DNA of 64,000 nt, taken from positions 1 to 64,000 of the forward strand of contig NZ_OMPO01000003.1 in NCBI RefSeq assembly GCF_900292035.1, in the 5' to 3' direction. This DNA comes from Blastococcus sp. Marseille-P5729. GTDB lineage: Bacteria > Actinomycetota > Actinomycetes > Mycobacteriales > Antricoccaceae. Numbering within the stretch: the stretch's first letter is position 1; every line of letters begins with the position of its first letter. Positions 1 to 64,000 of this stretch are shown piece after piece. The position numbers were made by a program, and so were the translations under genes. Under the pieces are notes generated by a model. The model did no database searches and was not told the DNA's origin. It was given only the letters and a program-made list of their open reading frames with translations.

Positions 1-97
1 CGTCCTCGGGGTCTGGCGGTTGCTCGTAGAGATAGCTGAAGGCGGCGTTGAGCGATGCGGCCAGCGGGACGGCGAGCAACGCGCCGACGATACCGGC
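1..97 (-). CDS. AI-2E family transporter, C-terminal fragment (cut at both ends)
   Basis: Read on the minus strand, bases 97 to 1 encode AGIVGALLAVPLAASLNAAF followed by SYLYEQPPDPED and run off the window edge. The G-x-x-GALLAVPLAA pattern is the characteristic C-terminal membrane motif of AI-2E (YdiK/PerM-like) permeases. The roughly 300 upstream residues expected of the family are absent: the frame runs straight into a G homopolymer at 98. The fragment is therefore truncated at its 5' side by the junction and at its 3' side by the window. It looks like foreign contig sequence joined to the next gene, not a functional neighbour. Confidence 0.7.
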
Positions 98-2474
98 GGG
101 GGGGGGGGGGGGCGCGGCGGCCCGCCGGGCGCGCCCGGGGGGGGGGGGCAGCCCCCGCCTCACCCACTGTCTGCTGGCGGCGATCGTTGCGCTGCTGGTG
201 CTCACCCTCGCCCCCGCCATCACGCCCGCCGGCCACGCCGCACCCGACCCCACCGCAGGCCCGCCGCGCCGCGATCCCTTCCCGGTGCAGGTCACCTTCA
301 CCAGCATCAGCCCCAGGCTGCTGCAAGGCGACGAGCCGATCCAAGTCAGCGCACGACTCACCAACACCGGTCAGAGCACGATCAGCAAGATGTGGGTGCG
401 GCTGCAGCGCGATGACCGCGTGTCCAACCGCGCCGGTCTGCTCGCGGTCGACCAGAAGCAGCCGACGTACACCTCGGTAGTCGGTGACGAGGTCGATCTC
501 GACGACGAGCTGGCACCTGGGCAGACCCGCACCGTACAGCTGTCCGTCGCGCCGGGAGATCTGGCGATCACGCAGGCGGGCAACTATCCGATCCTGCTCA
601 ACGTGCAGGGCGCGATCGACGGCGAGCCCGGGCGGGTCGGACAGGTCGCCTTCACACTCCCCCGCGCCGAGGCGGCCCAGGCCCAGCCGGTCTCGGTGAC
701 CTGGGTCCTTCCGCTGATCGAGCGGCCGCACCGGGCCGGCGAGGCCGATGTCTTCGTCGACGACCACCTCGCCGAGCTCGTGGCACCGGGCGGGCGGCTT
801 GAGCGAATCCTCACTGCCGCCGAGACGCACGCCGACGCGAGCGCTTTGACCCTGGTCATCGATCCCGGGTTGGTGGACGAGCTCACCGCGATGAGCGACG
901 GCTACCAGGTGCGCGCTGCCGACGGCACGACAGAGGGTGCTGGCGCGGACGACGCCCTCGGATTCCTCGACCGGCTCCGAGCGCTCGCCGAGACCACGAC
1001 CATCGCGATCACGCCGTACGCCGACGTCGACACCGTCGCGCTGGTCCGGGCCGGGCTCGGATCCGTCGTCCAGGCGGCCCACGCGTACGGCGAGCAGGTC
1101 GTCACCGACCAGCTGCAGACCACTCCGCACACCCAACTCGCCTGGCCGGCCGACGGCATTCTCACCGACGCTGCCCTCGACGTCCTTCGGCAGACCGGAA
1201 TTACCCAGGTGCTGCTGGGCGGTGCCTCCTTCGGTCAGCAGGACTATCTCGCCTCCAGCGAGCAGGTCACCGAGGACGCCGCCACGGCCCTGCCCGGCGC
1301 TACCGCGATCGTGGCCGACCCCGGCCTGTCCCGGCTGCTGGGCGACGGAACCGGGTTTGCCGGCGGCGCGCCGGCCGCCACACAGCGGGTCGCGGCCGAG
1401 CTGGCGACGATCGCCGCCCAGTCGCCGAGCCGCCAACGGAATGTCGTGCTCGCGCCGCCGCGCGACTGGAATCCGTCGTCCGACCTGCTCAACTCGTTGC
1501 TGACGCTCACGACGACCACACCGTGGATCGCACCGGCCTCCCTCGAGGAGGCCGCCAGCCGGGCACCGCAGGATCGCGGCGCCCTCGACTACCCCGCTGC
1601 CTTGTCCACGCGAGAGCTGCCGGCCGAGACACTGCAGGGACTGCAGGTGCCGATCGCCCAGATCAACGAGCTGAGCGGGGCCTTCGAGCCGGCCGACGCC
1701 GACGAGGTCCTCGCCTCCGCGCAGGCTGCTATGTTCCGGGCCGCGAGCTCCGCCTGGCGGGGAGCCGCCGGCGGGCCGCAAGGGCCGGGCGCCGACGCGG
1801 CCGTCGACGCCGTCAACCACATCCGTGACCAGATCCGGATCGTCACCCCGACGAACGCCACCTACACGCTCTCCGCGAGCGACGCCCCGCTGGTGCTCAC
1901 CGTCGAGAACAACCTGCCGGTCCCGGTCTCCTACCGCATCGGGCTGGACCCGAGACAGTCCGCGGGCCTGAAGCCGGCAGACATCGGAGTGCTGACCATC
2001 CCCGCCCTGTCCCGCGCCACGGTCCAGATACCCACCACCGTCGAGCGGTCCGGCACCTTCTCGGTGGTGGCGCAGATCCGGACGCCGGACGGCAAGCCGC
2101 TCGGTCGCGACGTCACGATCATGGTGTCGTCGTCGGTGTACGGCACGGTCGCGCTGATCGTCACCGGCGCAGCCTTCGCCATGCTGCTGGCGCTGATCGC
2201 CCGCCGCTGGTGGCGCCGCCGCCAGTTCTGGGCGGCGCAGGCTGCGCAGCCGCAGGAGCCGGCCCCGGTCGATCACGACCCCTTCGCAGGCGGGGAGGAC
2301 GACGACTGGGACCTGTCGGTGCACGAGGCGGACGCGGGTGAGCCCGCCCCGGACGACGACGCGACCCGACACCGGCCCAGCGGGCCGCCGGAGGTTGTGG
2401 ATCAGCAGAACGTAGGCTCTACCGAGCCCTCGCGGCCCGTCCCGACCTCCCGTACGGAAGAAGATCGCCCATGA
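48..2474 (+). CDS. DUF6049 family secreted/membrane-anchored protein (5' end unreliable)
   Basis: Large extracytoplasmic protein of the actinobacterial murJ locus. Visible parts: a hydrophobic signal-like segment (CLLAAIVALLVLTLAPAITP, about residues 41-60 of this frame), a long secreted body with Ala/Asp-rich loops, one membrane helix near the C-terminus (GTVALIVTGAAFAMLLALIA) followed by an Arg-rich stop-transfer stretch, and an acidic cytoplasmic tail. It ends in an ATGA overlap with murJ, so the two are translationally coupled. Function is unknown; the position implies a role in envelope assembly. Position 48 is the start of the open frame, but bases before about 149 read through the transporter fragment and G runs and are probably not genuine. 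The real initiation site has probably been lost. Confidence 0.75.
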   Translation: MSDAASGTASNAPTIPAGGGGGAAARRARPGGGGSPRLTHCLLAAIVALLVLTLAPAITPAGHAAPDPTAGPPRRDPFPVQVTFTSISPRLLQGDEPIQVSARLTNTGQSTISKMWVRLQRDDRVSNRAGLLAVDQKQPTYTSVVGDEVDLDDELAPGQTRTVQLSVAPGDLAITQAGNYPILLNVQGAIDGEPGRVGQVAFTLPRAEAAQAQPVSVTWVLPLIERPHRAGEADVFVDDHLAELVAPGGRLERILTAAETHADASALTLVIDPGLVDELTAMSDGYQVRAADGTTEGAGADDALGFLDRLRALAETTTIAITPYADVDTVALVRAGLGSVVQAAHAYGEQVVTDQLQTTPHTQLAWPADGILTDAALDVLRQTGITQVLLGGASFGQQDYLASSEQVTEDAATALPGATAIVADPGLSRLLGDGTGFAGGAPAATQRVAAELATIAAQSPSRQRNVVLAPPRDWNPSSDLLNSLLTLTTTTPWIAPASLEEAASRAPQDRGALDYPAALSTRELPAETLQGLQVPIAQINELSGAFEPADADEVLASAQAAMFRAASSAWRGAAGGPQGPGADAAVDAVNHIRDQIRIVTPTNATYTLSASDAPLVLTVENNLPVPVSYRIGLDPRQSAGLKPADIGVLTIPALSRATVQIPTTVERSGTFSVVAQIRTPDGKPLGRDVTIMVSSSVYGTVALIVTGAAFAMLLALIARRWWRRRQFWAAQAAQPQEPAPVDHDPFAGGEDDDWDLSVHEADAGEPAPDDDATRHRPSGPPEVVDQQNVGSTEPSRPVPTSRTEEDRP
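98..148. other. G-homopolymer junction (15 G and 12 G runs), probable assembly artefact
   Basis: A run of 15 G (98-112) and a run of 12 G (137-148) flank a short GC-only segment. They sit exactly where a leftward transporter fragment meets the rightward DUF6049 gene. Natural coding DNA here has no comparable runs. Poly-G is a known error mode of two-colour short-read chemistry, so a chimeric contig end is the simplest reading (inference). Confidence 0.6.
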
Positions 2475-4111
2475 GCCAAGGCGGACTGCTGCGTTCCGCC
2501 GGCCAGGTGGCCATCGGCACCCTCACCTCCCGCGTCACCGGATTCGTCAAGACGCTCGCGCTCGCGGCGCTGCTCGGCGACACCCTCACCAACGACGCCT
2601 ACAACGTCGCCAACACGCTGCCGAACATGGTGTACGAGCTGCTGCTCGGCGGCGTCCTGACCTCGGTCATCGTGCCGTTGCTGGTCCGGGCGGAGAAGGA
2701 CGCCGAAGAGAGCGGCAGCGACCACAACGCCTACGCGCAGCGGCTGTTCACCCTCTCAGTCGTGGGCCTCACCGGCGCGACGGTGATCGGCGTGCTGCTC
2801 TCGGGCGTGCTGGTGACGATGATGAACATCGGCCCGGGGCAACCCCACCACGACCGCGCCACGCTCATGGCCATGCTGCTGCTGCCGCAGATGATCTTCT
2901 ACGGCATCGGCGCGCTCGCCGGCGCCGTCATCAACACCCGCGAGTCCTACCGCGGCCCCGCCTGGGCGCCGGTGCTGAACAACCTCGTCGTGATCGCGGT
3001 CGCGGTGGCGATGATCTGGCTGCGCCGCGGCAGTGGCGAGCTGACCACGGCCGAGGTGGTCATCCTGTCGGTCGGCACCACGCTCGGCATCGTGGCGCAG
3101 GCGTTGATCCTGATCCCGAGCTGGCGCAAGGTCGGTTTCCGCTGGAGGTGGCGCTTTGACGTCCGCGGTGTCGGCCTGGGCGAGCTGCGCTCCCTCGCGG
3201 TGTGGGTGCTCGGCTACGTCATCATCGGTCAGGTCGGCTTCATCGTGGCCACGAACGTCGCCAACTACGCCAGCCGCACCGTGCCCGGCACCACGACCCA
3301 GTGGACCTACGCGGCGCTGCTGTTTCAACTGCCGTACGGCATCCTCGGCGTCTCACTGCTGACCGCGCTGATGCCCAAGATGTCACGAGCCGCTCGCGAC
3401 CACGACTGGCCCGCTGTCAAGCGGTTCCTGGCCGATGGCACCCGGCTGACTGGCATAGGGCTGATCCCGGTCAGCGTCGCCTTCTGGCTGCTGGCCGTCC
3501 CGCTGACGGCGCTGTTCTTCAACGTCGGGCGGTTCGGGCCGGACGCCGCCCGCTCAACCGGCCTGATCCTGGCCGCGGCCTCCTTCGGGCTGCTGCCGTA
3601 CGCGATCACCCTGCTGCAGCTGCGGGTGTTCTTCGCCGCGAAGGACGCTCGGACGCCGACGCTGATCATGGTCGGCATCGTCGCCGTCCGGATCGTGCTG
3701 AGCCTGGCGTGCTTGACGCTGCCGCCCGAGCACGTCGCCCTCGGCCTGGCGGTCGCCAACAGCCTCGCCTTCGTCGTCGGCGCGGCGATCGGCGATGTCG
3801 TGCTGCGCCGGCGGTTCGGTCGCCTGGGCACCGGTGCGGTACTGCGTGAACTGGTGAGGATCAGCGCCGCGGCGGGCATCGGCGTCCTCGTCGCCACGCC
3901 GGGCTACCTGTGGCTGAGCCAGCTGCTGACCGGCATCGACCCCTGGAACCTCGACGGCCTCACCGGCGTGCCGGTGCTGGCGATGAGCAAGCTTCAGCTG
4001 GCCCTGGTGCTGGTCGTCTCGAGCATCGTCGGCCTCGCGGGCTTCGTGGCCGCCGGTCTGGCGCTGCGACTGCAGGATCTGCGCCGGCTTCGCGGGCTGC
4101 GCCGCCGCTGA
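2471..4111 (+). CDS. murJ: Lipid II flippase MurJ (MviN), membrane domain only
   Basis: Moves lipid-linked peptidoglycan precursor across the cytoplasmic membrane. The 546-residue product begins SQGGLLRSAGQVAIGTLTSR and has about 14 hydrophobic segments with the MurJ pattern LTNDAYNVANTLPN in the first third. The start overlaps the previous gene by four bases (ATGA). The mycobacterial orthologue continues into a cytoplasmic pseudokinase and an extracytoplasmic domain. Here the protein stops after the membrane part (tail LQDLRRLRGLRRR), and those domains are found on separate genes at 4194 and 8478. Confidence 0.95.
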   Translation: MSQGGLLRSAGQVAIGTLTSRVTGFVKTLALAALLGDTLTNDAYNVANTLPNMVYELLLGGVLTSVIVPLLVRAEKDAEESGSDHNAYAQRLFTLSVVGLTGATVIGVLLSGVLVTMMNIGPGQPHHDRATLMAMLLLPQMIFYGIGALAGAVINTRESYRGPAWAPVLNNLVVIAVAVAMIWLRRGSGELTTAEVVILSVGTTLGIVAQALILIPSWRKVGFRWRWRFDVRGVGLGELRSLAVWVLGYVIIGQVGFIVATNVANYASRTVPGTTTQWTYAALLFQLPYGILGVSLLTALMPKMSRAARDHDWPAVKRFLADGTRLTGIGLIPVSVAFWLLAVPLTALFFNVGRFGPDAARSTGLILAAASFGLLPYAITLLQLRVFFAAKDARTPTLIMVGIVAVRIVLSLACLTLPPEHVALGLAVANSLAFVVGAAIGDVVLRRRFGRLGTGAVLRELVRISAAAGIGVLVATPGYLWLSQLLTGIDPWNLDGLTGVPVLAMSKLQLALVLVVSSIVGLAGFVAAGLALRLQDLRRLRGLRRR

Positions 4112-4193
4112 GGCGCCTGAACGCCGGAGCCAGGTTTATCAATTCGTTATGTGGCGTTACGTCATGCCGCAGGTGCTGCTTCGTTTCATTGAA

Positions 4194-4883
4194 ATGATGA
4201 CCACCAGCGAGCCCACCCGCACCGCCGCGCACCTCGGCGAGGTGCGTGCGGCGCTGCGCCCGCTGGTGGGCAGCCGGTATCGCGTCATGGACGAGGTCGA
4301 TGAGGTCCTGGTGGACGATGCCACCGGCGAGCCCGTCCCGTACTGGAGCTGCTACCTGGCCGAAGACGTCCGGTTACGACGCAAGGTGGTGCTGCGTCTG
4401 GCGCGCATCGAGCACGGTGACACGGCGGGCCTGCACGCGCGGGTACGCCAGGCGCGGTTCGGCGCGAGGCTCAACGCCCACCTGGTCGCCGGTGTGTACG
4501 ACGCGGTCATCCACGGCGATCCGTCACTGATCGCACCGCCGGCCACGGCCGCCGTAATCGTGAGCGAGCACTTCCAGGGCCCGACGCTGCGTGAAGCCAT
4601 CGACTCCGGCGCGCACCTGAACCAGTCCGCGATCCTCGCAGCGCTCGCGCACCGCGTCGCGGACGCCGCGGACGCCGGCATCAGCTTTGGCGTCCTGCGG
4701 CCCGAGCAGGTCGTGCTGTCGACCGAGGGCCCCGCCATCGCCTGCCTGCCGGCCGGCACCGTGGTCGAGCTCGGACCGACCAGCCTGGACGCCCTGGCCG
4801 AGGGCATGCGCACCAGCGGGATGCTGGCCCGCGCGTTCCGCCGGATGCGGACGGCGTCCGCCCGCCACGTGCCCGCGCACTAG
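4194..4883 (+). CDS. Pseudokinase-like protein, MviN-associated
   Basis: About 229 residues resembling an incomplete protein kinase fold and lacking catalytic residues. The beta-3 VAVK lysine position reads VVLRLARI, the HRD catalytic loop position reads SFGVLRPEQVVLS, and no DFG motif is visible. In mycobacterial MviN the corresponding cytoplasmic pseudokinase is fused to the flippase and, when phosphorylated, recruits FhaA; here it is a free gene 82 bases downstream of murJ. The frame is open from an ATG at 4149. I chose the ATG at 4194 (a second one is at 4197) because the upstream residues look unlike the family, but no clear ribosome site supports either. A regulatory role on MurJ is inference. 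Confidence 0.75.
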   Translation: MMTTSEPTRTAAHLGEVRAALRPLVGSRYRVMDEVDEVLVDDATGEPVPYWSCYLAEDVRLRRKVVLRLARIEHGDTAGLHARVRQARFGARLNAHLVAGVYDAVIHGDPSLIAPPATAAVIVSEHFQGPTLREAIDSGAHLNQSAILAALAHRVADAADAGISFGVLRPEQVVLSTEGPAIACLPAGTVVELGPTSLDALAEGMRTSGMLARAFRRMRTASARHVPAH

Positions 4884-4906
4884 AAAGACCGACCCCTAGA
4901 ACCGTC

Positions 4907-4942
4907 GAAGCGGGCGCTACCCGATATGGTGGCGCCCGCTTC
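4907..4942. terminator. Bidirectional terminator-like hairpin
   Basis: Perfect 11-bp stem GAAGCGGGCGC (4907-4917) / GCGCCCGCTTC (4932-4942) with a 14-nt loop. It lies between the convergent pseudokinase and TRAP permease genes. Confidence 0.7.
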
Positions 4943-4954
4943 GGGCGATCGGTC

Positions 4955-7081
4955 CTACGCCGTGGCGGTCTCGGGCTCGCGCACCGGCTCCGTAGCCTCC
5001 GGGCCGCTCCGGCCGCGCAGCTTGAGGAAGACCGTGATCAGCGCGAACACGATCAGGCCCACGATTGTGGTGATCGGCTCGGGCAGCAGCATGCACACGC
5101 CGGCGGCGACGGCCAGGATGCGGGTCACCGGGTCCATCTGCCGCTCGACGAACGGCATGTAGCCCTCGAAGCCGGAGGCCATCGAGAACACACCGACGAT
5201 CGACAGGGCCAGCGCCAGCATCACGTTGCCGAACGAGTCCTGCGCCACCAGCGCGGGATTGAGCGCGAAGCAGAACGGGATGATGTACTTCACCGCTCCG
5301 AGCTTCATCGCCACGAACCCTGTCTTCATGGGCGGCGTCTTCGCGATGCCTGCCGCGGCGAAGGCGGCCAGCGCGACCGGCGGGGTGATGTAGGAGGCCG
5401 TCGCCCAGTAGATGACGAACAGGTGCGCCGCGACCGGGTTGACGTCGAGCGCCACCAGCGCCGGCGCCATCACGATCGAAAGGAACACGTAGACCGCCGA
5501 GACGGTCATCCCCATGCCGAGCACGAAGCTCGTGATCGCACCGGCGATCAGGATCAACAGGACGTTCTCGCCGACCGCGGCGACCAGCTCGCGCGCCAGC
5601 GACAGCGAGACGCCGGTCATCGACAGGCCGCCGATGATCAGTCCGACGCCGGCGATGATGCCGATGATCTCCGCGATGGCACGTCCCGAGGCCAGCACGA
5701 TGTCGCGGAAGCCGCGCAGGCTCAGCCGATCGGTCTTGCGGGCGAAGGCGATCGCGAGCATCAGTACCACGGTGTAGAACGGCGCCTGCGCCTCATCACG
5801 CTGCACGACCAGCAGGAACAGCAGGACGCCGATGGCCAGCAGGTACGGCCAGCCGTCACGCAGCGTAGCCAGCAGCCGCGGCAGGCGGTCCTTCGGCTCA
5901 CCGCGCAGCCCCTTGCGGGCGGCGTACGCGTCGACCTGAAGGAAGATGCCGAGGTAGTAGAGGAATGCGGGAATGGCGGCGGCGAGCGCGACCTCGCTGT
6001 AGGGGATGCCGAGGAAGGACACCATCAGGAAGGCCGCGGTACCCATGATCGGAGGGGTGATCGAGCCACCGGTCGCGGCGGTCGCCTCGATGCCGGCGGC
6101 GTAGGTGCCGGGGTAGCCGGCCTTCTTCATCGCCGGGATCGTCATCGGGCCGGTGGTCAGCACGTTGGAGACCGCCGAGCCCGACATCATGCCCATCGCG
6201 GCGGACGAGCCGACCGCGACCTTGGCCGAGCCGCCACGAGCCCGCCCGAAGATGGCGCGCGCCAGGTCGACGAAGAAGTCACCGCCGCCGGCGCGCTGCA
6301 GCACGACGCCGAAGATCAGGAAGCCGACCAGCAGGGCGGCCGCGGTCTGCAGCGGCAGGCCGAGGATCGAGTCCACGCCCAGCGAGTGTTGGCGAGCAGC
6401 GCCGTTGGAGTCGTACTGCACGCCCTGCAGCACCGGGAACGGGATGGACGCCGAGAACAAGGGGTACAGCGAGAACAGCAGCGCGATCAGCGTGACGATC
6501 AGGCCAGCCGTACGCCGCAGAGCCTCGAGCACCAGAATCCACAGGACGTAGCTCAGCACGATGACGTGAGTCGGAGCCGCGAAGTCCCAGCCGAAGTTGA
6601 CCGCGTCCAGGGCACGCATGCCGAGGTAGAAGTTCACCGCGAAGGTCAGCACGACCAGCAGCGCGTCGTACCACGGCACCCGGAAGGTCTCGGCCTCGGT
6701 GACATGGTCGGCGTCGTGCGGGTCGGCCGCCTCGCCGTCCGGGTGCTCCAGTGCTTCGACGCGGGTCTTGCGCCACCGGAAGAAGATGAACACCTGCGGC
6801 AGGAAGAACGCCAGGGTGAAGTACAGGAACTGGTTGGTCAGCATGACCGGGCCGAAGGGGTTCCACAGAAACACCTGGCTCAGCACCACGGCGACGCCGC
6901 AGATGGTCATGATGATCGCGATCCACCGCCAGATGCGCGCACCCGGCGAGCGACCGAAGGCAGGGTCCTCGGGAGCATCGTGCTGGAACTGCGGGCTGCC
7001 CTGGTCCAGATCGGCACCGGCCGCGATATCGGTGTCGGTTGCCGTCGCCGGGGTCGCGCCGCCGGCGTTCGGCTCGTTCAT
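4955..7081 (-). CDS. TRAP transporter fused permease (DctQ-DctM type)
   Basis: Membrane component of a tripartite ATP-independent periplasmic transporter, predicted to import a carboxylate or similar solute using a cation gradient. About 708 residues: an acidic soluble N-terminus, then a DctQ-like small domain (segments near IWRWIAIIMTICGVAVVLSQ), then the large DctM-like domain with many helices and the SGSAVSNVLTTGPMTIPAMK region typical of TAXI-associated fused permeases. The frame can also start at a TTG at 7093 that overlaps the upstream gene. I prefer the ATG at 7081, four bases after that gene's stop. It forms an operon with the TAXI protein at 7086-8207. The operon interrupts the murJ-associated block. 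Confidence 0.9.
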   Translation of the reverse strand: MNEPNAGGATPATATDTDIAAGADLDQGSPQFQHDAPEDPAFGRSPGARIWRWIAIIMTICGVAVVLSQVFLWNPFGPVMLTNQFLYFTLAFFLPQVFIFFRWRKTRVEALEHPDGEAADPHDADHVTEAETFRVPWYDALLVVLTFAVNFYLGMRALDAVNFGWDFAAPTHVIVLSYVLWILVLEALRRTAGLIVTLIALLFSLYPLFSASIPFPVLQGVQYDSNGAARQHSLGVDSILGLPLQTAAALLVGFLIFGVVLQRAGGGDFFVDLARAIFGRARGGSAKVAVGSSAAMGMMSGSAVSNVLTTGPMTIPAMKKAGYPGTYAAGIEATAATGGSITPPIMGTAAFLMVSFLGIPYSEVALAAAIPAFLYYLGIFLQVDAYAARKGLRGEPKDRLPRLLATLRDGWPYLLAIGVLLFLLVVQRDEAQAPFYTVVLMLAIAFARKTDRLSLRGFRDIVLASGRAIAEIIGIIAGVGLIIGGLSMTGVSLSLARELVAAVGENVLLILIAGAITSFVLGMGMTVSAVYVFLSIVMAPALVALDVNPVAAHLFVIYWATASYITPPVALAAFAAAGIAKTPPMKTGFVAMKLGAVKYIIPFCFALNPALVAQDSFGNVMLALALSIVGVFSMASGFEGYMPFVERQMDPVTRILAVAAGVCMLLPEPITTIVGLIVFALITVFLKLRGRSGPEATEPVREPETATA

Positions 7082-7085
7082 GCGC

Positions 7086-8207
7086 TCAGCCAAGGTTCTG
7101 CGCCTTCCAGTCCAGCCAGACCTGCTTCAGGTCGGCGTCCGAAGTGTCGTCGATGATCGACTTCCAGCCCGCCTTGAGCTTCTTCTCGCGCTCCAGTAGC
7201 TCGTCCTGCTTGGCCTGTGCCTCGGGGCTCCACATGTCGATCCCCTCGAGGACGGCGATCAGGCCTTCGTGGAAGGGGACCTGCTGCGGGAAGGTGACCG
7301 CCTTCTCGTAGTGCCAGTCCGGCGTCACCTTGGTGGCGTTCTTGTAGCGCGGGAAGGCATCGACGATCGCCTGGGAGTACTCCTGGACCGTGGCTTTGTC
7401 GGTCGTGTCGTAGGTGATGATCGGGATCGAGTAGATGAACCCGATGTCCTCCTGCCCCTCTTCCTGGCCGGGCGCGCCCGAGAACGGGCCGAGCGTCAGC
7501 GAAGGGTTGATCTTCTGGATGGCATCCAGCAACGCCTGGTCGTTCTGGTCCATCTTGACCCACTGGACGGGGTTGGAGCTCTCGAGCTCGTAGAGGGAAG
7601 CGCCGTAGACCTGCTGGAAGAGCATGTCGATCTTGCCCTGCTTGAGCCCCTCGGCCTGCTCGCCGTACGAGATCGGGACCAGCTCGACGTCGTCGCGCGA
7701 CAGCCCGGCGCCCGCCAGCGCCATCTCGATCTTGCCGTTCACCGACGGGTTCGCGGTGACGTCGGGCAGCCGCTTGCCGGCCAGGTCGGTCAGGGTCTCG
7801 ATGCCGGAGTCCTGGCGCACCAGCAGACCGTGCGGCGCGACCGGGCCCCACACGAGCCTGGTGGACTGCGGGCCCCATTCGCGGGCGAGGAACTCGTTCG
7901 TGGCCTCGAGCGCGAAGATGTACTCGTCGCCGGTGCGGGCGAAGGTGGCCAGGCCTTGGCGTAACGGGGTCATCCGGCCGATGGCGGTGTCCGAGGTCAT
8001 TATCCGGGTCCGGATGTCCGCCTCGTCGGCCAGCGCATTGGCGACCGCGGCGACGTCCGCGTAGGTCGAGGTGCCGGTGCCGTACGTCGAGATCACGGCC
8101 ATCGACAGCTTGCCGTCGACGTACGCCGCCCCCTTCGCCGTGCCGCACCCGGCGAGCAGAGTCAATGACCCCGCCAGCCCGAGCCCTAGGAACTCTCGTC
8201 TGCGCAC
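7086..8207 (-). CDS. TAXI family TRAP transporter solute-binding lipoprotein
   Basis: Captures the solute outside the membrane and passes it to the fused permease encoded just downstream. The GTG at 8207 is preceded by a strong GGAGGAG site (start chosen for this; the frame is open to 8288). The N-terminus RRREFLGLGLAGSLTLLAGC combines an RR-type (Tat-like) signal with a lipobox ending at Cys, so it is a predicted lipoprotein. The body has the TAXI pattern (VISTYGTGTSTYADVAAVAN, LTDLAGKRLPDVTANPSVNG). The ligand cannot be told from sequence; TAXI proteins commonly bind glutamate or other carboxylates. Confidence 0.9.
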   Translation of the reverse strand: MRRREFLGLGLAGSLTLLAGCGTAKGAAYVDGKLSMAVISTYGTGTSTYADVAAVANALADEADIRTRIMTSDTAIGRMTPLRQGLATFARTGDEYIFALEATNEFLAREWGPQSTRLVWGPVAPHGLLVRQDSGIETLTDLAGKRLPDVTANPSVNGKIEMALAGAGLSRDDVELVPISYGEQAEGLKQGKIDMLFQQVYGASLYELESSNPVQWVKMDQNDQALLDAIQKINPSLTLGPFSGAPGQEEGQEDIGFIYSIPIITYDTTDKATVQEYSQAIVDAFPRYKNATKVTPDWHYEKAVTFPQQVPFHEGLIAVLEGIDMWSPEAQAKQDELLEREKKLKAGWKSIIDDTSDADLKQVWLDWKAQNLG

Positions 8208-8477
8208 TGTTGCTCCTCCGCCGTTCCAGCCCCATGTCGAGTCGTGGTAATCCGAACCATTCCCGCCGTGCCGCCTCGATGCAAGCATTGTTAGGTTGCG
8301 GTTTGGTGACCGCGATCGAGCCCGGAATGGCTACTGGCCGGTTCGATCGCGACGATCGATGGATGCGTGAGCGGTGTCTCGTCACCGCCGAGCCTCCTCC
8401 CGGGTCGGGCAGAGCGCGGTAACTTGGAACGGCCGGACCCCCCGGCGTCCGCACGTCGACAGCACCCGAACGAGGCC

Positions 8478-9368
8478 ATGGCACCGCGCACTCCTTCCGA
8501 TCCCGACGGCTACTCCGAGAGCCAGGCCGAGACCGATCCCTACGGCTCGGTCTGCGACGAGCCGTACGACGAGGCCGGCGCAGCGCCGGCGGTCTCGGCG
8601 GACGAGCGCGCACCTGGCGGCCCGAGCGAGGCGGACGGTGACTACCACGCCGTCGCCGACGATGCACATGCCCAGCCAGCGGCCGCCGGAACCGCGTCGA
8701 GCGAGGCGGCCGCCGCACCCCGGCCTACCCGCAAGGCAGCTGCCCCGCGCACGCGCTGGCAGCTCGTGGGGTTGACTGCGCTCGGCGTCGTCGCCGCGCT
8801 CCTGCTGGGCTGGTTCACCGGCATCGTCGCCGGAAAGGCCTTCGGGCCCGACGAGCCCGAGCCCCGGGAGAAGCCGACCGAGACCAGCGAGCCCGCCCAG
8901 GCGACCGGTGAGGGCGCCACTCCGGGCGAGCCGATCACGATCACCGGAGCGACGCTGTTCGACCCGCCGCCGGGCGACGGCGAGGAGAATCCCGACCGGG
9001 TCGACCTGTCCTACGACGGCCAGCCCGGCACCACCTGGCCGACGCTGCAGTACAAAGGCAACGCGAAGTTCGGCAACATCAAACCCGGCGTCGGCATCAT
9101 CTACGACCTCGGCTCGACGAAGACCTTCGCGAAGGTGCAGATCTCCACGACCCTTCCGGGTGCGACCGTCGAGATCCGCACCGGAGGTGGCAAGACCGGC
9201 ACCATCGACCAGTTCACCAGCGTCGCTTCCGCCGAGCTCCAGCTGAACACCGAGATTCCGGTACCAGAAGGCACCAGCTCTCAGTACGTGCTGATCTGGA
9301 TCACCGAGCTCGTACCCCAGCAGGGATACTTCCAGGCCTCGCTGTCGGAGGTCGTCTTCATCGCCTGA
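8478..9368 (+). CDS. Membrane-anchored discoidin-like protein (detached MviN C-terminal module)
   Basis: About 296 residues: an acidic low-complexity cytoplasmic region, one membrane helix (LTALGVVAALLLGWFTGIVA), a short Pro/Glu/Thr linker, then a beta-sandwich-like extracytoplasmic domain (ITGATLFDPPPGDGEENPDR, GIIYDLGSTKTFAKVQISTT). This is the architecture found at the C-terminus of fused mycobacterial MviN proteins, where the outer domain resembles F5/8 type C (discoidin) folds. The ATG at 8478 follows ACGAGG; the frame is open from 8367. It is separated from murJ and the pseudokinase by the TRAP operon on the opposite strand. Function is probably peptidoglycan- or glycan-related sensing (inference). 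Confidence 0.75.
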   Translation: MAPRTPSDPDGYSESQAETDPYGSVCDEPYDEAGAAPAVSADERAPGGPSEADGDYHAVADDAHAQPAAAGTASSEAAAAPRPTRKAAAPRTRWQLVGLTALGVVAALLLGWFTGIVAGKAFGPDEPEPREKPTETSEPAQATGEGATPGEPITITGATLFDPPPGDGEENPDRVDLSYDGQPGTTWPTLQYKGNAKFGNIKPGVGIIYDLGSTKTFAKVQISTTLPGATVEIRTGGGKTGTIDQFTSVASAELQLNTEIPVPEGTSSQYVLIWITELVPQQGYFQASLSEVVFIA

Positions 9369-9398
9369 GCCCGCGCCCGCGCCGCGCCGCCACGCGCG

Positions 9399-9432
9399 AG
9401 GCCCACATGAGGGCCTATCTGCCGTAGGCAGC
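9399..9432. terminator. Two small hairpins before sigM
   Basis: AGGCCC (9399-9404) pairs with GGGCCT (9411-9416), followed by CTGCC-GTA-GGCAG (9420-9432). There is no T tract. They could end the preceding transcript or shape the sigM leader. Confidence 0.3.
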
Positions 9433-9447
9433 CGTTAGAGTGATTGG

Positions 9448-10020
9448 GTGACCTCCTTCGCCGTCGAAGATGACCCGCGCTCTGACAAGGAGCTGCTGGC
9501 CGATCACGTCACCGGTGACCCCTACGCGTTCGAGCGCATCGTCCAGCGTCACCGCAACCGGCTGTACGCCGTGGCGCTACGAACCATGCGCGATCCGGAG
9601 GACGCCGCTGACGCACTGCAGGACGCCCTCATCTCGGCGTTTCGCGCGGCGTCGTCCTTCCGCGCGGAGGCACAGGTCACGACCTGGTTGCACCGCATCG
9701 TCGTCAACGCCTGCCTCGACCGGATCCGGCGCAAGCAGGCCCGGCCCACCGCTCCCCTCCCAGAGGAGGGGCCCGGCGAACCCGCCGACCCGCGTGACGC
9801 CGTCGACGAACGCGACATGTCGATGCTGGTGCAGGACGCGCTCATGAAGATTCCCGAGGACCAGCGAGCCGCCATCGTGCTCGTTGACGTCCAGGGCTAT
9901 TCGGTGGCGGACGCCGCCGCGGCCCTCGACGTCCCCGAGGGGACCATCAAGAGCCGGTGCGCCCGCGGGCGAGCCAAGCTCGCGGTAATTCTCGGGCATC
10001 TACGGAACCCAGAGGGCTAG
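9448..10020 (+). CDS. sigM: ECF RNA polymerase sigma factor, SigM family
   Basis: 190-residue extracytoplasmic-function sigma factor. Region 2 (YAFERIVQRHRNRLYAVALR, DAADALQDALISAFRAASSF) is followed by a short linker and region 4 (LMKIPEDQRAAIVLVDVQGY, VPEGTIKSRCARGRAKLA). The GTG start at 9448 gives the family's usual length. In actinobacteria sigM sits between the mviN cluster and trxB/trxA, as here, and responds to envelope or thiol stress. The next gene encodes its likely anti-sigma factor, 158 bases downstream. Confidence 0.93.
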   Translation: MTSFAVEDDPRSDKELLADHVTGDPYAFERIVQRHRNRLYAVALRTMRDPEDAADALQDALISAFRAASSFRAEAQVTTWLHRIVVNACLDRIRRKQARPTAPLPEEGPGEPADPRDAVDERDMSMLVQDALMKIPEDQRAAIVLVDVQGYSVADAAAALDVPEGTIKSRCARGRAKLAVILGHLRNPEG

Positions 10021-10178
10021 CGGCGCGTCGCACCTGCACCACGGGAAGATCGATCGACGGCGCTCACCCACGCTAAGCAGAAGTGATTGGGCTCGCCGTC
10101 CGATTCGACCGTGCACACGACCGGGGCACTTCGGCATTCGCAACCAGGCGGACGCCGTCATGCACATGAGGAGATGTC

Positions 10179-11093
10179 ATGACCCAGGACTTTCGCGCCA
10201 CTGGCGTGTCAGGGCCATGCCCAGACGTGGACACGCTGGCAGATCTACATGCCGGTGTACTCGACGCCACCACGGCCGCGTCCTTGCGCACCCACGTCGA
10301 CGGGTGTGCGGCGTGCACCGAGGTGCTCGCTGCACTCGACGCGACCGTGCAGTCGCTGAGCGCGCTTCCGCAGGTTGAGCTGCCCGCTGATGTCGCGGCC
10401 CGGATCGACCGCGCCCTCGCGGCCGAAGCGGGCCGTGGCGACGGCGACCTGTCGAGCTCGTTCGCTACCTCGCCCCCGGTAGCACCGTCGAATGTGCATC
10501 GGCTGGATGCCGACCGTCCACGTCAGGCCAAGCCCGAACCATCCGCCCACGGTGGCCCGCCGCAGCAAACCGGCGAGGCCACGAATGTCCGCAGCCTCAG
10601 CGCGCACCGTGAGAAGAAGGCCGGCCGCGGCCGGCTGCTGCTCGCAGCCGCGGCGGCCGCGGCCGTGATCGGCGGCGGCACTCTGGTGCTGACCCAGAAC
10701 GGCGGCGAGAACGTCGCCAACAACCAGGCCGGCAGCAGCCAGACCACGCAGACGGAGAACCAAGAGCGTGCGGAGGGCGAGGCGGTCCCCGGCCAGGTGC
10801 AGACCTTCAACTCGCCGGCCGACGTTCTCGACCGCGGCGCGATCGAGAACAACGAGGTCTCGCCGGAGGTGGCCGGCCAGATGGCCGAGCTGTCGGCGCG
10901 CAACCAGTGCCTCAGCGAGATCGTGCCGCGGCCGGCGTCCGCCCCTGAAGCGGTCCAGGCCGGCAGCTACCAGGGCGATGAGGCCTACGCCTTCGTCTTC
11001 CCGACGAGCGATCCCGAGGTCGTCGAGATGATCGTGGTCGCGGCTGCGGACTGCTCGAACATCCTGCACAAGGAATCGGGCCCGCGTAACTAG
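10179..11093 (+). CDS. Zinc-finger anti-sigma factor (SigM partner, RsmA-like)
   Basis: 304 residues. The N-terminal cytoplasmic domain carries the ZAS zinc motif LRTHVDGCAACTEVL (H-x3-C-x2-C) preceded by the usual upstream His (DLHAGVLD). A linker of about 90 residues leads to one membrane helix (LLLAAAAAAAVIGGGTLVLT) and an extracytoplasmic domain with two late cysteines (ARNQCLSEI, AADCSNIL). It would bind and silence the sigma factor encoded immediately upstream. The ATG start follows GAGGAGATGTC, a good ribosome site. Confidence 0.88.
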   Translation: MTQDFRATGVSGPCPDVDTLADLHAGVLDATTAASLRTHVDGCAACTEVLAALDATVQSLSALPQVELPADVAARIDRALAAEAGRGDGDLSSSFATSPPVAPSNVHRLDADRPRQAKPEPSAHGGPPQQTGEATNVRSLSAHREKKAGRGRLLLAAAAAAAVIGGGTLVLTQNGGENVANNQAGSSQTTQTENQERAEGEAVPGQVQTFNSPADVLDRGAIENNEVSPEVAGQMAELSARNQCLSEIVPRPASAPEAVQAGSYQGDEAYAFVFPTSDPEVVEMIVVAAADCSNILHKESGPRN

Positions 11094-11150
11094 ACCGCGC
11101 CGACGGCCCCGGTCCGCGAGTCGGCTTCCTCGGTCCGGGGCACGGCGCAT

Positions 11151-11189
11151 CGCGATGCCACCTACCAGAGCGCGGTGGGTGGCATCGCG
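11151..11189. terminator. Strong hairpin between the sigM operon and trxB
   Basis: A 16-bp stem (arms 11151-11166 and 11174-11189, one G-U pair) closes a 7-nt loop AGAGCGC. It has no downstream T run, so it may be a Rho-assisted terminator, a 3' stabiliser, or part of the trxB leader. A second smaller stem (GCCCCGG/CCGGGGC) lies just upstream. Confidence 0.55.
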
Positions 11190-11333
11190 CACGCAATTCA
11201 CCCCGCAGACGGTCGCAGGGTCCTCCAGGACGGCGGGAATAGCGGGCCTAGGATGGACGTTGCACCTGACCGCGCCGCCACCCACGGGTCGCCGGCCACA
11301 TCTGACACCAGCGACTTCGAAGAGGGTTTCTCG

Positions 11334-12263
11334 TTGAGCACAGACGTCCGTAACGTGGTCATCATCGGCTCGGGGCCAGCGGGCTACACCGCGGCCATCT
11401 ATGCCGCCCGCGCCAATCTCGAACCGCTTGTGTTCGAGGGAAGCCAGTACGGCGGTGCTCTCATGACAACGACCGAGGTGGAGAACTTCCCCGGCTTCGT
11501 CGAGGGCATCGATGGACCGATGCTGATGAGCAACCTGCGCGGTCAAGCCGAGCGTTTCGGCGCCGAGCTGCGCTCCGAGGACGTCACCGAGGTCGACCTC
11601 ACCGCGAGCCCGAAGGTGGTCAAGGTCGGCGACGATACCCACCTGGCACACTCGGTGATCATCGCGACCGGCTCGAAGTACCGCTATCTGGGCCTGGAGA
11701 ACGAGGACCGGCTGCTCGGCCGCGGCGTCTCGGCCTGTGCAACCTGCGACGGCTTCTTCTTCCGCGACCAGGACATCGCCGTGGTCGGCGGCGGCGACAG
11801 CGCAATGGAGGAGGCCACCTTTCTCACCCGCTTCGGCAAGTCCGTCACGGTCATTCACCGCCGCGAGGAGTTCCGCGCCTCCAAGATCATGCTGGACCGA
11901 GCTCGCGACAACGACAAGATCAACTGGGCACTGAACAAGCAGGTCATCGACGTCGTCGGCGACGAGAAGGTCTCCGGCGTCGTCCTCGAGGACGCCATCA
12001 CCGGGGAGCGCTCCACGCTGGACGTGGGCGGACTATTCATCGCCATCGGGCACGATCCACGCAGCGAGCTGTTCCAGGGCCAGGTGCACCTGGATGACGC
12101 GGGATACATCCTGGTCGAGGGCCGCTCGACCCGCACGAACATCGATGGCGTCTTCGCCTGCGGCGACGTCGTCGACCACACCTACCGCCAGGCCATCACT
12201 GCCGCGGGCACCGGCTGCTCCGCGGCGATCGACGCCGAACGCTGGCTCGCCGATCAAGAATAG
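11334..12263 (+). CDS. trxB: Thioredoxin-disulfide reductase
   Basis: FAD enzyme that uses NADPH to reduce thioredoxin (encoded next). FAD-binding [17 protein letters not shown] at the N-terminus, redox pair CATC at residues 135-138, NADPH-binding [19 protein letters not shown], and C-terminal FAD contact [24 protein letters not shown] start at 11334 with AGAGGG seven bases before it gives 309 residues, the normal length. The frame is also open from an ATG at 11253 and a GTG at 11175, which would add a poorly conserved leader. It is cotranscribed with trxA. Confidence 0.93.
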
Positions 12264-12337
12264 ATCGAAGAACCTCCATATACTGCCGGTTTCCTGATCC
12301 GGCTCATACAATTCCCGCAACGACTTTAGGAGAACCC

Positions 12338-12664
12338 ATGGCTGACAACATCGTCAACGTCACCGATCAGAGCTTCGCCAGCGACGTCCTGGGCAGCGAC
12401 AAGCCCGTGCTCGTCGATTTCTGGGCCGAGTGGTGCGGTCCGTGCAAGATGATCGCCCCCGTACTCGAGGAGATCGCCGGCGAGGTCAAGGACAAGCTCA
12501 CCGTCGCCAAGATCAACATCGACGACAACCCCCAGGTCGCTCGGGACTACCAGATCATGTCCATCCCCACCATGACCGTGTTCTCCGGTGGCCAGCCGGT
12601 CAAGAGCATCGTGGGCGCCAAGCCCAAGGCGGCCATCAAGGCCGAACTCGCTGAGTTCATCTAA
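12338..12664 (+). CDS. trxA: Thioredoxin
   Basis: 108-residue cytosolic disulfide reductant with the WCGPC active site (Cys33, Cys36) and the cis-proline region SIPTMTVFSGGQ. It is reduced by TrxB from the gene 74 bases upstream. The start is preceded by TTTAGGAGAACCC, a strong ribosome site, and an intrinsic terminator follows. This pair sits downstream of sigM as in other actinobacteria, which suggests a shared redox-stress response. Confidence 0.97.
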   Translation: MADNIVNVTDQSFASDVLGSDKPVLVDFWAEWCGPCKMIAPVLEEIAGEVKDKLTVAKINIDDNPQVARDYQIMSIPTMTVFSGGQPVKSIVGAKPKAAIKAELAEFI

Positions 12665-12680
12665 TTTGTTGGTTCACGTC

Positions 12681-12714
12681 CGAAGGGCGCCGTCATCCCC
12701 GGCGGCGCCCTTCG
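12681..12714 (+). terminator. Terminator after trxA
   Basis: Perfect 12-bp stem CGAAGGGCGCCG (12681-12692) / CGGCGCCCTTCG (12703-12714) with a 10-nt loop, 17 bases after the trxA stop. Confidence 0.8.
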
Positions 12715-12779
12715 TCATATCGTCGGTGCGATACGGTCGGCGCCCCACACCGGCTGCGGCAGCTTGAAGGAGCACACGG

Positions 12780-13880
12780 ATGAGGACCATCGCCTTGGGC
12801 GACAGCGGGCCCGCCGTTGTCGAGATCCGCTCGATGCTGCAGAAGCAGCGGTTGCTCCCGATCGGGGAGGCAGCGCCAGATCCGCAAGATCCGGTGTCGA
12901 GCGTCTACGACAGCGCGTGCGTCGCTGCCGTACGTCGCTTTCAGCAGGAGCGGGGTCTGCTCAGCAGTGGCCAGGTGGACGCCGACACCTATCAGGAGCT
13001 GTTGGACTCCCAGTACCGGCTCGGCGATCGCGACCTCTCGTTGACGTCCGGGCGGCTGCAGCGCGGGGACGACGTCCGTCGGCTGCAGGGTCAACTCGGG
13101 GAGCTGGGCTTCCACCACGGCAATGTCGATGGCATCTTCGGCCCCGGGACCGAGGGCAGCGTGCGCGCCTTTCAGAACGACTACGGGCTGCGCGCCGACG
13201 GCGTCTGCGGTCCCGAGACGGCTCGCGCGCTGGGCAACCTACTTCCCAAGGTCACCGGCGGCTCGGCCCCACTGCTGCGATCCCGTGCGCACCGGCGCAA
13301 TTCCGGTCCGCAGCTGGCTGGACGGCACATCTATCTTTCCGCCGGCGACGACATCGACGGTTTCACGTGGAACATCGCCCATCGGGTACGAGACCTGTTG
13401 GAGTTGCTGGGTGCCAACACCACGCTCAGCAAGCGGGAGCGGCTGGTGTCCACATCGGCCGAGCAGCGCGCAGAGCACGCCAACCGGTCCGGCGCGGAGC
13501 TCTTCATCAAGCTGCGGGTGGCCGACCAAGCCAGCGAGCCACATCGCGGCGCGGCGACCTACTACTTCGGCTCACCGCTCCACGTCTCGCGAGTCGGTCA
13601 AGAGATCGCCGATTTTCTGCACCGCGAGCTGATCGCGCGGACCAGGGTGGCCGACGGCGGCGTGCATCCGCGAGTGCTCGAGATCCTGCGCCTGACCCGG
13701 ATGCCCGCTGTGCTCGTCGAGTTCGGCGGACCGATCGACGATGCCGAACGCGCGCGGCTGCGCGAGGACCAGTTGCGCGCGCTCGTCGCCGAGAGCGTCG
13801 TCGCCGCCCTGCAGCGGTTCTACCTGAGCTCCCCGGACGATCAGCCGACCGGGACCTGGCGGGTACCGGCCTTCGACTAG
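12780..13880 (+). CDS. cwlM: CwlM-like protein: two PG-binding domains plus degenerate amidase_3
   Basis: 366 residues, no signal peptide, so predicted cytoplasmic. Two PGBD1 repeats (about residues 8-78 and 92-155, ending VDADTYQELL and DGVCGPETARAL) are followed by an N-acetylmuramoyl-L-alanine amidase (amidase_3) domain. Zinc ligands are largely lost: the DPGHGG motif reads YLSAGDD (186-191 region), the SIHAN motif reads IKLRVAD (243-249), and only the late Glu survives (LVEFGG, Glu314). The mycobacterial homologue CwlM is a cytoplasmic regulator that activates MurA, not a hydrolase. Loss of ligands here fits a regulatory role (inference). The gene is convergent with parB. Confidence 0.85.
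   Translation: MRTIALGDSGPAVVEIRSMLQKQRLLPIGEAAPDPQDPVSSVYDSACVAAVRRFQQERGLLSSGQVDADTYQELLDSQYRLGDRDLSLTSGRLQRGDDVRRLQGQLGELGFHHGNVDGIFGPGTEGSVRAFQNDYGLRADGVCGPETARALGNLLPKVTGGSAPLLRSRAHRRNSGPQLAGRHIYLSAGDDIDGFTWNIAHRVRDLLELLGANTTLSKRERLVSTSAEQRAEHANRSGAELFIKLRVADQASEPHRGAATYYFGSPLHVSRVGQEIADFLHRELIARTRVADGGVHPRVLEILRLTRMPAVLVEFGGPIDDAERARLREDQLRALVAESVVAALQRFYLSSPDDQPTGTWRVPAFD
13359..13374. other. Degenerate parS-like site inside cwlM
   Basis: GGTTTCACGTGGAACA differs from the palindrome TGTTTCACGTGAAACA at two positions and lies within the cwlM coding sequence, about 1.7 kb from the nearest good parS site. It may be chance. Confidence 0.3.
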
Positions 13881-14141
13881 GCCGTTACGCGTGAGCGTAC
13901 GATGCCGCCCGCCGTGCTCGTCGACGATTGCATAGCGGACGGAGACGTCACAGGACGCTCGTGTCCGCATGACGTGGTATCCCGCGCGCGTTGGAAGGGG
14001 GATCGTGCTCGCCCATACTCCCGCCTGCGTCGTCTCTGAGCGCCTTCGGTGCTCATCGACGAACGTGCGAATCGGCGCTCATCTATCAGCGGGTCGACCG
14101 CACGGCGGGCCGCGCCTAGCTGCCTTCGTTACAGGACCCAG

Positions 14142-15485
14142 CTAGTCGCTCGAGCCCGGCTGCGGGGACCTGGGGGCGTCGCCGCCGAGGGAGCCCGGGT
14201 TGGTGGCCAGCGGCGGGGCCATCATCGCGATGATCCGCTCCAGGTCGTCGATCGACGCGAACTCGACCACGATCTTGCCCTTGGTCCGACCCAGCTGCAC
14301 AAGAGCCCGCGTGTCGAAGTGGTCGGACAACCGCTCCGCGAGCGAGCTCAACGCAGGCGCGGTGACGGTCTTACGCCGCGCTGCCCGCCGCGTCGGTGCC
14401 TGGTCCGAGCCGTGCAGGGAGACCGCTTCCTCCGTCGCACGCACGGACATCCCCTCGGCCACGATCCGTGCGGCCAGCGCCTCCTGGGCCTCCGGGTCAT
14501 CGAGCGACAGCAGCGCCCGCGCGTGCGAGCCAGAGATGACTCCGGCCGCGACCCGGTTCTGCACGCGGGTGGGCAGCTTCAGCAGCCGGATCGTGTTCGA
14601 GATAGCGGGCCGGCTCCGCTTGATGCGGACAGCCAGCTCTTCGTGCGTCACGCCGAACTCGTCGATCAGTTGCTGATACGCGGCAGCCTCCTCGAGCGGA
14701 TGCAGCTGCACGCGGTGGATGTTCTCCAGCAGTGCATCTCGCAGCATCTCGTCGTCCTCGGTCTTGCGGACGATGACCGGAAGCCGGTCGACCCCTGCCA
14801 GCCGCGCCGCGCGGAGGCGACGCTCGCCCATGATCAGCTCGTAGCCGTCGGCGGTGGAGCGAACCACAATCGGCTGCAGCAGACCGAACTCTTTGATCGA
14901 CTCCGCGAGCTCGGCGAGCTCGTCGTCGTCGAACACCTGCCGTGGGTTCTTGGGATTCGCCCGGATCTCGTCGGGATCGAGCTCGAGCAGGACCGCAGCC
15001 GCCTCATCCGGTGTTTCACGTGAAACGTCAGCAGGATCGGCTCGGTTAGGGGTTCCGTCGGCCGCGTCTGCGGACGGGTCAGCGCCGGACGCCGAAGGGT
15101 CCGCGTCACTCGACGAGCGAGCGCCGTGCCCGGCGACACGGCCCTCGCTATCCACAGGGCCACCCACAGTCGCCGTGCCGGCTGGCGCCGGTGCCGATCC
15201 GGCCGGGCCAACCTCAGGGCGGTTCATCTCCACGCCGTGCCCCGGCGCGGATGAAGCAGAATCATGAGCCGCCCGGGCAGCTGACCCTTTGCGTTCTGCG
15301 ACATCGTCCAAGACCTGCCGGGTCGTCTCTTCATCCACAGGCGGTGGATTGTCGAGCGCGGTCCAGAAGTGCCCCTTGCCCGATGTTGCTCCCATCGGCG
15401 CAGACGGAATCAGTGCACCCAGTCCGCGGCCCAGTCCTCCGCGGCGGGCTGGCGGCTCGGGCTTGGGGTCAGGACCGTCAGACAT
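14142..15485 (-). CDS. parB: Chromosome-partitioning protein ParB
   Basis: 447-residue CTP-dependent DNA clamp that loads at parS and organises the origin region with ParA and SMC. The N-terminus has a ParA-stimulating [14 protein letters not shown] box, then a long disordered Ala/Ser/Pro stretch (about residues 30-160), the CTP-binding motif GERRLRA (220-226), a helix-turn-helix ([20 protein letters not shown]) and a C-terminal dimerisation domain. The disordered region contains the peptide VSRET (154-158), which is the translation of an embedded parS site. The start follows GGAGCATC. It is the last gene of the leftward operon parA-parB. Confidence 0.95.
15012..15027. other. parS site inside parB
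   Basis: TGTTTCACGTGAAACG, one mismatch from the 16-bp parS palindrome TGTTTCACGTGAAACA. It is read in frame as VSRET within ParB's disordered region. Confidence 0.85.
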
Positions 15486-15502
15486 GATGCTCCGTTCTCG
15501 GA

Positions 15503-15518
15503 TGTTCCACGTGAAACA
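15503..15518. other. parS site between parA and parB
   Basis: TGTTCCACGTGAAACA, one substitution from the parS palindrome, located 18 bases upstream of the parB start. Confidence 0.85.
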
Positions 15519-15529
15519 CTACCTGCCGG

Positions 15530-16825
15530 CTACTGGCGGGAGACCAGTTCATTAGCCGCCGAAACATAGGCCACCGCGCCGCGCGAGTCAGGTTCATAGC
15601 TGAGTACTGACATGCCGTAGCTCGGTGCCTCGCTCACCTTCACGCTGCGCGGAATGATTGAGCGCATCACGGCCTCCCCGAAGTGCGCACGTACCTCGTC
15701 CACCACCTGGCCAGCGAGCTTCGTGCGCGCGTCGAACATGGTCAGCAACATGGTGGAGACGTGCAGCGCCGGGTTCAGGTAGCCCTTGATCAGTTCGACG
15801 GTTTCCAACAGCTGCCCAAGACCCTCCAGGGCGTAGTATTCGCACTGGACCGGGATCAACACCTCCGCCGCGGCCGCTAACGCATTGACCGTGAGCAGGC
15901 CCAGCGACGGTGGGCAGTCAATGAACACATAGTCGAACCGCTCATCGTCTGCATGCAGTGCCAGGAAGTCACTCACCGCCTGACGAAGCCGGAACTCGCG
16001 GCCCACCATCACGCCTGCAAGTTCGACCTCGGCCCCGGCAAGATCGCTCGTGGCGGGCACCCCATACAGCCGGCCGGCCGGGACACCGGGAGCGTTCACC
16101 TCCTGCGCGACCTCGACCAGCGGGGTCTTGTCGACGATCACGTTGTAGGTCGACGGGGTGCCCGGTGGGTGATCGATGCCCAGGCCGGTGCTGGCGTTGC
16201 CCTGCGGATCCAGGTCGATCACGAGGATCTTCAGACCGCGCATCGCCAGCGCCGCAGCTAGATTGACGGTGGTCGTGGTCTTCCCGACCCCGCCCTTCTG
16301 GTTCGACACCGTAATGATCCGCGGCTGAGCCGGTCGGTCTGCGAGGTCATTAGGCTGCGTGTCATCGCGAGATGCGGGGCGAGGAAGGCTCTGCCCGGAC
16401 TGATCGGCTCCTCGCGATTCCGGCGTCGGCGAGGGGTCGAGGACCGTTTCACGGGAAACATCGGTGCTCGGCTCGGGGTGCTGGCGGCTGCAGTCCGGTG
16501 CGTACGCCGGGGACGCGACCGGGTCCGCGCCGGGCCCGTCACGAGTGATCGGGGAGTCGTCTGCGGCTGCAGCCTGCTCCAGCCCTGGACCCTGCTGCGC
16601 TCCAGATGATGTTTCACGTGAAACGGTAGCCCCGTGATCAAGCGATTCCGCCGCTGTTTCACGTGAAACGGAGCCAACCCTCGAAGCGCACTCGACCCCA
16701 GTAGGTTCATCGATCCGCGGCGCCACGATCCGGCTACCAGCCCAGCCCAGACCGGTCGGCGTACCACCGGATTCCACCGAGCGGCGTTTACGGGGCCAGC
16801 CCAGCTTCGAGGACGTCAGGCTCAC
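15530..16825 (-). CDS. parA: Chromosome-partitioning ATPase ParA (Soj) with long N-terminal extension
   Basis: 431 residues. The deviant Walker A motif KGGVGKTTT is at 177-185, Walker B-like FIDCPPSLGL follows, then ALEGLGQLLETVELIKGY. It drives origin segregation with ParB and binds DNA nonspecifically when ATP-bound. The core is usually about 260-300 residues; here about 165 disordered residues precede it, containing three VSRET peptides (53-57, 68-72, 123-127) that are translations of parS or near-parS sequence. The GTG start at 16825 shares one base with the stop of rsmG, so translation is coupled. Confidence 0.95.
   Translation of the reverse strand: MSLTSSKLGWPRKRRSVESGGTPTGLGWAGSRIVAPRIDEPTGVECASRVGSVSRETAAESLDHGATVSRETSSGAQQGPGLEQAAAADDSPITRDGPGADPVASPAYAPDCSRQHPEPSTDVSRETVLDPSPTPESRGADQSGQSLPRPASRDDTQPNDLADRPAQPRIITVSNQKGGVGKTTTTVNLAAALAMRGLKILVIDLDPQGNASTGLGIDHPPGTPSTYNVIVDKTPLVEVAQEVNAPGVPAGRLYGVPATSDLAGAEVELAGVMVGREFRLRQAVSDFLALHADDERFDYVFIDCPPSLGLLTVNALAAAAEVLIPVQCEYYALEGLGQLLETVELIKGYLNPALHVSTMLLTMFDARTKLAGQVVDEVRAHFGEAVMRSIIPRSVKVSEAPSYGMSVLSYEPDSRGAVAYVSAANELVSRQ
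16444..16460. other. Degenerate parS-like site inside parA
   Basis: CGTTTCACGGGAAACA carries a T-to-G change in the centre of the palindrome. It still encodes VSRET (ParA 123-127). ParB binding is doubtful. Confidence 0.5.
16610..16625. other. parS site inside parA
   Basis: TGTTTCACGTGAAACG, one mismatch from consensus, read in frame as VSRET (ParA 68-72). Confidence 0.85.
16655..16670. other. parS site inside parA
   Basis: TGTTTCACGTGAAACG, identical to the site 45 bases away, read in frame as VSRET (ParA 53-57). Confidence 0.85.
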
Positions 16826-17478
16826 TATCTACTCCAGGCTCCGTGGGGCCGCGCTACCAGGACGCGAGCCGCCTGCTCACCGTCGGGACTGATGATCTCC
16901 AGGATATTCAGGTCCTCGACGAGGCGGCGCTGTCGCCGAGTTAGAGACTCGATCTCGGACTCGACCGACCGCCCCTTGAGTGCGGCGACGTGGCCCTGGT
17001 CCGCTACCAATGGCACACACCATTCCAGCAACCGCCCGAGCGGCGCAACTGCCCGCGAGACCACCACATCGTACCGGCCGATGCGGTCTGGCGAGTCCGG
17101 CTCTCCCGCGCGCCCGCGGCGGATCCGAACGTTCTCCAGCGCTAGCTCGCCGACGATCTGCTCGAGGTAGGAGATGCGGCGCTGTAGCGGATCGACCAGC
17201 GTGATCTGCAGGTCAGGTCGGGCGATGGCCAACGGAATACCGGGCAGACCACCGCCACTGCCGACGTCGCAGACCGACGCGCCATCCGGCAGCACCCGGT
17301 CCGGGAGGTAGGCCAGCAGAGCACTGTTGATCAGGTGGCGTTCCCACAGCACCGGCACCTCCCGCGGCCCGTTCAGCCCACGGATTGGACCGGCCTCACA
17401 CAGCGAGGCATGGAAGCGCTCGGCCAGCCTGAGCCGCTCTCCGAACACCGCGGCGGCCGACGGCGGCGCCGGCTGCAT
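16825..17478 (-). CDS. rsmG: 16S rRNA (guanine-527-N7)-methyltransferase
   Basis: 217 residues. Methylates G527 of 16S rRNA with S-adenosylmethionine; loss gives low-level streptomycin resistance in other bacteria. SAM-binding motif CDVGSGGGLPGIPLAIARP and acidic ribose contact VDPLQRRISYLEQ; catalytic-region pattern VVSRAVAPLGRLLEWC. Lies between jag (2-base gap) and parA (1-base overlap) in the standard actinobacterial order. Confidence 0.95.
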   Translation of the reverse strand: MQPAPPSAAAVFGERLRLAERFHASLCEAGPIRGLNGPREVPVLWERHLINSALLAYLPDRVLPDGASVCDVGSGGGLPGIPLAIARPDLQITLVDPLQRRISYLEQIVGELALENVRIRRGRAGEPDSPDRIGRYDVVVSRAVAPLGRLLEWCVPLVADQGHVAALKGRSVESEIESLTRRQRRLVEDLNILEIISPDGEQAARVLVARPHGAWSR

Positions 17479-17480
17479 GC

Positions 17481-17984
17481 TCAGGAGGCGCGTCGGATGA
17501 CGACGCGTCGGTTGGGCTCCTCGCCGGTGGACTCGCTCACGACGTCGTCCTCTGCAGCGACTACATCGTGCACCACCTTGCGCTCGAAGGGGTTCATCGA
17601 CGGCAGCCGGCGCTCCTGACCGGAATCGCGCACGTCGTCGATCGCAGCGGTTGCCAGCTTGGTGAGCCGTTCGCGCTCGGCAGCCCGGTACCCGTCGATG
17701 TCCAGCATCAGCCGGCTGCGTACCCCGGTGCGAGCGGTCACCGCAAGCCTGGTGAGCTCCTGCAGAGCGTCCAGGGTCTGGCCCTTGTGGCCGACCAGAT
17801 GCTGGAGGTCACCGCCGTCGACGGCGACGACCGCGCGCGTGCCCTCGACGTCCAGGTCGATATCGCCGTCCAGGTCGAGGATGTCGAGCAACCGCTCGAG
17901 GTAGTCCCCGGCGATGTCACCTTCGACGACCAGCGGGTCATCGCTGGTGAGCTCGTCCACGTCGTCGTGCTGGGTGTCAGTCAT
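17481..17984 (-). CDS. jag: Jag/KhpB-like RNA-binding protein (KH + R3H)
   Basis: 167 residues. An acidic N-terminus is followed by a KH domain with the GHKGQTLDALQ loop (about residues 79-89) and an R3H domain with the R-x3-H signature in NPFERKVVHDVV. It lacks the extra N-terminal Jag domain of Firmicutes, as is usual in actinobacteria. It probably binds RNA and affects cell elongation or division together with YidC-dependent membrane insertion. It lies between yidC and rsmG; the start follows GAGAGGG. Confidence 0.92.
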   Translation of the reverse strand: MTDTQHDDVDELTSDDPLVVEGDIAGDYLERLLDILDLDGDIDLDVEGTRAVVAVDGGDLQHLVGHKGQTLDALQELTRLAVTARTGVRSRLMLDIDGYRAAERERLTKLATAAIDDVRDSGQERRLPSMNPFERKVVHDVVAAEDDVVSESTGEEPNRRVVIRRAS

Positions 17985-18031
17985 GTGGCCCTCTCAGTAG
18001 CAGGGATTGATGCGGTGTATGCCGGCGCTAC

Positions 18032-19321
18032 TCAGCGCTTCTTGCGCTTGGGCTGCCGGGCGGATGGCTTGGCGCCGGGGGCCGGTTTGGAGCCCGCGCT
18101 CGGCTTGGAGCCCGCGCTCGGCTTGGAGCCCGCGCTCGGCTTGGAGCCCGCGCTCGGCTTGGAGCCCGCGCTCGGCTTGGAGCCCGCGCTCGGCTTGGAG
18201 CCCGCGCTCGGCTTGGAGCCCGCGCTCGGCTTGGTCCTCGAGGCGGGCTTGGCATCCCGCTGTGGAGTCGTACTCTTCTGGCTCTGCTGATCCCCACGAG
18301 CCGCAGAACCCTTACCGCGCCTGGTCTGGGGCGATGCACCCGTCACCGGCGCCACGCTGCCTGCGGTGGTGCTGTCCTCATCCTCGTCGAGGACTTCCAC
18401 TGCTGCGGTAGCCGCCTTCACCGGCTTGGCCTTCTTGTTCTGCGGCTTGGCCCCCGGGCGGGGGGCGAGCTTGGTCCGGTCGATCTCGGCGTCCGCTGCG
18501 GGCGCGGCCTTCGCTCCCGGCGCGGGCATCCGATTGAGCACCCAGAACTGCTGACCGATGGTCCACAGGTTGTTGAAGAACCAGTACAGCAGGACGCCCA
18601 GCGGGAAGAACGTACCGGTGATCAGCAGACCGATCGGCGCGCCGTACAGCATCAGCTTCTGGAACATCTCCATCTGAGAGGCCTGCGGGCTGTCGGCCAT
18701 GGCGGCGTTCTGCGCCTTGGTCCGCTTCATGATCTGCTTGGTGGTGATGAACTGCGTGATCGCCATCACCACGATCAGGATGCCGGTGACGATCTTGATC
18801 TGCGTCGAGGTGGTCTGCGTGGCCTCCACGATGCGCTCGAGCTTCTCGCCGCTCATCGTGAAGTACGACGAGATGGGGGCGCCGAACACCATCGACGTCG
18901 CGGCGTTCTCGGTGAGTGCGTCGTCCCAGGTGTACAGGCCCGGCTTGCCCGGCTCGAGACGGCGCAGCACGTGCAGCAGAGCGATGAACACCGGCGCCTG
19001 CAACAGAATCGGCAGGCAGCCGGCGAGGGGGTTGACGCCGCGCTCGCGCTGCAGCTTCATCATCGCCTCGGACATCCCCTGCCGATCGGAGCCGTACTCG
19101 GCGCGCAGCTTGGCGATCTCCGGGTGCAGCTCCTGCATGGCGCGCTGGCTCTTGATCATCTTGACGAAGACCGGGAACAGCAGGATGCGCACCGTGATGA
19201 CCAGGAACATGATGGCCAGCACCCACGACGCGCCGTGATGGGAGCCGAACAGCCCACCCCACAGCTGGTGCCACAGCTTCAGCACCCAGGCGATCGGGTA
19301 GTACAGGAAGTCGAGGCTCAT
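18032..19321 (-). CDS. yidC: Membrane protein insertase YidC with a repetitive C-terminal tail
   Basis: 429 residues. Inserts membrane proteins, alone or with Sec. The core starts MSLDFLYYPIAWVLKLWHQL and has the five-helix Oxa1 domain with the conserved positively charged groove region (LLFPVFVKMIKSQRAMQELH) and GCLPILLQAPVFIALLHVLR. After about residue 270 a cytoplasmic, Lys/Pro/Ala-rich tail begins. It includes consecutive AGSKPS hexapeptides encoded by an exact 18-bp tandem repeat, and ends in a basic KRKKR that may contact ribosomes. The start follows GGAGCATC. Confidence 0.95.
   Translation of the reverse strand: MSLDFLYYPIAWVLKLWHQLWGGLFGSHHGASWVLAIMFLVITVRILLFPVFVKMIKSQRAMQELHPEIAKLRAEYGSDRQGMSEAMMKLQRERGVNPLAGCLPILLQAPVFIALLHVLRRLEPGKPGLYTWDDALTENAATSMVFGAPISSYFTMSGEKLERIVEATQTTSTQIKIVTGILIVVMAITQFITTKQIMKRTKAQNAAMADSPQASQMEMFQKLMLYGAPIGLLITGTFFPLGVLLYWFFNNLWTIGQQFWVLNRMPAPGAKAAPAADAEIDRTKLAPRPGAKPQNKKAKPVKAATAAVEVLDEDEDSTTAGSVAPVTGASPQTRRGKGSAARGDQQSQKSTTPQRDAKPASRTKPSAGSKPSAGSKPSAGSKPSAGSKPSAGSKPSAGSKPSAGSKPSAGSKPAPGAKPSARQPKRKKR
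18090..18233. repeat. 18-bp tandem repeat, 8 exact copies, in the yidC tail
   Basis: Eight perfect head-to-tail copies of an 18-bp unit (GAGCCCGCGCTCGGCTTG on the plus strand). Each copy encodes one hexapeptide of the AGSKPS series in the YidC C-terminus. Zero divergence among copies implies recent slippage or strong homogenisation, so copy number is probably variable between strains. Confidence 0.97.
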
Positions 19322-19375
19322 GATGCTCCGTTGTGGGTCGTCTAGTCAGTGCTCGGGCGGGAATTCATGACGATG

Positions 19376-19624
19376 TCAGGTGGCGGGACGGTCGCTGGCC
19401 GCGGGACGGACGTGATCGATCCCCCCGGGGTGCCACGGTCCACACTTCAGCAGCCGCCAGCTCGCGTATCCCAGTCCCCGCCACGCACCATGGACCCGGA
19501 TCGCCTCGACGGCGTACTGGCTGCAAGTCGGGTAGAAGCGGCAGGTCGGGGGCTTCAGCGGCGAGATAGCGCGCTGATAGAAGCGGATCGGCGCCACCAA
19601 GATGCGGCTGGCAAGCGAGCTCAT
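19376..19624 (-). CDS. yidD: Membrane protein insertion efficiency factor YidD
   Basis: 82 residues with the family signature [20 protein letters not shown] and [16 protein letters not shown] small amphipathic protein that assists YidC-dependent insertion. Its ATG shares one base with the rnpA stop (TGATG), so it is translated in tandem with rnpA. The gap to yidC is 54 bases. Confidence 0.95.
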
Positions 19625-19968
19625 CAGCGGGCCCGGCGCACGGCGTCGCTACCCAAGAAGGCCTCGGCGCTCGCCCGGAGGTCGGCGTACGACGTCTGCG
19701 CCGCCGCAGGGAGGGCACGGACGACGAGCCGAGCGCCGGTAGGCAGTTGCGGGTAGACGTCGCTGCAGACATGCCGCAGCCGCCGGGTCACGCGGTGCCG
19801 TTGCACCGAGCCCCCGACGGCCTTGGAGACGATGAACCCGCAGCGCCGGTCGGTATCGGGTGCGATGCCCAGATGGAAGACCACCGCGCCGTGCGCGAAC
19901 CTGCGACCGCCTCGCAGTGCGACGGTGAAGTCCGCGCTGTGGTGGATGCGTTGATCGTGGGAGAGCAC
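19624..19968 (-). CDS. rnpA: Ribonuclease P protein component
   Basis: 114 residues from the GTG at 19968. Binds RNase P RNA for 5' maturation of tRNA. The signature RNR box appears as [15 protein letters not shown], with the N-terminal pattern [20 protein letters not shown] aligning to the usual start of the family. The open frame continues upstream to 20112 across the end of rpmH, which is not expected to be translated in this frame. It follows rpmH by 43 bases. Confidence 0.93.
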
Positions 19969-20011
19969 CGCTGACGCCGGCCCGGGCAGGCTCACTGACG
20001 AACCGAATGCC

Positions 20012-20149
20012 TTAGGCCGACAGGCTGGCGCGACCCTTGCGGCGGCGGCCCGCCAGGATGGCGCGGCCGGCGCGGGTGCGCATGCGTAGACGGAAACCGT
20101 GCGTCTTGGCACGACGACGGTTGTTGGGCTGGAACGTCCGCTTGCTCAC
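20012..20149 (-). CDS. rpmH: 50S ribosomal protein L34
   Basis: 45-residue basic protein: [20 protein letters not shown] continues [20 protein letters not shown] and ends SLSA. The GTG start at 20149 follows AAGGAGA, a strong ribosome site. This is the universally conserved first gene of the leftward rpmH-rnpA-yidD-yidC operon next to dnaA. Confidence 0.97.
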
Positions 20150-20732
20150 TGCGGGCTCTCCTTATGACGGTCGGTGTCCACGCTCGTGGACATGGGCTGG
20201 CGAGCCCAATGGAAAATCAGCGTCGACCTGCGGCGTCCGCCGGTCTCTCGTGCCCCGCAGGCGCGATCGTCACCGCGGAGGTCGGCTCTCGCCGCATCAC
20301 CCGTGGGAAGATCAGGCTGCAGGTGTCGCGCTACTGCGACCTTTCTACGGTACGGACCACCTGCCGCCCGGTCAAACTCCCGAGCACGATTGTTGTCAGG
20401 GCCACCACGCCCGGCAAACCGGCGATCCTGTCATGCAGGTCGCGCCCGCAGTCGAAGCGACACGCCGACGGCGCACGATTTTCTTCCAGACCAACTTGTG
20501 AGCCTCACGCGCGACGGTCTAACCTGGCCCTTGCCCTTATCGCCAGGCAGGGCTCGGTGCCGACACCGCAGTTGTGGACAAAACTGGGGATAGGTGTATC
20601 TTCACAGCCTGTGGATATGCCTGTGGGTATGTGCAGTTTGGCCCTCTGACCTGGTAGTTTCCGCCCCTCGCTATCCACAACCGGGTTACTTACCAGGTGG
20701 ATCGAGCCTCCACAGGAGCGGAAGGACAGCGT
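20150..20732. promoter_or_regulatory. rpmH-dnaA divergent intergenic region with DnaA boxes
   Basis: 583 bases without a credible gene; it carries the two divergent promoters. DnaA-box-like 9-mers cluster near dnaA: TGTGGACAA (20573-20581, exact reverse of TTGTCCACA), TGTGGATAT (20610-20618), TGTGGGTAT (20622-20630) and CTATCCACA (20671-20679). Placement suggests DnaA autoregulation or an accessory origin segment. I saw no clear -35/-10 pair. Confidence 0.7.
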
Positions 20733-22247
20733 GTGAGTGAGCACAATGCCGACCTCGAGGTCGTCTGGTCGGCGGCGATCGCCGACATCCCGGCCACCGA
20801 GCTCACCGGCCGCAACCGCGCGCTGCTGAAGATGACCAAGCCGGTCGGCCTGATGGGTACCACCGCGTTGATCGCCGCACCGGACAACTTCACCCAGAAT
20901 ATGATCGAGACGAAGCTGCGCCCGATCCTGAACAAGGTGCTCTCGGCCACGCTCGACAAGGACGTCCAGATCGCGGTCACCGTCGACTCCTCGATGCTTC
21001 AGGAGACACGCCCCACGCAGCCGGACGCACCCGAGCCGGTTTCCTCGAGCAGCACGCCCGACCTCCCGGTCCTGACGCCGGTAGCGGACGCCGATCCGCT
21101 GCCTGGCCCGATCGCACACGACGGTCCGACTCGGTCCTCGCTGAGGCCGCAGTACGCCGCCGCACCTTCCTCGAACGACGACCTATGGATCTCCCGCGGG
21201 CGGCTCAACCCGAAGTACACCTTCGAGAACTTCGTGCGCGGCCCCTCCAACCGGCTGGCGTTCGCGGCGGCGTCCGCGGTCGCCGAGGCACCGGCGAAGG
21301 CCTATAACCCGCTATTCATCTACGGCGGCTCGGGTCTGGGCAAGACGCACCTGCTGCACGCGATCGGCAACTACGCAGAGCAGGTCTTCCCCGAGATCCG
21401 GGTGCTGTATGTGAGCTCGGAGGAGTTCACCAACGACTTCATCAACGCCATCGCCAACGCCGGCCGAGGCGAGGGTGACCAGCGCGAGCAGTTCCGCAAG
21501 CGCTACCGGGAGGTCGACATCCTGATGATCGACGACATCCAGTTCCTGGAGCGTGCCGAGCAGACTCAGGAGGAGTTCTTCCACACCTTCAACACGCTGC
21601 ACAACGCCAACAAGCAGATCGTGATCACCTCCGACCGGACGCCGAAGGAGCTCACCACCCTCGAGGACCGGCTGCGTTCGCGGTTCGCCGGTGGGCTCAC
21701 GCCCGACATTCAGTCCCCGGACTTCGAGACCCGGCTGGCGATTCTGCGCAACAAGGCGGCGCAGGAGGGGTTGACCGTCTCTCCGGAGGTCCTGGAGCTG
21801 CTCGCGACCAAGATCCAGAGCAACATCCGTGAGCTCGAGGGGGCGTTGATCCGCGTCTCGGCGTACGCGAGCCTGACCGGACAGGGCGTGGATCTGGAGA
21901 TCGCCCAGCACGTCATCAAGGATCTGGTGCCGGAGAACGAGACCCCGCACATCAGCGCCGGCTCGATCATGCAGCAGGTCTGCACCTACTACGACGTCTC
22001 GATCGACGATCTGTGCGGCCGCAACCGCTCCAAGACCCTCGTGATGCCGCGCCAGATCGCGATGTACCTGTGCCGCGAGCTGACCGACCTCTCGCTGCCG
22101 CGGATCGGGCAGCAGTTCGGCGGCAAGGACCACACCACCGTGATGCACGCGGTCAAGAAGGTCACCAACGAGATGAAGGAGAAGCGGCATATCTACAACC
22201 AGGTGGTCGAGCTGACCAGCCGGATCAAGTCCGAAGGCCGCCAGTAG
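20733..22247 (+). CDS. dnaA: Chromosomal replication initiator protein DnaA
   Basis: 504 residues from the GTG at 20733 (GGAAGGACA upstream). Domain I is at the N-terminus; a variable Pro/Ser linker covers about 90-150; the AAA+ domain has Walker A GGSGLGKTH (198-206) and Walker B ILMIDDIQFL; domain IV ends with the DNA-binding signature GGKDHTTVMHAVKKV. It binds the boxes on both sides of its own gene and opens oriC. The upstream in-frame start at 20697 lies within box-bearing DNA and is unlikely. Confidence 0.98.
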   Translation: MSEHNADLEVVWSAAIADIPATELTGRNRALLKMTKPVGLMGTTALIAAPDNFTQNMIETKLRPILNKVLSATLDKDVQIAVTVDSSMLQETRPTQPDAPEPVSSSSTPDLPVLTPVADADPLPGPIAHDGPTRSSLRPQYAAAPSSNDDLWISRGRLNPKYTFENFVRGPSNRLAFAAASAVAEAPAKAYNPLFIYGGSGLGKTHLLHAIGNYAEQVFPEIRVLYVSSEEFTNDFINAIANAGRGEGDQREQFRKRYREVDILMIDDIQFLERAEQTQEEFFHTFNTLHNANKQIVITSDRTPKELTTLEDRLRSRFAGGLTPDIQSPDFETRLAILRNKAAQEGLTVSPEVLELLATKIQSNIRELEGALIRVSAYASLTGQGVDLEIAQHVIKDLVPENETPHISAGSIMQQVCTYYDVSIDDLCGRNRSKTLVMPRQIAMYLCRELTDLSLPRIGQQFGGKDHTTVMHAVKKVTNEMKEKRHIYNQVVELTSRIKSEGRQ

Positions 22248-22643
22248 CGTGCGCACCGCTCGTGGCCTGGGGTTTTCCCCGGGTGTGGACAGATCTGTGG
22301 ATAACCTGTTGTGTCCTGCGGAGAGTGTTGTGGGCCGATGTGCACAGCGCGATGCCATCCCCACCGCGACGCAGTTGCCCTCATCGCCGTCCACGATCCA
22401 TGCACACCGCTTTACGCCTCGCGACCTGGCAAAAGGGTGTCTTTCCACAGCTTCCACAAGTCCTATGACTACGACTGATGGATATAGAGATCGGCATTCA
22501 GCTCGTAGTTGCCCCGAGCGGATCTGTGGAAATGACATTCAGCGCGCCCTCACGCGGAGGCCCCGATCGGCTGCCGGTACCGTTTCCTCTAGTCGCGTGC
22601 ACCGCCTCGTTCGCATGCCCGCCATCAACGTGCAGGAGTTTCG
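22248..22643. other. Putative chromosomal origin oriC (dnaA-dnaN intergenic)
   Basis: A 396-base gene-free region in the canonical actinobacterial oriC position. DnaA-box-like 9-mers: TGTGGACAG (22284-22292), TGTGGATAA (22296-22304, exact reverse of TTATCCACA), TTTCCACAG (22442-22450), CTTCCACAA (22451-22459) and TGTGGAAAT (22525-22533). Relatively T/A-rich patches lie around 22460-22500. The origin assignment rests on context and boxes, not on a measured skew. Confidence 0.85.
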
Positions 22644-23765
22644 ATGAAGTTTCAGGTTGAGCGTCAGGCGCTCGCTGACGCCGTGTCCTGGGTTGCTCGA
22701 GGTCTCCCGCAGCGCCCGCCGATGCCGGTGCTCGCCGGGATCCTGCTGGTCGTGGACTCCGACACGCTGACCGTCTCGAGCTTCGACTACGAGGTCTCGA
22801 CCCAGATGAAGATCGACGCCGCCGTCGACACCGCAGGCAAGACGCTGGTCTCGGGCCGGCTGCTGGCCGACATCACCAAGGCGCTGCCGAACCGTCCGGT
22901 CGAGATCTCCACCGACGGCTCGCGGGTGCTGCTGCGCTGCGGCACCTCCAAGTTCTCGCTGCCGAGCCTGCCGGTCGACGACTACCCGGCCCTGCCGCAG
23001 CTTCCCGAGCTCGCGGGCACGGTGGACGCCGACGAGTTCGCGCGCGTCGTGGGCACCGTCGCGGTGGCGGCCGGGCGCGACGAGACGCTGCCGATGCTCA
23101 CCGGTGTCCGCGTCGAGATCGAGGGCGACACTCTGACCTTCGCCGCCACGGACCGCTACCGGCTCGCCGTCCGCGAGATGACCTGGGAGCCGGCCAAGCC
23201 CGGCCAGTCGACCGCCGTGCTCGTGCCGGCGAAGATGCTCAGCGACACCGCGAAGACCCTTGCCGGCACCGGCCGGGTCGACATCTCGCTGTCGGACTCC
23301 GCCGACGGGCTGATCGGTTTCTCCGGCGGCGACCGGCACACCACGACGCGGCTGCTCGATCCGGACTTCCCGCCGTTCCGCAAGCTGCTGCCGACCGAGT
23401 CGCAGTCGACCGCCGACATCGAGACGCCCGCGCTCGTCGAAGCGGTACGCCGCGTGGCGCTGGTCGCCGAGCGCGGTACGCCGGTCCAGCTGGCCTTCGA
23501 GGAGGGCACGGTCACGCTGACCGTCGCCGGCGACGACGAGGGCTCGGCCGAGGAGTCGCTACCGACCGATCTGAGCGGCGACCCGATCCGGATCGGGTTC
23601 AACCCGCACTACCTGCTCGACGGGCTCGGTGCCGTGGGTGCCGACCAGGTCCGGCTGTCCTTCCTGACCTCGACCAAGCCCGCGGTGCTCAGCCCCGTGC
23701 CGGCGGAAGACGCCGAGCCGGACTCGTACCGCTACCTGATCATGCCGATGCGGCTGCCTGGTTAG
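22644..23765 (+). CDS. dnaN: DNA polymerase III beta sliding clamp
   Basis: 373 residues, the expected length, with the three repeated clamp domains visible by pattern: MKFQVERQALADAVSWVARG, then LPMLTGVRVEIEGDTLTFAA, then the C-terminal YRYLIMPMRLPG that forms the partner-binding pocket. Encircles DNA and tethers polymerase and other factors. The start follows CAGGAGTTTCG. Confidence 0.97.
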   Translation: MKFQVERQALADAVSWVARGLPQRPPMPVLAGILLVVDSDTLTVSSFDYEVSTQMKIDAAVDTAGKTLVSGRLLADITKALPNRPVEISTDGSRVLLRCGTSKFSLPSLPVDDYPALPQLPELAGTVDADEFARVVGTVAVAAGRDETLPMLTGVRVEIEGDTLTFAATDRYRLAVREMTWEPAKPGQSTAVLVPAKMLSDTAKTLAGTGRVDISLSDSADGLIGFSGGDRHTTTRLLDPDFPPFRKLLPTESQSTADIETPALVEAVRRVALVAERGTPVQLAFEEGTVTLTVAGDDEGSAEESLPTDLSGDPIRIGFNPHYLLDGLGAVGADQVRLSFLTSTKPAVLSPVPAEDAEPDSYRYLIMPMRLPG

Positions 23766-23786
23766 CCCCCTGCTGGAGCGCGTTGT

Positions 23787-23828
23787 CCTGTGCTCACTTC
23801 GGGCGACATCGCCCCTACCCGGTACAGG
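23787..23828. repeat. Hairpin between dnaN and gnd
   Basis: Outer CCTGT/ACAGG pair enclosing a perfect GGGCGA-CA-TCGCCC palindrome. Its core resembles the palindrome after recF (TCGGGCG-ACTA-CGCCCGA at 32153). It is likely a terminator, or a distant member of the hairpin family described at 30895. Confidence 0.4.
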
Positions 23829-23899
23829 CTGGCCATCCCCGGTCGGCATCGCACCGGCTGATACCGAACATCCGAATCGACCCACGCAAGGAGCGCACC

Positions 23900-24805
23900 A
23901 TGCAGGTTGGACTCGTCGGACTCGGCAAGATGGGCGGCAACATGGCCGACCGGCTCACCGCCGGTGGGCATGACGTGGTCGGCTACGACCGCTCACCGCA
24001 GAGCAAGCGCACCGTCGACTCGCTCGAGGCGATGGTCAATGCGCTGTCTGCACCGCGCGTCGTGTGGGTGATGGTGCCGGCCGGCGAACCCACCCGCGAG
24101 ACGATCCAGACACTCGGTGAGCTGCTGTCGGACGGCGATCTGGTGATCGACGGCGGCAACTCGAAGTACACCGACGACCAGGCGAACGCCGAGAGGCTGG
24201 CGGCCAGGGGCATCGGGTTCGTGGACTGCGGTGTGTCCGGCGGAGTGTGGGGCAAGACCGAGGGGTACGCGCTGATGTGCGGCGGCGATCCTGAGCACGT
24301 CGCGATGGCCCAGCCGGTGTTCGACGCGCTCAAGCCCGAGGGTGAGCATGGGTTCGTGCACGCCGGGAAGGTCGGCGCCGGGCACTTCACCAAGATGGTC
24401 CACAACGGCATCGAGTACGGCATGATGCAGGCGTACGCCGAGGGCTACGAGCTGCTGCAGAAGGTGGATCTGGTCGAGAACGTCGATGAGGCGTTCGCGT
24501 CGTGGCAGTCCGGCACCGTCGTCCGCTCGTGGCTGCTCGACCTGCTCGTGAAGGCGACCGAGGCCGATCCGAACCTGTCGCAGATCCGCGGCTACGCGCA
24601 GGACTCCGGCGAGGGCCGCTGGACCGTCGAGGCCGCGATCGAGAACGCCGTCCCGCTGCCGGTCATCACCGCCTCGCTGTATGCCCGGTTCGCCTCGCGG
24701 CAGGAGGAGTCGCCGGCGATGAAGGTGATCGCGGCGCTGCGCAACCAGTTCGGTGGACACGCGGTCGGCAAGGCCGGCGACACCACCGACATCCCGATCT
24801 CCTAG
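23900..24805 (+). CDS. gnd: 6-phosphogluconate dehydrogenase (decarboxylating, short form)
   Basis: 301 residues. Converts 6-phosphogluconate to ribulose 5-phosphate. Rossmann start MQVGLVGLGKMGGNMADRL, substrate motif VDCGVSGGVWGKTEGYALMC, catalytic KMVHNGIEYGMMQAYAEG. The short length and the cofactor loop (GYDRS after the Rossmann core) suit the NAD-preferring GndA/YqeC type, not the 470-residue NADP form. The ATG at 23900 follows GCAAGGAGCG. It lies between dnaN and, normally, recF; here recF is displaced by an insertion. Confidence 0.93.
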   Translation: MQVGLVGLGKMGGNMADRLTAGGHDVVGYDRSPQSKRTVDSLEAMVNALSAPRVVWVMVPAGEPTRETIQTLGELLSDGDLVIDGGNSKYTDDQANAERLAARGIGFVDCGVSGGVWGKTEGYALMCGGDPEHVAMAQPVFDALKPEGEHGFVHAGKVGAGHFTKMVHNGIEYGMMQAYAEGYELLQKVDLVENVDEAFASWQSGTVVRSWLLDLLVKATEADPNLSQIRGYAQDSGEGRWTVEAAIENAVPLPVITASLYARFASRQEESPAMKVIAALRNQFGGHAVGKAGDTTDIPIS

Positions 24806-24826
24806 CCGGCTGGTGAGGGCCGGCCG

Positions 24827-25390
24827 GTGAGTGGGGGTCCGCTGGAGCCGCCGCTGATCGCCCGCGACGCGCGGTGGCTTCGCATGGCATTCGTCGCGCT
24901 GGCGCTGCTGTGCGTGCTGGCCGCGACCTTCGGCTGGGTCTCCTTCGCGCAAGGACGACGGGACACGGCAACCGCCGTCGGCCTCACCGCCGTCACGGTG
25001 GTCGCGCTCGGCCTGCTGGCCTGGCTGCTGCTGAATGCGGTGACCCGCACCAGCGTGGAGGGTGATCCCGCCACGCTCGTCGTACGCCGGATTCGCCAGA
25101 TGACCTTTCCGCTGGACGAACCCACGACCGCCCGCGTCATCGTCGCGGTTCGCCCGGCGCGCGGATTCGAGCTCGTCGACCGGTCGCTGCGGCTCACCCG
25201 CGGGGAGCGGTCACTCGCCATCCCCGACCTACGCAGCGGCGGCTTCGAGCGGCTGATCCGACAGCTGCAGCCGGCGCTGGAGCGCCATCCCGGGCTCGCG
25301 GCCGACGAGCTCACTCAGGCGGTGATCCGCGATCCCGAGATCACCGGGCGGCTGAGCGAGCTGGTGGCCCTGGCGTCGCGAGGCTCCTGA
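24827..25390 (+). CDS. Two-helix membrane protein with a soluble C-terminal domain, unknown function
   Basis: 187 residues from a GTG. Two adjacent membrane helices (MAFVALALLCVLAATFGWVS and LTAVTVVALGLLAWLLLNAV) are followed by a cytoplasmic domain of about 110 residues whose beta-strand pattern (ARVIVAVRPARGFELVDRSL, RLTRGERSLAIPDL) resembles small PH-like membrane-associated domains. I do not recognise a named family. It lies 21 bases after gnd, so it is probably cotranscribed. Confidence 0.75.
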   Translation: MSGGPLEPPLIARDARWLRMAFVALALLCVLAATFGWVSFAQGRRDTATAVGLTAVTVVALGLLAWLLLNAVTRTSVEGDPATLVVRRIRQMTFPLDEPTTARVIVAVRPARGFELVDRSLRLTRGERSLAIPDLRSGGFERLIRQLQPALERHPGLAADELTQAVIRDPEITGRLSELVALASRGS

Positions 25391-25415
25391 GGCGCTGTGC
25401 CGGTCGCGCAGCCGT

Positions 25416-25799
25416 CTACGCGACGGCGGCCTGGACGTCGGTGTGCCCGAAGTCGTCGCCCTTGAACAGCAGCGGTTCGTTGAGGACACGAGCCGCGGCG
25501 TACGCGAAGCAGTCGCCGAAGTTCAGCCGGGCGGCAGAGCCCGACCCGCGGCCGAAGTGCTGATGGGCATGTCGTGCCCACCTCAGATGCTCCGCATCGA
25601 CGGCCACGACCTGGATCGCGAACCCCTCCAGGAGATCATCGACGATCTGCGGTCCGCTCGCCGCCGTCACCATGGACAGCTCGAGCACCGACGCCGTCGA
25701 CATCCGCACGGTGTCCGCCGCCTGGATGACGGCGAGAAAAGCCTCCGCTTCGGGCTCGGCCCGCAGCATGGCGACCGCCGCGGACGTATCGAGGATCAT
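25416..25799 (-). CDS. vapC: VapC family toxin (PIN-domain ribonuclease)
   Basis: 127 residues from the ATG at 25799. All PIN acidic residues are present: Asp4 (ILDTSA), Glu40 (SVLELSM), Asp96 (NFGDCFAYAAA) and Asp115/116 (KGDDFGHTD). VapC toxins cleave tRNA or rRNA when released from VapB. The start overlaps the end of vapB by four bases. The open frame continues upstream to 26159 but that part is antitoxin DNA in another frame. Confidence 0.93.
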   Translation of the reverse strand: MILDTSAAVAMLRAEPEAEAFLAVIQAADTVRMSTASVLELSMVTAASGPQIVDDLLEGFAIQVVAVDAEHLRWARHAHQHFGRGSGSAARLNFGDCFAYAAARVLNEPLLFKGDDFGHTDVQAAVA

Positions 25800-26038
25800 C
25801 GGGGGAGGCCTCGGTCGTCGTACAGCTCGTCGTCGTCCAGCCACTGCCCGCAGGTCGAAGCCACCCTCTGCTGTAGCCGCTGTAGCACCGTCGCGCGCTC
25901 GGCGCGCCTGCCCAGCTCGGCCTGCACGGCGTCCTCCAGCGCGGAGCGGACGGCGGCGGTCGCACTCGAGCCGCGCAGCGCGGCCAGGCGCTGGGCGAGC
26001 TCGTGCACCCGCGGGTCCTTGATGTTCATCGTCGCCAT
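25796..26038 (-). CDS. vapB: VapB family antitoxin
   Basis: 80 residues. The N-terminal DNA-binding part (MNIKDPRVHELAQRLAALRG, SATAAVRSALEDAV) is of the short VapB type (Rv0623-like), and the C-terminal tail (CGQWLDDDELYDDRGLPR) would occupy the VapC active site. It overlaps vapC as ATGA. A perfect inverted repeat eight bases upstream of the start is a likely autoregulatory operator. Confidence 0.9.
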   Translation of the reverse strand: MATMNIKDPRVHELAQRLAALRGSSATAAVRSALEDAVQAELGRRAERATVLQRLQQRVASTCGQWLDDDELYDDRGLPR

Positions 26039-26045
26039 CCCACGA

Positions 26046-26064
26046 TTCTACCCTCACGGTAGAA
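26046..26064. promoter_or_regulatory. VapB operator-like inverted repeat
   Basis: TTCTACC-N5-GGTAGAA, perfect 7-bp arms, immediately upstream of vapB. Confidence 0.65.
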
Positions 26065-26091
26065 GAGCTGGTTGGCGACGATCGAGGGTCG

Positions 26092-26460
26092 CTACTCCCA
26101 GCAGAGGCAGAAGGGGTGCCCGGCCGGGTCGGCGTACACCGCCCAGCCCTCGGCAGCATCGAGGTCGGCGTCCTGCAGCGGCCGGGCGCCGAGACGGAGC
26201 ACCTCCTCGTGCGAGGCGTGGATGTCGTCGACGTACAGATCGATATGGATCTGCTGCGGGACGTCGTTCGCCGGCCAGGTTGGCGGCCGGTGATCGGGTG
26301 CGTGCTGGACCGCCACCACCCAGGACCCGTCGCCGATCACGATGTTGATCCAGTCGTCGTCGAAGGGCTCGATGCGTCCATCGAGCAGACTCGCCCAGAA
26401 GGTGCTCTCGGCCTGCATGTCGGCCGCGTCGAAGGCGATCGTGGTCTTGGTGATCTTCAT
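26092..26460 (-). CDS. VOC family (glyoxalase-like) protein
   Basis: 122 residues from an ATG preceded by CCGGAGGAACCG. Vicinal oxygen chelate fold: IAFDAADMQAESTFWASLLD, IHIDLYVDDIHASHEEVLRL and YADPAGHPFCLCWE. The C-terminal GHPFCLC pattern is that of small stand-alone glyoxalase/bleomycin-resistance-like proteins. Divergent from a WYL regulator whose operator-like repeat lies between them. Substrate unknown. Confidence 0.88.
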   Translation of the reverse strand: MKITKTTIAFDAADMQAESTFWASLLDGRIEPFDDDWINIVIGDGSWVVAVQHAPDHRPPTWPANDVPQQIHIDLYVDDIHASHEEVLRLGARPLQDADLDAAEGWAVYADPAGHPFCLCWE

Positions 26461-26477
26461 CGGTTCCTCCGGTAGGT

Positions 26478-26494
26478 CGTCGGTGATACCGACG
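26478..26494. promoter_or_regulatory. Operator-like inverted repeat between VOC gene and WYL regulator
   Basis: CGTCGGT-GAT-ACCGACG, perfect 7-bp arms, in the 78-base divergent intergenic region. It is a candidate site for the adjacent WYL/HTH regulator. Confidence 0.6.
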
Positions 26495-26538
26495 GTAGAG
26501 CCATATCCGGACGATCCACGGCCGGTTAAGGTTCCGAT

Positions 26539-27498
26539 ATGACCGATCCTCAGCCACCGATCGTCCGCACGCTGGCTGTGCTGGAGCTGATCTCGGAGCG
26601 ACCCGGCATCGGTGCGGCGGAACTGGCGAGCCGGCTCGGTGTCTCCGAGCGCGCCGTACGGCGGCATGTCGAGCTGCTGCGCGGCGCCGGTGTCGGCATC
26701 GAAGCACGCCGGGGGCGGTACGGCGGCTACTGGCCGGAGCGGGGTGCGCGAATGCCGGTGCGATTCACCGCCGCCGAGGCGATCAGCGTGGTGATGGCGG
26801 TGCTCGACGGTCATCATCGCGCCGGTGATCCGGACGATCCCGTCGGCGCGGCACTCGGCAAGATCCTGCGGACCCTGCCGCCGTCGGTGGCGCTGCCGGC
26901 CGAGGCCCTGCGGCGTACGACCGAACCGGTGCCGAACGACGAGGCTGCGCGGGCACGCCCCGAGGTCGCGGCCGCGCTCATCGACGCGGTGGACGCGCGT
27001 CGCCGGCTGGACCTTCACTATGTCGGCGAATCCGGTAGGCCCTGGGAGGTCACGGTCGATCCGTGGGCGGTCGTTGTACGGCACGCGCGGTGGTACCTGC
27101 TGTGCTTCGCGCACCAAGCCGGCGCCGTCCGCACCTTGCGGGTCGATCGGATCCAACGGGTGGACGCACGGGAGGAGTCGTTCGAGCCGCCCGAGCAGCT
27201 GGACGCCGTTGCCGTGCTCGAGGCCAATCTGGCGACGGGCTGGGAGCACGATGTCGAGATCTGGATCGACGCGCCGGTGGCCGAGGTGGCGCGATGGCTG
27301 CCGCGTGCGCTGGGCAGCCTCACCCCGGACGGCGGGGGCTGCCTGCTGCGTGGGACGACGTCCGACCCCGCGTGGTACGTCGAGCAGCTGACCCGGCTGC
27401 CCTGTCACTTCGTGATTCGCGCGGACGACGCGATGCGGGCGGCGGCCGCGGAGCTGGGGGAGCGGCTGCTCGCCGCGAGTCGTGACTCGGACCACTGA
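26539..27498 (+). CDS. HTH-WYL transcriptional regulator (YafY/DeoR-like)
   Basis: 319 residues: N-terminal winged HTH (RPGIGAAELASRLGVSERAV, RRHVELLRGAGVGIEARRGR), then a WYL domain containing HARWYLLCFAHQAGAVRTLR and VDRIQRVDAREESFEPP, then a C-terminal WCX-like extension. WYL domains sense small ligands or nucleic acids. Divergent from the VOC gene, which it probably controls through the CGTCGGT repeat. The ATG is close to a GTTAAGGTTCCG leader. Confidence 0.9.
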   Translation: MTDPQPPIVRTLAVLELISERPGIGAAELASRLGVSERAVRRHVELLRGAGVGIEARRGRYGGYWPERGARMPVRFTAAEAISVVMAVLDGHHRAGDPDDPVGAALGKILRTLPPSVALPAEALRRTTEPVPNDEAARARPEVAAALIDAVDARRRLDLHYVGESGRPWEVTVDPWAVVVRHARWYLLCFAHQAGAVRTLRVDRIQRVDAREESFEPPEQLDAVAVLEANLATGWEHDVEIWIDAPVAEVARWLPRALGSLTPDGGGCLLRGTTSDPAWYVEQLTRLPCHFVIRADDAMRAAAAELGERLLAASRDSDH

Positions 27499-27518
27499 CG
27501 GCTGCTAACTTGCGCAGC

Positions 27519-28016
27519 ATGCAGTTGCTCTTCCTGCACGGCGCCGGCGGGTACGAGGATGACCAGGCGCTCGCGACCCGACTCGGCGCGGCGGCCGGCG
27601 TCCAGCCGCGGATGCCTCGCGTGCCAGACGAGAACATGTCCTACGAGGGTTGGGCAGTGCCGATCCGGGCCGCGCTGGGCGACCTGGGTCCAGAGGATCT
27701 CGTGGTCGGCCACTCATTCGGCGGCTCGGTCCTGCTGAAGGTTCTCGCCGAGCGGGCCTGGCCATTGACGCGGGCGATTCTGCTGGCCGTGCCGTGCTGG
27801 CGCCCGGAGGGTTGGGACCAGAGCGAGTACGCCTTCGACGGTGCCGAGCCACCGCAGACGCTCGTGCTGCACCAGTGCAGGGACGACGAGGTGGTCCCGT
27901 TCGAGCACCTCGCGCTCAACGCCGCGGCCCTGCCGCGGGCCCGCGTGGTTGAGCACGCACACGGTGGCCATCAGCTCGACGAGGTCGATGCCGACGCACT
28001 CCTGTCCTCGCGCTGA
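27519..28016 (+). CDS. Alpha/beta hydrolase (RBBP9/YdeN-like)
   Basis: 165 residues from the ATG at 27519; a TTG at 27510 is also in frame. Short hydrolase fold with LLFLHGAGGYEDD, nucleophile motif VVGHSFGGSVLLK (Ser), acid in HQCRDDEVVPFEH, and catalytic His in HAHGGHQLDEV. The late H-G-G-H-x-x-x motif is typical of the YdeN/RBBP9 group of small esterases. Substrate unknown. It follows the WYL regulator by 20 bases and may be in the same transcript. Confidence 0.85.
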   Translation: MQLLFLHGAGGYEDDQALATRLGAAAGVQPRMPRVPDENMSYEGWAVPIRAALGDLGPEDLVVGHSFGGSVLLKVLAERAWPLTRAILLAVPCWRPEGWDQSEYAFDGAEPPQTLVLHQCRDDEVVPFEHLALNAAALPRARVVEHAHGGHQLDEVDADALLSSR

Positions 28017-28045
28017 CCAGACCTATCGGGGATCGTCATGGCGAC

Positions 28046-28315
28046 TCAACGTGGGCGATAGAGCGTGGATTGGTGCTCGATGCGCACGATCAGGATCGAG
28101 TGGTCGTCGCGAATCCGATAGAGGATGCGGTAATCGCCACGTCGTGCGCTATGCGGACCTTCGTACGGCGCGCGTAGCGGTTTGCCGATGCGGTGCGGGT
28201 TTTGCGGCAATGCAAGGGTGATGAACTCGATGACCGCTGTGGTGAAGCGCGGCGAGATCCGCGCGAGACCTCGTTGCGCCGCGCCGGAGACCTCGACACG
28301 GTACGGCTGCTCGGG
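28046..28315 (-). pseudogene. RelE/ParE-type toxin reading frame without a start codon
   Basis: In the same frame as the antitoxin and directly after its TAG stop (28318-28316), 89 sense codons run to a TGA at 28046. They read PEQPYRVEVSGAAQRGLARI, then SPRFTTAVIEFITLALPQNP, then HRIGKPLRAPYEGPHSARRG, then DYRILYRIRDDHSILIVRIE, ending HQSTLYRPR. This is a full-length RelE fold with the usual basic catalytic-surface residues. No ATG, GTG or TTG lies at the expected position; the first usable TTG is mid-domain. Either the start codon was lost and the toxin is silenced, or an unusual start or stop read-through is used. Confidence 0.75.
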
Positions 28316-28597
28316 CTAAGCCTGAGCCGGCGGCAGACCGTACTGCCTGCGCAGCTGCTCGCCGCTGACTGTGTCACCAGTGGCCGACTCGGCATCCGCT
28401 GCCGCGATGTCGGTCGCGACGTCGGTCTGGGAGAGCCAGAACAGCGTTTCCTGGACGGACTCCCATTGGTCGGCGCTGATCATCACGACGGCCGGCGCGC
28501 CGTTCTTCGTGATCGTCACGTGCTCGTGCGTGCGAGCCGCCTCGTCGATGAGCTCGTTGAGTTTGGCCTTCGCGGCCGTGATCGACATGATCTGCAC
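28316..28597 (-). CDS. Phd/YefM family antitoxin
   Basis: 93 residues from a GTG at 28597 (an ATG three codons later, at 28588, is equally plausible). The N-terminal Phd/YefM DNA-binding fold MSITAAKAKLNELIDEAART and ITKNGAPAVVMISADQWESV are unmistakable. The C-terminal tail would wrap the toxin. Its partner is the start-less RelE frame immediately downstream. If that toxin is dead, the antitoxin is an orphan and may only act as a repressor. Confidence 0.9.
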   Translation of the reverse strand: MQIMSITAAKAKLNELIDEAARTHEHVTITKNGAPAVVMISADQWESVQETLFWLSQTDVATDIAAADAESATGDTVSGEQLRRQYGLPPAQA

Positions 28598-28706
28598 CTC
28601 TTGATGCTAGACCCATATTCAGGACTGATCCGGGCCGGCCCTAATAGAGACCTGGTGTTCTCGCCGGCGTACGCCGCGAAGGACGTACGCTGGCGAGCCC
28701 GAAATG

Positions 28707-29039
28707 CTAAGCGTCCTGGAACAGGCTGAACTCCACACCCTGGCTGTCGGTGCAGTGCGCGAACTGCCCGGACGGGATGGTGACGGTCTCGGACGCCGTC
28801 CCGCCCAGCTCACGCACCTTCTCCAGCGCCGCGGTCAGGTCGTCGACCGCGAAGTAGATTCGCGGATGCTTCGAGTCGGCGCCGTGCGGAGAACCGCCCA
28901 TCGGCTGCGGCCCTTGAATCATCGAGTAATCGGGAGCATTGCCGCCGGTGAACTCCCAGCCGAACAGCGAGCCCCAGAACTGCTCCGTAGCAGCGATGTC
29001 TGCGCTCGGAACCTCGAAGTAGGTGACATTCCCACTCAT
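28707..29039 (-). CDS. VOC family (glyoxalase-like) protein, MarR-controlled
   Basis: 110 residues. Begins MSGNVTYFEVPSADIAATEQ and has the VOC repeats FWGSLFGWEF and RIYFAVDDLTAALEKVRELG, ending HCTDSQGVEFSLFQDA. Small single-domain glyoxalase/fosfomycin-resistance-like fold; substrate unknown. Divergent from the MarR regulator at 29099, with two matching operators between them. The start follows AAGGAGGTAGTGCA, a strong ribosome site. Confidence 0.9.
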   Translation of the reverse strand: MSGNVTYFEVPSADIAATEQFWGSLFGWEFTGGNAPDYSMIQGPQPMGGSPHGADSKHPRIYFAVDDLTAALEKVRELGGTASETVTIPSGQFAHCTDSQGVEFSLFQDA

Positions 29040-29056
29040 TGCACTACCTCCTTGTT

Positions 29057-29099
29057 TGTCAACGTACTGACATAAGAAGGCTATGTCAGAATGCTGACA
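29057..29099. promoter_or_regulatory. Twin MarR operators
   Basis: Two inverted repeats of the form TGTCA-N6-TGACA: TGTCAACGTACTGACA (29057-29072) and TGTCAGAATGCTGACA (29084-29099), 27 bases apart. The second overlaps the marR start codon. They are well placed to repress both divergent genes. Confidence 0.8.
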
Positions 29100-29542
29100 T
29101 GGCGCAAGGGCGGGTAGGAGATCTCGAGCTATCGGTGGGGTACGTTCTCAAGCAGGTGCACGCGCGGCTGCGTGGCGCGATGGATGAGGCGCTGCGCCCG
29201 ATGGACCTGACCGTTCCGCAGTACGCGTGCCTGGAGATTCTGGGCCAGAGCCCTGGCTTGTCGAACTCAGAGCTCGCCCGGCGTGCCTTCGTCACCCGCC
29301 AGTCGATGAATCTCGTCGTCCGGCGTCTCCAGGAGCGTGGTCTGTTGACGCGCCCCGATCACGCCGAGCAGGGTCGCTCGTTGCCCACCGCCCTGACCGA
29401 GGAGGGCCGGACGGCGCTGGATCGGGCCAGCCGCACCATCAGTGCCGTCGAGGCCCAGGTGTTCTCGGCCCTGTCACCGCAGCAGCAGCGTCGCGTGCGC
29501 GACGATCTCAGGTCGTGTCTCGACCCGCCGGCCGTCGAGTGA
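29099..29542 (+). CDS. MarR family transcriptional regulator
   Basis: 147 residues from the ATG at 29099. Winged HTH with MDLTVPQYACLEILGQSPGL, SNSELARRAFVTRQSMNLVV and RRLQERGLLTRPDHAEQGRS. MarR dimers repress divergent genes and release DNA on ligand or oxidant binding. Two TGTCA/TGACA operators lie in the 59-base gap to the VOC gene. The frame is open upstream to 29039 but that would place the start inside the VOC start codon. Confidence 0.92.
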   Translation: MAQGRVGDLELSVGYVLKQVHARLRGAMDEALRPMDLTVPQYACLEILGQSPGLSNSELARRAFVTRQSMNLVVRRLQERGLLTRPDHAEQGRSLPTALTEEGRTALDRASRTISAVEAQVFSALSPQQQRRVRDDLRSCLDPPAVE

Positions 29543-29567
29543 AGCGTCGGGGAGCTCGCCCGCGCTG

Positions 29568-30752
29568 CTAGGTCTGCTGGCGCAGGTACTTGCCGAAGTG
29601 CGGCACGGTGAAGGCGATCCGCCCGCGCTCGGCCGAGTAGATCAGCCCCTTCTTCAGCAGCGCGTCGCGCGCCGGTGACAGCGACTGCGGCTTGCGGTCC
29701 AGATGTGCGGCGACATCGGCGGTCGCGACCGACTCCAGATCGACATCCCCGGCCCGCTGCGCGACCTCGGCCATCGCCGAGAGGTACTCGCGCTCACCGG
29801 GGGTAGCGCGCTCGAAGCGGCTGCCGAAGAAGCCGACCGCGAGCTCGGCCTCGGCCTCGGGCGCGGCGACCCGGACATCGTCCGCGGTGATCGGGGACGC
29901 CGGTGCCCGGTCCCAGACCGCTTTGCCGTAGGCCTGGATGAAGTACGGATATCCGCCGGTCGCCTGGTACATCGCCGCGAGCGCGTCGTCGGCGAACTCG
30001 GCGTCCTCATCGGCGGCAGGGGTGGTCAGTGCCCGGTCGGCGGCCTCGCGCGGCAGGCGGTCGATCCGCTGGTAGCGGAACAGCCGCTCGGAGTAGGACT
30101 TGCTCGCCGACAGCACCGCGGGCAGGTGGGGGAGACCAGCGCCGACGACGATCACCGGCAGACCCGACTGGGAGATCTCGTGGCACGCCGCGCACATCGC
30201 GGAGATGTCGTCGGCGCCGACGTCCTGCATCTCGTCGATGAAGACGGCGACCCCCTTGCCGGCCTCGGCCGCGAGCCCGCCGACGTCGGTGAGCAGCTCG
30301 ACGAGGTCGATCTCGATGTCGCCGGAGTCCGCGCGACCCTTGGCGGCCGGGACGTCGATCCCGGGGCTCCAGCGGTCGGCGAGCTTGGCCGACGCCCCGG
30401 CGTCCCGATGCGCGAAGGCCTTGACCACGCCGAGGACGTCGTCCGCCGGGTGCCCGAGCTCGCGAATCGCCTGGTGCAGCGCGCTCGACAGCGGACGTCG
30501 CAGCCGCTGGTCCGGGCGGGCCTCGAGCTTGCCGGTGCCCCAGCCGCGGCGTACGGCGGCCGAGCGCAGCGCGTTCAGCAGCACTGTCTTGCCCACGCCG
30601 CGCAGCCCGGTCAGCACCAGCGAGCGCTCGGGCCGCCCGCGGGCGATCCGCTCGAGGACGACGTCGAAGGCGGCGAGCTGCTCGTCGCGTCCGGCGAGCT
30701 CGGGCGGGCGCTGGCCGGCCCCGGGGGCGTATGGGTTCCTGATCGGGTCCAC
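29568..30752 (-). CDS. AAA/NTPase-domain protein with C-terminal winged helix (Orc1/Cdc6-like)
   Basis: 394 residues from a GTG. P-loop LTGLRGVGKTVLLNALRSAA, Walker B VAVFIDEMQDVG, sensor-like VVGAGLPHLPAVL, then a helical lid (TGGYPYFIQAYGKAVWDRAP) and a wHTH C-terminus (VATADVAAHLDRKPQSLSPA, LLKKGLIYSAERGRIAFTVP). This ATPase-plus-wHTH plan resembles archaeal Orc1/Cdc6 and the DUF815/AAA_16 group of stand-alone bacterial proteins. No partner gene is adjacent. Role unknown. It closes the accessory island before recF. Confidence 0.82.
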   Translation of the reverse strand: MDPIRNPYAPGAGQRPPELAGRDEQLAAFDVVLERIARGRPERSLVLTGLRGVGKTVLLNALRSAAVRRGWGTGKLEARPDQRLRRPLSSALHQAIRELGHPADDVLGVVKAFAHRDAGASAKLADRWSPGIDVPAAKGRADSGDIEIDLVELLTDVGGLAAEAGKGVAVFIDEMQDVGADDISAMCAACHEISQSGLPVIVVGAGLPHLPAVLSASKSYSERLFRYQRIDRLPREAADRALTTPAADEDAEFADDALAAMYQATGGYPYFIQAYGKAVWDRAPASPITADDVRVAAPEAEAELAVGFFGSRFERATPGEREYLSAMAEVAQRAGDVDLESVATADVAAHLDRKPQSLSPARDALLKKGLIYSAERGRIAFTVPHFGKYLRQQT

Positions 30753-30765
30753 GATGTGACGGTAT

Positions 30766-30781
30766 TCGGATTTCTATCCGA
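30766..30781. promoter_or_regulatory. Inverted repeat upstream of the AAA ATPase gene
   Basis: TCGGAT-TTCT-ATCCGA, perfect 6-bp arms, 13 bases upstream of the GTG start (minus strand). Possible operator. Confidence 0.45.
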
Positions 30782-30894
30782 TTCGGTAGATATTGCTAGC
30801 GTGTCGCAGCGACCCGCCACGATCGGCTCGTATCGCTCTATCTATGACTTGCGCTAGACGACCGGATAGAACGCAACACGCCACGCGCCACTAT

Positions 30895-30951
30895 TCTGCG
30901 GTGGGTTGGCGAGCGCTATCTGCCGGATATCGCTCACGGACCCACCGCAGA
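30895..30951. repeat. Two-tier hairpin element, copy A (upstream of recF)
   Basis: Outer stem of 12 perfect pairs: TCTGCGGTGGGT (30895-30906) / ACCCACCGCAGA (30940-30951). Inner stem GAGCGCTATC (30911-30920) / GATATCGCTC (30926-30935) with one mismatch around a TGCCG loop. It ends 58 bases before the recF start. Same architecture and size as the elements at 56032, 56888 and 62795. Confidence 0.75.
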
Positions 30952-31009
30952 TCGACGGGCGACCGCAGACCGGCACGCCGGGCAACGAGCACCTCAGGGA
31001 GGGGACGAC

Positions 31010-32149
31010 GTGCGCATCGACCGCCTCCAGGTCATCGACTTCCGCAACTACGTTGAGGCCGAGCTCGAGCTCGCGCCAGGGCCGAACCTGCTGGTCGGCG
31101 CCAATGGTCAGGGCAAGACCAACCTCGTCGAGGCGATCGGCTACCTGGGCACCTTCGCCTCGCACCGCGTCTCCAGCGACCTTCCGCTGATCCGGCGTAC
31201 GGCGGAGCGCGCCGTCGTCCGCGCGATGTGCACGAACGAGGACCGCGGCCTGCTGATCGAGCTGGAGATCACCGCTGGGAAGGCCAACCGTGCGCGGCTG
31301 AACCGGGCGCCGGTCAAGCGCAACCGCGACCTGATCGGCATCGTGCGCTCGGTGCTGTTCGCCCCCGAGGACCTCGCCCTGGTCAAGGGCGACCCGGGCG
31401 ACCGGCGGCGCTTCCTCGATGACCTGTTGATCCTGCGCTACCCGCGGTACGCCGCGACCAAGGCCGACTTCGAGCGGGTGCTCAAGCAGCGCAATGCCCT
31501 GCTGAAGACCGCCGGCATGGCCCGGCGGGCCGGCAGGGACGGAGACCTTCGCACGCTCGACGTATGGGACGCGCACCTGGTCGAGCACGGCGCCGAGCTG
31601 GTGCACGGGCGGCTGCAGCTGATCGGTGATCTGCGGCCGCACTTCGAGGCGGCGTACGCGGGGGTCTCGGGCGCTGCGGACACGGTCGGCATGCACTATC
31701 GCACCTCGCTGGCCGACGAGCCGCGGCAGGAGATCCGCGATGTCCCGGAGCTCGACGCGCTGCGCGAGATGATGACCGCGCGCCTGGCCGAGGTGCGCTC
31801 GCACGAGATCGACCGCGCGCTCCCCCTCGTCGGGCCGCAGCGCGATGAACTGGTGCTCGAACTCGACGAATTCCCGGCGAAAGGCTACGCCAGCCACGGC
31901 CAGTCGTGGTCGATCGCGCTCGCGCTGCGGCTGGCGTCGTACGAGCTGCTGCGCGCCGAGGGCGCCGAGCCGATCCTGATGCTGGACGACGTCTTCGCCG
32001 AGCTGGACGCCAAACGCCGCGCGCATCTGGCCGACCTCGCCCAGCGCGCCGAGCAGACCATCATCACCGCTGCCGTGCGCGACGACGTCCCGCCGGCGCT
32101 ACTTGCCCGCACCTTCGAGATCCGGGAGGGAACCGTTGAGCTGTGCTGA
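31010..32149 (+). CDS. recF: DNA replication/repair protein RecF
   Basis: 379 residues from a GTG following GGGAGGGGACGAC. SMC-like ABC ATPase that helps load RecA at gaps. Walker A GANGQGKTN (30-38), signature-like QSWSIALALRLASYELLRAE, Walker B PILMLDDVFAELDAKRR. The N-terminus MRIDRLQVIDFRNY is canonical. It is normally next to gnd or dnaN; here about 6 kb of accessory genes intervene. Confidence 0.97.
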   Translation: MRIDRLQVIDFRNYVEAELELAPGPNLLVGANGQGKTNLVEAIGYLGTFASHRVSSDLPLIRRTAERAVVRAMCTNEDRGLLIELEITAGKANRARLNRAPVKRNRDLIGIVRSVLFAPEDLALVKGDPGDRRRFLDDLLILRYPRYAATKADFERVLKQRNALLKTAGMARRAGRDGDLRTLDVWDAHLVEHGAELVHGRLQLIGDLRPHFEAAYAGVSGAADTVGMHYRTSLADEPRQEIRDVPELDALREMMTARLAEVRSHEIDRALPLVGPQRDELVLELDEFPAKGYASHGQSWSIALALRLASYELLRAEGAEPILMLDDVFAELDAKRRAHLADLAQRAEQTIITAAVRDDVPPALLARTFEIREGTVELC

Positions 32150-32200
32150 TATCGGGCGACTACGCCCGAAGCCGGCACACCACAAGCGGCCCGATAGCAG
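32146..32200. repeat. Hairpin element, candidate copy E (recF-DUF721 junction)
   Basis: Outer arms CTGATATCGGGC (32146-32157) / GCCCGATAGCAG (32189-32200), 11 of 12 pairs, 55 nt overall. An alternative internal stem is TCGGGCG-ACTA-CGCCCGA (32153-32170). It begins at the recF stop and ends 30 bases before the next start, matching the position and size of copies A-D, but its inner stem differs. Confidence 0.5.
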
Positions 32201-32230
32201 TGGGGTCGGCGTCCACCTAGGCTGGTGGGC

Positions 32231-32761
32231 ATGAGCGAGGAGCGCGACGAGCGGTACGCCGACCCGGCGGCGTCGGCCTTCGCGAGCATGGCTCAGCTCA
32301 GCGGCAGCAAGATCGACCCCTCGAGGGTCCGGCCGGCGCCGAAGATCTCCCGGCAGACCGACCAGCCCAAGGGCCGTCGGCGATGGTCGGGCGCCGGCCC
32401 GTCGGTGCGCGATCCCAAGCCGGTCGGCGCGGTGTTCAGCGACCTGGCCAAGCGGCACGGCTGGGCGTCGGATTTGCAGAAGGGGCGGGTGCTCAGCCAC
32501 TGGGACACGGTGGTGGGCGCGCAGCTCGCCGCGAAGACCCACGCCGTCTCGCTGAGCGACGGCGAGCTCGAGGTGAGGGCCGAGTCGACCGCGTGGGCGA
32601 CCCAGCTGCGCGCGATCGAGCGCACCCTGCTGGCTCGCATCGAGCAGCTGGTCGGGCCGGGCGTCGTACGCCGCCTCGTGATCAAGGGCCCGGCCGCACC
32701 GAGTTGGAAGCATGGACGACGGTCGGTACGCGGCCGGGGACCGAGGGATACCTATGGCTGA
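32231..32761 (+). CDS. DUF721 (DciA-like) protein
   Basis: 176 residues from the ATG at 32231; a GTG at 32225 is also in frame. The N-terminal half is charged and unstructured. The C-terminal half has the DUF721 domain: AVFSDLAKRHGWASDLQKGR, HWDTVVGAQLAAKTHAVSLS and WATQLRAIERTLLARIEQLV. DciA-type proteins act with the replicative helicase; in actinobacteria the gene is always next to recF. It overlaps the next gene by eight bases. Confidence 0.9.
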   Translation: MSEERDERYADPAASAFASMAQLSGSKIDPSRVRPAPKISRQTDQPKGRRRWSGAGPSVRDPKPVGAVFSDLAKRHGWASDLQKGRVLSHWDTVVGAQLAAKTHAVSLSDGELEVRAESTAWATQLRAIERTLLARIEQLVGPGVVRRLVIKGPAAPSWKHGRRSVRGRGPRDTYG

Positions 32762-33815
32762 TCGCAACGACGACCCGAACCCGCAGCCGCCGGACGGCGA
32801 CCCGGACCGCAACGACGACCCGAACGGCCGCGATGACCTGAGCCGCCGTGATGAGCTGGGCCGGGGCGATGCAAGCCGCGGCGCCGGACCGACCCGGCCG
32901 AATGACGGCCATGATCCGACCAACCCGTACTCGGTCGACTACGACTTCAACGATCCGAGCTTCGACCCGCAGTACGACCCGCGCTACGCCGCACCGGGCG
33001 ATCCCGGCTACACCGAACGGCCGCCGGCCGGGCACGAGCCGCCGGAGGTGCACTACCGCGCGTACGGCGCCCCCATCATCGAGCCGCACCAACAGCCCGG
33101 CGAGCTGGACGGCGGCGGCGACGGGAAGCCGCGCAAGCGGTCCTGGCGGGAGCGGATCTTCTCCAACCAGACCGCCCGCTATCTGGCCACCGGGGCGCCG
33201 TACCACCAGCAGGGCGAGCACCCGAGCGCCGGGCGTCTGGTGCAGGCGGTCCAGGAGTTCGGCTGGAGCATCTCCGAGTCCGACGAGGAGGCCGACGACC
33301 TGCTGGCCACCGCGCCGTTCCGGGTCGCCGGATATCGCGCCGGTCAGGTGGTGCGCGGCCAGTTCGACCCCTTCGGCAGCACCGAGCTCGGCGGTGGCAC
33401 TCAATGGCAGTTCCTCGCCTTTGACGCGCTCGAGGACAGCCGGATCGGCCGCACCATCGGCCACTGCTTCACCGCCGTCCCGACCATGCTGAAGCTGCCG
33501 CCGCTGCGGATCCTGCCGGCCCGATTCCTCACCGGACCGACCCGCGGGATGCAGGTCTTCCCCACCGTTGACCCGATCTTTGATGCGCGGTTCAAGCTGC
33601 TGGCCCACAACGGGCAGCACGAGCTGGACGCGTTCACCTTGCTGATCACCGAGGAGGTGCGCTCGGTCCTCAGCGCGGGAGACGACCGCGAGGAGATCTG
33701 GACGATCGAAGGCCAGCTCGTAGTGAGCACGGCGCAGCCGCATGACGAGCAGATGCTGGCGCGGCACCTGGAGATCCTCGGCGCGATGCTGCGAGCGGTG
33801 CGGGCGCAGGCCTGA
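32754..33815 (+). CDS. Conserved unknown protein with acidic N-terminus (tandem paralogue 1)
   Basis: 353 residues from the ATG at 32754 (GACCGAGGGATACCT upstream); the frame is open from 32712. The first 140 residues are low-complexity with RNDDPN-type repeats. The C-terminal domain (about 150-350) has RYLATGAPYHQQGEHPSAGR, then FRVAGYRAGQVVRGQFDPFG and ends EIWTIEGQLVVSTAQPHDEQ. I do not recognise a named family. The last 90 residues align by eye with the next gene (DARFKLLAHNGQHELDAFTL versus NDRFATFARDAQTAYGLLNP). Soluble, no membrane helix. It overlaps DUF721. Confidence 0.8.
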   Translation: MADRNDDPNPQPPDGDPDRNDDPNGRDDLSRRDELGRGDASRGAGPTRPNDGHDPTNPYSVDYDFNDPSFDPQYDPRYAAPGDPGYTERPPAGHEPPEVHYRAYGAPIIEPHQQPGELDGGGDGKPRKRSWRERIFSNQTARYLATGAPYHQQGEHPSAGRLVQAVQEFGWSISESDEEADDLLATAPFRVAGYRAGQVVRGQFDPFGSTELGGGTQWQFLAFDALEDSRIGRTIGHCFTAVPTMLKLPPLRILPARFLTGPTRGMQVFPTVDPIFDARFKLLAHNGQHELDAFTLLITEEVRSVLSAGDDREEIWTIEGQLVVSTAQPHDEQMLARHLEILGAMLRAVRAQA

Positions 33816-34477
33816 TGTTCTTCCGGAGCGCGCGCGGCATCACCGGCAGCTGGGGGCACAATGCCTACGGCTCCAACGTGCCCGAGTACCGGCCCCAGCA
33901 CCGCGGCCGGACGCCGATCGAGCAGATGGCCGCGCAGAACGGCTGGGCGGTGCTGCACCAGATGCCGGCGTACGACGACGGCTCGCCGATCGACCTCTCC
34001 GGTGGGCCGTTCGCACCCGGGCATTGGCACCCGGGTGCCGACGTCGTGCACGGCCAGGCCGGCTACTGGCACTTCTGGGCACTCACCGTCACCGCCCGCA
34101 CCCGCGGCGACAACTGGCGGCCGTACGCCGTCACCTTCATGCAGGTCGGCGGCGTCCTGCCCTATGTGCACGTCTACCCGGAGGGCTGGCGGGCCTCGTT
34201 GACCTCGGTGATGCCGGAGGTCCATCTCGAGTCCGGCGAGTTCAACGACCGGTTCGCCACCTTCGCGCGGGACGCACAGACCGCGTACGGGCTGCTCAAC
34301 CCCCGAGCCATGCAGACACTCATCGACTCCCCGCCGTTGGACGAGATCTGGACCGCGGGCCAGTTCGTGTGCGCGGCGCGGGTCGATCCGCACTGCGCCG
34401 AGACGCTCGGGGCGCACCTGACCCTGCTGACCACGATCGCCGGCGGCGTACCGAGCAGTCTCTACGAGCGGGACTGA
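33815..34477 (+). CDS. Conserved unknown protein (tandem paralogue 2)
   Basis: 220 residues; the ATG shares one base with the previous stop (TGATG). Contains WAVLHQMPAYDDGSPIDLSG, TFMQVGGVLPYVHVYPEG and a C-terminal region ALIDS-like segment NPRAMQTLIDSPPLDEIWTA followed by GQFVCAARVDPHCAETLGAH, parallel to the end of the preceding protein. The two genes look like an ancient tandem duplication whose first copy gained an acidic leader. Function unknown; translational coupling suggests they act together. Confidence 0.8.
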   Translation: MFFRSARGITGSWGHNAYGSNVPEYRPQHRGRTPIEQMAAQNGWAVLHQMPAYDDGSPIDLSGGPFAPGHWHPGADVVHGQAGYWHFWALTVTARTRGDNWRPYAVTFMQVGGVLPYVHVYPEGWRASLTSVMPEVHLESGEFNDRFATFARDAQTAYGLLNPRAMQTLIDSPPLDEIWTAGQFVCAARVDPHCAETLGAHLTLLTTIAGGVPSSLYERD

Positions 34478-34616
34478 GCTCCGACCGCACCGGGCGCTGC
34501 CCACTCATGCGGCCGCCGCCGGTCAGACTTCCGGCCGCGCGTCAGAATCCCGTGAGCGCCGGCAGCGAGTTCCCCTCCAGCCGGAACTGACGGCGTACGC
34601 CGCCCGCCTGAGGCGA

Positions 34617-35858
34617 ATGAATGCGCAGAAGAAGCATGCGCCGGACGGCGCGCGGGCAGGGTCGCCACAGTGGCGAGCGACGGTAGTCGCGCTCTGGATC
34701 GGCGTGGTTGCGGCGATCGCGTGGGCGTGGGAGATCCACGACCCGTTGGCCTACTACCCGCGCCGCACCGACCTTGCGGTGTACGTCGGCGCCGTCCACG
34801 AGGTGGTGAACGGCGGCAGCCTGTACGAGTTCCGCACCGAGCTGGGCCTGCCGTTCACCTATCCGCCGTTCGCCTTGCTGCCCTTCGTGCCGCTGGCCTA
34901 CATCCCGTTCACGGCGGCGAAGGTGCTCGCGGTGGTGTGGACCTGGGTCAGCACGATCGGCATCGCCGCCCTGACCGCGCGGCACGCGAAGGTCTTCCGG
35001 CCCGGCGGCGCCTTCGAGCGGCTTCCGACGCAGGCCGCGACCCCGCTGATCGCCATCGCGCTCGGCGTGAGCCACCCGGTGATGTCGAACAACCGGTTCG
35101 GGCAGATCAGCGTGCTGCTGGCCGCGATCGTGGCCTTCGACGTCCTCGTGGTGTGCCGCCGGTGGCCGGCGTACGGCGGAATCCTGACCGGTCTCACCGC
35201 CGCCATCAAGCTCACGCCGCTCGCGGTGCTGCCGATGCTGTGGCTGGCCGGACGCCGCCGCCAGGCCTACAACGGGCTGGGCGTCTTCGCGGCTCTCGGC
35301 GCGGTCGGGTTCGCGATCTTCCCCGGCGCCACCCTCGACTACGCGCTGCACCGCGCCGGCGACATGACCCGGTTCGGGCCGTACACCTCGACGTCCAACC
35401 AGAGCCTCAACGGTCTGCTCTTCCGGGCCGGCCTCGACGGGACGACGCAGAAGCTGCTCTTCCTCGCAGCTGCCCTCGTCGTCCTCATGCTCGCCTGGCG
35501 CCGCTCTGCCCGGTTGCTCAGCGACGGTGACCCGTTCGCCGCGCTCGTGGTGATCGGCGCGGCGATGGTCGCCGCCAGCCCGATCAGCTGGGGCCACCAC
35601 CAGGTCTGGCTGTGGCTGGCTGCCTTCGCGGTCGTGGCGCGCACCGACTGGCGGCAGGCCGCGTGGACCGTGGTAGTGATCGTGCTGCTGAGCAAGGCCC
35701 CGATCGGCGAGCTCACCGGCGGCGCGGTACCGGCGGTGGACTGGTTGGTCGGATCGCTACGCGGCTTCCTCGCGATCGCGATCGCCACCGTCATCCCGCT
35801 CGGCCGGGCGCACCCGCGGTCGATGGACCGGCCGGCGACGGCGGCAGCGGGCCGCTGA
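34617..35858 (+). CDS. GT87-type membrane glycosyltransferase
   Basis: 413 residues with about ten membrane helices. GT87 family pattern: RRTDLAVYVGAVHEVVNGGS near the first outer loop with the catalytic Asp, then LYEFRTELGLPFTYPPFALL, and later IKLTPLAVLPMLWLAGRRRQ and NQSLNGLLFR. GT87 enzymes transfer mannose or arabinose from polyprenyl-phosphate donors to lipoglycans on the outer face. Acceptor unknown. It lies between the two unknown paralogues and gyrB, an unusual insertion in this conserved block. Confidence 0.88.
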   Translation: MNAQKKHAPDGARAGSPQWRATVVALWIGVVAAIAWAWEIHDPLAYYPRRTDLAVYVGAVHEVVNGGSLYEFRTELGLPFTYPPFALLPFVPLAYIPFTAAKVLAVVWTWVSTIGIAALTARHAKVFRPGGAFERLPTQAATPLIAIALGVSHPVMSNNRFGQISVLLAAIVAFDVLVVCRRWPAYGGILTGLTAAIKLTPLAVLPMLWLAGRRRQAYNGLGVFAALGAVGFAIFPGATLDYALHRAGDMTRFGPYTSTSNQSLNGLLFRAGLDGTTQKLLFLAAALVVLMLAWRRSARLLSDGDPFAALVVIGAAMVAASPISWGHHQVWLWLAAFAVVARTDWRQAAWTVVVIVLLSKAPIGELTGGAVPAVDWLVGSLRGFLAIAIATVIPLGRAHPRSMDRPATAAAGR

Positions 35859-36003
35859 GCCGGTCGGAGCGGCGCAGATCGGCCTCCGGAACCCCCAGAT
35901 CCCACTGCCGGGACCGGGATGGGCGTAAACTTGTCAGGTCCGTAAGGCACGATTTTTGCCTGAGAGCGACGCTGAGGGGTTTTCAGCGCCTCACCCTCAC
36001 TGA

Positions 36004-38022
<2,019 letters not shown>

Positions 38023-38168
38023 TGCTCATCTCGACATCGAGCGGCGCGACGTAAGGGCCCGCCGCCGGAAGCACAGATCAGAGTGACCACCCATTCGCCG
38101 GGCCCAGTCGCCGAGCCGTTGCCCAGTCCCCACCGCACGCAAGCGCGAGATACGAAGAGAGACAGACC

Positions 38169-40679
38169 GTGACGAAGACACCGCCGCCGCCGGAGCCGGA
38201 GAACCTCGCCGACGGCACCCGCGTGGATCTGGTTGATATCCAGGACGAGATGCAGAAGTCGTTCATCGACTACGCGATGAGCGTCATCGTCTCGCGTGCG
38301 CTGCCGGACGTACGGGACGGCCTCAAGCCAGTGCACCGCCGCATCATCTACGCGATGTTCGACAACGGGTACCGGCCCGACCGCCCGTATGTGAAGTCGG
38401 CTCGCCCGGTCTCGGACACGATGGGTAACTACCACCCGCACGGTGACTCGGCGATCTACGACGCACTGGTGCGCCTGGCGCAGCCGTGGTCGATGCGCGC
38501 GCCGCTGATCGACGGTCAGGGCAACTTCGGCTCGCCGGGCAACGACCCGGCCGCTGCGATGCGCTATACCGAGTGCCGGATGACGCCGCTGGCGATGGAG
38601 ATGGTCGAGGGAATCCGCGAGGACACCGTCGACTTCGCGCCGAACTACGACGGCAAGGTCGAGGAGCCGACGGTCCTGCCCTCGCGCTTCCCCAACCTGC
38701 TGGTGAACGGCTCGGCCGGCATCGCGGTCGGCATGGCGACGAACATGCCGCCGCACAACCTGCGCGAGGTCTCCGACGCGATCATCTGGTCGCTGCAGAA
38801 CCCCGGGGCCAGCGAGGAGGAGCTGCTCGAGGAGGCCATGAAGCGCATCCCGGGCCCGGACTTCCCGACGTACGGCCTGATCGCCGGGCGGCAGGGCATC
38901 GAGGACGCCTACCGCACCGGCCGCGGATCGATCCGGATGCGCGCCGTGGTGAACGTGGAGGAGTCGGCCAAGGGCGGCACCGAGCTGGTCATCACCGAGC
39001 TGCCCTATCAGGTGAACCCCGACAACCTCAACGAGTCGATCGCCACGCAGGTCCGCGACGGCAAGCTGCAGGGCATCACCGACATCAGCGACGAGTCCTC
39101 CGATCGCGTCGGCATGCGGATCGTCATCAAGCTGCGTCGAGACGCGGTGGCCAAGGTCGTGCTGAACAACCTGTACAAGCACACCCAGCTGCAGACCACC
39201 TTCGGCGTGAACAACCTGGCGATCGTGGACGGCGTCCCCCGCACGCTGCGCCTGGACCAGATGATCACGTACTACGTGCGGCACCAGATCGAGGTCATCC
39301 AGCGGCGGACCCGCTACCGGCTGATGAAGGCCGAGGAGCGCGCCCACATCCTGCGTGGCCTGGTCAAGGCGCTGGACATGCTCGATGAGGTCATCGCGCT
39401 GATCCGGCGCAGCCCGACCGTCGACGAGGCGCGGGCCGGGTTGATGGAGCTGCTGGACGTCGACGAGATCCAGGCCAACGCCATCCTGGAGATGCAGCTG
39501 CGCCGCCTGGCAGCCCTCGAGCGCCAGAAGATCATCGACGAGCTGGCTGAGATCGAGCAGATCATCGCCGAGCTGCAGGCGATCCTCGATTCGGAGGAGA
39601 AGCAGCGTCAGCTGATCGTCGACGAGCTCTCGGAGATCGTCGAGAAGTTCGGTGACGACCGGCGCACCAAGATCATTGGCTACGACGGCGAGGTCTCGAT
39701 GGAGGACCTCATCGCCAACGAGGAGGTCGTCGTCACGGTCACCCGTACCGGGTACGCCAAGCGGACCAAGAGCGATCTCTACCGCTCGCAGCGCCGCGGC
39801 GGCAAGGGTGTGCAGGGTGCATCGCTACGCCAGGAGGACGTCGTCCAGCACTTCTGGGTCGGCAACACGCACGACTGGATCCTGTTCTTCACGAACAAGG
39901 GCCGGGTCTACCGGGCGAAGACCTACGAGCTGCCCGAGGCGACCCGCAACGCCAAGGGCCAGCACGTCGCCAACATCCTCGCCTTCCAGCCCGATGAGCA
40001 GATCGCCCAGGTGATCCGGATCAAGGACTACGAGGTCGCGCCCTACCTGGTGCTGGCGACCCGCAACGGCCTGGTCAAGAAGTCCCGGCTGGTCGACTTC
40101 GACTCGCCGCGCTCCGGGGGCCTGATCGCGATCAACCTGCGCGACGGTGACGAGATGGTCGGCGCGGCGCTGATCAACGACGACGACAACCTGCTGCTGG
40201 TCAGCCGGAACGCGCAGTCGATCTGCTTCTCGGCGGACGACGACTCGTTGCGGCCGATGGGCCGCGCCACGTCCGGTGTGATCGGCATGCGGTTCGCCGG
40301 CGAGGACGAGCTGCTGTCGATGATCGTCGTCCGTGAGGGGGTGGATGTGCTGGTCGCCACAGAGCACGGGTACGCCAAGCGTACGGGGATCGAACACTAC
40401 CCGGTGCAGGGTCGAGGCGGTAAGGGCGTGCTCACGGCCGACCCGAAGGCGCGCAAGGGCAAGCTGGTAGGCGCGCTGGCGGTCAACCTCGAGGACGAGC
40501 TCTATGCGATCACCTCGAGCGGCGGTGTCATCCGCACCCCGGTCAAGGGTGTTCGTCACAACAACAACCGTGCCACCATGGGCGTAAAGTTGATGAACCT
40601 TCCGGAGGACGTCACCATTGTTGCGATCGCCCGCAACGCCGAGGACGACGCCGACGAGACCGAGGAGCCAAAGAAGTAG
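38169..40679 (+). CDS. gyrA: DNA gyrase subunit A
   Basis: 836 residues from a GTG. Breakage-reunion domain with active-site Tyr133 ([10 protein letters not shown]) and quinolone region [20 protein letters not shown]: Ser94 and Asp98 correspond to E. coli Ser83 and Asp87, i.e. the quinolone-sensitive type. The GyrA box [11 protein letters not shown] begins the C-terminal beta-pinwheel that wraps DNA. The tail [11 protein letters not shown] is acidic. DUF3566 follows with no gap. Confidence 0.98.
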
Positions 40680-41432
40680 ATGAGCAGCGACAAGGACGCC
40701 GACGGCAACGACTGGCTGTCGGCCCCCGTCGGCAAGGCGTCCGAGGCCAAGGGCTCGTCGGGTGCTAGCGGACCTACGGGCCCGTCGACCGGCGTCAGCA
40801 TGGCGACCTCGACTCGCAGCGGGTCCGGCAAGGACGCTGACTCGATCCCGACGTACGGCCCGGTCTCGGAGTCGATCACGGCCTCGGGCTCGAAGTACAA
40901 GTCATCCTTCACCCAGAACCTGGTCAGCGGCAGTGGCTCGTTGTACCCGACGGCCGGCTCGACGCCGAGCGCCTCCCCGGCGCTGGACGCCGAGCCATCG
41001 CCCGGCCCGGCGACGTCGGTCGGCCTTGGCTCGGCCGCGACCTCGACGACGAACCGGGTCCGCAGATCGCCGTCCGCCGGTCCGCGTCGGGCGAAGCTGC
41101 AGATCCGGCACATCGATCCGTGGTCGACGCTGAAGCTGTCGCTGGTGCTCGCGGTCGCGTTCTTCTTCGTGTGGATGATCGCCGTCGCGATCCTGTACGG
41201 CGTCCTGTCGACCATGGGCGTATTCGAATCGATCGACTCGATGTTTGCCGAGCTCGGGGCCAGCGAGGGCGGTGGGTTCGTCACGCCGCGGCTGGTCTTC
41301 GGTGGCGCGGCGTTGATCGGGGCGATCAACATCGTGCTGTTCACCGCCCTGGCGACCATCGGCGCGTACATCTACAACCTGTGCGCCGATCTCGCCGGCG
41401 GCCTGGAGATCACTCTGGCCGAACGCCGTTAG
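40680..41432 (+). CDS. DUF3566 membrane protein
   Basis: 250 residues; the ATG directly follows the gyrA stop. About 140 Ser/Gly/Ala-rich disordered residues precede a conserved C-terminal domain with [40 protein letters not shown] and a second helix [20 protein letters not shown], ending [20 protein letters not shown]3566 proteins occur next to gyrA across actinobacteria; role unknown, possibly linking the envelope and the origin region. Confidence 0.92.
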
Positions 41433-41520
41433 CAGTCGTCGTCCGCGCCCCCGGGCCGTTCCGGGAATGCGCAGCGATGCCGGTGGCGAGCGGTTCACCC
41501 TCGTGGGGTATCACTAGTTC

Positions 41521-42414
41521 ATGCAGAAGATGAAGCTTCGCGAGTACATCGACAAGCTCCGCGTCGATGGCTACCGCGTCGAGGGCGGCCAGAACGAGGA
41601 CCCGGTGCTCATCGATCCGATGGGCAAGGCCGTCGACACCTGGCGCGAGGACTACCCGTACGACGAGCTCATGGATCGTGAGACGTACGAGGAGGAGAAG
41701 TACCGGCTGCAGATCGAGCTGCTGAAGTTCCAGTACTGGAGCCAGGACGTCGGCGCCAAGCACGTGATCGTCTTCGAGGGGCGCGATGCAGCCGGCAAGG
41801 GCGGCACGATCAAGCGATTCACCGAGCACCTCAACCCGCGGGCCGCGCGCGTCGTGGCGCTGAACAAGCCCAACGACCGGGAGCGCGGGGAGTGGTACTT
41901 CCAGCGCTACATCCGCCACCTGCCGACCGAGGGCGAGATCGTGCTGTTCGACCGGTCCTGGTACAACCGCGCCGGGGTCGAGCGGGTGATGGGATTCTGC
42001 ACCGACGAGGAGCACTCGACCTTCATGCGCCAGGCACCGGCCTTCGAGCGGATGCTGGTGGAGTCCGGGACCACGGTCACGAAGCTGTGGTTCTCGGTCA
42101 CCCAGGCCGAGCAGCGCACTCGCTTCGCCATCCGCCAGATCGACCCGGTACGCCGCTGGAAGCTCTCGCCGATGGACCTGGAGAGCCTGGACCGGTGGGA
42201 GGACTACACCAAGGCCAAGGAGGAGATGTTCGCCGCCACCGACAAGAAGCGCGCCGAGTGGCACTCGATCAAGTCCAACGACAAGAAGCGCGGCCGGGTC
42301 AACGCCATGCGCTTCTTCCTCAACCAGTTCGATTACGAGGGCAAGGACGAGTCGGTCGTCTACCGGCCCGACCCGAAGATCGTCAAGCGCGCCAAGACGT
42401 ACGGCGGCGACTAG
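41521..42414 (+). CDS. ppk2: Polyphosphate kinase 2 (class I PPK2)
   Basis: 297 residues. Transfers phosphate between polyphosphate and nucleoside diphosphates. Walker A FEGRDAAGKGGTIKRFTEHL, conserved VALNKPNDRERGEWYFQRYI, lid/Walker B VLFDRSWYNRAGVERVMGFC, and RRWKLSPMDLESLDRWEDYT near the C-terminus. Single-domain length points to class I (NDP to NTP preference by family knowledge). It stands alone between DUF3566 and tRNA-Ile. Confidence 0.93.
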   Translation: MQKMKLREYIDKLRVDGYRVEGGQNEDPVLIDPMGKAVDTWREDYPYDELMDRETYEEEKYRLQIELLKFQYWSQDVGAKHVIVFEGRDAAGKGGTIKRFTEHLNPRAARVVALNKPNDRERGEWYFQRYIRHLPTEGEIVLFDRSWYNRAGVERVMGFCTDEEHSTFMRQAPAFERMLVESGTTVTKLWFSVTQAEQRTRFAIRQIDPVRRWKLSPMDLESLDRWEDYTKAKEEMFAATDKKRAEWHSIKSNDKKRGRVNAMRFFLNQFDYEGKDESVVYRPDPKIVKRAKTYGGD

Positions 42415-42535
42415 CCGGTCGTCCGTCTTGCGATGGGTTCTACCTCGATACCTCGGCCACAGCCGGGGCAAAACCCACCGCATCCGGGTCGTTTGATCTG
42501 GGTCACTGGCCGCTCGTGTCACACGACGGTCTGTG

Positions 42536-42541
42536 TATTAT
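42536..42541 (+). promoter_or_regulatory. Possible -10 element of the tRNA-Ile promoter
   Basis: TATTAT, 30 bases upstream of the tRNA-Ile gene. No convincing -35 hexamer was seen. Confidence 0.4.
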
Positions 42542-42570
42542 GGAGCGGTTGTCTCTGCACGAGATAACGC

Positions 42571-42644
42571 GCGCCTGTAGCTCAGTCGGTTAGAGCGCAT
42601 CCCTGATAAGGATGAGGTCGGAAGTTCGATTCTTCCCAGGCGCA
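42571..42644 (+). tRNA. tRNA-Ile (anticodon GAT)
   Basis: 74-nt cloverleaf. Acceptor GCGCCTG (42571-42577) pairs with CAGGCGC (42637-42643), discriminator A. Anticodon stem CATCC / GGATG with loop CTGATAA, anticodon GAT. T arm GGAAG-TTCGATT-CTTCC. The 3' CCA is not encoded. Confidence 0.97.
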
Positions 42645-42673
42645 CGCATGACGGCATCGACCGAAGGGGCAAC

Positions 42674-42808
42674 ATGCGCAAGTTGCTCATGGCGGTCCTC
42701 GCGGCTGCCGGGCTGGCGTTCGCCAAGCGCCAGCAGCAGGCCAAGCAGGACGCCGAGCTGTGGCGTGAGGCCACCAAGGGAACTGTTCGTCGGCACGAGG
42801 GGCCATAG
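42674..42808 (+). CDS. DLW-39-type micropeptide
   Basis: 44 residues: MRKLLMAVLAAAGLAFAKRQ continues QQAKQDAELWREATKGTVRR and ends HEGP. A single N-terminal membrane helix is followed by a basic/acidic tail containing the ELW-x-EAT version of the DLW signature of this actinobacterial family. The ATG follows CGAAGGGGCAAC, a good ribosome site. It lies between tRNA-Ile and tRNA-Ala, its usual place. Its last ten bases (42799-42808, including the TAG stop) are also the first ten bases of tRNA-Ala. Confidence 0.85.
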   Translation: MRKLLMAVLAAAGLAFAKRQQQAKQDAELWREATKGTVRRHEGP

Positions 42809-42874
42809 CTCAATTGGTAGAGCGCCTGCTTTGCAAGCAGGAGGTCCGGGGTTCGATTCCCCGTGGCTCCACCA
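42799..42874 (+). tRNA. tRNA-Ala (anticodon TGC)
   Basis: Mature body 42799-42871 plus an encoded CCA (42872-42874). Acceptor GGGGCCA pairs with TGGCTCC (one G-U), discriminator A. Anticodon stem CCTGC / GCAGG with loop TTTGCAA, anticodon TGC. T arm CCGGG-GTTCGATT-CCCCG region is canonical. The 5' end overlaps the preceding micropeptide stop. Confidence 0.97.
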
Positions 42875-43097
42875 CTCAGTACTTCGTGTCACACACCTGA
42901 CCCATCCTGGCCACCACCAGGTCAGTGACCCGTCCGGCGCTCGGCCTGTTAAAAAAATGTCCAGCCTGCGGCGAGACTCGAACGCGGCCTGACCCGTCCT
43001 CAGCGGCGATACCTGACGTCGTCTTTCTTCGTAACAACCTCTCAACGGACGGTGCGGTCCCCGAGCGCGGACGCGCGAGTTCGGGAAAGATCGAAGG

Positions 43098-44285
43098 ATG
43101 AGCTCCGACGACGACCGCACGCCCCCTGGGTCCTCGGGCGACGGCGACGATGTCTCGGACGATCCACGAGACCGCGTGCAGGACGACGCGACGGTCGAGG
43201 CGGCCAAGTCCGGCAGCTCAGCAAGCGCCGACGATGCCGGTGACGATCCGGGCACCGATGCCGAGAGCACCCAGGACGCACTTCGGGACGCGGACGCCGA
43301 GACCGCTGACAGCGAAGGGGGCAGTGTCGACCGGGCCCAGCCCGACCCCGATGACGAGGACAACGAGGCCGACTCCCTGTGGCCCAGCGGTGACGACGGT
43401 GACGATGAGGGCTACTCGTACGTCCGGCGCTCGGATCCTGGCTGGGACATGTCCAAGTGGCTGATCGCCGCAGGCGTCGCCACCGTGACCATCCTGCTGT
43501 CATTCATCCTGATCCCGAAGGTGTTCACCGCATCGGATCCCGAGCCGGGCGCGACCAGTGGGCCGCCCACCACCGAGCCGGCGACGTCAGAGCCGCCGCC
43601 GGTGGCGTCCTACCGCGACACAATCCTGAGCGCAGCGCCGGTGCACTTCTGGGAGTTCGCCTATAACGCCGATCCCGGCCAGGACGCGATGGGCACCTCG
43701 AACCTCACCCTAGGCAAGGACATCGGGCTGCTAGGCAGCTCGGCGGTCAAGGGCGGCTCGGGCGCGATCGACTGCTCTGGTACCAACCGATCGCGGATCA
43801 ACTCCCAGACCCCTGAGACCCTCGTCGGCGAGGTCTCCGTCGAGGTCTGGGTGAACACCGCGACCGCCAGCGGCGGGCAGATCGTCAACTTCGGGTCCGC
43901 CGCCGAGGACGCCAGCAAGCAGACCGACCACACTTTGTTCGTCGACCAGAGCGGATTTGTCCACTTCGGCGTTCGTGGCACGAAGCGCTACGTGGTCTCC
44001 AGCAAGGTGTTCGTCAACGACGGAAAGTGGCACCACGTGGTCGGCACCCTGTCGTCGGCCGAGGGCATCAAACTGTACGTGGACGGCCAGTTGATCGACC
44101 ACGAGCCCGACGCCACCGAGGCCCAGGAGTTCGAGGGTTATTGGCGCATCTGCGGGGACTCGCTGTCCGGTTGGCCCCGGGCGACCGGCAGCGCGGCGCT
44201 GATCGGCAGCATCGACGAGGTCGCAATCTACAATCGCGCGCTCACCGCCGAGGAGATCGCCAAGCACCACCAGGTCGCCCTGTAG
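43098..44285 (+). CDS. Membrane-anchored LamG (concanavalin-like) domain protein
   Basis: 395 residues. Acidic cytoplasmic N-terminus of about 115 residues, one membrane helix (WLIAAGVATVTILLSFILIP), Pro/Thr linker, then a LamG/pentraxin-like jelly-roll with VHFWEFAYNADPGQDAMGTS, VSVEVWVNTATASGGQIVNF, KWHHVVGTLSSAEGIKLYVD and IGSIDEVAIYNRALTAEEIA, the closing signature of LamG_3. Type II topology places the lectin-like domain outside; it probably binds carbohydrate. It is followed closely by ribokinase. Confidence 0.88.
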   Translation: MSSDDDRTPPGSSGDGDDVSDDPRDRVQDDATVEAAKSGSSASADDAGDDPGTDAESTQDALRDADAETADSEGGSVDRAQPDPDDEDNEADSLWPSGDDGDDEGYSYVRRSDPGWDMSKWLIAAGVATVTILLSFILIPKVFTASDPEPGATSGPPTTEPATSEPPPVASYRDTILSAAPVHFWEFAYNADPGQDAMGTSNLTLGKDIGLLGSSAVKGGSGAIDCSGTNRSRINSQTPETLVGEVSVEVWVNTATASGGQIVNFGSAAEDASKQTDHTLFVDQSGFVHFGVRGTKRYVVSSKVFVNDGKWHHVVGTLSSAEGIKLYVDGQLIDHEPDATEAQEFEGYWRICGDSLSGWPRATGSAALIGSIDEVAIYNRALTAEEIAKHHQVAL

Positions 44286-44290
44286 CCGCC

Positions 44291-45223
44291 ATGGGAATCG
44301 TCGTCCTGGGCAGTGCGAACGTCGATGTCGTCATCGGGCTGGAGCGGATCCCGGCGCCCGGCGAGACCGTGATCACCGAGACCTCCGATCGCGGCCGCGG
44401 TGGCAAGGGCAACAATCAGGCGATCGCGGCCGCCCGCGCCGGGGCCCCCACCCGGTTCATCGGCGCGGTGGGCTCCGACGCCACCGGCGAGTTCCTTCTC
44501 GCAGGGCTGTCTGAGGCCGGCATCGGCACCGAGCTGGTGCGGCGCTGCGAGGGCGTCACCAGCGGTACGGCGTACGTCATGGTCGACCGGCACGCCGAGA
44601 ACGCGATCGTGGTGGTCGCGGGCGCGAACGGCCGGCTCACCGGGCTGACCGGCGCTGAGCAGCGGGCCCTGCAGCAGGCCGACGTACTGCTGATGCAGCT
44701 AGAGGTGCCGATGCGCACAGTCGTCGACGCTGCCCGCACGACCCGCGCGGCCGGTGGCTACGTCATGCTGAACGCCGCGCCGTACGCCGACCTGCCCGAT
44801 GAGCTGGTGAACAATCTCGACCTGCTGATCGTGAACGAGCCCGAGGCGGCGCTCGCCGCCGGGGTGAAGGAGGGCGCACGCTCTCCCGACGAGCTCGCCG
44901 ACATCATCACCCGACGCATCCCCGACGTGCTCATCACGCTCGGTGCGGAAGGATCCATGCTCGCCCGTCGCGGACAACAGCCGGTGCGGATCCGAGCGCC
45001 CAAGGTGCCGGCGGTCGACACGACGGCAGCGGGCGACACCTTCGTCGGCGCGTACGCCGCCGCCACGGTCCGCGGACTCGACGAGCATGGCTGCCTGCAG
45101 TTCGCCTCGAGCGCCGCGGCTCTCGCGGTACAGCGGCCTGGCGCCGTCGCCTCCATCCCGCACCTGGCCGACATCGACGCCGCGTTGGGAGAGTTCTACC
45201 CGGAAACGCCGCCGGAGGCCTAG
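44291..45223 (+). CDS. rbsK: Ribokinase (PfkB family)
   Basis: 310 residues from the ATG at 44291. Phosphorylates ribose with ATP. Substrate motif GRGGKGNNQAIAAARAGAPT near the N-terminus and the catalytic PfkB signature PAVDTTAAGDTFVGAYAAAT with its Asp base. No ribose transporter is adjacent, so it may serve nucleoside salvage. The 3' end overlaps the convergent gene at 45220 by four bases. Confidence 0.93.
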   Translation: MGIVVLGSANVDVVIGLERIPAPGETVITETSDRGRGGKGNNQAIAAARAGAPTRFIGAVGSDATGEFLLAGLSEAGIGTELVRRCEGVTSGTAYVMVDRHAENAIVVVAGANGRLTGLTGAEQRALQQADVLLMQLEVPMRTVVDAARTTRAAGGYVMLNAAPYADLPDELVNNLDLLIVNEPEAALAAGVKEGARSPDELADIITRRIPDVLITLGAEGSMLARRGQQPVRIRAPKVPAVDTTAAGDTFVGAYAAATVRGLDEHGCLQFASSAAALAVQRPGAVASIPHLADIDAALGEFYPETPPEA

Positions 45224-45924
45224 CAGATCTCGCCGCGATCCCAGCTGTATCCACCGCCGGTGACCACGAAGGTCACCTCGTCCGCGCAGACGGTGAAGGC
45301 CGAGTCGTACTCCTCGCCATCGTGCTCGATGACCGCCGAACCCTTGGGCTCGATCTTCAGCGTCGTCGGCTCAGCGCACTCGATGGTGACCTCCTGCGCG
45401 ATCTGCCCGCCCGTGCTCTTGGGCATCGAGCTGACCTTGCAGGCGCCGCCGGGCCCGCCCTGGCCGGAGGTCGTGTCGCCCTGCTCGGGCCACGAGTCAT
45501 CCTCGCCCTGTGGTTCCGGCATCGACGACGGCGCCGACTGAGGAGCGTCCTCGCCGCCCAACGAGGACTCGCTGTCGGTCTGCGTCCCGAACGAGCCGTT
45601 TGCCGCGCTCTGCACGCTGTCGCCGGGCTCGCTGCCGCCGGCGCCGGATTCGTCGGCACTCTCACCGGAGGTCGCCGAGCTGCTGGCCGGCGTCGTCGCC
45701 GAATCATCGTTCTCCGACACCGCCGAGATCAGGAGGTAACCGCCGCCGATCACCAGCAGACCGATCAGCAGTCCGGCCAGGAACACCAAGGGACTGCGCA
45801 TCGGCGAGGGCGGCGGCGCGGCGACCGCATAGTCGTCGTCCGCCCCGCTCGTGCGCTGCAGCGCGGGCATCCGAGCGGTCTGCGACGGATCGGGCTGGGA
45901 CGGCTTGTCGTCGTGACCGCGCAT
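45220..45924 (-). CDS. Single-pass membrane protein with acidic Ser-rich linker, unknown
   Basis: 234 residues. Short cytoplasmic N-terminus, one helix (SPLVFLAGLLIGLLVIGGGY), a long Ser/Gly/Glu/Asp-rich linker (about 70-150), and a C-terminal globular part of about 75 residues with Cys at three places (GGACKVSS, TIECAEPT, TVCADEVT) plus a final Cys in RGEIC. Four cysteines in an external domain suggest two disulfides. No family recognised. Confidence 0.75.
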   Translation of the reverse strand: MRGHDDKPSQPDPSQTARMPALQRTSGADDDYAVAAPPPSPMRSPLVFLAGLLIGLLVIGGGYLLISAVSENDDSATTPASSSATSGESADESGAGGSEPGDSVQSAANGSFGTQTDSESSLGGEDAPQSAPSSMPEPQGEDDSWPEQGDTTSGQGGPGGACKVSSMPKSTGGQIAQEVTIECAEPTTLKIEPKGSAVIEHDGEEYDSAFTVCADEVTFVVTGGGYSWDRGEIC

Positions 45925-46040
45925 CGTCGTCCTCTCCTCGTCGAACGAAATCGTGGGGGCAGGTACCTGGTGCGATTCGGGCGGGGACGATCCGGTTCCG
46001 CGTGCGTGGCGGATCGTGGACCGACCAGTACGCTGAAGCC

Positions 46041-46733
46041 ATGCGAGCGCTGATGGCCCTGGTGAGCATTCCGGTACTTACGCTGGCGGCCGCGTGCACC
46101 GGGGACAGCTCCGACGGCGGTGAGGCAGCCGACCCGACCGAGCTCGTCCAGCAGGCCGGCGACACATTCGCCGAGGCCGGTGCGGTCTCGTTCACGCTCG
46201 ACAGCGAGGGCGTTCCGGACGACGTCAACGGGGTCAGCGCCGCCGACGGATCCGGAGTCATCGACTCGGCCGAGCCGAAGTTCTCCGGGTCGATTACCGG
46301 CCGGGTCCAGGGCGTCACCGGCAGCCTCGAGATCATCGCGATCGGCCAGGAGGCGTGGATGAAGTTCTTCACCCCGGGCTACGAACCGGTGGATCTGGCG
46401 ACCCTCGGCGCGCCCAATCCAGCGATGTTCTTCCATCCGACCGACGGACTGCCGTCCCTGCTGGCGGCGACGACCGACCTGGCCTCCGAGGGCCAGAAGC
46501 GTCAGGGCAGCGACATCATCAACGAGGTCAGCGGTTCGGTGCCCGCGGCCCCGGTGAAAGAGCTGCTCGAGCTCGGCGACGGCACCGGCGAGTACGACGC
46601 CGTCTACGGCATCACCGACGACGGTGAGCTGCGCACCATCAAGGTCACCGGCGACTTCTACGAGGGCGCCACCTCGACCTACTCCATCGTGGTGAAGGAC
46701 TACGGGAAGACCGTTGAGATCACCCGCCCCTAG
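46041..46733 (+). CDS. lprG: LppX/LprG-type lipoprotein
   Basis: 230 residues with a lipoprotein signal ending LTLAAAC (lipobox Cys19). The body matches the LppX_LprAFGN fold: DTFAEAGAVSFTLDSEGVPD, ITGRVQGVTGSLEIIAIGQE, AWMKFFTPGYEPVDLATLGA and TYSIVVKDYGKTVEITRP. In mycobacteria LprG binds triacylated glycolipids and works with the MFS transporter Rv1410c (P55) encoded beside it. The next gene here is an MFS protein overlapping by 20 bases, so the pair is conserved. Confidence 0.85.
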   Translation: MRALMALVSIPVLTLAAACTGDSSDGGEAADPTELVQQAGDTFAEAGAVSFTLDSEGVPDDVNGVSAADGSGVIDSAEPKFSGSITGRVQGVTGSLEIIAIGQEAWMKFFTPGYEPVDLATLGAPNPAMFFHPTDGLPSLLAATTDLASEGQKRQGSDIINEVSGSVPAAPVKELLELGDGTGEYDAVYGITDDGELRTIKVTGDFYEGATSTYSIVVKDYGKTVEITRP

Positions 46734-48429
46734 GGCGCTACTGGCCACCGCCGCCATCGCCGTCGCCCTGGCGGCCGCCGACACCTACGTCGTCGTGCTC
46801 GCGCTGACCGACATGATGGCCGGTGTCGGGGTTGGGATCGGCGCGCTGCAGCAGGCCACCCCGATCATCAGCGGGTTCCTGCTCGGCTACGTCGCGGTGC
46901 TCCCACTGATCGGCCGGATAGCAGACCTGACCTCGCGGCAGAAGGTGCTGTTGTGGTGCCTGATTGTTTTCGTCGCCGGGTCGGCCCTCACCGCGCTCGC
47001 CCACGACCTGCCGACCCTGGTCGCGGGGCGGGTGGTCCAAGGAGTCGGCGGTGGCGGCCTGGTGCCGGCGACGCTCGCGATCGTCGGCGAGCTGTGGCCA
47101 CCGGACCGGCGCGGCGTACCGCTGGGCATCGTCGGCGCCGTGCAGGAGATCGGCAGCGTCGTCGGCCCCCTGCTCGGTGCGCTCGTGCTCGCAGTCGCCG
47201 ATTGGCGAGCGATCTTCTGGCTCAACGCGGTCCTCGGCGTCCTGCTCGCCCTGATGGTTCTCCTCCTCGGGCGTGCCCGGTCACCCGAGACCGCGGACCC
47301 CCGCCAGCGGAACCGCCCGCCGTACGCCGCCGCCTCGCGGTCCCGGTCCGTGCTCCGCGCCGGCGTGTGGGTGCTCGGTGCGGCGATCACGGCGCTGGCG
47401 CTCGCGGCGCCCGAGTCGCTGGTGACCTCGGTGGCGTACGGCGGACCGTTCGTGCCCTTCGAGGGGGCGTCGTCCCGACTGCTGACCCCCATCGGCGTCA
47501 CCGGCCTGACGCTGCTGGCGCTCGCGACCGCCTTGACCGCTCCCGCGCTCTGGCCACTGCTGCGTCAGGCCGATCTGCCCGGGGCGCTCCTCCTCGGTGG
47601 TGCCCTCGGGTGCATCGTGGTCACCTTCGCCGCGGCCGAGCCGGAGCGCGAGGTCGTCGGCCCACTGGGATACGCCCTGCTTCCGGTCGCCGCGCTGCTT
47701 ACCGCGGGCTTCCTGTGGCACCAGCGGCGGCCCGCCCATCCTGTGGTCCCGCGTGGACCGCTCCCCCGCCGCAGCGTCATCGCCCTCGTCGTCAGCCTGC
47801 TGGTCGGGGTGGCGCTCGTGGCGGGCGTCGTGGACGTGCCGGTGCTGGCGCACCTGACCCACACCGATTCGCAGGTCGGCGCGGCTTTCGTGCTCGTGCG
47901 CTTCCTCATCGCTGTCCCGGTGGGTGCGTTCCTCGGCGGCGCTGCGCTGCGCCGGTGCGGTGACGGGCTGGTAACCGCCGTCGGCCTCGCCCTCGCGGCG
48001 GCAGGGCTGGCGATCATGGCGACCTGGGGCGAGGGCTCGCTGCGCTCGGCAGCGTCGTACGTCGTCCTCGTCGCCGTGGGCCTCGGCGTCGGGCTCGCGC
48101 TCGCTCCCGTCAACAACACAATGCTGGCTGAGACCGGCCGCGCGCTGCACGGGACGGTGTCCTCGCTGGTGGTCGTCGCGCGCATGGTCGGCATGGTCGT
48201 AGGCCTGGCGGTGCTGACCGGCATTGGCCTGCACGCTTACTACCGCGAGGTCGAGGCACTGCCGGACCGCACGGACGGTGACGCCTTGCTGCAGGCCGGG
48301 CTCGTCCAGGTGCACGCGGTGTTCATCGGGGCGGCGCTCGCGGCGGCACTCGGGGCTGCGCTGGCCGTCGCGCTCGGGGTGCGCCGGCGGACAGCCGCTG
48401 TGGCGGAGCGCATAGTCACGATTGGGTGA
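46714..48429 (+). CDS. MFS transporter, P55/Rv1410c-like partner of LprG
   Basis: 571 residues, 14 predicted helices, from a TTG lying within the end of lprG. Motif A equivalent LIGRIADLTSRQKVLLW and motif C-like GAVQEIGSVVGPLLGALVLA are present. Long form of the DHA2 type. By synteny with mycobacterial lprG-Rv1410c it probably exports or flips lipid cargo delivered to LprG. Start choice rests on overlap and on the hydrophobic first helix ALLATAAIAVALAAADTYVV. Confidence 0.88.
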   Translation: MRSPAPRALLATAAIAVALAAADTYVVVLALTDMMAGVGVGIGALQQATPIISGFLLGYVAVLPLIGRIADLTSRQKVLLWCLIVFVAGSALTALAHDLPTLVAGRVVQGVGGGGLVPATLAIVGELWPPDRRGVPLGIVGAVQEIGSVVGPLLGALVLAVADWRAIFWLNAVLGVLLALMVLLLGRARSPETADPRQRNRPPYAAASRSRSVLRAGVWVLGAAITALALAAPESLVTSVAYGGPFVPFEGASSRLLTPIGVTGLTLLALATALTAPALWPLLRQADLPGALLLGGALGCIVVTFAAAEPEREVVGPLGYALLPVAALLTAGFLWHQRRPAHPVVPRGPLPRRSVIALVVSLLVGVALVAGVVDVPVLAHLTHTDSQVGAAFVLVRFLIAVPVGAFLGGAALRRCGDGLVTAVGLALAAAGLAIMATWGEGSLRSAASYVVLVAVGLGVGLALAPVNNTMLAETGRALHGTVSSLVVVARMVGMVVGLAVLTGIGLHAYYREVEALPDRTDGDALLQAGLVQVHAVFIGAALAAALGAALAVALGVRRRTAAVAERIVTIG

Positions 48430-48506
48430 TCTTTCGGCATAGCCGGTTGTGGGGCCCGGGGGCGTCATGTTCCATTGATGCGTTCGCCGATTGGAAAGAA
48501 GTGCCG

Positions 48507-49475
48507 ATGACGCTGGCCCGTACCCGACGCGCGCTGTCGGCCGCGATCTCCTTGATCGCGGCGCTGTTGCTGCTCAGCGCCTGCGCCACCGGCGCCCCGC
48601 AGGAGGGCTCCTCACCGACCGCCGCCGGCCCCTTGTCGAGCGAAGCGACCAGCAGTGATCCGCCGCCCACGACGTCCGAGGCTCCGCCGAGCTCAGCTGA
48701 GCCCACGCCCACCCCGGAGACGACGACCCCGGCGCCCACGACGACGTCGGAGGCACCGGCCGTTGACCAGCCGACCGTCGTCTACACCAAGGCCGCCGCC
48801 ACCGTGAATCCAGGCGAAGCGGTCCAGGTGACGATTACCGTCCAGACCCCCAACCCGGGAGTCCCGTTCGGCGACGTAACCCTCATGGTGGACGGCGCGC
48901 CGTACGCCTCGGCCACGCTCAACCAGGCCGGCAGCATGTCGTTCACCCTCAAGAACCTCACCGAGGGCGACCACACCTACCAGGGCGTGTTCGCGGGCAA
49001 CCCGACCTACCTGGCCTCGCAGAGCAACACCAAGATGATCCACGTGCTCACTGCCGCGGAGATCGAGGCTGCCAAGAAGAAGAAGGAAGAGCAGGCGGCC
49101 GCCGCGGCCAACAACCCCTGCCCGGCCAACGCGAAGGCGTGCATCGACCTGACCAACAACACCACCTGGTTGCAGTCCAACGGCGTGGTCACGGCCGGAC
49201 CGTTCAAGCAGATCGCCGGCCGCGCCGGGCATCGCACCCCCACCGGCATGTTCACCGTCCAGTGGAAGAACAAGGACCACAAGTCCCAGGAGTTCAACCA
49301 GGCGCCAATGCCGTACGCAATCTTCTTCACCACCACTGGCGTCGCCTTCCACGTCGGCTCGCTCAGCACCCCGTCGCACGGCTGCATCCATCTCAGCGAG
49401 AGCGCGGCGAAGATCTACTGGGATGCCCTCAATCCCGGCGACCGCGTGTACGTCTTCGGATCGGCGCAGTACTAG
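48507..49475 (+). CDS. L,D-transpeptidase with Ig-like domain (YkuD lipoprotein)
   Basis: 322 residues from the ATG at 48507 (GGAAAGAAG upstream). Lipobox LLLLSAC, Thr/Pro-rich wall-spanning linker, an Ig-like domain (VYTKAAATVNPGEAVQVTIT to MIHV), a coiled Ala/Lys/Glu stretch, then a YkuD domain with catalytic HVGSLSTPSHGCIHL (Cys in SHGC). Makes 3-3 peptidoglycan cross-links or attaches proteins. The usual Arg after SHGC-x is His here, as in some actinobacterial members. Confidence 0.9.
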   Translation: MTLARTRRALSAAISLIAALLLLSACATGAPQEGSSPTAAGPLSSEATSSDPPPTTSEAPPSSAEPTPTPETTTPAPTTTSEAPAVDQPTVVYTKAAATVNPGEAVQVTITVQTPNPGVPFGDVTLMVDGAPYASATLNQAGSMSFTLKNLTEGDHTYQGVFAGNPTYLASQSNTKMIHVLTAAEIEAAKKKKEEQAAAAANNPCPANAKACIDLTNNTTWLQSNGVVTAGPFKQIAGRAGHRTPTGMFTVQWKNKDHKSQEFNQAPMPYAIFFTTTGVAFHVGSLSTPSHGCIHLSESAAKIYWDALNPGDRVYVFGSAQY

Positions 49476-49482
49476 CCCCGCC

Positions 49483-50064
49483 ATGCGTACGGGAGGACCG
49501 CGACTGCTCCTGGCTGCGTGCCTGTTTGCCGCCGGTTGCAGCACCGCAGCCCCGCAGGACAGCGCGGACTCGGATACATCCGCCCCGGCCGCCACTGCCG
49601 GGCAGCCATCCGAGACCGGCGCCTCCGACGCCGCGCCGAGCGATGCCGTACCCACCTCGGCCTCGGCACAGGCCTCGACCGTCGACGGCCCCTGCCCGTA
49701 TCTCGAGCAGGACTTCATCGAGCTCACGATCGGTCAGCGAATCGGCAAGGTCAGCGTCACGACAACGACGCCGGCGTACGGCCCGTTGCCTCGCTGTGAC
49801 TTCCAGCGCGGCAGCGGTGAGCCCGCTGCGGTCGTCGACACCCGTACCATCGAGGCCGGTCAAGGCCTGGAGAAGGCCCTCGAGGCAGTTCCGGGCGGCA
49901 ACCCCGTCGACGTCGGTGAGGGCGGGTCGGTCCAGGTGTACAACGGTGAGGACCGAACCGAGCTCGCAGCGTACGAAGGCACCACGCTCGTCACGGTCAG
50001 ACTCAACCAGGAAAGCTCGCTCGAAGCCATCGAGATCGCCGGGCAGGTCTTCGCCAGCATCTGA
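49483..50064 (+). CDS. DUF2020 family lipoprotein
   Basis: 193 residues. Signal with lipobox LFAAGC, Ser/Ala/Thr linker, then the DUF2020 domain: PCPYLEQDFIELTIGQRIGK, LPRCDFQRGSGEPAAVVDTR and TLVTVRLNQESSLEAIEIAG. The two cysteines (CPYL and RCDF) probably form a disulfide. DUF2020 proteins are actinobacterial cell-surface proteins of unknown role. The ATG lies eight bases after the L,D-transpeptidase stop, so cotranscription is likely. Confidence 0.88.
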   Translation: MRTGGPRLLLAACLFAAGCSTAAPQDSADSDTSAPAATAGQPSETGASDAAPSDAVPTSASAQASTVDGPCPYLEQDFIELTIGQRIGKVSVTTTTPAYGPLPRCDFQRGSGEPAAVVDTRTIEAGQGLEKALEAVPGGNPVDVGEGGSVQVYNGEDRTELAAYEGTTLVTVRLNQESSLEAIEIAGQVFASI

Positions 50065-50141
50065 CCGTGCCGCCCCGTCGCTCCGCCTGGTCCACTCTGA
50101 GCGAACACGACGGGTCGGGCTGCGCCATTCGTGAAACGATA

Positions 50142-50238
50142 GCGACCATGACCTTCGCAACTCTGCATACTGTGCTCTTCGCGGGGTCGTACTACTCACC
50201 CACCGAAAGGCGACCATGACCTTCGCAACCCTGCACAC
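50142..50238. repeat. Direct repeat duplicating the ppiA start
   Basis: A 29-base segment (50142-50170) starting GCGACCATGACCTTCGCAAC is repeated at 50210-50238 with two mismatches, 68 bases apart. The second copy is the real ppiA start. Confidence 0.9.
50148..50219 (+). CDS. Upstream ORF (23 codons) coupled to ppiA
   Basis: Begins at the duplicated start (MTFATLHT, same first eight residues as PpiA), continues VLFAGSYYSPTERRP, and stops at TGA overlapping the ppiA ATG as ATGA. Its own ribosome site is weak (ACGATAGCG), while ppiA has GAAAGG. It may act as a leader peptide for translational coupling or be a duplication relic. Confidence 0.45.
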   Translation: MTFATLHTVLFAGSYYSPTERRP

Positions 50239-50740
50239 GAATAAAGGCGACATCCGGGTCGAGCTGTTCGACAACCACGCCCCCAAGACGGTCCGCAACT
50301 TCGTCGAGCTCGCTGAAGGCTCGCGTGAGTGGACGCATCCCGGCACCAACAAGAAGACCAACGACCCGCTGTACGACGGCGTCATCTTCCACCGCATCAT
50401 CCAGGGTTTCATGATCCAGGGCGGTGACCCGCTCGGTCAGGGCTTCGGCGGCCCGGGCTATGTCTTCGACGATGAGATCCACCCCGAGCTGCAGTTCGAC
50501 AAGAAGTACCAGCTCGCCATGGCGAACGCCGGCAAGCGCGGCGGCAAGGGCACCAACGGCTCGCAGTTCTTCATCACGACCACGGCGCCGAACTGGCTCA
50601 ACGGCAAGCACACTATCTTCGGTGAGGTCGCGGACGACGAGTCGAAGAAGGTCGTCGACGCGATCGAGGCCGTCGCCACCGACCGCAACGACAAGCCGCT
50701 CGAGGACGTCGTCATCAACTCGGTCACCATCGAGAAGTAG
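50216..50740 (+). CDS. ppiA: Peptidyl-prolyl cis-trans isomerase, cyclophilin type
   Basis: 174-residue cytosolic cyclophilin. Catalytic features: FHRIIQGFMIQGGDPLGQGF, MANAGKRGGKGTNGSQFFIT and WLNGKHTIFGEV. Accelerates proline isomerisation in folding. Standard position after the gyrA/tRNA block. The start region is duplicated 68 bases upstream. A TTG-started rhomboid gene follows six bases after the stop. Confidence 0.97.
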   Translation: MTFATLHTNKGDIRVELFDNHAPKTVRNFVELAEGSREWTHPGTNKKTNDPLYDGVIFHRIIQGFMIQGGDPLGQGFGGPGYVFDDEIHPELQFDKKYQLAMANAGKRGGKGTNGSQFFITTTAPNWLNGKHTIFGEVADDESKKVVDAIEAVATDRNDKPLEDVVINSVTIEK

Positions 50741-50746
50741 CGCGCG

Positions 50747-51544
50747 TTGACCTACCCGCCGTCCGCCGGAGCGCCGTCCCCCAGCGAGGGGTACGGCGCT
50801 CCGGCGCACTGCTACCGGCATCCGGATCGCCAGACCGGTCTGGCGTGCACGCGCTGCGAGCGCCCGATCTGCCCCGACTGCCTCAACCCCGCCGCCGTCG
50901 GGTTCCAGTGCCCGGAGTGCGTCGCCGAAGGCCGCGCGTCGCTGAGTCAGCCGTCGGTGCGGCGTACGGCGCTGGTCCGCTCACACGTACAGCCGGTCGT
51001 CACCTACGGCTTGATCGCGCTCAACGTGCTGATGTACGTCGCGACGGTCGTGCAGTCCGGCAGCGTCAGCAACAACCAGTACTCCGGGCTGTTCCAGGAC
51101 CTCGCGATGTGGGGGCCGCTGGTGCGGCAGGGCGAGGTCTGGCGGATGGGCAGCTCGACCTTCCTGCACTACGGGCTGACACACGTCGCGGTGAACATGA
51201 TCTCGCTGTTCATCATCGGCCGCGACATCGAGCAGGTGCTCGGCAAGTGGCGCTATCTGCTGGTCTACCTGCTCGCGGGCCTCGGTGGTTCGGTCGCTGT
51301 CCTGCTCTTCACCCCGAATGCGGTGGTGGCCGGTGCCTCCGGATCGGTGTTCGGGCTGCTCGGCGCGGCGGGCGTGATCATGCTGCGCAACAAGCAAAAC
51401 ATGCAGCCGCTCATCGGCATCCTCGTGCTGAACGCCGTGATCTCGTTCATGCCCGGCATCTCGCTCGCTGCGCATCTCGGTGGCTTGCTCGTGGGCGCCG
51501 CGCTCACCTTCCTGCTGGTGCAGCTCACACCCAGCCGCCGCTAA
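50747..51544 (+). CDS. Rhomboid family intramembrane serine protease with zinc finger
   Basis: 265 residues from a TTG. N-terminal B-box-like zinc finger with Cys22, His25, Cys34, Cys37, Cys42, Cys45, Cys55 and Cys58. Six helices follow, with HxxxHxxxN (His141, His146, Asn150), the catalytic serine in AGASGSVFGL (Ser198) and catalytic His243 (AAHLGG). All key residues are intact. Cleaves membrane proteins within the bilayer; substrate unknown. Compare the second rhomboid at 52883, which is catalytically dead. Confidence 0.93.
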   Translation: MTYPPSAGAPSPSEGYGAPAHCYRHPDRQTGLACTRCERPICPDCLNPAAVGFQCPECVAEGRASLSQPSVRRTALVRSHVQPVVTYGLIALNVLMYVATVVQSGSVSNNQYSGLFQDLAMWGPLVRQGEVWRMGSSTFLHYGLTHVAVNMISLFIIGRDIEQVLGKWRYLLVYLLAGLGGSVAVLLFTPNAVVAGASGSVFGLLGAAGVIMLRNKQNMQPLIGILVLNAVISFMPGISLAAHLGGLLVGAALTFLLVQLTPSRR

Positions 51545-51555
51545 CTCGGGGAACG

Positions 51556-52707
51556 CTATCGGGCCAGCGCGCCGATCCGCTCCACGGCCTCGGTGAGCAC
51601 GGCGGGCGAGCAGGCGAAGTTGATCCGGGCGAAGCCCGCCCCCGTCGCCCCGAAGCTGGGGCCCGGGTTCAGCGCCACTCGCGCCTCGGTCAGGATCTTG
51701 CCGGCGGGGTCGGCACCCCAGTCGTACGCCGAGAGGTCCAGCCAGCCCAGGTAGGTCGCCTCCGCGGGCACATAGCCGGCCTGGGGGAGGTGTGTCGCGA
51801 CCAGCTCGCCCAGCAGGTCGCGGTTCGCCGACAGCTCTCGTACGGCCTGCTCCAGCCACTGGCCACCCGCGGCCCACGCTCGCTCCGAGGCGAGCATCCC
51901 GAGGTGTCCGGCGGACGACGAGGACTGCGGCGGGATCCGGCCGGCCCGCTCCCGGCTGCGGCCGTCGGCCGAGACCACCTGGGCGCACTTCAAGCCCGCG
52001 AGGTTCCACGCCTTGCTCGCGGCCAGCACGCTCACCCCGACCTCGCGCGCCGCATCGCTGACCGTCAGGAAGGGCGTGAACGACGCGCCCTCCAACGGCA
52101 GCGGTCCGTGGATCTCGTCGGCGATCACCAGCACGTCGTACTCCGCTGCGAGGTCGGCCAACGCGCCCAGCTCCTCCGATCGCCACGCCCGCCCGACCGG
52201 ATTCGCCGGGTTGCACAGCAAATAGACCCGCGCACCGGCCGCGAACGCCGCCCGCAGTCCATCGAGGTCGAAGTGCCAGCCGTCGTCCTCGCACCGCAAC
52301 GGCACGTCGACCACCTCGCCGCCGGCCAGCGCGGTCCAGGACCGGAAGGGTGGATAGATCGGTGAGCTGATCACGACCCGGTCACCGGGGTCGACATGCG
52401 CGCGCATCAGCTCGATCATGCCGACGCCGACGTCCCCGACCACCCGCACCTGCTCCGGGTCGATCTGCCACCTCCAGTGCTGGGCCGCGTACTCCGCAAG
52501 TGCCTGTTCCAAGCGGCCGTCCACGATCCGGTACCCGGTGTCGCCGATCCGGACGGCCTCCAGCAGCCGCTGCTCGATCGGCGGCGCGAGCGCACAGTCC
52601 ATCTCCGCCACCCACAACGGCAGGACGTCGGCGTCGTACTGCCGGTACTTCATGCTGGAACGCGCGCGAAGGTCTGCCGTGTCGAGGGTGAAGATCTGGC
52701 TCGTCAT
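51556..52707 (-). CDS. PLP-dependent aminotransferase, PatB/MalY type (cystathionine beta-lyase-like)
   Basis: 383 residues from the ATG at 52707. Fold-type I enzyme: VLPLWVAEMDCALAPPIEQR, NPANPVGRAWRSEELGALAD, VIADEIHGPLPLEGASFTPF and the Schiff-base lysine in LAASKAWNLAGLKCAQVVSA. The VAEMD and HGP patterns are typical of MalY/PatB C-S lyases. It probably cleaves cystathionine or a related thiol conjugate. Convergent with the zinc-finger rhomboid, 11 bases away. The frame is open to 52983, beyond the plausible start. Confidence 0.9.
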   Translation of the reverse strand: MTSQIFTLDTADLRARSSMKYRQYDADVLPLWVAEMDCALAPPIEQRLLEAVRIGDTGYRIVDGRLEQALAEYAAQHWRWQIDPEQVRVVGDVGVGMIELMRAHVDPGDRVVISSPIYPPFRSWTALAGGEVVDVPLRCEDDGWHFDLDGLRAAFAAGARVYLLCNPANPVGRAWRSEELGALADLAAEYDVLVIADEIHGPLPLEGASFTPFLTVSDAAREVGVSVLAASKAWNLAGLKCAQVVSADGRSRERAGRIPPQSSSSAGHLGMLASERAWAAGGQWLEQAVRELSANRDLLGELVATHLPQAGYVPAEATYLGWLDLSAYDWGADPAGKILTEARVALNPGPSFGATGAGFARINFACSPAVLTEAVERIGALAR

Positions 52708-52882
52708 ACGGCCCATCATCCCAGCCTGGGCCGTCAGCCTCGCCCAGAGAAGGCGTCTCAGGGGCGCGACGATGGGTCTCATCCTCGCCGTTGAGGCCGT
52801 CGGCGCCGGGGCGCGCCGTCCCGGGTGAGTCCCCGGCCCGCGGGTACAGTTGAGAGATTCTTCGAACCTGAGCAGGAACGTC

Positions 52883-53587
52883 ATGACATCCGCCGAGCAG
52901 CAGGTGGTGCGCAACGAGACGCGGTCTTTCCTTCGCAAGCCGTGGATACTGTCGGTCTCGATCGCGTGCCTCGTCACGATCATCTACGTCTGGAACGTGC
53001 TTGCCGGCGGTTCCAAGCTCAGTGACACGACCCCGGCCCCGACGCTGCGCACGCTGAGCCTCGTGCCCGCGCGGGTGGTCGAAGGCGAGCTGTACCGGCT
53101 GTTCACCGCCAACCTGCTCTACTCCAGCGTCTGGTCCTTGCTGGCTTCGGTGCTGACGCTCGTGGTTGTCGGCACGGCCGTCGAGTCACGGTGGGGCGTT
53201 CGCCGATATCTGGCGTCCACCGTGATCACGGCGCTCGGCGCGACCCTACCGGTGCTGCTGTTCGAGCCGGCCGTCTCTCGCTGGGCAACTGGCAACGGTG
53301 CAGTCATGGGCCTGATCGGTGCCGCCTTCGTCGTGGCGACACGGGCCGGGTATAACCGGCTGGTCATCTCGGTCGTGGCGGCCATCGACGTGATCGTCTA
53401 CGTCTGGTTCACCCCGGAGTCCACGATCTGGGCACCGCTGGGCGGCATCGCGAGCGGCGCGATCATCGCCATGCTGCTGATCGCCGCACCCGACGACCGC
53501 CGGCGCAACAGGATCCAGGCGCTCCTGCTCGGCTCGTTCTTCCTGCTGCTGTGCGCGATCGTCGCCTTCCACGTCATCAGCCGGTAG
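52883..53587 (+). CDS. Catalytically dead rhomboid-like membrane protein (pseudo-rhomboid)
   Basis: 234 residues from the ATG at 52883 (GCAGGAACGTC). Six helices in rhomboid order with the GxxxGxxG core preserved as GNGAVMGLIGAAF (about 137-149) and the family loop GVRRYLASTVITALGA. The catalytic serine is Asn138 and the histidine position is Pro185 (APLGGIASG); the HxxxN motif is also lost. It is thus an iRhom-like pseudoprotease. Dead rhomboids elsewhere bind and traffic clients of active ones; an active paralogue lies 1.3 kb away. Confidence 0.8.
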   Translation: MTSAEQQVVRNETRSFLRKPWILSVSIACLVTIIYVWNVLAGGSKLSDTTPAPTLRTLSLVPARVVEGELYRLFTANLLYSSVWSLLASVLTLVVVGTAVESRWGVRRYLASTVITALGATLPVLLFEPAVSRWATGNGAVMGLIGAAFVVATRAGYNRLVISVVAAIDVIVYVWFTPESTIWAPLGGIASGAIIAMLLIAAPDDRRRNRIQALLLGSFFLLLCAIVAFHVISR

Positions 53588-53648
53588 CGGACCGGCCCAG
53601 CACCACGAGACGGGGGAGGACCCCGCGGCATCCCCCTAGGACGTGGGA

Positions 53649-54689
53649 TCAGCAGGCGTGGACGGCGATCATGGCCGCCATCGCGCGAAAGAACGCAGGA
53701 TCGCTCAGGTACGCCATGTGGTTGGCGGTCGGCCCATGAATGAAGGTGAAGTCGACGTCGTGCGCGCCGCGCACCCGCCCTTCGGCGGGGAAGCTCAGCA
53801 CGTCGGTCGAGCTCCAGGCGTTCCAGAGGTAGCCCAGCCGCTCCGCGGGTACTCCACAGCCCGCGGCGGCCGGGTCGAGGAACACACCGAGGTCGGCGAA
53901 CAGCCCGAGCTGGCTGGCGCTCGCGCACCAGAAGTCCACGCGGACCTCGCCCAGCTCGTCGCCGAACGCGGTCAACAGATCGAACAGCACCTGCCCGCCC
54001 ATCGAGTGCGTCAGCACCACCAGCGGCTCGGCTCCTGCCCCCGTGGCGGCGCGGTGCAGTGCATCGATGACCCGGCGGATGACGATGCCGGGCGCGCCTG
54101 CCTGGCCGCGCCCGCCGACGTACCGCAGGATGTCGCCGAGGAACAGCGGCACGAAGTCCCTGCCCGGACGCCGGATGCCGTCCATCGCCTGACGTACGGC
54201 GCGGCGTCCGAATGCGGACAGGTTGAGCGTCAGCCCCGGGGCGTCGGCGGGTAGGTGGCGCCGCAGCTCCCGCTTCAACAACCGCTCCTGCGCGTCGTGC
54301 CCGAGGCCGTCCAGCGAGCGGCGCAGCCCGCGGTCGCGCGCAACCGCCCACGATGCCTCGATCGCCTCGGGCCAGCGATTGGCCGGCAGTGCGCGCAAAA
54401 CGGCGTCCTGCAGCTGCTCCCCGAACTCGTCCTCCCCGAGCTCGGCGAGATCCGCTACCCGAGCGATCTCCTGCGGCGCTGCTCTCTTCGGCGCACCCAG
54501 GTCGCCCCAGTAGACCCGTTCGATCACGACCGCCCCCGGCTGGAAGGGGTTGAGGGTCGGTGCGACGTGCTCGCGCAGCAGTTGCTCGACCTGCGGCCAC
54601 TCCAGGCCACCGGTCAGCTTCAGCGAACTGTGGTGCAGCGGGTCGGCCATTTCGCGGATCCCGACCCCGTGCACGAACACGATGGGCAT
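53649..54689 (-). CDS. Alpha/beta hydrolase (lipase-like)
   Basis: 346 residues from the ATG at 54689; the frame also allows an ATG at 54710. Begins MPIVFVHGVGIREMADPLHH, nucleophile elbow VVLTHSMGGQVLFDLLTAFG (Ser) and late catalytic region HDVDFTFIHGPTANHMAYLS with His. The central 100 residues are helical and charged (DAQERLLKRELRRHLPADAP). It resembles PGAP1/esterase-type lipases without a signal peptide, so probably cytosolic. Substrate unknown. Confidence 0.75.
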   Translation of the reverse strand: MPIVFVHGVGIREMADPLHHSSLKLTGGLEWPQVEQLLREHVAPTLNPFQPGAVVIERVYWGDLGAPKRAAPQEIARVADLAELGEDEFGEQLQDAVLRALPANRWPEAIEASWAVARDRGLRRSLDGLGHDAQERLLKRELRRHLPADAPGLTLNLSAFGRRAVRQAMDGIRRPGRDFVPLFLGDILRYVGGRGQAGAPGIVIRRVIDALHRAATGAGAEPLVVLTHSMGGQVLFDLLTAFGDELGEVRVDFWCASASQLGLFADLGVFLDPAAAGCGVPAERLGYLWNAWSSTDVLSFPAEGRVRGAHDVDFTFIHGPTANHMAYLSDPAFFRAMAAMIAVHAC

Positions 54690-54859
54690 ATCTCCATCGT
54701 CCCCTTTCATGGAAAGCAGCGCGCCGGCACGCGCTCAAGGTCGTTGGCAGTACGAAACAGTGGGTGCCGTCACGACCGCGCTGCCACCTGGCTCTAGTGA
54801 ACCTGACATTGGCGTCATATAGTCGGGCGAGTACCCACGATTCTATGGAGGCACCACCC

Positions 54860-56014
54860 ATGCGCGACGCCGTCATCTGCGAAGCCGTACGCACCCCGGT
54901 CGGAAAGCGCAACGGTGCGCTGTCCGGCGTCCACGCCGCCGATCTGTCGGCCGCCGTGCTGAAGGGCCTGGCCGAGCGCTCGGGCATCGATCCGTCCGTC
55001 GTCGATGACGTCATCTGGGGCTGCGTCTCCCAGGTCGGCGAGCAGACCTTCGACATCGCGAGGACCGCCGTCCTCACCGCCGGGTGGCCGGAGTCGGTGC
55101 CGGGCACCACCGTCGATCGTCAGTGCGGGTCCTCGCAGCAGGCCCTCGCGTTCGCCGCCGCGGGTGTCATCGCGGGGCAGTACGACGTCGCCGTCGCGGG
55201 CGGCGTCGAGATGATGTCGCGGGTTCCGATGGGCTCGGCGACCTCCAACAAGGACCTCGGCAGCCCGATCCCCCAGGCCTTCAGCGACCGCTACGACGGC
55301 ATCCGAATGCCCAACCAGGGCATCGGCGCGGAGATGATCGCCGAGCAGTGGGGCCTGTCGCGCACCGCGCTCGACGAGTTCTCGATCGCCTCGCACGAGA
55401 AGGCCGCCAAGGCTCAGGACGACGGCCTGTTCGATTCGCAGATCCTGCCGATCGAGACCGCCGACGGCGTGGTCAGCAAGGACGAGGGCATCCGCCGTGG
55501 CTCGACCGTCGAGAAGCTCGCGCAACTGCCGACTCCGTTCAAGGAGGACGGCGTCGTCTCGGCCGGCAATGCCTCGCAGATCTCCGACGGCTCGGCGGCG
55601 CTGCTGGTCACCACCAGCGAGAAGGCCAAGGAGCTCGGCCTCAAGCCGCTCGTGCGCGTGCACACGACCGTGCTGGCCGGCTCGGACCCGATCATCATGC
55701 TGACCGCGCCGATCCCGGCTACCCAGAAGGTGCTCGAGCGCTCTGGTCTGTCGATCGGCGACATCGGCGCGTTTGAGGTCAACGAGGCCTTCGCCTCGGT
55801 CCCGATGGCGTGGCTGAAGGACACCGGTGCCGACCAGTCCAAGCTCAACCCCAACGGTGGCGCGATCGCTCTTGGTCACCCGCTCGGCGGATCGGGCGCC
55901 CGCCTGATGACCACCCTCATCCACCACATGGTCGAGAACAAGGTGCAGTACGGCCTGCAGACCATGTGCGAGGGCGGCGGCCAGGCCAACGCGACCATCC
56001 TCGAGCTGCTCTAA
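54860..56014 (+). CDS. Acetyl-CoA acyltransferase (thiolase)
   Basis: 384 residues from the ATG at 54860 (GGAGGCACCACCC). Last step of beta-oxidation: cleaves 3-ketoacyl-CoA with CoA. Nucleophile Cys in TVDRQCGSSQQALAFAAAG, His in ALGHPLGGSGARLMTTLIHH and second Cys in MCEGGGQANATILELL. Pattern is of the FadA/steroid thiolase subgroup. First of five co-directional fatty-acid or steroid oxidation genes. Confidence 0.93.
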   Translation: MRDAVICEAVRTPVGKRNGALSGVHAADLSAAVLKGLAERSGIDPSVVDDVIWGCVSQVGEQTFDIARTAVLTAGWPESVPGTTVDRQCGSSQQALAFAAAGVIAGQYDVAVAGGVEMMSRVPMGSATSNKDLGSPIPQAFSDRYDGIRMPNQGIGAEMIAEQWGLSRTALDEFSIASHEKAAKAQDDGLFDSQILPIETADGVVSKDEGIRRGSTVEKLAQLPTPFKEDGVVSAGNASQISDGSAALLVTTSEKAKELGLKPLVRVHTTVLAGSDPIIMLTAPIPATQKVLERSGLSIGDIGAFEVNEAFASVPMAWLKDTGADQSKLNPNGGAIALGHPLGGSGARLMTTLIHHMVENKVQYGLQTMCEGGGQANATILELL

Positions 56015-56031
56015 CCCCACCTTCCTCCGTT

Positions 56032-56086
56032 CTGCGGGGCAGTGCAGCACGCTATCGGCGCGATAGCGGTCTGGACTGCCCCGCAG
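56032..56086. repeat. Two-tier hairpin element, copy B
   Basis: Outer stem of 12 perfect pairs CTGCGGGGCAGT (56032-56043) / ACTGCCCCGCAG (56075-56086). Inner perfect stem CGCTATCG (56050-56057) / CGATAGCG (56061-56068), 3-nt loop. It starts 17 bases after the thiolase stop and ends 30 bases before the SDR start. Confidence 0.85.
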
Positions 56087-56116
56087 GTCCGGAACCTCAT
56101 CACGCAAGGAGAAGAC

Positions 56117-56878
56117 ATGGACATCAACGGCAAGGTCGCCGTCGTCACCGGTGGCGCCTCGGGCCTGGGGCTGGCCACCACCGAGCGGCTCGTCGAGCTC
56201 GGTGCAAAGGTCGTCATCCTCGACGTCCAGGACGACAAGGGCGCGGACGCCGAGAAGCAGCTCGGCGACGCGGTCCGCTTCGTCAAGACCGACGTCTCCA
56301 GCGAGGACGACGTCAAGAAGGCGCTCGACGTCGCCGACGAGTTCGGCGAGCTGCGCGTGGCGATCAACTGCGCCGGCATCGGCGGCTCGAAGCGCACCGT
56401 CGGCAAGGAGGGCCCCTACCCGCTCGATCACTTCAAGAAGGTAATCGACGTCAACCTGATCGGCACCTTCAACGTGATCCGCCTGGCCGCAGAGCGCATG
56501 CTGAAGCACGACGCGGTGGACGGCGAGCGCGGCGTGGTCATCAACACCGCCTCGGTCGCGGCCTTCGAGGGCCAGATCGGGCAGGCGGCGTACTCGGCGT
56601 CCAAGGGCGGCATCGTCGGCATGACGCTGCCGATTGCCCGCGACCTGAGCTCGATGATGATCCGCGTGTGCACGATCGCCCCGGGCCTGTTCATGACGCC
56701 ACTGCTGATGGGCGCCCCGAAGGAGCTGCTCGACTCGCTCGGCAAGCAGGTCCCGCATCCGCGCCGCCTGGGCGATCCCACCGAGTACGCCAAGCTGGCG
56801 GCCTCGATCATCGACAATCCGATGCTCAACGGCGAGACCATCCGCCTCGACGGCGCCATCCGGATGGCCCCCAAGTAG
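56117..56878 (+). CDS. Short-chain dehydrogenase (3-hydroxyacyl-CoA dehydrogenase type)
   Basis: 253 residues from the ATG at 56117 (AAGGAGAAGAC). NAD-binding [25 protein letters not shown], catalytic [20 protein letters not shown] (Ser, Tyr-x3-Lys), and C-terminal [20 protein letters not shown]. Closest in pattern to HSD17B10-like 3-hydroxyacyl-CoA dehydrogenases. It oxidises the hydroxyacyl-CoA between hydratase and thiolase encoded beside it. Confidence 0.92.
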
Positions 56879-56887
56879 ACCCCGACG

Positions 56888-56940
56888 CGGCGGGTTTCTG
56901 CGGACACGCTCACCCGATAGCGTGGAACCGGAACCCGCCG
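56888..56940. repeat. Two-tier hairpin element, copy C
   Basis: Outer stem of 11 pairs with one G-U wobble: CGGCGGGTTTC (56888-56898) / GGAACCCGCCG (56930-56940). Inner stem CACGCT (56905-56910) / AGCGTG (56919-56924), 8-nt loop. It starts 9 bases after the SDR stop and ends 25 bases before the hydratase start. Confidence 0.8.
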
Positions 56941-56965
56941 TTTCGCGTACCTAGGAATGGACCCC

Positions 56966-57757
56966 ATGTCTGACGCACTGACCAAGGAGCTCGCTGACGG
57001 CGTGCTCACGCTGACCCTGAACAAGCCCGAGAAGCTCAACGCTTTGGACGCCGCCCTCGCCAAGCAGCTCTACGAGCAGCTCAAGGCGGCCGACAACGAT
57101 TCCGCGGTGCGGGTCGTCGTCCTGACCGCCGCCGGGCGCGGTTTCAGCGCCGGCGCCGACCTGGCTCGCGACAAGGGGGAGGAGTCCGGCTCGGATGACC
57201 TGGTGGGCGAGGGCAGCCTGCTGAGCTACGCCAACCAGACCGTCACCCTGATCTCGCAGATGAGCAAGCCGGTCATCGGCGCCGTCAACGGCATCGCCGC
57301 CGGCGTCGGCGTCTCGTACGCGCTCGCGTGCGACATCGTCATCGCCCGCGAGTCCGCGTCTTTCCTGCTGGCCTTCAGCCGGATCGGCCTGATGCCGGAC
57401 GGCGGCGCCACGCTGTGGGTCGCGGCCTCCGTGGGCCGCGCCCGCGCAATGGAGATGGCGCTGATGGCCGAGAAGATCAGCGCGTCCGAGGCCAAGGAGT
57501 GGGGCATGATCTCCCGCGTCGTGGCGGACGACGACTTCGAGTCTGAGGTCAGCGCGCTGGCCAAGAAGCTGGCGGCCGGACCCACCCGCGCGTACGCCAA
57601 GACCAAGGCGGCGATCAACGCCTCGTCGATCTCGTTGCTGAGCGCGGCGCTGGAGCGCGAGTCCAAGGGACAGGCTGAGCTGCTAAAGAGCAAGGACAAC
57701 GCCGAGGGCGTCGCCGCGTTCCTGGAGAAGCGCGAAGCCAAGTTCACCGGCGACTAG
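56966..57757 (+). CDS. Enoyl-CoA hydratase/isomerase family protein
   Basis: 263 residues from the ATG at 56966; AGGAATGG lies at proper spacing, and an ATG at 56957 is too close to it. Crotonase fold: [20 protein letters not shown], oxyanion-hole [18 protein letters not shown] and [20 protein letters not shown], catalytic-region [20 protein letters not shown]. The GRGFSAGAD acid suits hydration or isomerisation of enoyl-CoA. Cotranscribed with the SDR and dehydrogenases. Confidence 0.93.
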
Positions 57758-57784
57758 TAGAAGGCACTGAACGAGGAGGGCGTA

Positions 57785-58987
57785 GTGGACTTCGACGACA
57801 CCCCAGAAGAGGCCACCTACCGAGCGGAGGTGCGCGAGTTTCTCGAGAAGAACGCCGACTCGCTCGCGCCCTCCTCGTTGCGGACCAGCCCGGAGACGAT
57901 CGACCGGCTCCGGGCCCATCAGGCGACGCTGTACGACGGGGGCTATGTGGCCGTGGCCTTCCCCCGGGAGATTGGTGGCCAGGGCGGCACTCCCATGCAG
58001 CAGTCGCTGGTCGACCAGGAGATGCGCCGCGCCGGGCTGGCACAGATTCCCAACTACATCGGCGTCGGCATGTGCGCGCCCACCGTCGCGGCGCACGGCA
58101 GCGCCGAGCAGATCGCGCGGCTGCCGCGGCTGTTCCGCGCTGATGACATGTGGTGCCAACTGTTCAGCGAGCCCTCCGCCGGCTCGGACGTCGCCGCGCT
58201 GCGCACCAGCGCGGTGCAGGAGGCCGACGGCTCGTGGCGGATCAACGGGCAGAAGGTCTGGACCACCGGCGCACAGTACTCCGAGTACGGGATCCTGCTG
58301 ACCCGCACCGACCCGACCCAGCCCAAGCATCGAGGACTGACGATGTTTGTCGTCGACATGCGGGCCCCGGGCGTGACGGTGCGCCCGCTGCGCCAGATGA
58401 GCGGGCAGTCGCAGTTCAACGAGGTGTACTTCGATGACGTCGTCATCCCCGACGAGGAGCGGCTCGGCGAGGTAAACGACGGCTGGCGGGTGGCGCTGAC
58501 CACGCTGATGAACGAGCGGGTCGCCGTCGGCGGCGGTGGCGGGGCGCTCGGTGTCGAACCCGAGAAGCTGATCGCGATGGTCAGCGACCGCATGGCCGAC
58601 CTGAGCGAGAGCGCCCGCGGCACCGCGCGTCGCGACCTCGGCGAGGTGCTCGTCGAGCAGCTCGGCACCAAGTACACCGGATATCGACTTCTGTCGAAGC
58701 TCTCGAAGGGTGAGAAGCCCGGCCCGGAAGCGTCCGCAGGAAAGCTGGCCGGCACCCGGGCCGCCCGGCGCGGCACCGACCTCGCGGTGCGGCTGCTGGG
58801 TAATGATGGGCTGTTCGCCACCGGTACGGACGGCGACGGTACCTGGCAGTCCTCCCAGGCTCAGCTGCCTGGTCTGGCGATCGCCGGTGGCACCGACGAG
58901 GTACTGCGCAACATCATCGGCGAGCGGGTGCTCGGGCTGCCGGGCGAGCCGCGTACCGACAAGGGCGTGCCAGGAGGAAAGCAGTGA
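57785..58987 (+). CDS. Acyl-CoA dehydrogenase, large subunit type
   Basis: 400 residues from a GTG (AACGAGGAGGGC upstream). FAD flavoprotein: VAVAFPREIGGQGGTPMQQS, CQLFSEPSAGSDVAALRTSA, GQKVWTTGAQYSEYGILLTR and C-terminal LPGLAIAGGTDEVLRNIIGE. It overlaps the next dehydrogenase by four bases (GTGA). The paired long and short FadE-type genes resemble the alpha2-beta2 heterotetrameric acyl-CoA dehydrogenases of mycobacterial steroid side-chain oxidation (inference). Confidence 0.92.
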   Translation: MDFDDTPEEATYRAEVREFLEKNADSLAPSSLRTSPETIDRLRAHQATLYDGGYVAVAFPREIGGQGGTPMQQSLVDQEMRRAGLAQIPNYIGVGMCAPTVAAHGSAEQIARLPRLFRADDMWCQLFSEPSAGSDVAALRTSAVQEADGSWRINGQKVWTTGAQYSEYGILLTRTDPTQPKHRGLTMFVVDMRAPGVTVRPLRQMSGQSQFNEVYFDDVVIPDEERLGEVNDGWRVALTTLMNERVAVGGGGGALGVEPEKLIAMVSDRMADLSESARGTARRDLGEVLVEQLGTKYTGYRLLSKLSKGEKPGPEASAGKLAGTRAARRGTDLAVRLLGNDGLFATGTDGDGTWQSSQAQLPGLAIAGGTDEVLRNIIGERVLGLPGEPRTDKGVPGGKQ

Positions 58988-59967
58988 ACTTCGACCTCGA
59001 CGAGGGCCAGCACGAGTTCGCCGAGATGGCGGGCAAATTCTTCTCGGCCAACGCCGGAGCCGCCAGCGCCCGCGCCATGCTGGCCGACGGCGCCCCGGCC
59101 TCGCCCGGGCTGCAGAAGATCGCCGAGCTGGGCTTCTACGGGATCACCGTCCCGGAGTCGGCGGGCGGCATCGGGCAGAGCGTGCTGGACGCCGCCGTGG
59201 TGGCCGAGCAGGCCGGCCGGCACCTGGCCTCGCCGTCCATGGTCACCGCCGTCCGCGCGGCGATCCTGCTAAGCAAGAACGAGGACCTGCTGACTGGGCT
59301 CGCGGACGGATCGACGGCGTACGCCGTGATCGATGACGGGATCGCAATCGACGCGGTCGGCGCCGACCGGTTCCTGGCGATCCGCGACGGGCAGGTGATG
59401 ATCGGGGACGGTGAGGTCGACGCCGGTGAGCCGATCGACCCGACGCGCGGGCTCGCGCGGGTCACCCTGACGAACGCCCAGCCGCTGGAATCCGGTGTCC
59501 CCGAGTGGGAGCGGGCCCGGCTGAGCGCCATGGTGATGCTCGCGGCGGAGGACCTCGGCACCGCCGGGCGATGCCTGGAGCTGGGCATCGAGTACGCGAA
59601 CCTGCGGGAGGCATTCGGGCGCAAGATCGGCTCCTACCAGGCGGTCAAGCACCGGCTGGTCGACGAGTACGTCGCGGTCGAGCAGCTGCGCTCGCTGGTG
59701 TGGTGGGCGGCGTGGGCCGCCAACCACAGCCACGACGAGCTGGCGCTGGCGGCGTCCGCCGCCAAGGCCCAGGCCGCCCAAGCGGTGGACTCGGCCGCCG
59801 AGACGCTGATCCAGGTGCATGGCGGCATCGGGTTCACCTGGGAGCACGACGCGCACCTGTACTGGCGGCGCGCAAAGGTGGACCGGCTGCTGCTCGGCAG
59901 CGCCGATCACCACTTCGAGCAGGTCTCGCGGCTGTCCTTCGCCACCGACGCCGGCCAATCCTCCTAG
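58984..59967 (+). CDS. Acyl-CoA dehydrogenase, small subunit type
   Basis: 327 residues from a GTG overlapping the previous stop (CAGGAGGAAAGCA is its ribosome site). Shorter than a normal acyl-CoA dehydrogenase. Contains FYGITVPESAGGIGQSVLDA, YANLREAFGRKIGSYQAVKH and ETLIQVHGGIGFTWEHDAHL. The middle beta domain is reduced, typical of the partner subunit that completes a heteromeric enzyme. Translational coupling supports a complex with the 400-residue protein. Confidence 0.9.
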   Translation: MNFDLDEGQHEFAEMAGKFFSANAGAASARAMLADGAPASPGLQKIAELGFYGITVPESAGGIGQSVLDAAVVAEQAGRHLASPSMVTAVRAAILLSKNEDLLTGLADGSTAYAVIDDGIAIDAVGADRFLAIRDGQVMIGDGEVDAGEPIDPTRGLARVTLTNAQPLESGVPEWERARLSAMVMLAAEDLGTAGRCLELGIEYANLREAFGRKIGSYQAVKHRLVDEYVAVEQLRSLVWWAAWAANHSHDELALAASAAKAQAAQAVDSAAETLIQVHGGIGFTWEHDAHLYWRRAKVDRLLLGSADHHFEQVSRLSFATDAGQSS

Positions 59968-60164
59968 GTCGTGGTGCGAAAGTCGTTTGCGGACGACATG
60001 CCTTGCTGCTACTGCTTCGCCGGCAGGGAGCGTGCGTAGTCCAGCCCGGTGCGCACCCAGCGCCCCAGCTGGGCGTCGTCCTCAAGGACGTGCGCATCCA
60101 CGTCCAGCCAGCCCTTCAGCTCGCTGTCGCGCCGTCTCGGTCGGCCGGACGCCGTCCCTACTGC

Positions 60165-60231
60165 GATAACTACACAGCTGTAGTTATCCCCACTGTGGAT
60201 AAGTCCTGTGTATAACTACAGGCGTGTAGTT
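60165..60231. promoter_or_regulatory. Twin AACTACA-N4-TGTAGTT operators flanking a DnaA box
   Basis: Palindrome 1: GATAACTACA-CAGC-TGTAGTTATC (60165-60188), perfect. Palindrome 2: AACTACA-GGCG-TGTAGTT (60214-60231), perfect. Centres are 46 bases apart. Between them TGTGGATAA (60194-60202) is an exact reverse TTATCCACA DnaA box. The ACTACA/TGTAGT half-sites resemble BlaI/MecI-type repressor targets, usually with a 3-base gap. Confidence 0.8.
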
Positions 60232-60251
60232 CAGTGCCGGGACGTGCAAAA

Positions 60252-60280
60252 AGCCCGCCGTCCGATGTGGACGACGGGCT
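60252..60280 (-). terminator. Intrinsic terminator of crgA
   Basis: On the minus strand, AGCCCGTCGTCC pairs with GGACGGCGGGCT (12-bp stem with one mismatch, 5-nt loop) and is followed by TTTTT (60252-60248). It lies 20 bases past the crgA stop. Confidence 0.85.
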
Positions 60281-60299
60281 CGGGGGCGCGGAGGCGGGG

Positions 60300-60569
60300 T
60301 CAGTTCCACCTCATGGCCATCAACAGCCCGACGATGATCGCGGCGAAGCCGACGGCGTAGTTCCACGCGCCCAACGAGACCATGAACGGGATGACGTCAC
60401 CCCGGACGTAGAAAACGATGATGTAGACCAGGCCGGCGAGCATGAACAGCAGCATGACCGGCGCCCACCAGGAGGGGCTGGGCTCGCGCAGGGTCGCGCG
60501 GCTGCTGCTCAGCGGGCTGTCCGCGGGCGGCGTGTAGACCGACTTCTTGCGAACCTTTGACTTGGGCAC
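60300..60569 (-). CDS. crgA: Cell division protein CrgA
   Basis: 89 residues: basic N-terminus MPKSKVRKKSVYTPPADSPL and two membrane helices (WAPVMLLFMLAGLVYIIVFY and YAVGFAAIIVGLLMAMRW) separated by the conserved VRGDVIPFMVSLGAWN. Septal protein that recruits FtsI and affects FtsZ turnover. The start follows GAGGAGAACATCA. Divergent from the DUF881 gene, as in most actinobacteria. Confidence 0.96.
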   Translation of the reverse strand: MPKSKVRKKSVYTPPADSPLSSSRATLREPSPSWWAPVMLLFMLAGLVYIIVFYVRGDVIPFMVSLGAWNYAVGFAAIIVGLLMAMRWN

Positions 60570-60634
60570 TGATGTTCTCCTCGTACCAGACGACTCTTCC
60601 CAGGGTACCTGTCATCAACGGGCACAATGGGCAG

Positions 60635-61408
60635 ATGGCCCGTCGATCGTTGCGTGAGCGCCTGCTGCAGCGCCGTCTGCCGCGGCCTTCGGCGTGGTCG
60701 GTGGCGGTGCCGGTGATCGCGCTGGTCTCGGGGTTGCTGTTCGCCATCAGCTCCAGCACCGCCGACGGCACGGACCTGCGCAGCGATCGCGTCCGGATCG
60801 AGCAGGTGATCCGCGACCGCGTGCGCAGCATCGACGGCCTCGAGCAGCAGCGCAAGACGTTGCAGACCGAGATCGACGTCCTCACCCAGACCCTCACCGA
60901 GCACGACGGCGGGCTGGCCGCGCTCGCCGAGCAGACGAGCGATGCCGAACGAGCCGCGGGGTTCAGCCCGGTGCGCGGGCCGGCGGTGCGGGTGACGTTG
61001 ACCGACGCACCGCTCGGGCCGGACGGCGAGCTGCCGGCCGGTGCCCGGCCGGACGACGTGGTGATCCACCAGAGCGACGTGCAGGGCGTCGTGAACGCGA
61101 TGTGGGTCGCCGGCGCGGACGCCGTGATGATCCAGGGCCAACGGATCATCACCACCTCGTCGGTGCTCTGCGTGGGCAACACGCTGCTGCTGGGCGGCAA
61201 GGTGTACTCGCCGCCCTTCGTGATTGTGGCGATCGGCGACCACGACGCCATCCAACAAGCCCTGCAGGACTCGCCCGGCGTCCAGCTGTTCCTCGACGCG
61301 GTCGAGGCCTTCGGGCTCGGCTACGAGGTCGAGGCGCTCCAGGAGGTCACCATCCCGGCGTACGACGGGACGATCGGCATCTCGCACGCGACCGCGGTCC
61401 GCGAGTGA
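60635..61408 (+). CDS. DUF881 family membrane protein
   Basis: 257 residues from the ATG at 60635. One membrane helix (VAVPVIALVSGLLFAISSST), a coiled coil (RDRVRSIDGLEQQRKTLQTE to LTQTL), then the DUF881 domain with VRGPAVRVTLTDAPLG, VIHQSDVQGVVNAMWVAGAD and PPFVIVAIGDHDAIQQAL. Related to B. subtilis YlxW/YlxX. Position between crgA and sortase E suggests a role in division or the envelope. The coiled coil implies a dimer. Confidence 0.9.
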   Translation: MARRSLRERLLQRRLPRPSAWSVAVPVIALVSGLLFAISSSTADGTDLRSDRVRIEQVIRDRVRSIDGLEQQRKTLQTEIDVLTQTLTEHDGGLAALAEQTSDAERAAGFSPVRGPAVRVTLTDAPLGPDGELPAGARPDDVVIHQSDVQGVVNAMWVAGADAVMIQGQRIITTSSVLCVGNTLLLGGKVYSPPFVIVAIGDHDAIQQALQDSPGVQLFLDAVEAFGLGYEVEALQEVTIPAYDGTIGISHATAVRE

Positions 61409-61560
61409 CGAGTGGGTGAACCCTCGCTGCGCGACTGGCCGATTAACAGCGAGTTTCCGCGGGGTGTGGTTGGGTGAGTCCGGCGTCGCGAGCCCACGAC
61501 GGGCATCTGCCCGGGCTGGTTCGCGGCACGTTATGACGTGTAGAGGAGAAGTACAGCCGC

Positions 61561-62619
61561 ATGCCTGCGCACGACGAACAGCGCGACGACGGCGTCCGCG
61601 CTACCGCGGCGGACTCTGCCCGTTCGCATCCCCGCCACGACGAGACCAGCGGACGCTCGGTAGCCGAGATTCTCGCCACCGTCCGCGGCGATCAGGCGGC
61701 TGAGGGTGGCCGGGTCGCGACCCCGCATGCGGCCGACGAGCCGGAGACCCCCGCCTCGGCCGAGGACTGGGCAGAATCTGACACCGAGCAGCCGCAGACC
61801 TCGGACGGCATCGCCGAAGCAGCACTGGTCGGCGCCTCGCAAACCGGACGGTCGCAGGTCGCGCGGTCGGAGGTTGACGACTCGTGGTGGCGTATGGGGT
61901 TGCGTGGCATCGGTCAGACGCTGATCACGCTCGGCGTCGTCGTCCTGCTGTTCATCGTCTACGAGGCCTTCATCACCGGTATCTTCAACGCCCGCGAGCA
62001 GGACCGGCTCAACGACCAGTTGCACGACCAGTGGGCTGCGGAGGAGGCCGACCCCTCCCAGGAGGTCAACTTCGCGGACGTCGAGGTGGGTGACGCCTTC
62101 GCGGTCATGCGGGTCCCGGCGTTCGGCCCGGACTACGCCCAGGTCATCGTCGAGGGCACCACTAACGAGGCGCTGGAGAAGGGTCCCGGACACTACGAGG
62201 GCACGGCCGGTCCCGGGGAGGTCGGCAACTTCTCGATCGCCGGGCACCGCGTCGGCAAAGGCTCACCGTTCCTGAACGTCGACAAGCTCGAGCCCGGCGA
62301 TGCGATCGTGTTCGAGACCCAGTCCTACTGGTATGTCTACCGAGTGATCGGCAACGCCGACACTGGCGAGTACTCCGATCCGGCGTACGGCGACATCCAG
62401 GGCCAGTTCGTCACGACGCCCTCGCACTACCAGGTCATCTCGCCGGTACCGGACCAGGAGGGCGTGGAGCCCACCCAGAAGCTGGTCACTCTCACCACCT
62501 GCCATCCGAAGTTCTCGGCTGCCGAGCGGATGATCATCCACGGATATCTGGACGGCGACCCGCTGCCGAAGTCGCAGTACCCGAACCCCGGCGACGTCCC
62601 GGCGCTGAACGGAGGCTGA
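61561..62619 (+). CDS. srtE: Class E sortase
   Basis: 352 residues. Acidic N-terminal cytoplasmic region of about 110 residues, membrane helix (LITLGVVVLLFIVYEAFITG), then the sortase barrel with His229 (IAGHRVGKGS), Cys314 (TLTTCHPKFSAAERM) and Arg323. Class E sortases of high-GC Gram-positives recognise LAxTG instead of LPxTG. An LADTG-bearing protein starts to be visible at 63669, a plausible substrate. A micropeptide gene follows immediately. Confidence 0.93.
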   Translation: MPAHDEQRDDGVRATAADSARSHPRHDETSGRSVAEILATVRGDQAAEGGRVATPHAADEPETPASAEDWAESDTEQPQTSDGIAEAALVGASQTGRSQVARSEVDDSWWRMGLRGIGQTLITLGVVVLLFIVYEAFITGIFNAREQDRLNDQLHDQWAAEEADPSQEVNFADVEVGDAFAVMRVPAFGPDYAQVIVEGTTNEALEKGPGHYEGTAGPGEVGNFSIAGHRVGKGSPFLNVDKLEPGDAIVFETQSYWYVYRVIGNADTGEYSDPAYGDIQGQFVTTPSHYQVISPVPDQEGVEPTQKLVTLTTCHPKFSAAERMIIHGYLDGDPLPKSQYPNPGDVPALNGG

Positions 62620-62620
62620 G

Positions 62621-62776
62621 GTGTACTCGTGGATCTGGCGCAAGCTCCCGGGCGGCACCGGAGCGAAGGCGGCCCAGGCACTCGTGCTGTTCCTGCTCGT
62701 GGTCGCTCTGCTGTTCTTCGTGATCTTCCCGCTCATCGAGCCGTACATGCCCTACAACAACGTCACGGTGGACTAG
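62621..62776 (+). CDS. Single-pass membrane micropeptide after sortase E
   Basis: 51 residues from a GTG two bases after the sortase stop, with GGAGGCTGAG as ribosome site. Sequence VYSWIWRKLPGGTGAKAAQA, then a helix LVLFLLVVALLFFVIFPLIE and an outward tail PYMPYNNVTVD. Small proteins of this kind recur at this position in actinobacteria. It might stabilise or regulate the sortase (inference). Confidence 0.85.
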   Translation: MYSWIWRKLPGGTGAKAAQALVLFLLVVALLFFVIFPLIEPYMPYNNVTVD

Positions 62777-62794
62777 CGCCGCCGCCCAGCTCGT

Positions 62795-62849
62795 CTGCGG
62801 GACAATGGAGACCGCTATCGTGCCCGTAGCGGTGCCCACAGCCCCGCAG
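62795..62849. repeat. Two-tier hairpin element, copy D
   Basis: Outer stem CTGCGGG (62795-62801) / CCCGCAG (62843-62849), extendable past one mismatch. Inner perfect stem ACCGCTA (62811-62817) / TAGCGGT (62827-62833). It starts 18 bases after the micropeptide stop and ends 32 bases before the pabA start. Confidence 0.75.
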
Positions 62850-62881
62850 GAGCAGCCGCCGAGCTGGTGAAGGAGTGGTCG

Positions 62882-63562
62882 ATGAGCAAGAAGGTGCTGG
62901 TCGTCGACAACTACGACAGCTTCGTGTTCAACCTGGTGCAGTACATCGCCCAGCTGGGTGCCGAGCCGGTGACCGTCCGCAACGACGTCGTCCCGCCGGA
63001 CGCCGACGGTGCCCGGCGACTGCTGGAGGAGCACGAGCCGGACGGCGTGCTGATCAGCCCCGGTCCCGGCACCCCCGCCGAGGCCGGGGTCTCCAATGCC
63101 ATGGTCGCGCTCGCGGCCGAACGCTCCCTCCCGCTGTTCGGCGTGTGCCTGGGGCATCAGTGCATCGGCGAGGTGTTCGGAGGAGAGGTCGTCCACGCGC
63201 CCGAGCTGTTGCACGGCAAGACCTCGCTGGTCGAGCACGAGGACGTCGGCGTCCTCGCGGGCCTGCCGCGCCCGTTCACCGCGACCCGCTACCACTCACT
63301 GGTCGTGGACGCCGCGACGCTCCCCGGCGAGCTCGAGCCGACCGGGCGGACGGCGTCCGGCCTGCTCATGGCGCTGCGGCACCGCAGCCTGCCGATCGAC
63401 GGCGTGCAGTTCCACCCGGAGTCGGTGCTGACCCAGAACGGCTACCGGATCGTCGCGAACTGGCTGGACTCGATCGGCTGCGCCGAGGCGCTCAGGCGGT
63501 GTGCCGAGCTGGACGCCGCCCTCGACGACGTCCGGTCGGACGCGCACTTCTCGCTCGTCTAG
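62882..63562 (+). CDS. pabA: Aminodeoxychorismate/anthranilate synthase glutamine amidotransferase subunit
   Basis: 226 residues from the ATG at 62882 (GAAGGAGTGGTCG); a GTG at 62867 is in frame. Class I glutaminase supplying ammonia to PabB or TrpE. LVVDNYDSFVFNLVQYIAQL, ISPGPGTPAEAG, nucleophile Cys in FGVCLGHQCIGEVFGG, and His-Glu in VQFHPESVLTQNGYRIVANW. No synthase subunit is adjacent, so either folate or tryptophan use is possible. Confidence 0.93.
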   Translation: MSKKVLVVDNYDSFVFNLVQYIAQLGAEPVTVRNDVVPPDADGARRLLEEHEPDGVLISPGPGTPAEAGVSNAMVALAAERSLPLFGVCLGHQCIGEVFGGEVVHAPELLHGKTSLVEHEDVGVLAGLPRPFTATRYHSLVVDAATLPGELEPTGRTASGLLMALRHRSLPIDGVQFHPESVLTQNGYRIVANWLDSIGCAEALRRCAELDAALDDVRSDAHFSLV

Positions 63563-63668
63563 CTCGCGTTCGTCCAGGACAGCCGCGAAACCACGTGGCA
63601 GCCGGCGCACCGAGGACCTCAGCGTGCAGGAGAGATCCAGGAGCGCACCGCCCGCGAGTTCGGGTGAG

Positions 63669-64000
63669 CTACGCCTTGCGGCGGCGTCCAGCCAGGGTGA
63701 GTGCAGCGCCGGTGATCAGCAGTGCGCCGCCGACGATCGCGAGAGCCTCCGCCGCGGTGCCGGTGTCGGCGAGCTCGGGAGAGCTGGAGCCGGTGCCGGA
63801 GGTCGGCGGGACATAGGTCGGATCGCTCTGGCTGCCGCCGTTCTGTGAACCGCCGCCGGTCTGGCCGCCACCTTGGCTTCCACCACCAGCGCCGCCGCCA
63901 TTGCCACCACCGGTGCCGCCGCCTTGATTCGCACCACCGGTGCCACCGCCCTGGTTTCCACCACCAGTGCCGGGGCTGCTCGGCGCGGGAGTGGGCTCCG
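63669..64000 (-). CDS. LAxTG-anchored surface protein, C-terminal part (runs off window)
   Basis: About 110 C-terminal residues are visible. A Gly-rich region of GGGTGG/NQGGG-type repeats is followed by SDPTYVPPTSGTGSSSPE, the sorting signal LADTG, a hydrophobic helix (EALAIVGGALLITGAALTLA) and the basic tail GRRRKA. LAxTG is the class E sortase signal, matching the sortase gene 1 kb away. The 5' part lies beyond the window edge. The Gly-rich repeats suggest a wall-spanning stalk. Confidence 0.85.
   Translation of the reverse strand, partial: EPTPAPSSPGTGGGNQGGGTGGANQGGGTGGGNGGGAGGGSQGGGQTGGGSQNGGSQSDPTYVPPTSGTGSSSPELADTGTAAEALAIVGGALLITGAALTLAGRRRKA

Follow-up and report, generated by a model that had tools for sequence, protein, structure and literature searches.

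A TRAP-TAXI cassette between the pseudokinase and discoidin-like genes of an MviN-type module in Blastococcus sp. Marseille-P5729

The MviN-type module of Blastococcus sp. Marseille-P5729 consists of three separate genes, encoding a MurJ/MviN lipid II flippase, a soluble pseudokinase (PK) and a membrane-anchored protein with a discoidin-like domain (TM-DLD, or DLD), and a two-gene TRAP-TAXI transporter cassette lies on the opposite strand between the second and the third. This is a real, uncommon rearrangement of a known module. We consider it likely that the uptake cassette was inserted neutrally, at a dispensable spot of a module whose PK had already eroded. The window analysed here is a 64,000-nucleotide stretch of this genome (G000); G001 to G004 denote the other four genomes of its family, with G001 and G002 being sister species of the same genus.

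Organization of the locus

Table 1 Features of the MviN-type locus in the window
Feature	Position	Strand	Evidence
DUF6049 protein	48..2474	+	Pfam DUF6049, 175.7 bits; same order in relatives
MurJ lipid II flippase	2471..4111	+	Pfam MurJ, 300 bits; TIGR01695 above cut-off
MviN-type pseudokinase (PK), soluble, C-terminally truncated	4197..4883	+	Relatives' profile, 53 bits; 35% to fused PK-DLD of G003; hhalign
PK segment with a family-profile match (profile positions 4-140 of 261)	4266..4730	+	N-lobe to catalytic-loop region
16-bp inverted repeat	4906..4943	no strand	Separates the converging PK and TRAP genes; candidate bidirectional terminator
TRAP transporter fused permease	4955..7093	-	TIGR02123, 610 bits; Pfam DctM
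TAXI-family solute-binding protein	7086..8207	-	TIGR02122, 145.5 bits; Tat/lipoprotein-like signal (RRREFLGLGLAGSLTLLAGC)
Conserved block over DLD start codon	8467..8494	+	Common to G001 and G002
Membrane helix plus discoidin-like extracytoplasmic domain (TM-DLD) gene	8478..9368	+	Profiles and structure model
Predicted TM helix of DLD protein	8757..8840	+	Model of window 8730-9365, helix at residues 10-37
SigM-type ECF sigma factor	9448..10020	+	Match to NF007225 above its cut-off (285 bits)
Anti-sigma factor candidate, downstream of sigM	10179..11093	+	Weak anti-sigma/zf-HC2 matches; position conserved

The sequence-only reading had assigned the three products, in order, to the modules of MviN, and profile searches confirm each assignment (Table 1), with 200 bits for the DLD protein against the relatives' TM-DLD profile. 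They likewise confirm the opposite-strand TRAP operon (4955-8207) that it had placed between the second and third pieces. MurJ matches its profile over the full length above the cut-off, terminates shortly past the last helix without a long C-terminal linker, and shares 65-80% identity within the window's family. The DUF6049 gene lies upstream, its stop overlapping the murJ start. On the 3' side of the anti-sigma candidate, the frames read as thioredoxin reductase and thioredoxin, the former being conserved in relatives. A TAGAGT hexamer (window 9430-9448), located six bases 5' of the sigM GTG start and seen by eye only, suggests a leaderless sigM promoter. A second MurJ-family protein is encoded outside the window in the same genome (G000:C1:48280-49620; 170 bits to Pfam MurJ).

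The locus shares with M. tuberculosis MviN (Rv3910) the three modules, their identical order, and a position near sigM and trxB. Rv3910, however, combines MurJ, pseudokinase and TM-DLD in one protein, whereas the window holds three separate reading frames, a truncated PK without membrane anchor, and the TRAP-TAXI genes between modules two and three. That this arrangement, seen in a single genome, is an assembly error appears extremely improbable: the locus lies at the start of, and within, a contig of 502,743 bases, the genome comprises 5 contigs with a completeness rating of 100%, the reading frames are intact at both junctions, and the TRAP permease is present once in the genome.

Arrangement of the module in relatives

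In most families examined of the order, the usual state comprises two genes, MurJ and a fused PK-TM-DLD; all modules form a single protein only in families f3 and f7 among those examined. Both forms are also described in PMC10166564, whose S6 legend has an unextended mviN followed by a gene for a 'protein kinase family protein'. The window resembles this two-gene form of many Actinobacteria in its separate MurJ, orthologous PK and DLD, and same neighbourhood, but differs in that the two-gene form unites PK and TM-DLD in one protein with a complete pseudokinase. Because a separate MurJ is the usual state, the MurJ/PK border does not represent a split of MviN, and the three-way fission of a fused MviN claimed by the sequence-only reading was rejected. 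At this border, loci of families f9 and f12 (L045, L046, L050) contain a gap of 1.2-1.6 kb between murJ and the PK-DLD gene; in f9 the gap has gene-like frames, of which one resembles NlpC/P60 on visual inspection. Insertions are thus tolerated at the MurJ/PK border as well.

Only the break between PK and DLD is derived. Outside the family, every relative examined has PK-DLD as one gene, and so does G003, which carries it beside a separate MurJ. As G003 keeps the fusion and the DLD reading frame of the window (352 aa) is the shortest among the matches listed (the next being 479), sequence comparison identifies the PK/DLD break as a true, derived and rare step. Synteny in relatives, a check named in the sequence-only reading, shows MurJ followed by PK-TM-DLD in most of those examined; PK is absent from the loci of G001, G002 and G004. 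In G002, MurJ and DLD are neighbours, while in G001 and G004 they form one reading frame. These PK-less MviN proteins (G001, L033 8336-10783; G004, L036 6988-9801, minus strand) read straight from MurJ into TM-DLD through a short or a long linker, and have apparently arisen twice.

A truncated and eroding pseudokinase

By profile comparison, the window PK is homologous to the MviN (ActPs3) pseudokinase domain. With a profile drawn from relatives of other families it scores 53 bits, against 18 for the best of 200 shuffles, and its G003 ortholog scores 46 bits with the same profile; a Pfam search of the PK gave no match of its own. A profile of 19 such relatives retrieves as first matches the M. 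tuberculosis MviN pseudokinase structures 3otv, 3uqc and 3oun (E 8e-58), with PknB well behind (E 2e-35). Profile-profile comparison (hhalign) of the window and G003 PKs with the relatives' PK profile gave a probability of 98 and an E of 3e-14. The start is most likely at 4197, since the MTTS.. encoded there matches VTTS.. of the ortholog; 4194 and 4149 are alternatives. Structure prediction against the MviN domains, put forward in the sequence-only reading, succeeded for the DLD protein (see below) and yielded a poor model for the PK. Because the pLDDT of this model is only 49, its kinase-like Foldseek hits carry little weight, and the case rests on the sequence profiles.

Like the ActPs3 pseudokinase family (PMC12599244), the window PK has a homologous N-lobe and catalytic-loop region and has lost the kinase motifs, with VVLR for VAIK, VLRPEQ for HRDxKPxN, and no DFG in the alignment. 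A phospho-Thr tail that binds FhaA is a further mark of ActPs3; the window PK is assigned to the family by sequence. Unlike ActPs3, it lacks the C-lobe and has His where the hinge Trp is otherwise invariant. The window and G003 PKs match only positions 3-141 of the 261 in the profile, compared with 235-260 positions in nearly all other relatives, and the aligned tail of the window PK lacks most of the C-lobe of a complete two-lobed kinase-like domain. As the truncation is common to both genomes, it probably predates the TRAP insertion. Among the 12 residues invariant across the 19 relatives, five are lost in the window and four in G003, and both invariant Trp are replaced in each. The frame nevertheless remains open for 228 codons, and its GC content by codon position (0.75/0.50/0.90) is typical of a gene; the PK can therefore not be called a pseudogene.

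A hidden or relocated PK in the sister species was rejected by locus and genome-wide profile searches, and none of the genomes of G001, G002 and G004 contains a convincing match elsewhere. On a family tree from flanking genes, which places G003 outermost and G000 with G002 at a support of only 54-71, the PK was lost three times, in parallel in three relatives, a requirement that weighs against the insertion scenario. Taken from these comparisons, the PK is best read as eroding and dispensable in the window's family, in a lineage-specific manner.

In M. tuberculosis, the PK domain is phosphorylated by PknB and recruits FhaA (PMC12599244). The window PK could still function as an adaptor free in the cytoplasm, which a PknB-type kinase would phosphorylate and which would bind FhaA and act on MurJ or DLD in trans, a reading we regard as doubtful. 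The intact, gene-like frame and the presence of FhaA do speak against decay and would allow for a PK that may still work; furthermore, nine protein-kinase domains are encoded in the genome, of which two lie no more than 9 kb from fhaA, and the similarity of the PK is retained up to the catalytic-loop region. However, FhaA is present in 5/5 family genomes, and because the three PK-less ones keep it too, its presence is no proof that the PK works. The missing C-lobe and the loss of the hinge Trp and other invariant residues also argue against such an adaptor, and M. tuberculosis can dispense even with the intact MviN pseudokinase domain (PMC6180346). Similarly unlikely is a combined reading, in which the family preserves a dismantling series, from a truncated and fused PK (G003) over a truncated, detached and soluble PK (G000) to its absence with MurJ leading into the discoidin domain (G001, G004), and the detached PK in addition serves as a soluble adaptor in trans.

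The membrane-anchored discoidin-like protein

The model of the DLD protein comprises one N-terminal helix followed by a predicted beta fold of the CBM32/F5/8 type C kind. With Foldseek, the model matches CBM32 structures (E 2e-5, TM 0.71 by target length), and the DLD profile matches F5/8 type C chains (E 6.5e-4), consistent with a discoidin, F5/8 type C or CBM32-like beta-sandwich. Carbohydrate binding characterizes this class, to which the DLD is assigned by predicted fold and profile. TM-DLD was found in 265/299 genomes of the order. The f2 genomes among those listed are all without a TM-DLD match; the whole family f2 may have lost the module, or it may have diverged beyond detection.

The DLD gene is placed at 8478 because the conserved block spans its ATG. 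Comparison of this block with G001 and G002 gave identities of 88.9% across 27 bp and 92% across 25 bp (E 1e-5 and 4e-6). We considered and rejected a promoter conserved between G000 and G002 ahead of DLD, as beyond the start block the two sequences are no more alike than shuffled ones (fraction 0.25). In G001 the block is found, in frame, within the MurJ-DLD fusion, which suggests that the fusion arose later than the separate DLD start. As the TRAP-free sisters have the same DLD start, a separate start need not stem from the insertion.

The TRAP-TAXI cassette and its junctions

The TAXI binding protein and the fused permease are adjacent on the minus strand, and both score above curated cut-offs. 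As in TAXI-type TRAP systems with a fused permease (TIGR02122/TIGR02123), both components are complete and on the same strand; only the location is unusual. The same cassette occurs in G004 (76-79% protein identity), where its neighbours are unrelated genes and the MviN locus is far away. DNA similarity between the G000 and G004 cassettes is confined to the two genes, and because it ends at 8206, the TAXI start is set at 8207. Neither a target-site duplication nor a mobile-element gene marks the insertion, which counts against the insertion scenario, and flanking repeats, considered at the cassette ends, were not convincing. The sister loci of G001 and G002 show no trace of TRAP, and elsewhere these genomes contain only distant TRAP permease matches. 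On the PK side, the intergenic region to the permease folds at -43.5 kcal/mol (z -5.8), and the 16-bp inverted repeat behind the PK is likely a terminator. On the other side, the TAXI and DLD genes diverge over a shared 270-bp gap.

The idea that the TRAP insertion divided the module holds insofar as the PK/DLD break is real and G003 is fused; given the shared DLD start, the gap itself may predate TRAP. As the start block seems older than the G001 fusion and the sister loci lack TRAP, the comparison suggests that TRAP entered a pre-existing gap between separate genes. Alternatively, the genus ancestor may already have had separate MurJ, PK, TRAP and DLD, with PK and TRAP deleted together in the sisters. 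Such a history would fit the start block common to G000, G001 and G002, and sisters that contain neither a PK nor a closer TRAP permease, but the clean sister loci and the distant cassette of G004 make it rather unlikely.

We also considered a purposeful recruitment of TRAP, for example for amino or organic acid import for wall synthesis, with control shared with the DLD-sigM promoter region. According to PMC11574862, TAXI binding proteins can be glutamate-specific, and the divergent orientation of TAXI and DLD would permit shared control; yet the arrangement occurs in one genome only, the G004 cassette has unrelated neighbours, and the hairpin stands between TRAP and PK. Recruitment is thus very unlikely, and the link between uptake and cell-wall regulation implied by the sequence-only reading found no support.

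Discussion

We postulate that a two-gene TRAP-TAXI cassette inserted between the PK and the membrane-anchored DLD of an MviN-type module. The PK, by then presumably without its C-lobe and several invariant residues, would have been dispensable, so that its detachment from the membrane could be tolerated. MurJ would flip lipid II as usual, and production of the TM-DLD protein would begin at a start of its own beside sigM. The PK would persist as a free cytoplasmic remnant without membrane anchor and with probably little or no function, while the hairpin behind it probably halts transcription from the MurJ side. The wedged position of the uptake operon is most likely due to a PK that was already decaying and being lost in the family, and we conclude that the arrangement can be explained without functionally linking uptake to wall synthesis.

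The interest of the locus lies mainly in the PK-less and PK-detached forms it reveals. In mycobacteria, PknB and FhaA are thought to act via the PK when they restrain MurJ; the forms seen here suggest that, in a related family, this domain is decaying and can be dispensed with. The conserved function presumably rests with MurJ and the anchored DLD, both kept in 5/5 family genomes, and the retention of the DLD, joined directly to MurJ in two genomes, points to it as the conserved partner of MurJ. Natural PK-less MviN proteins are thereby available for testing.
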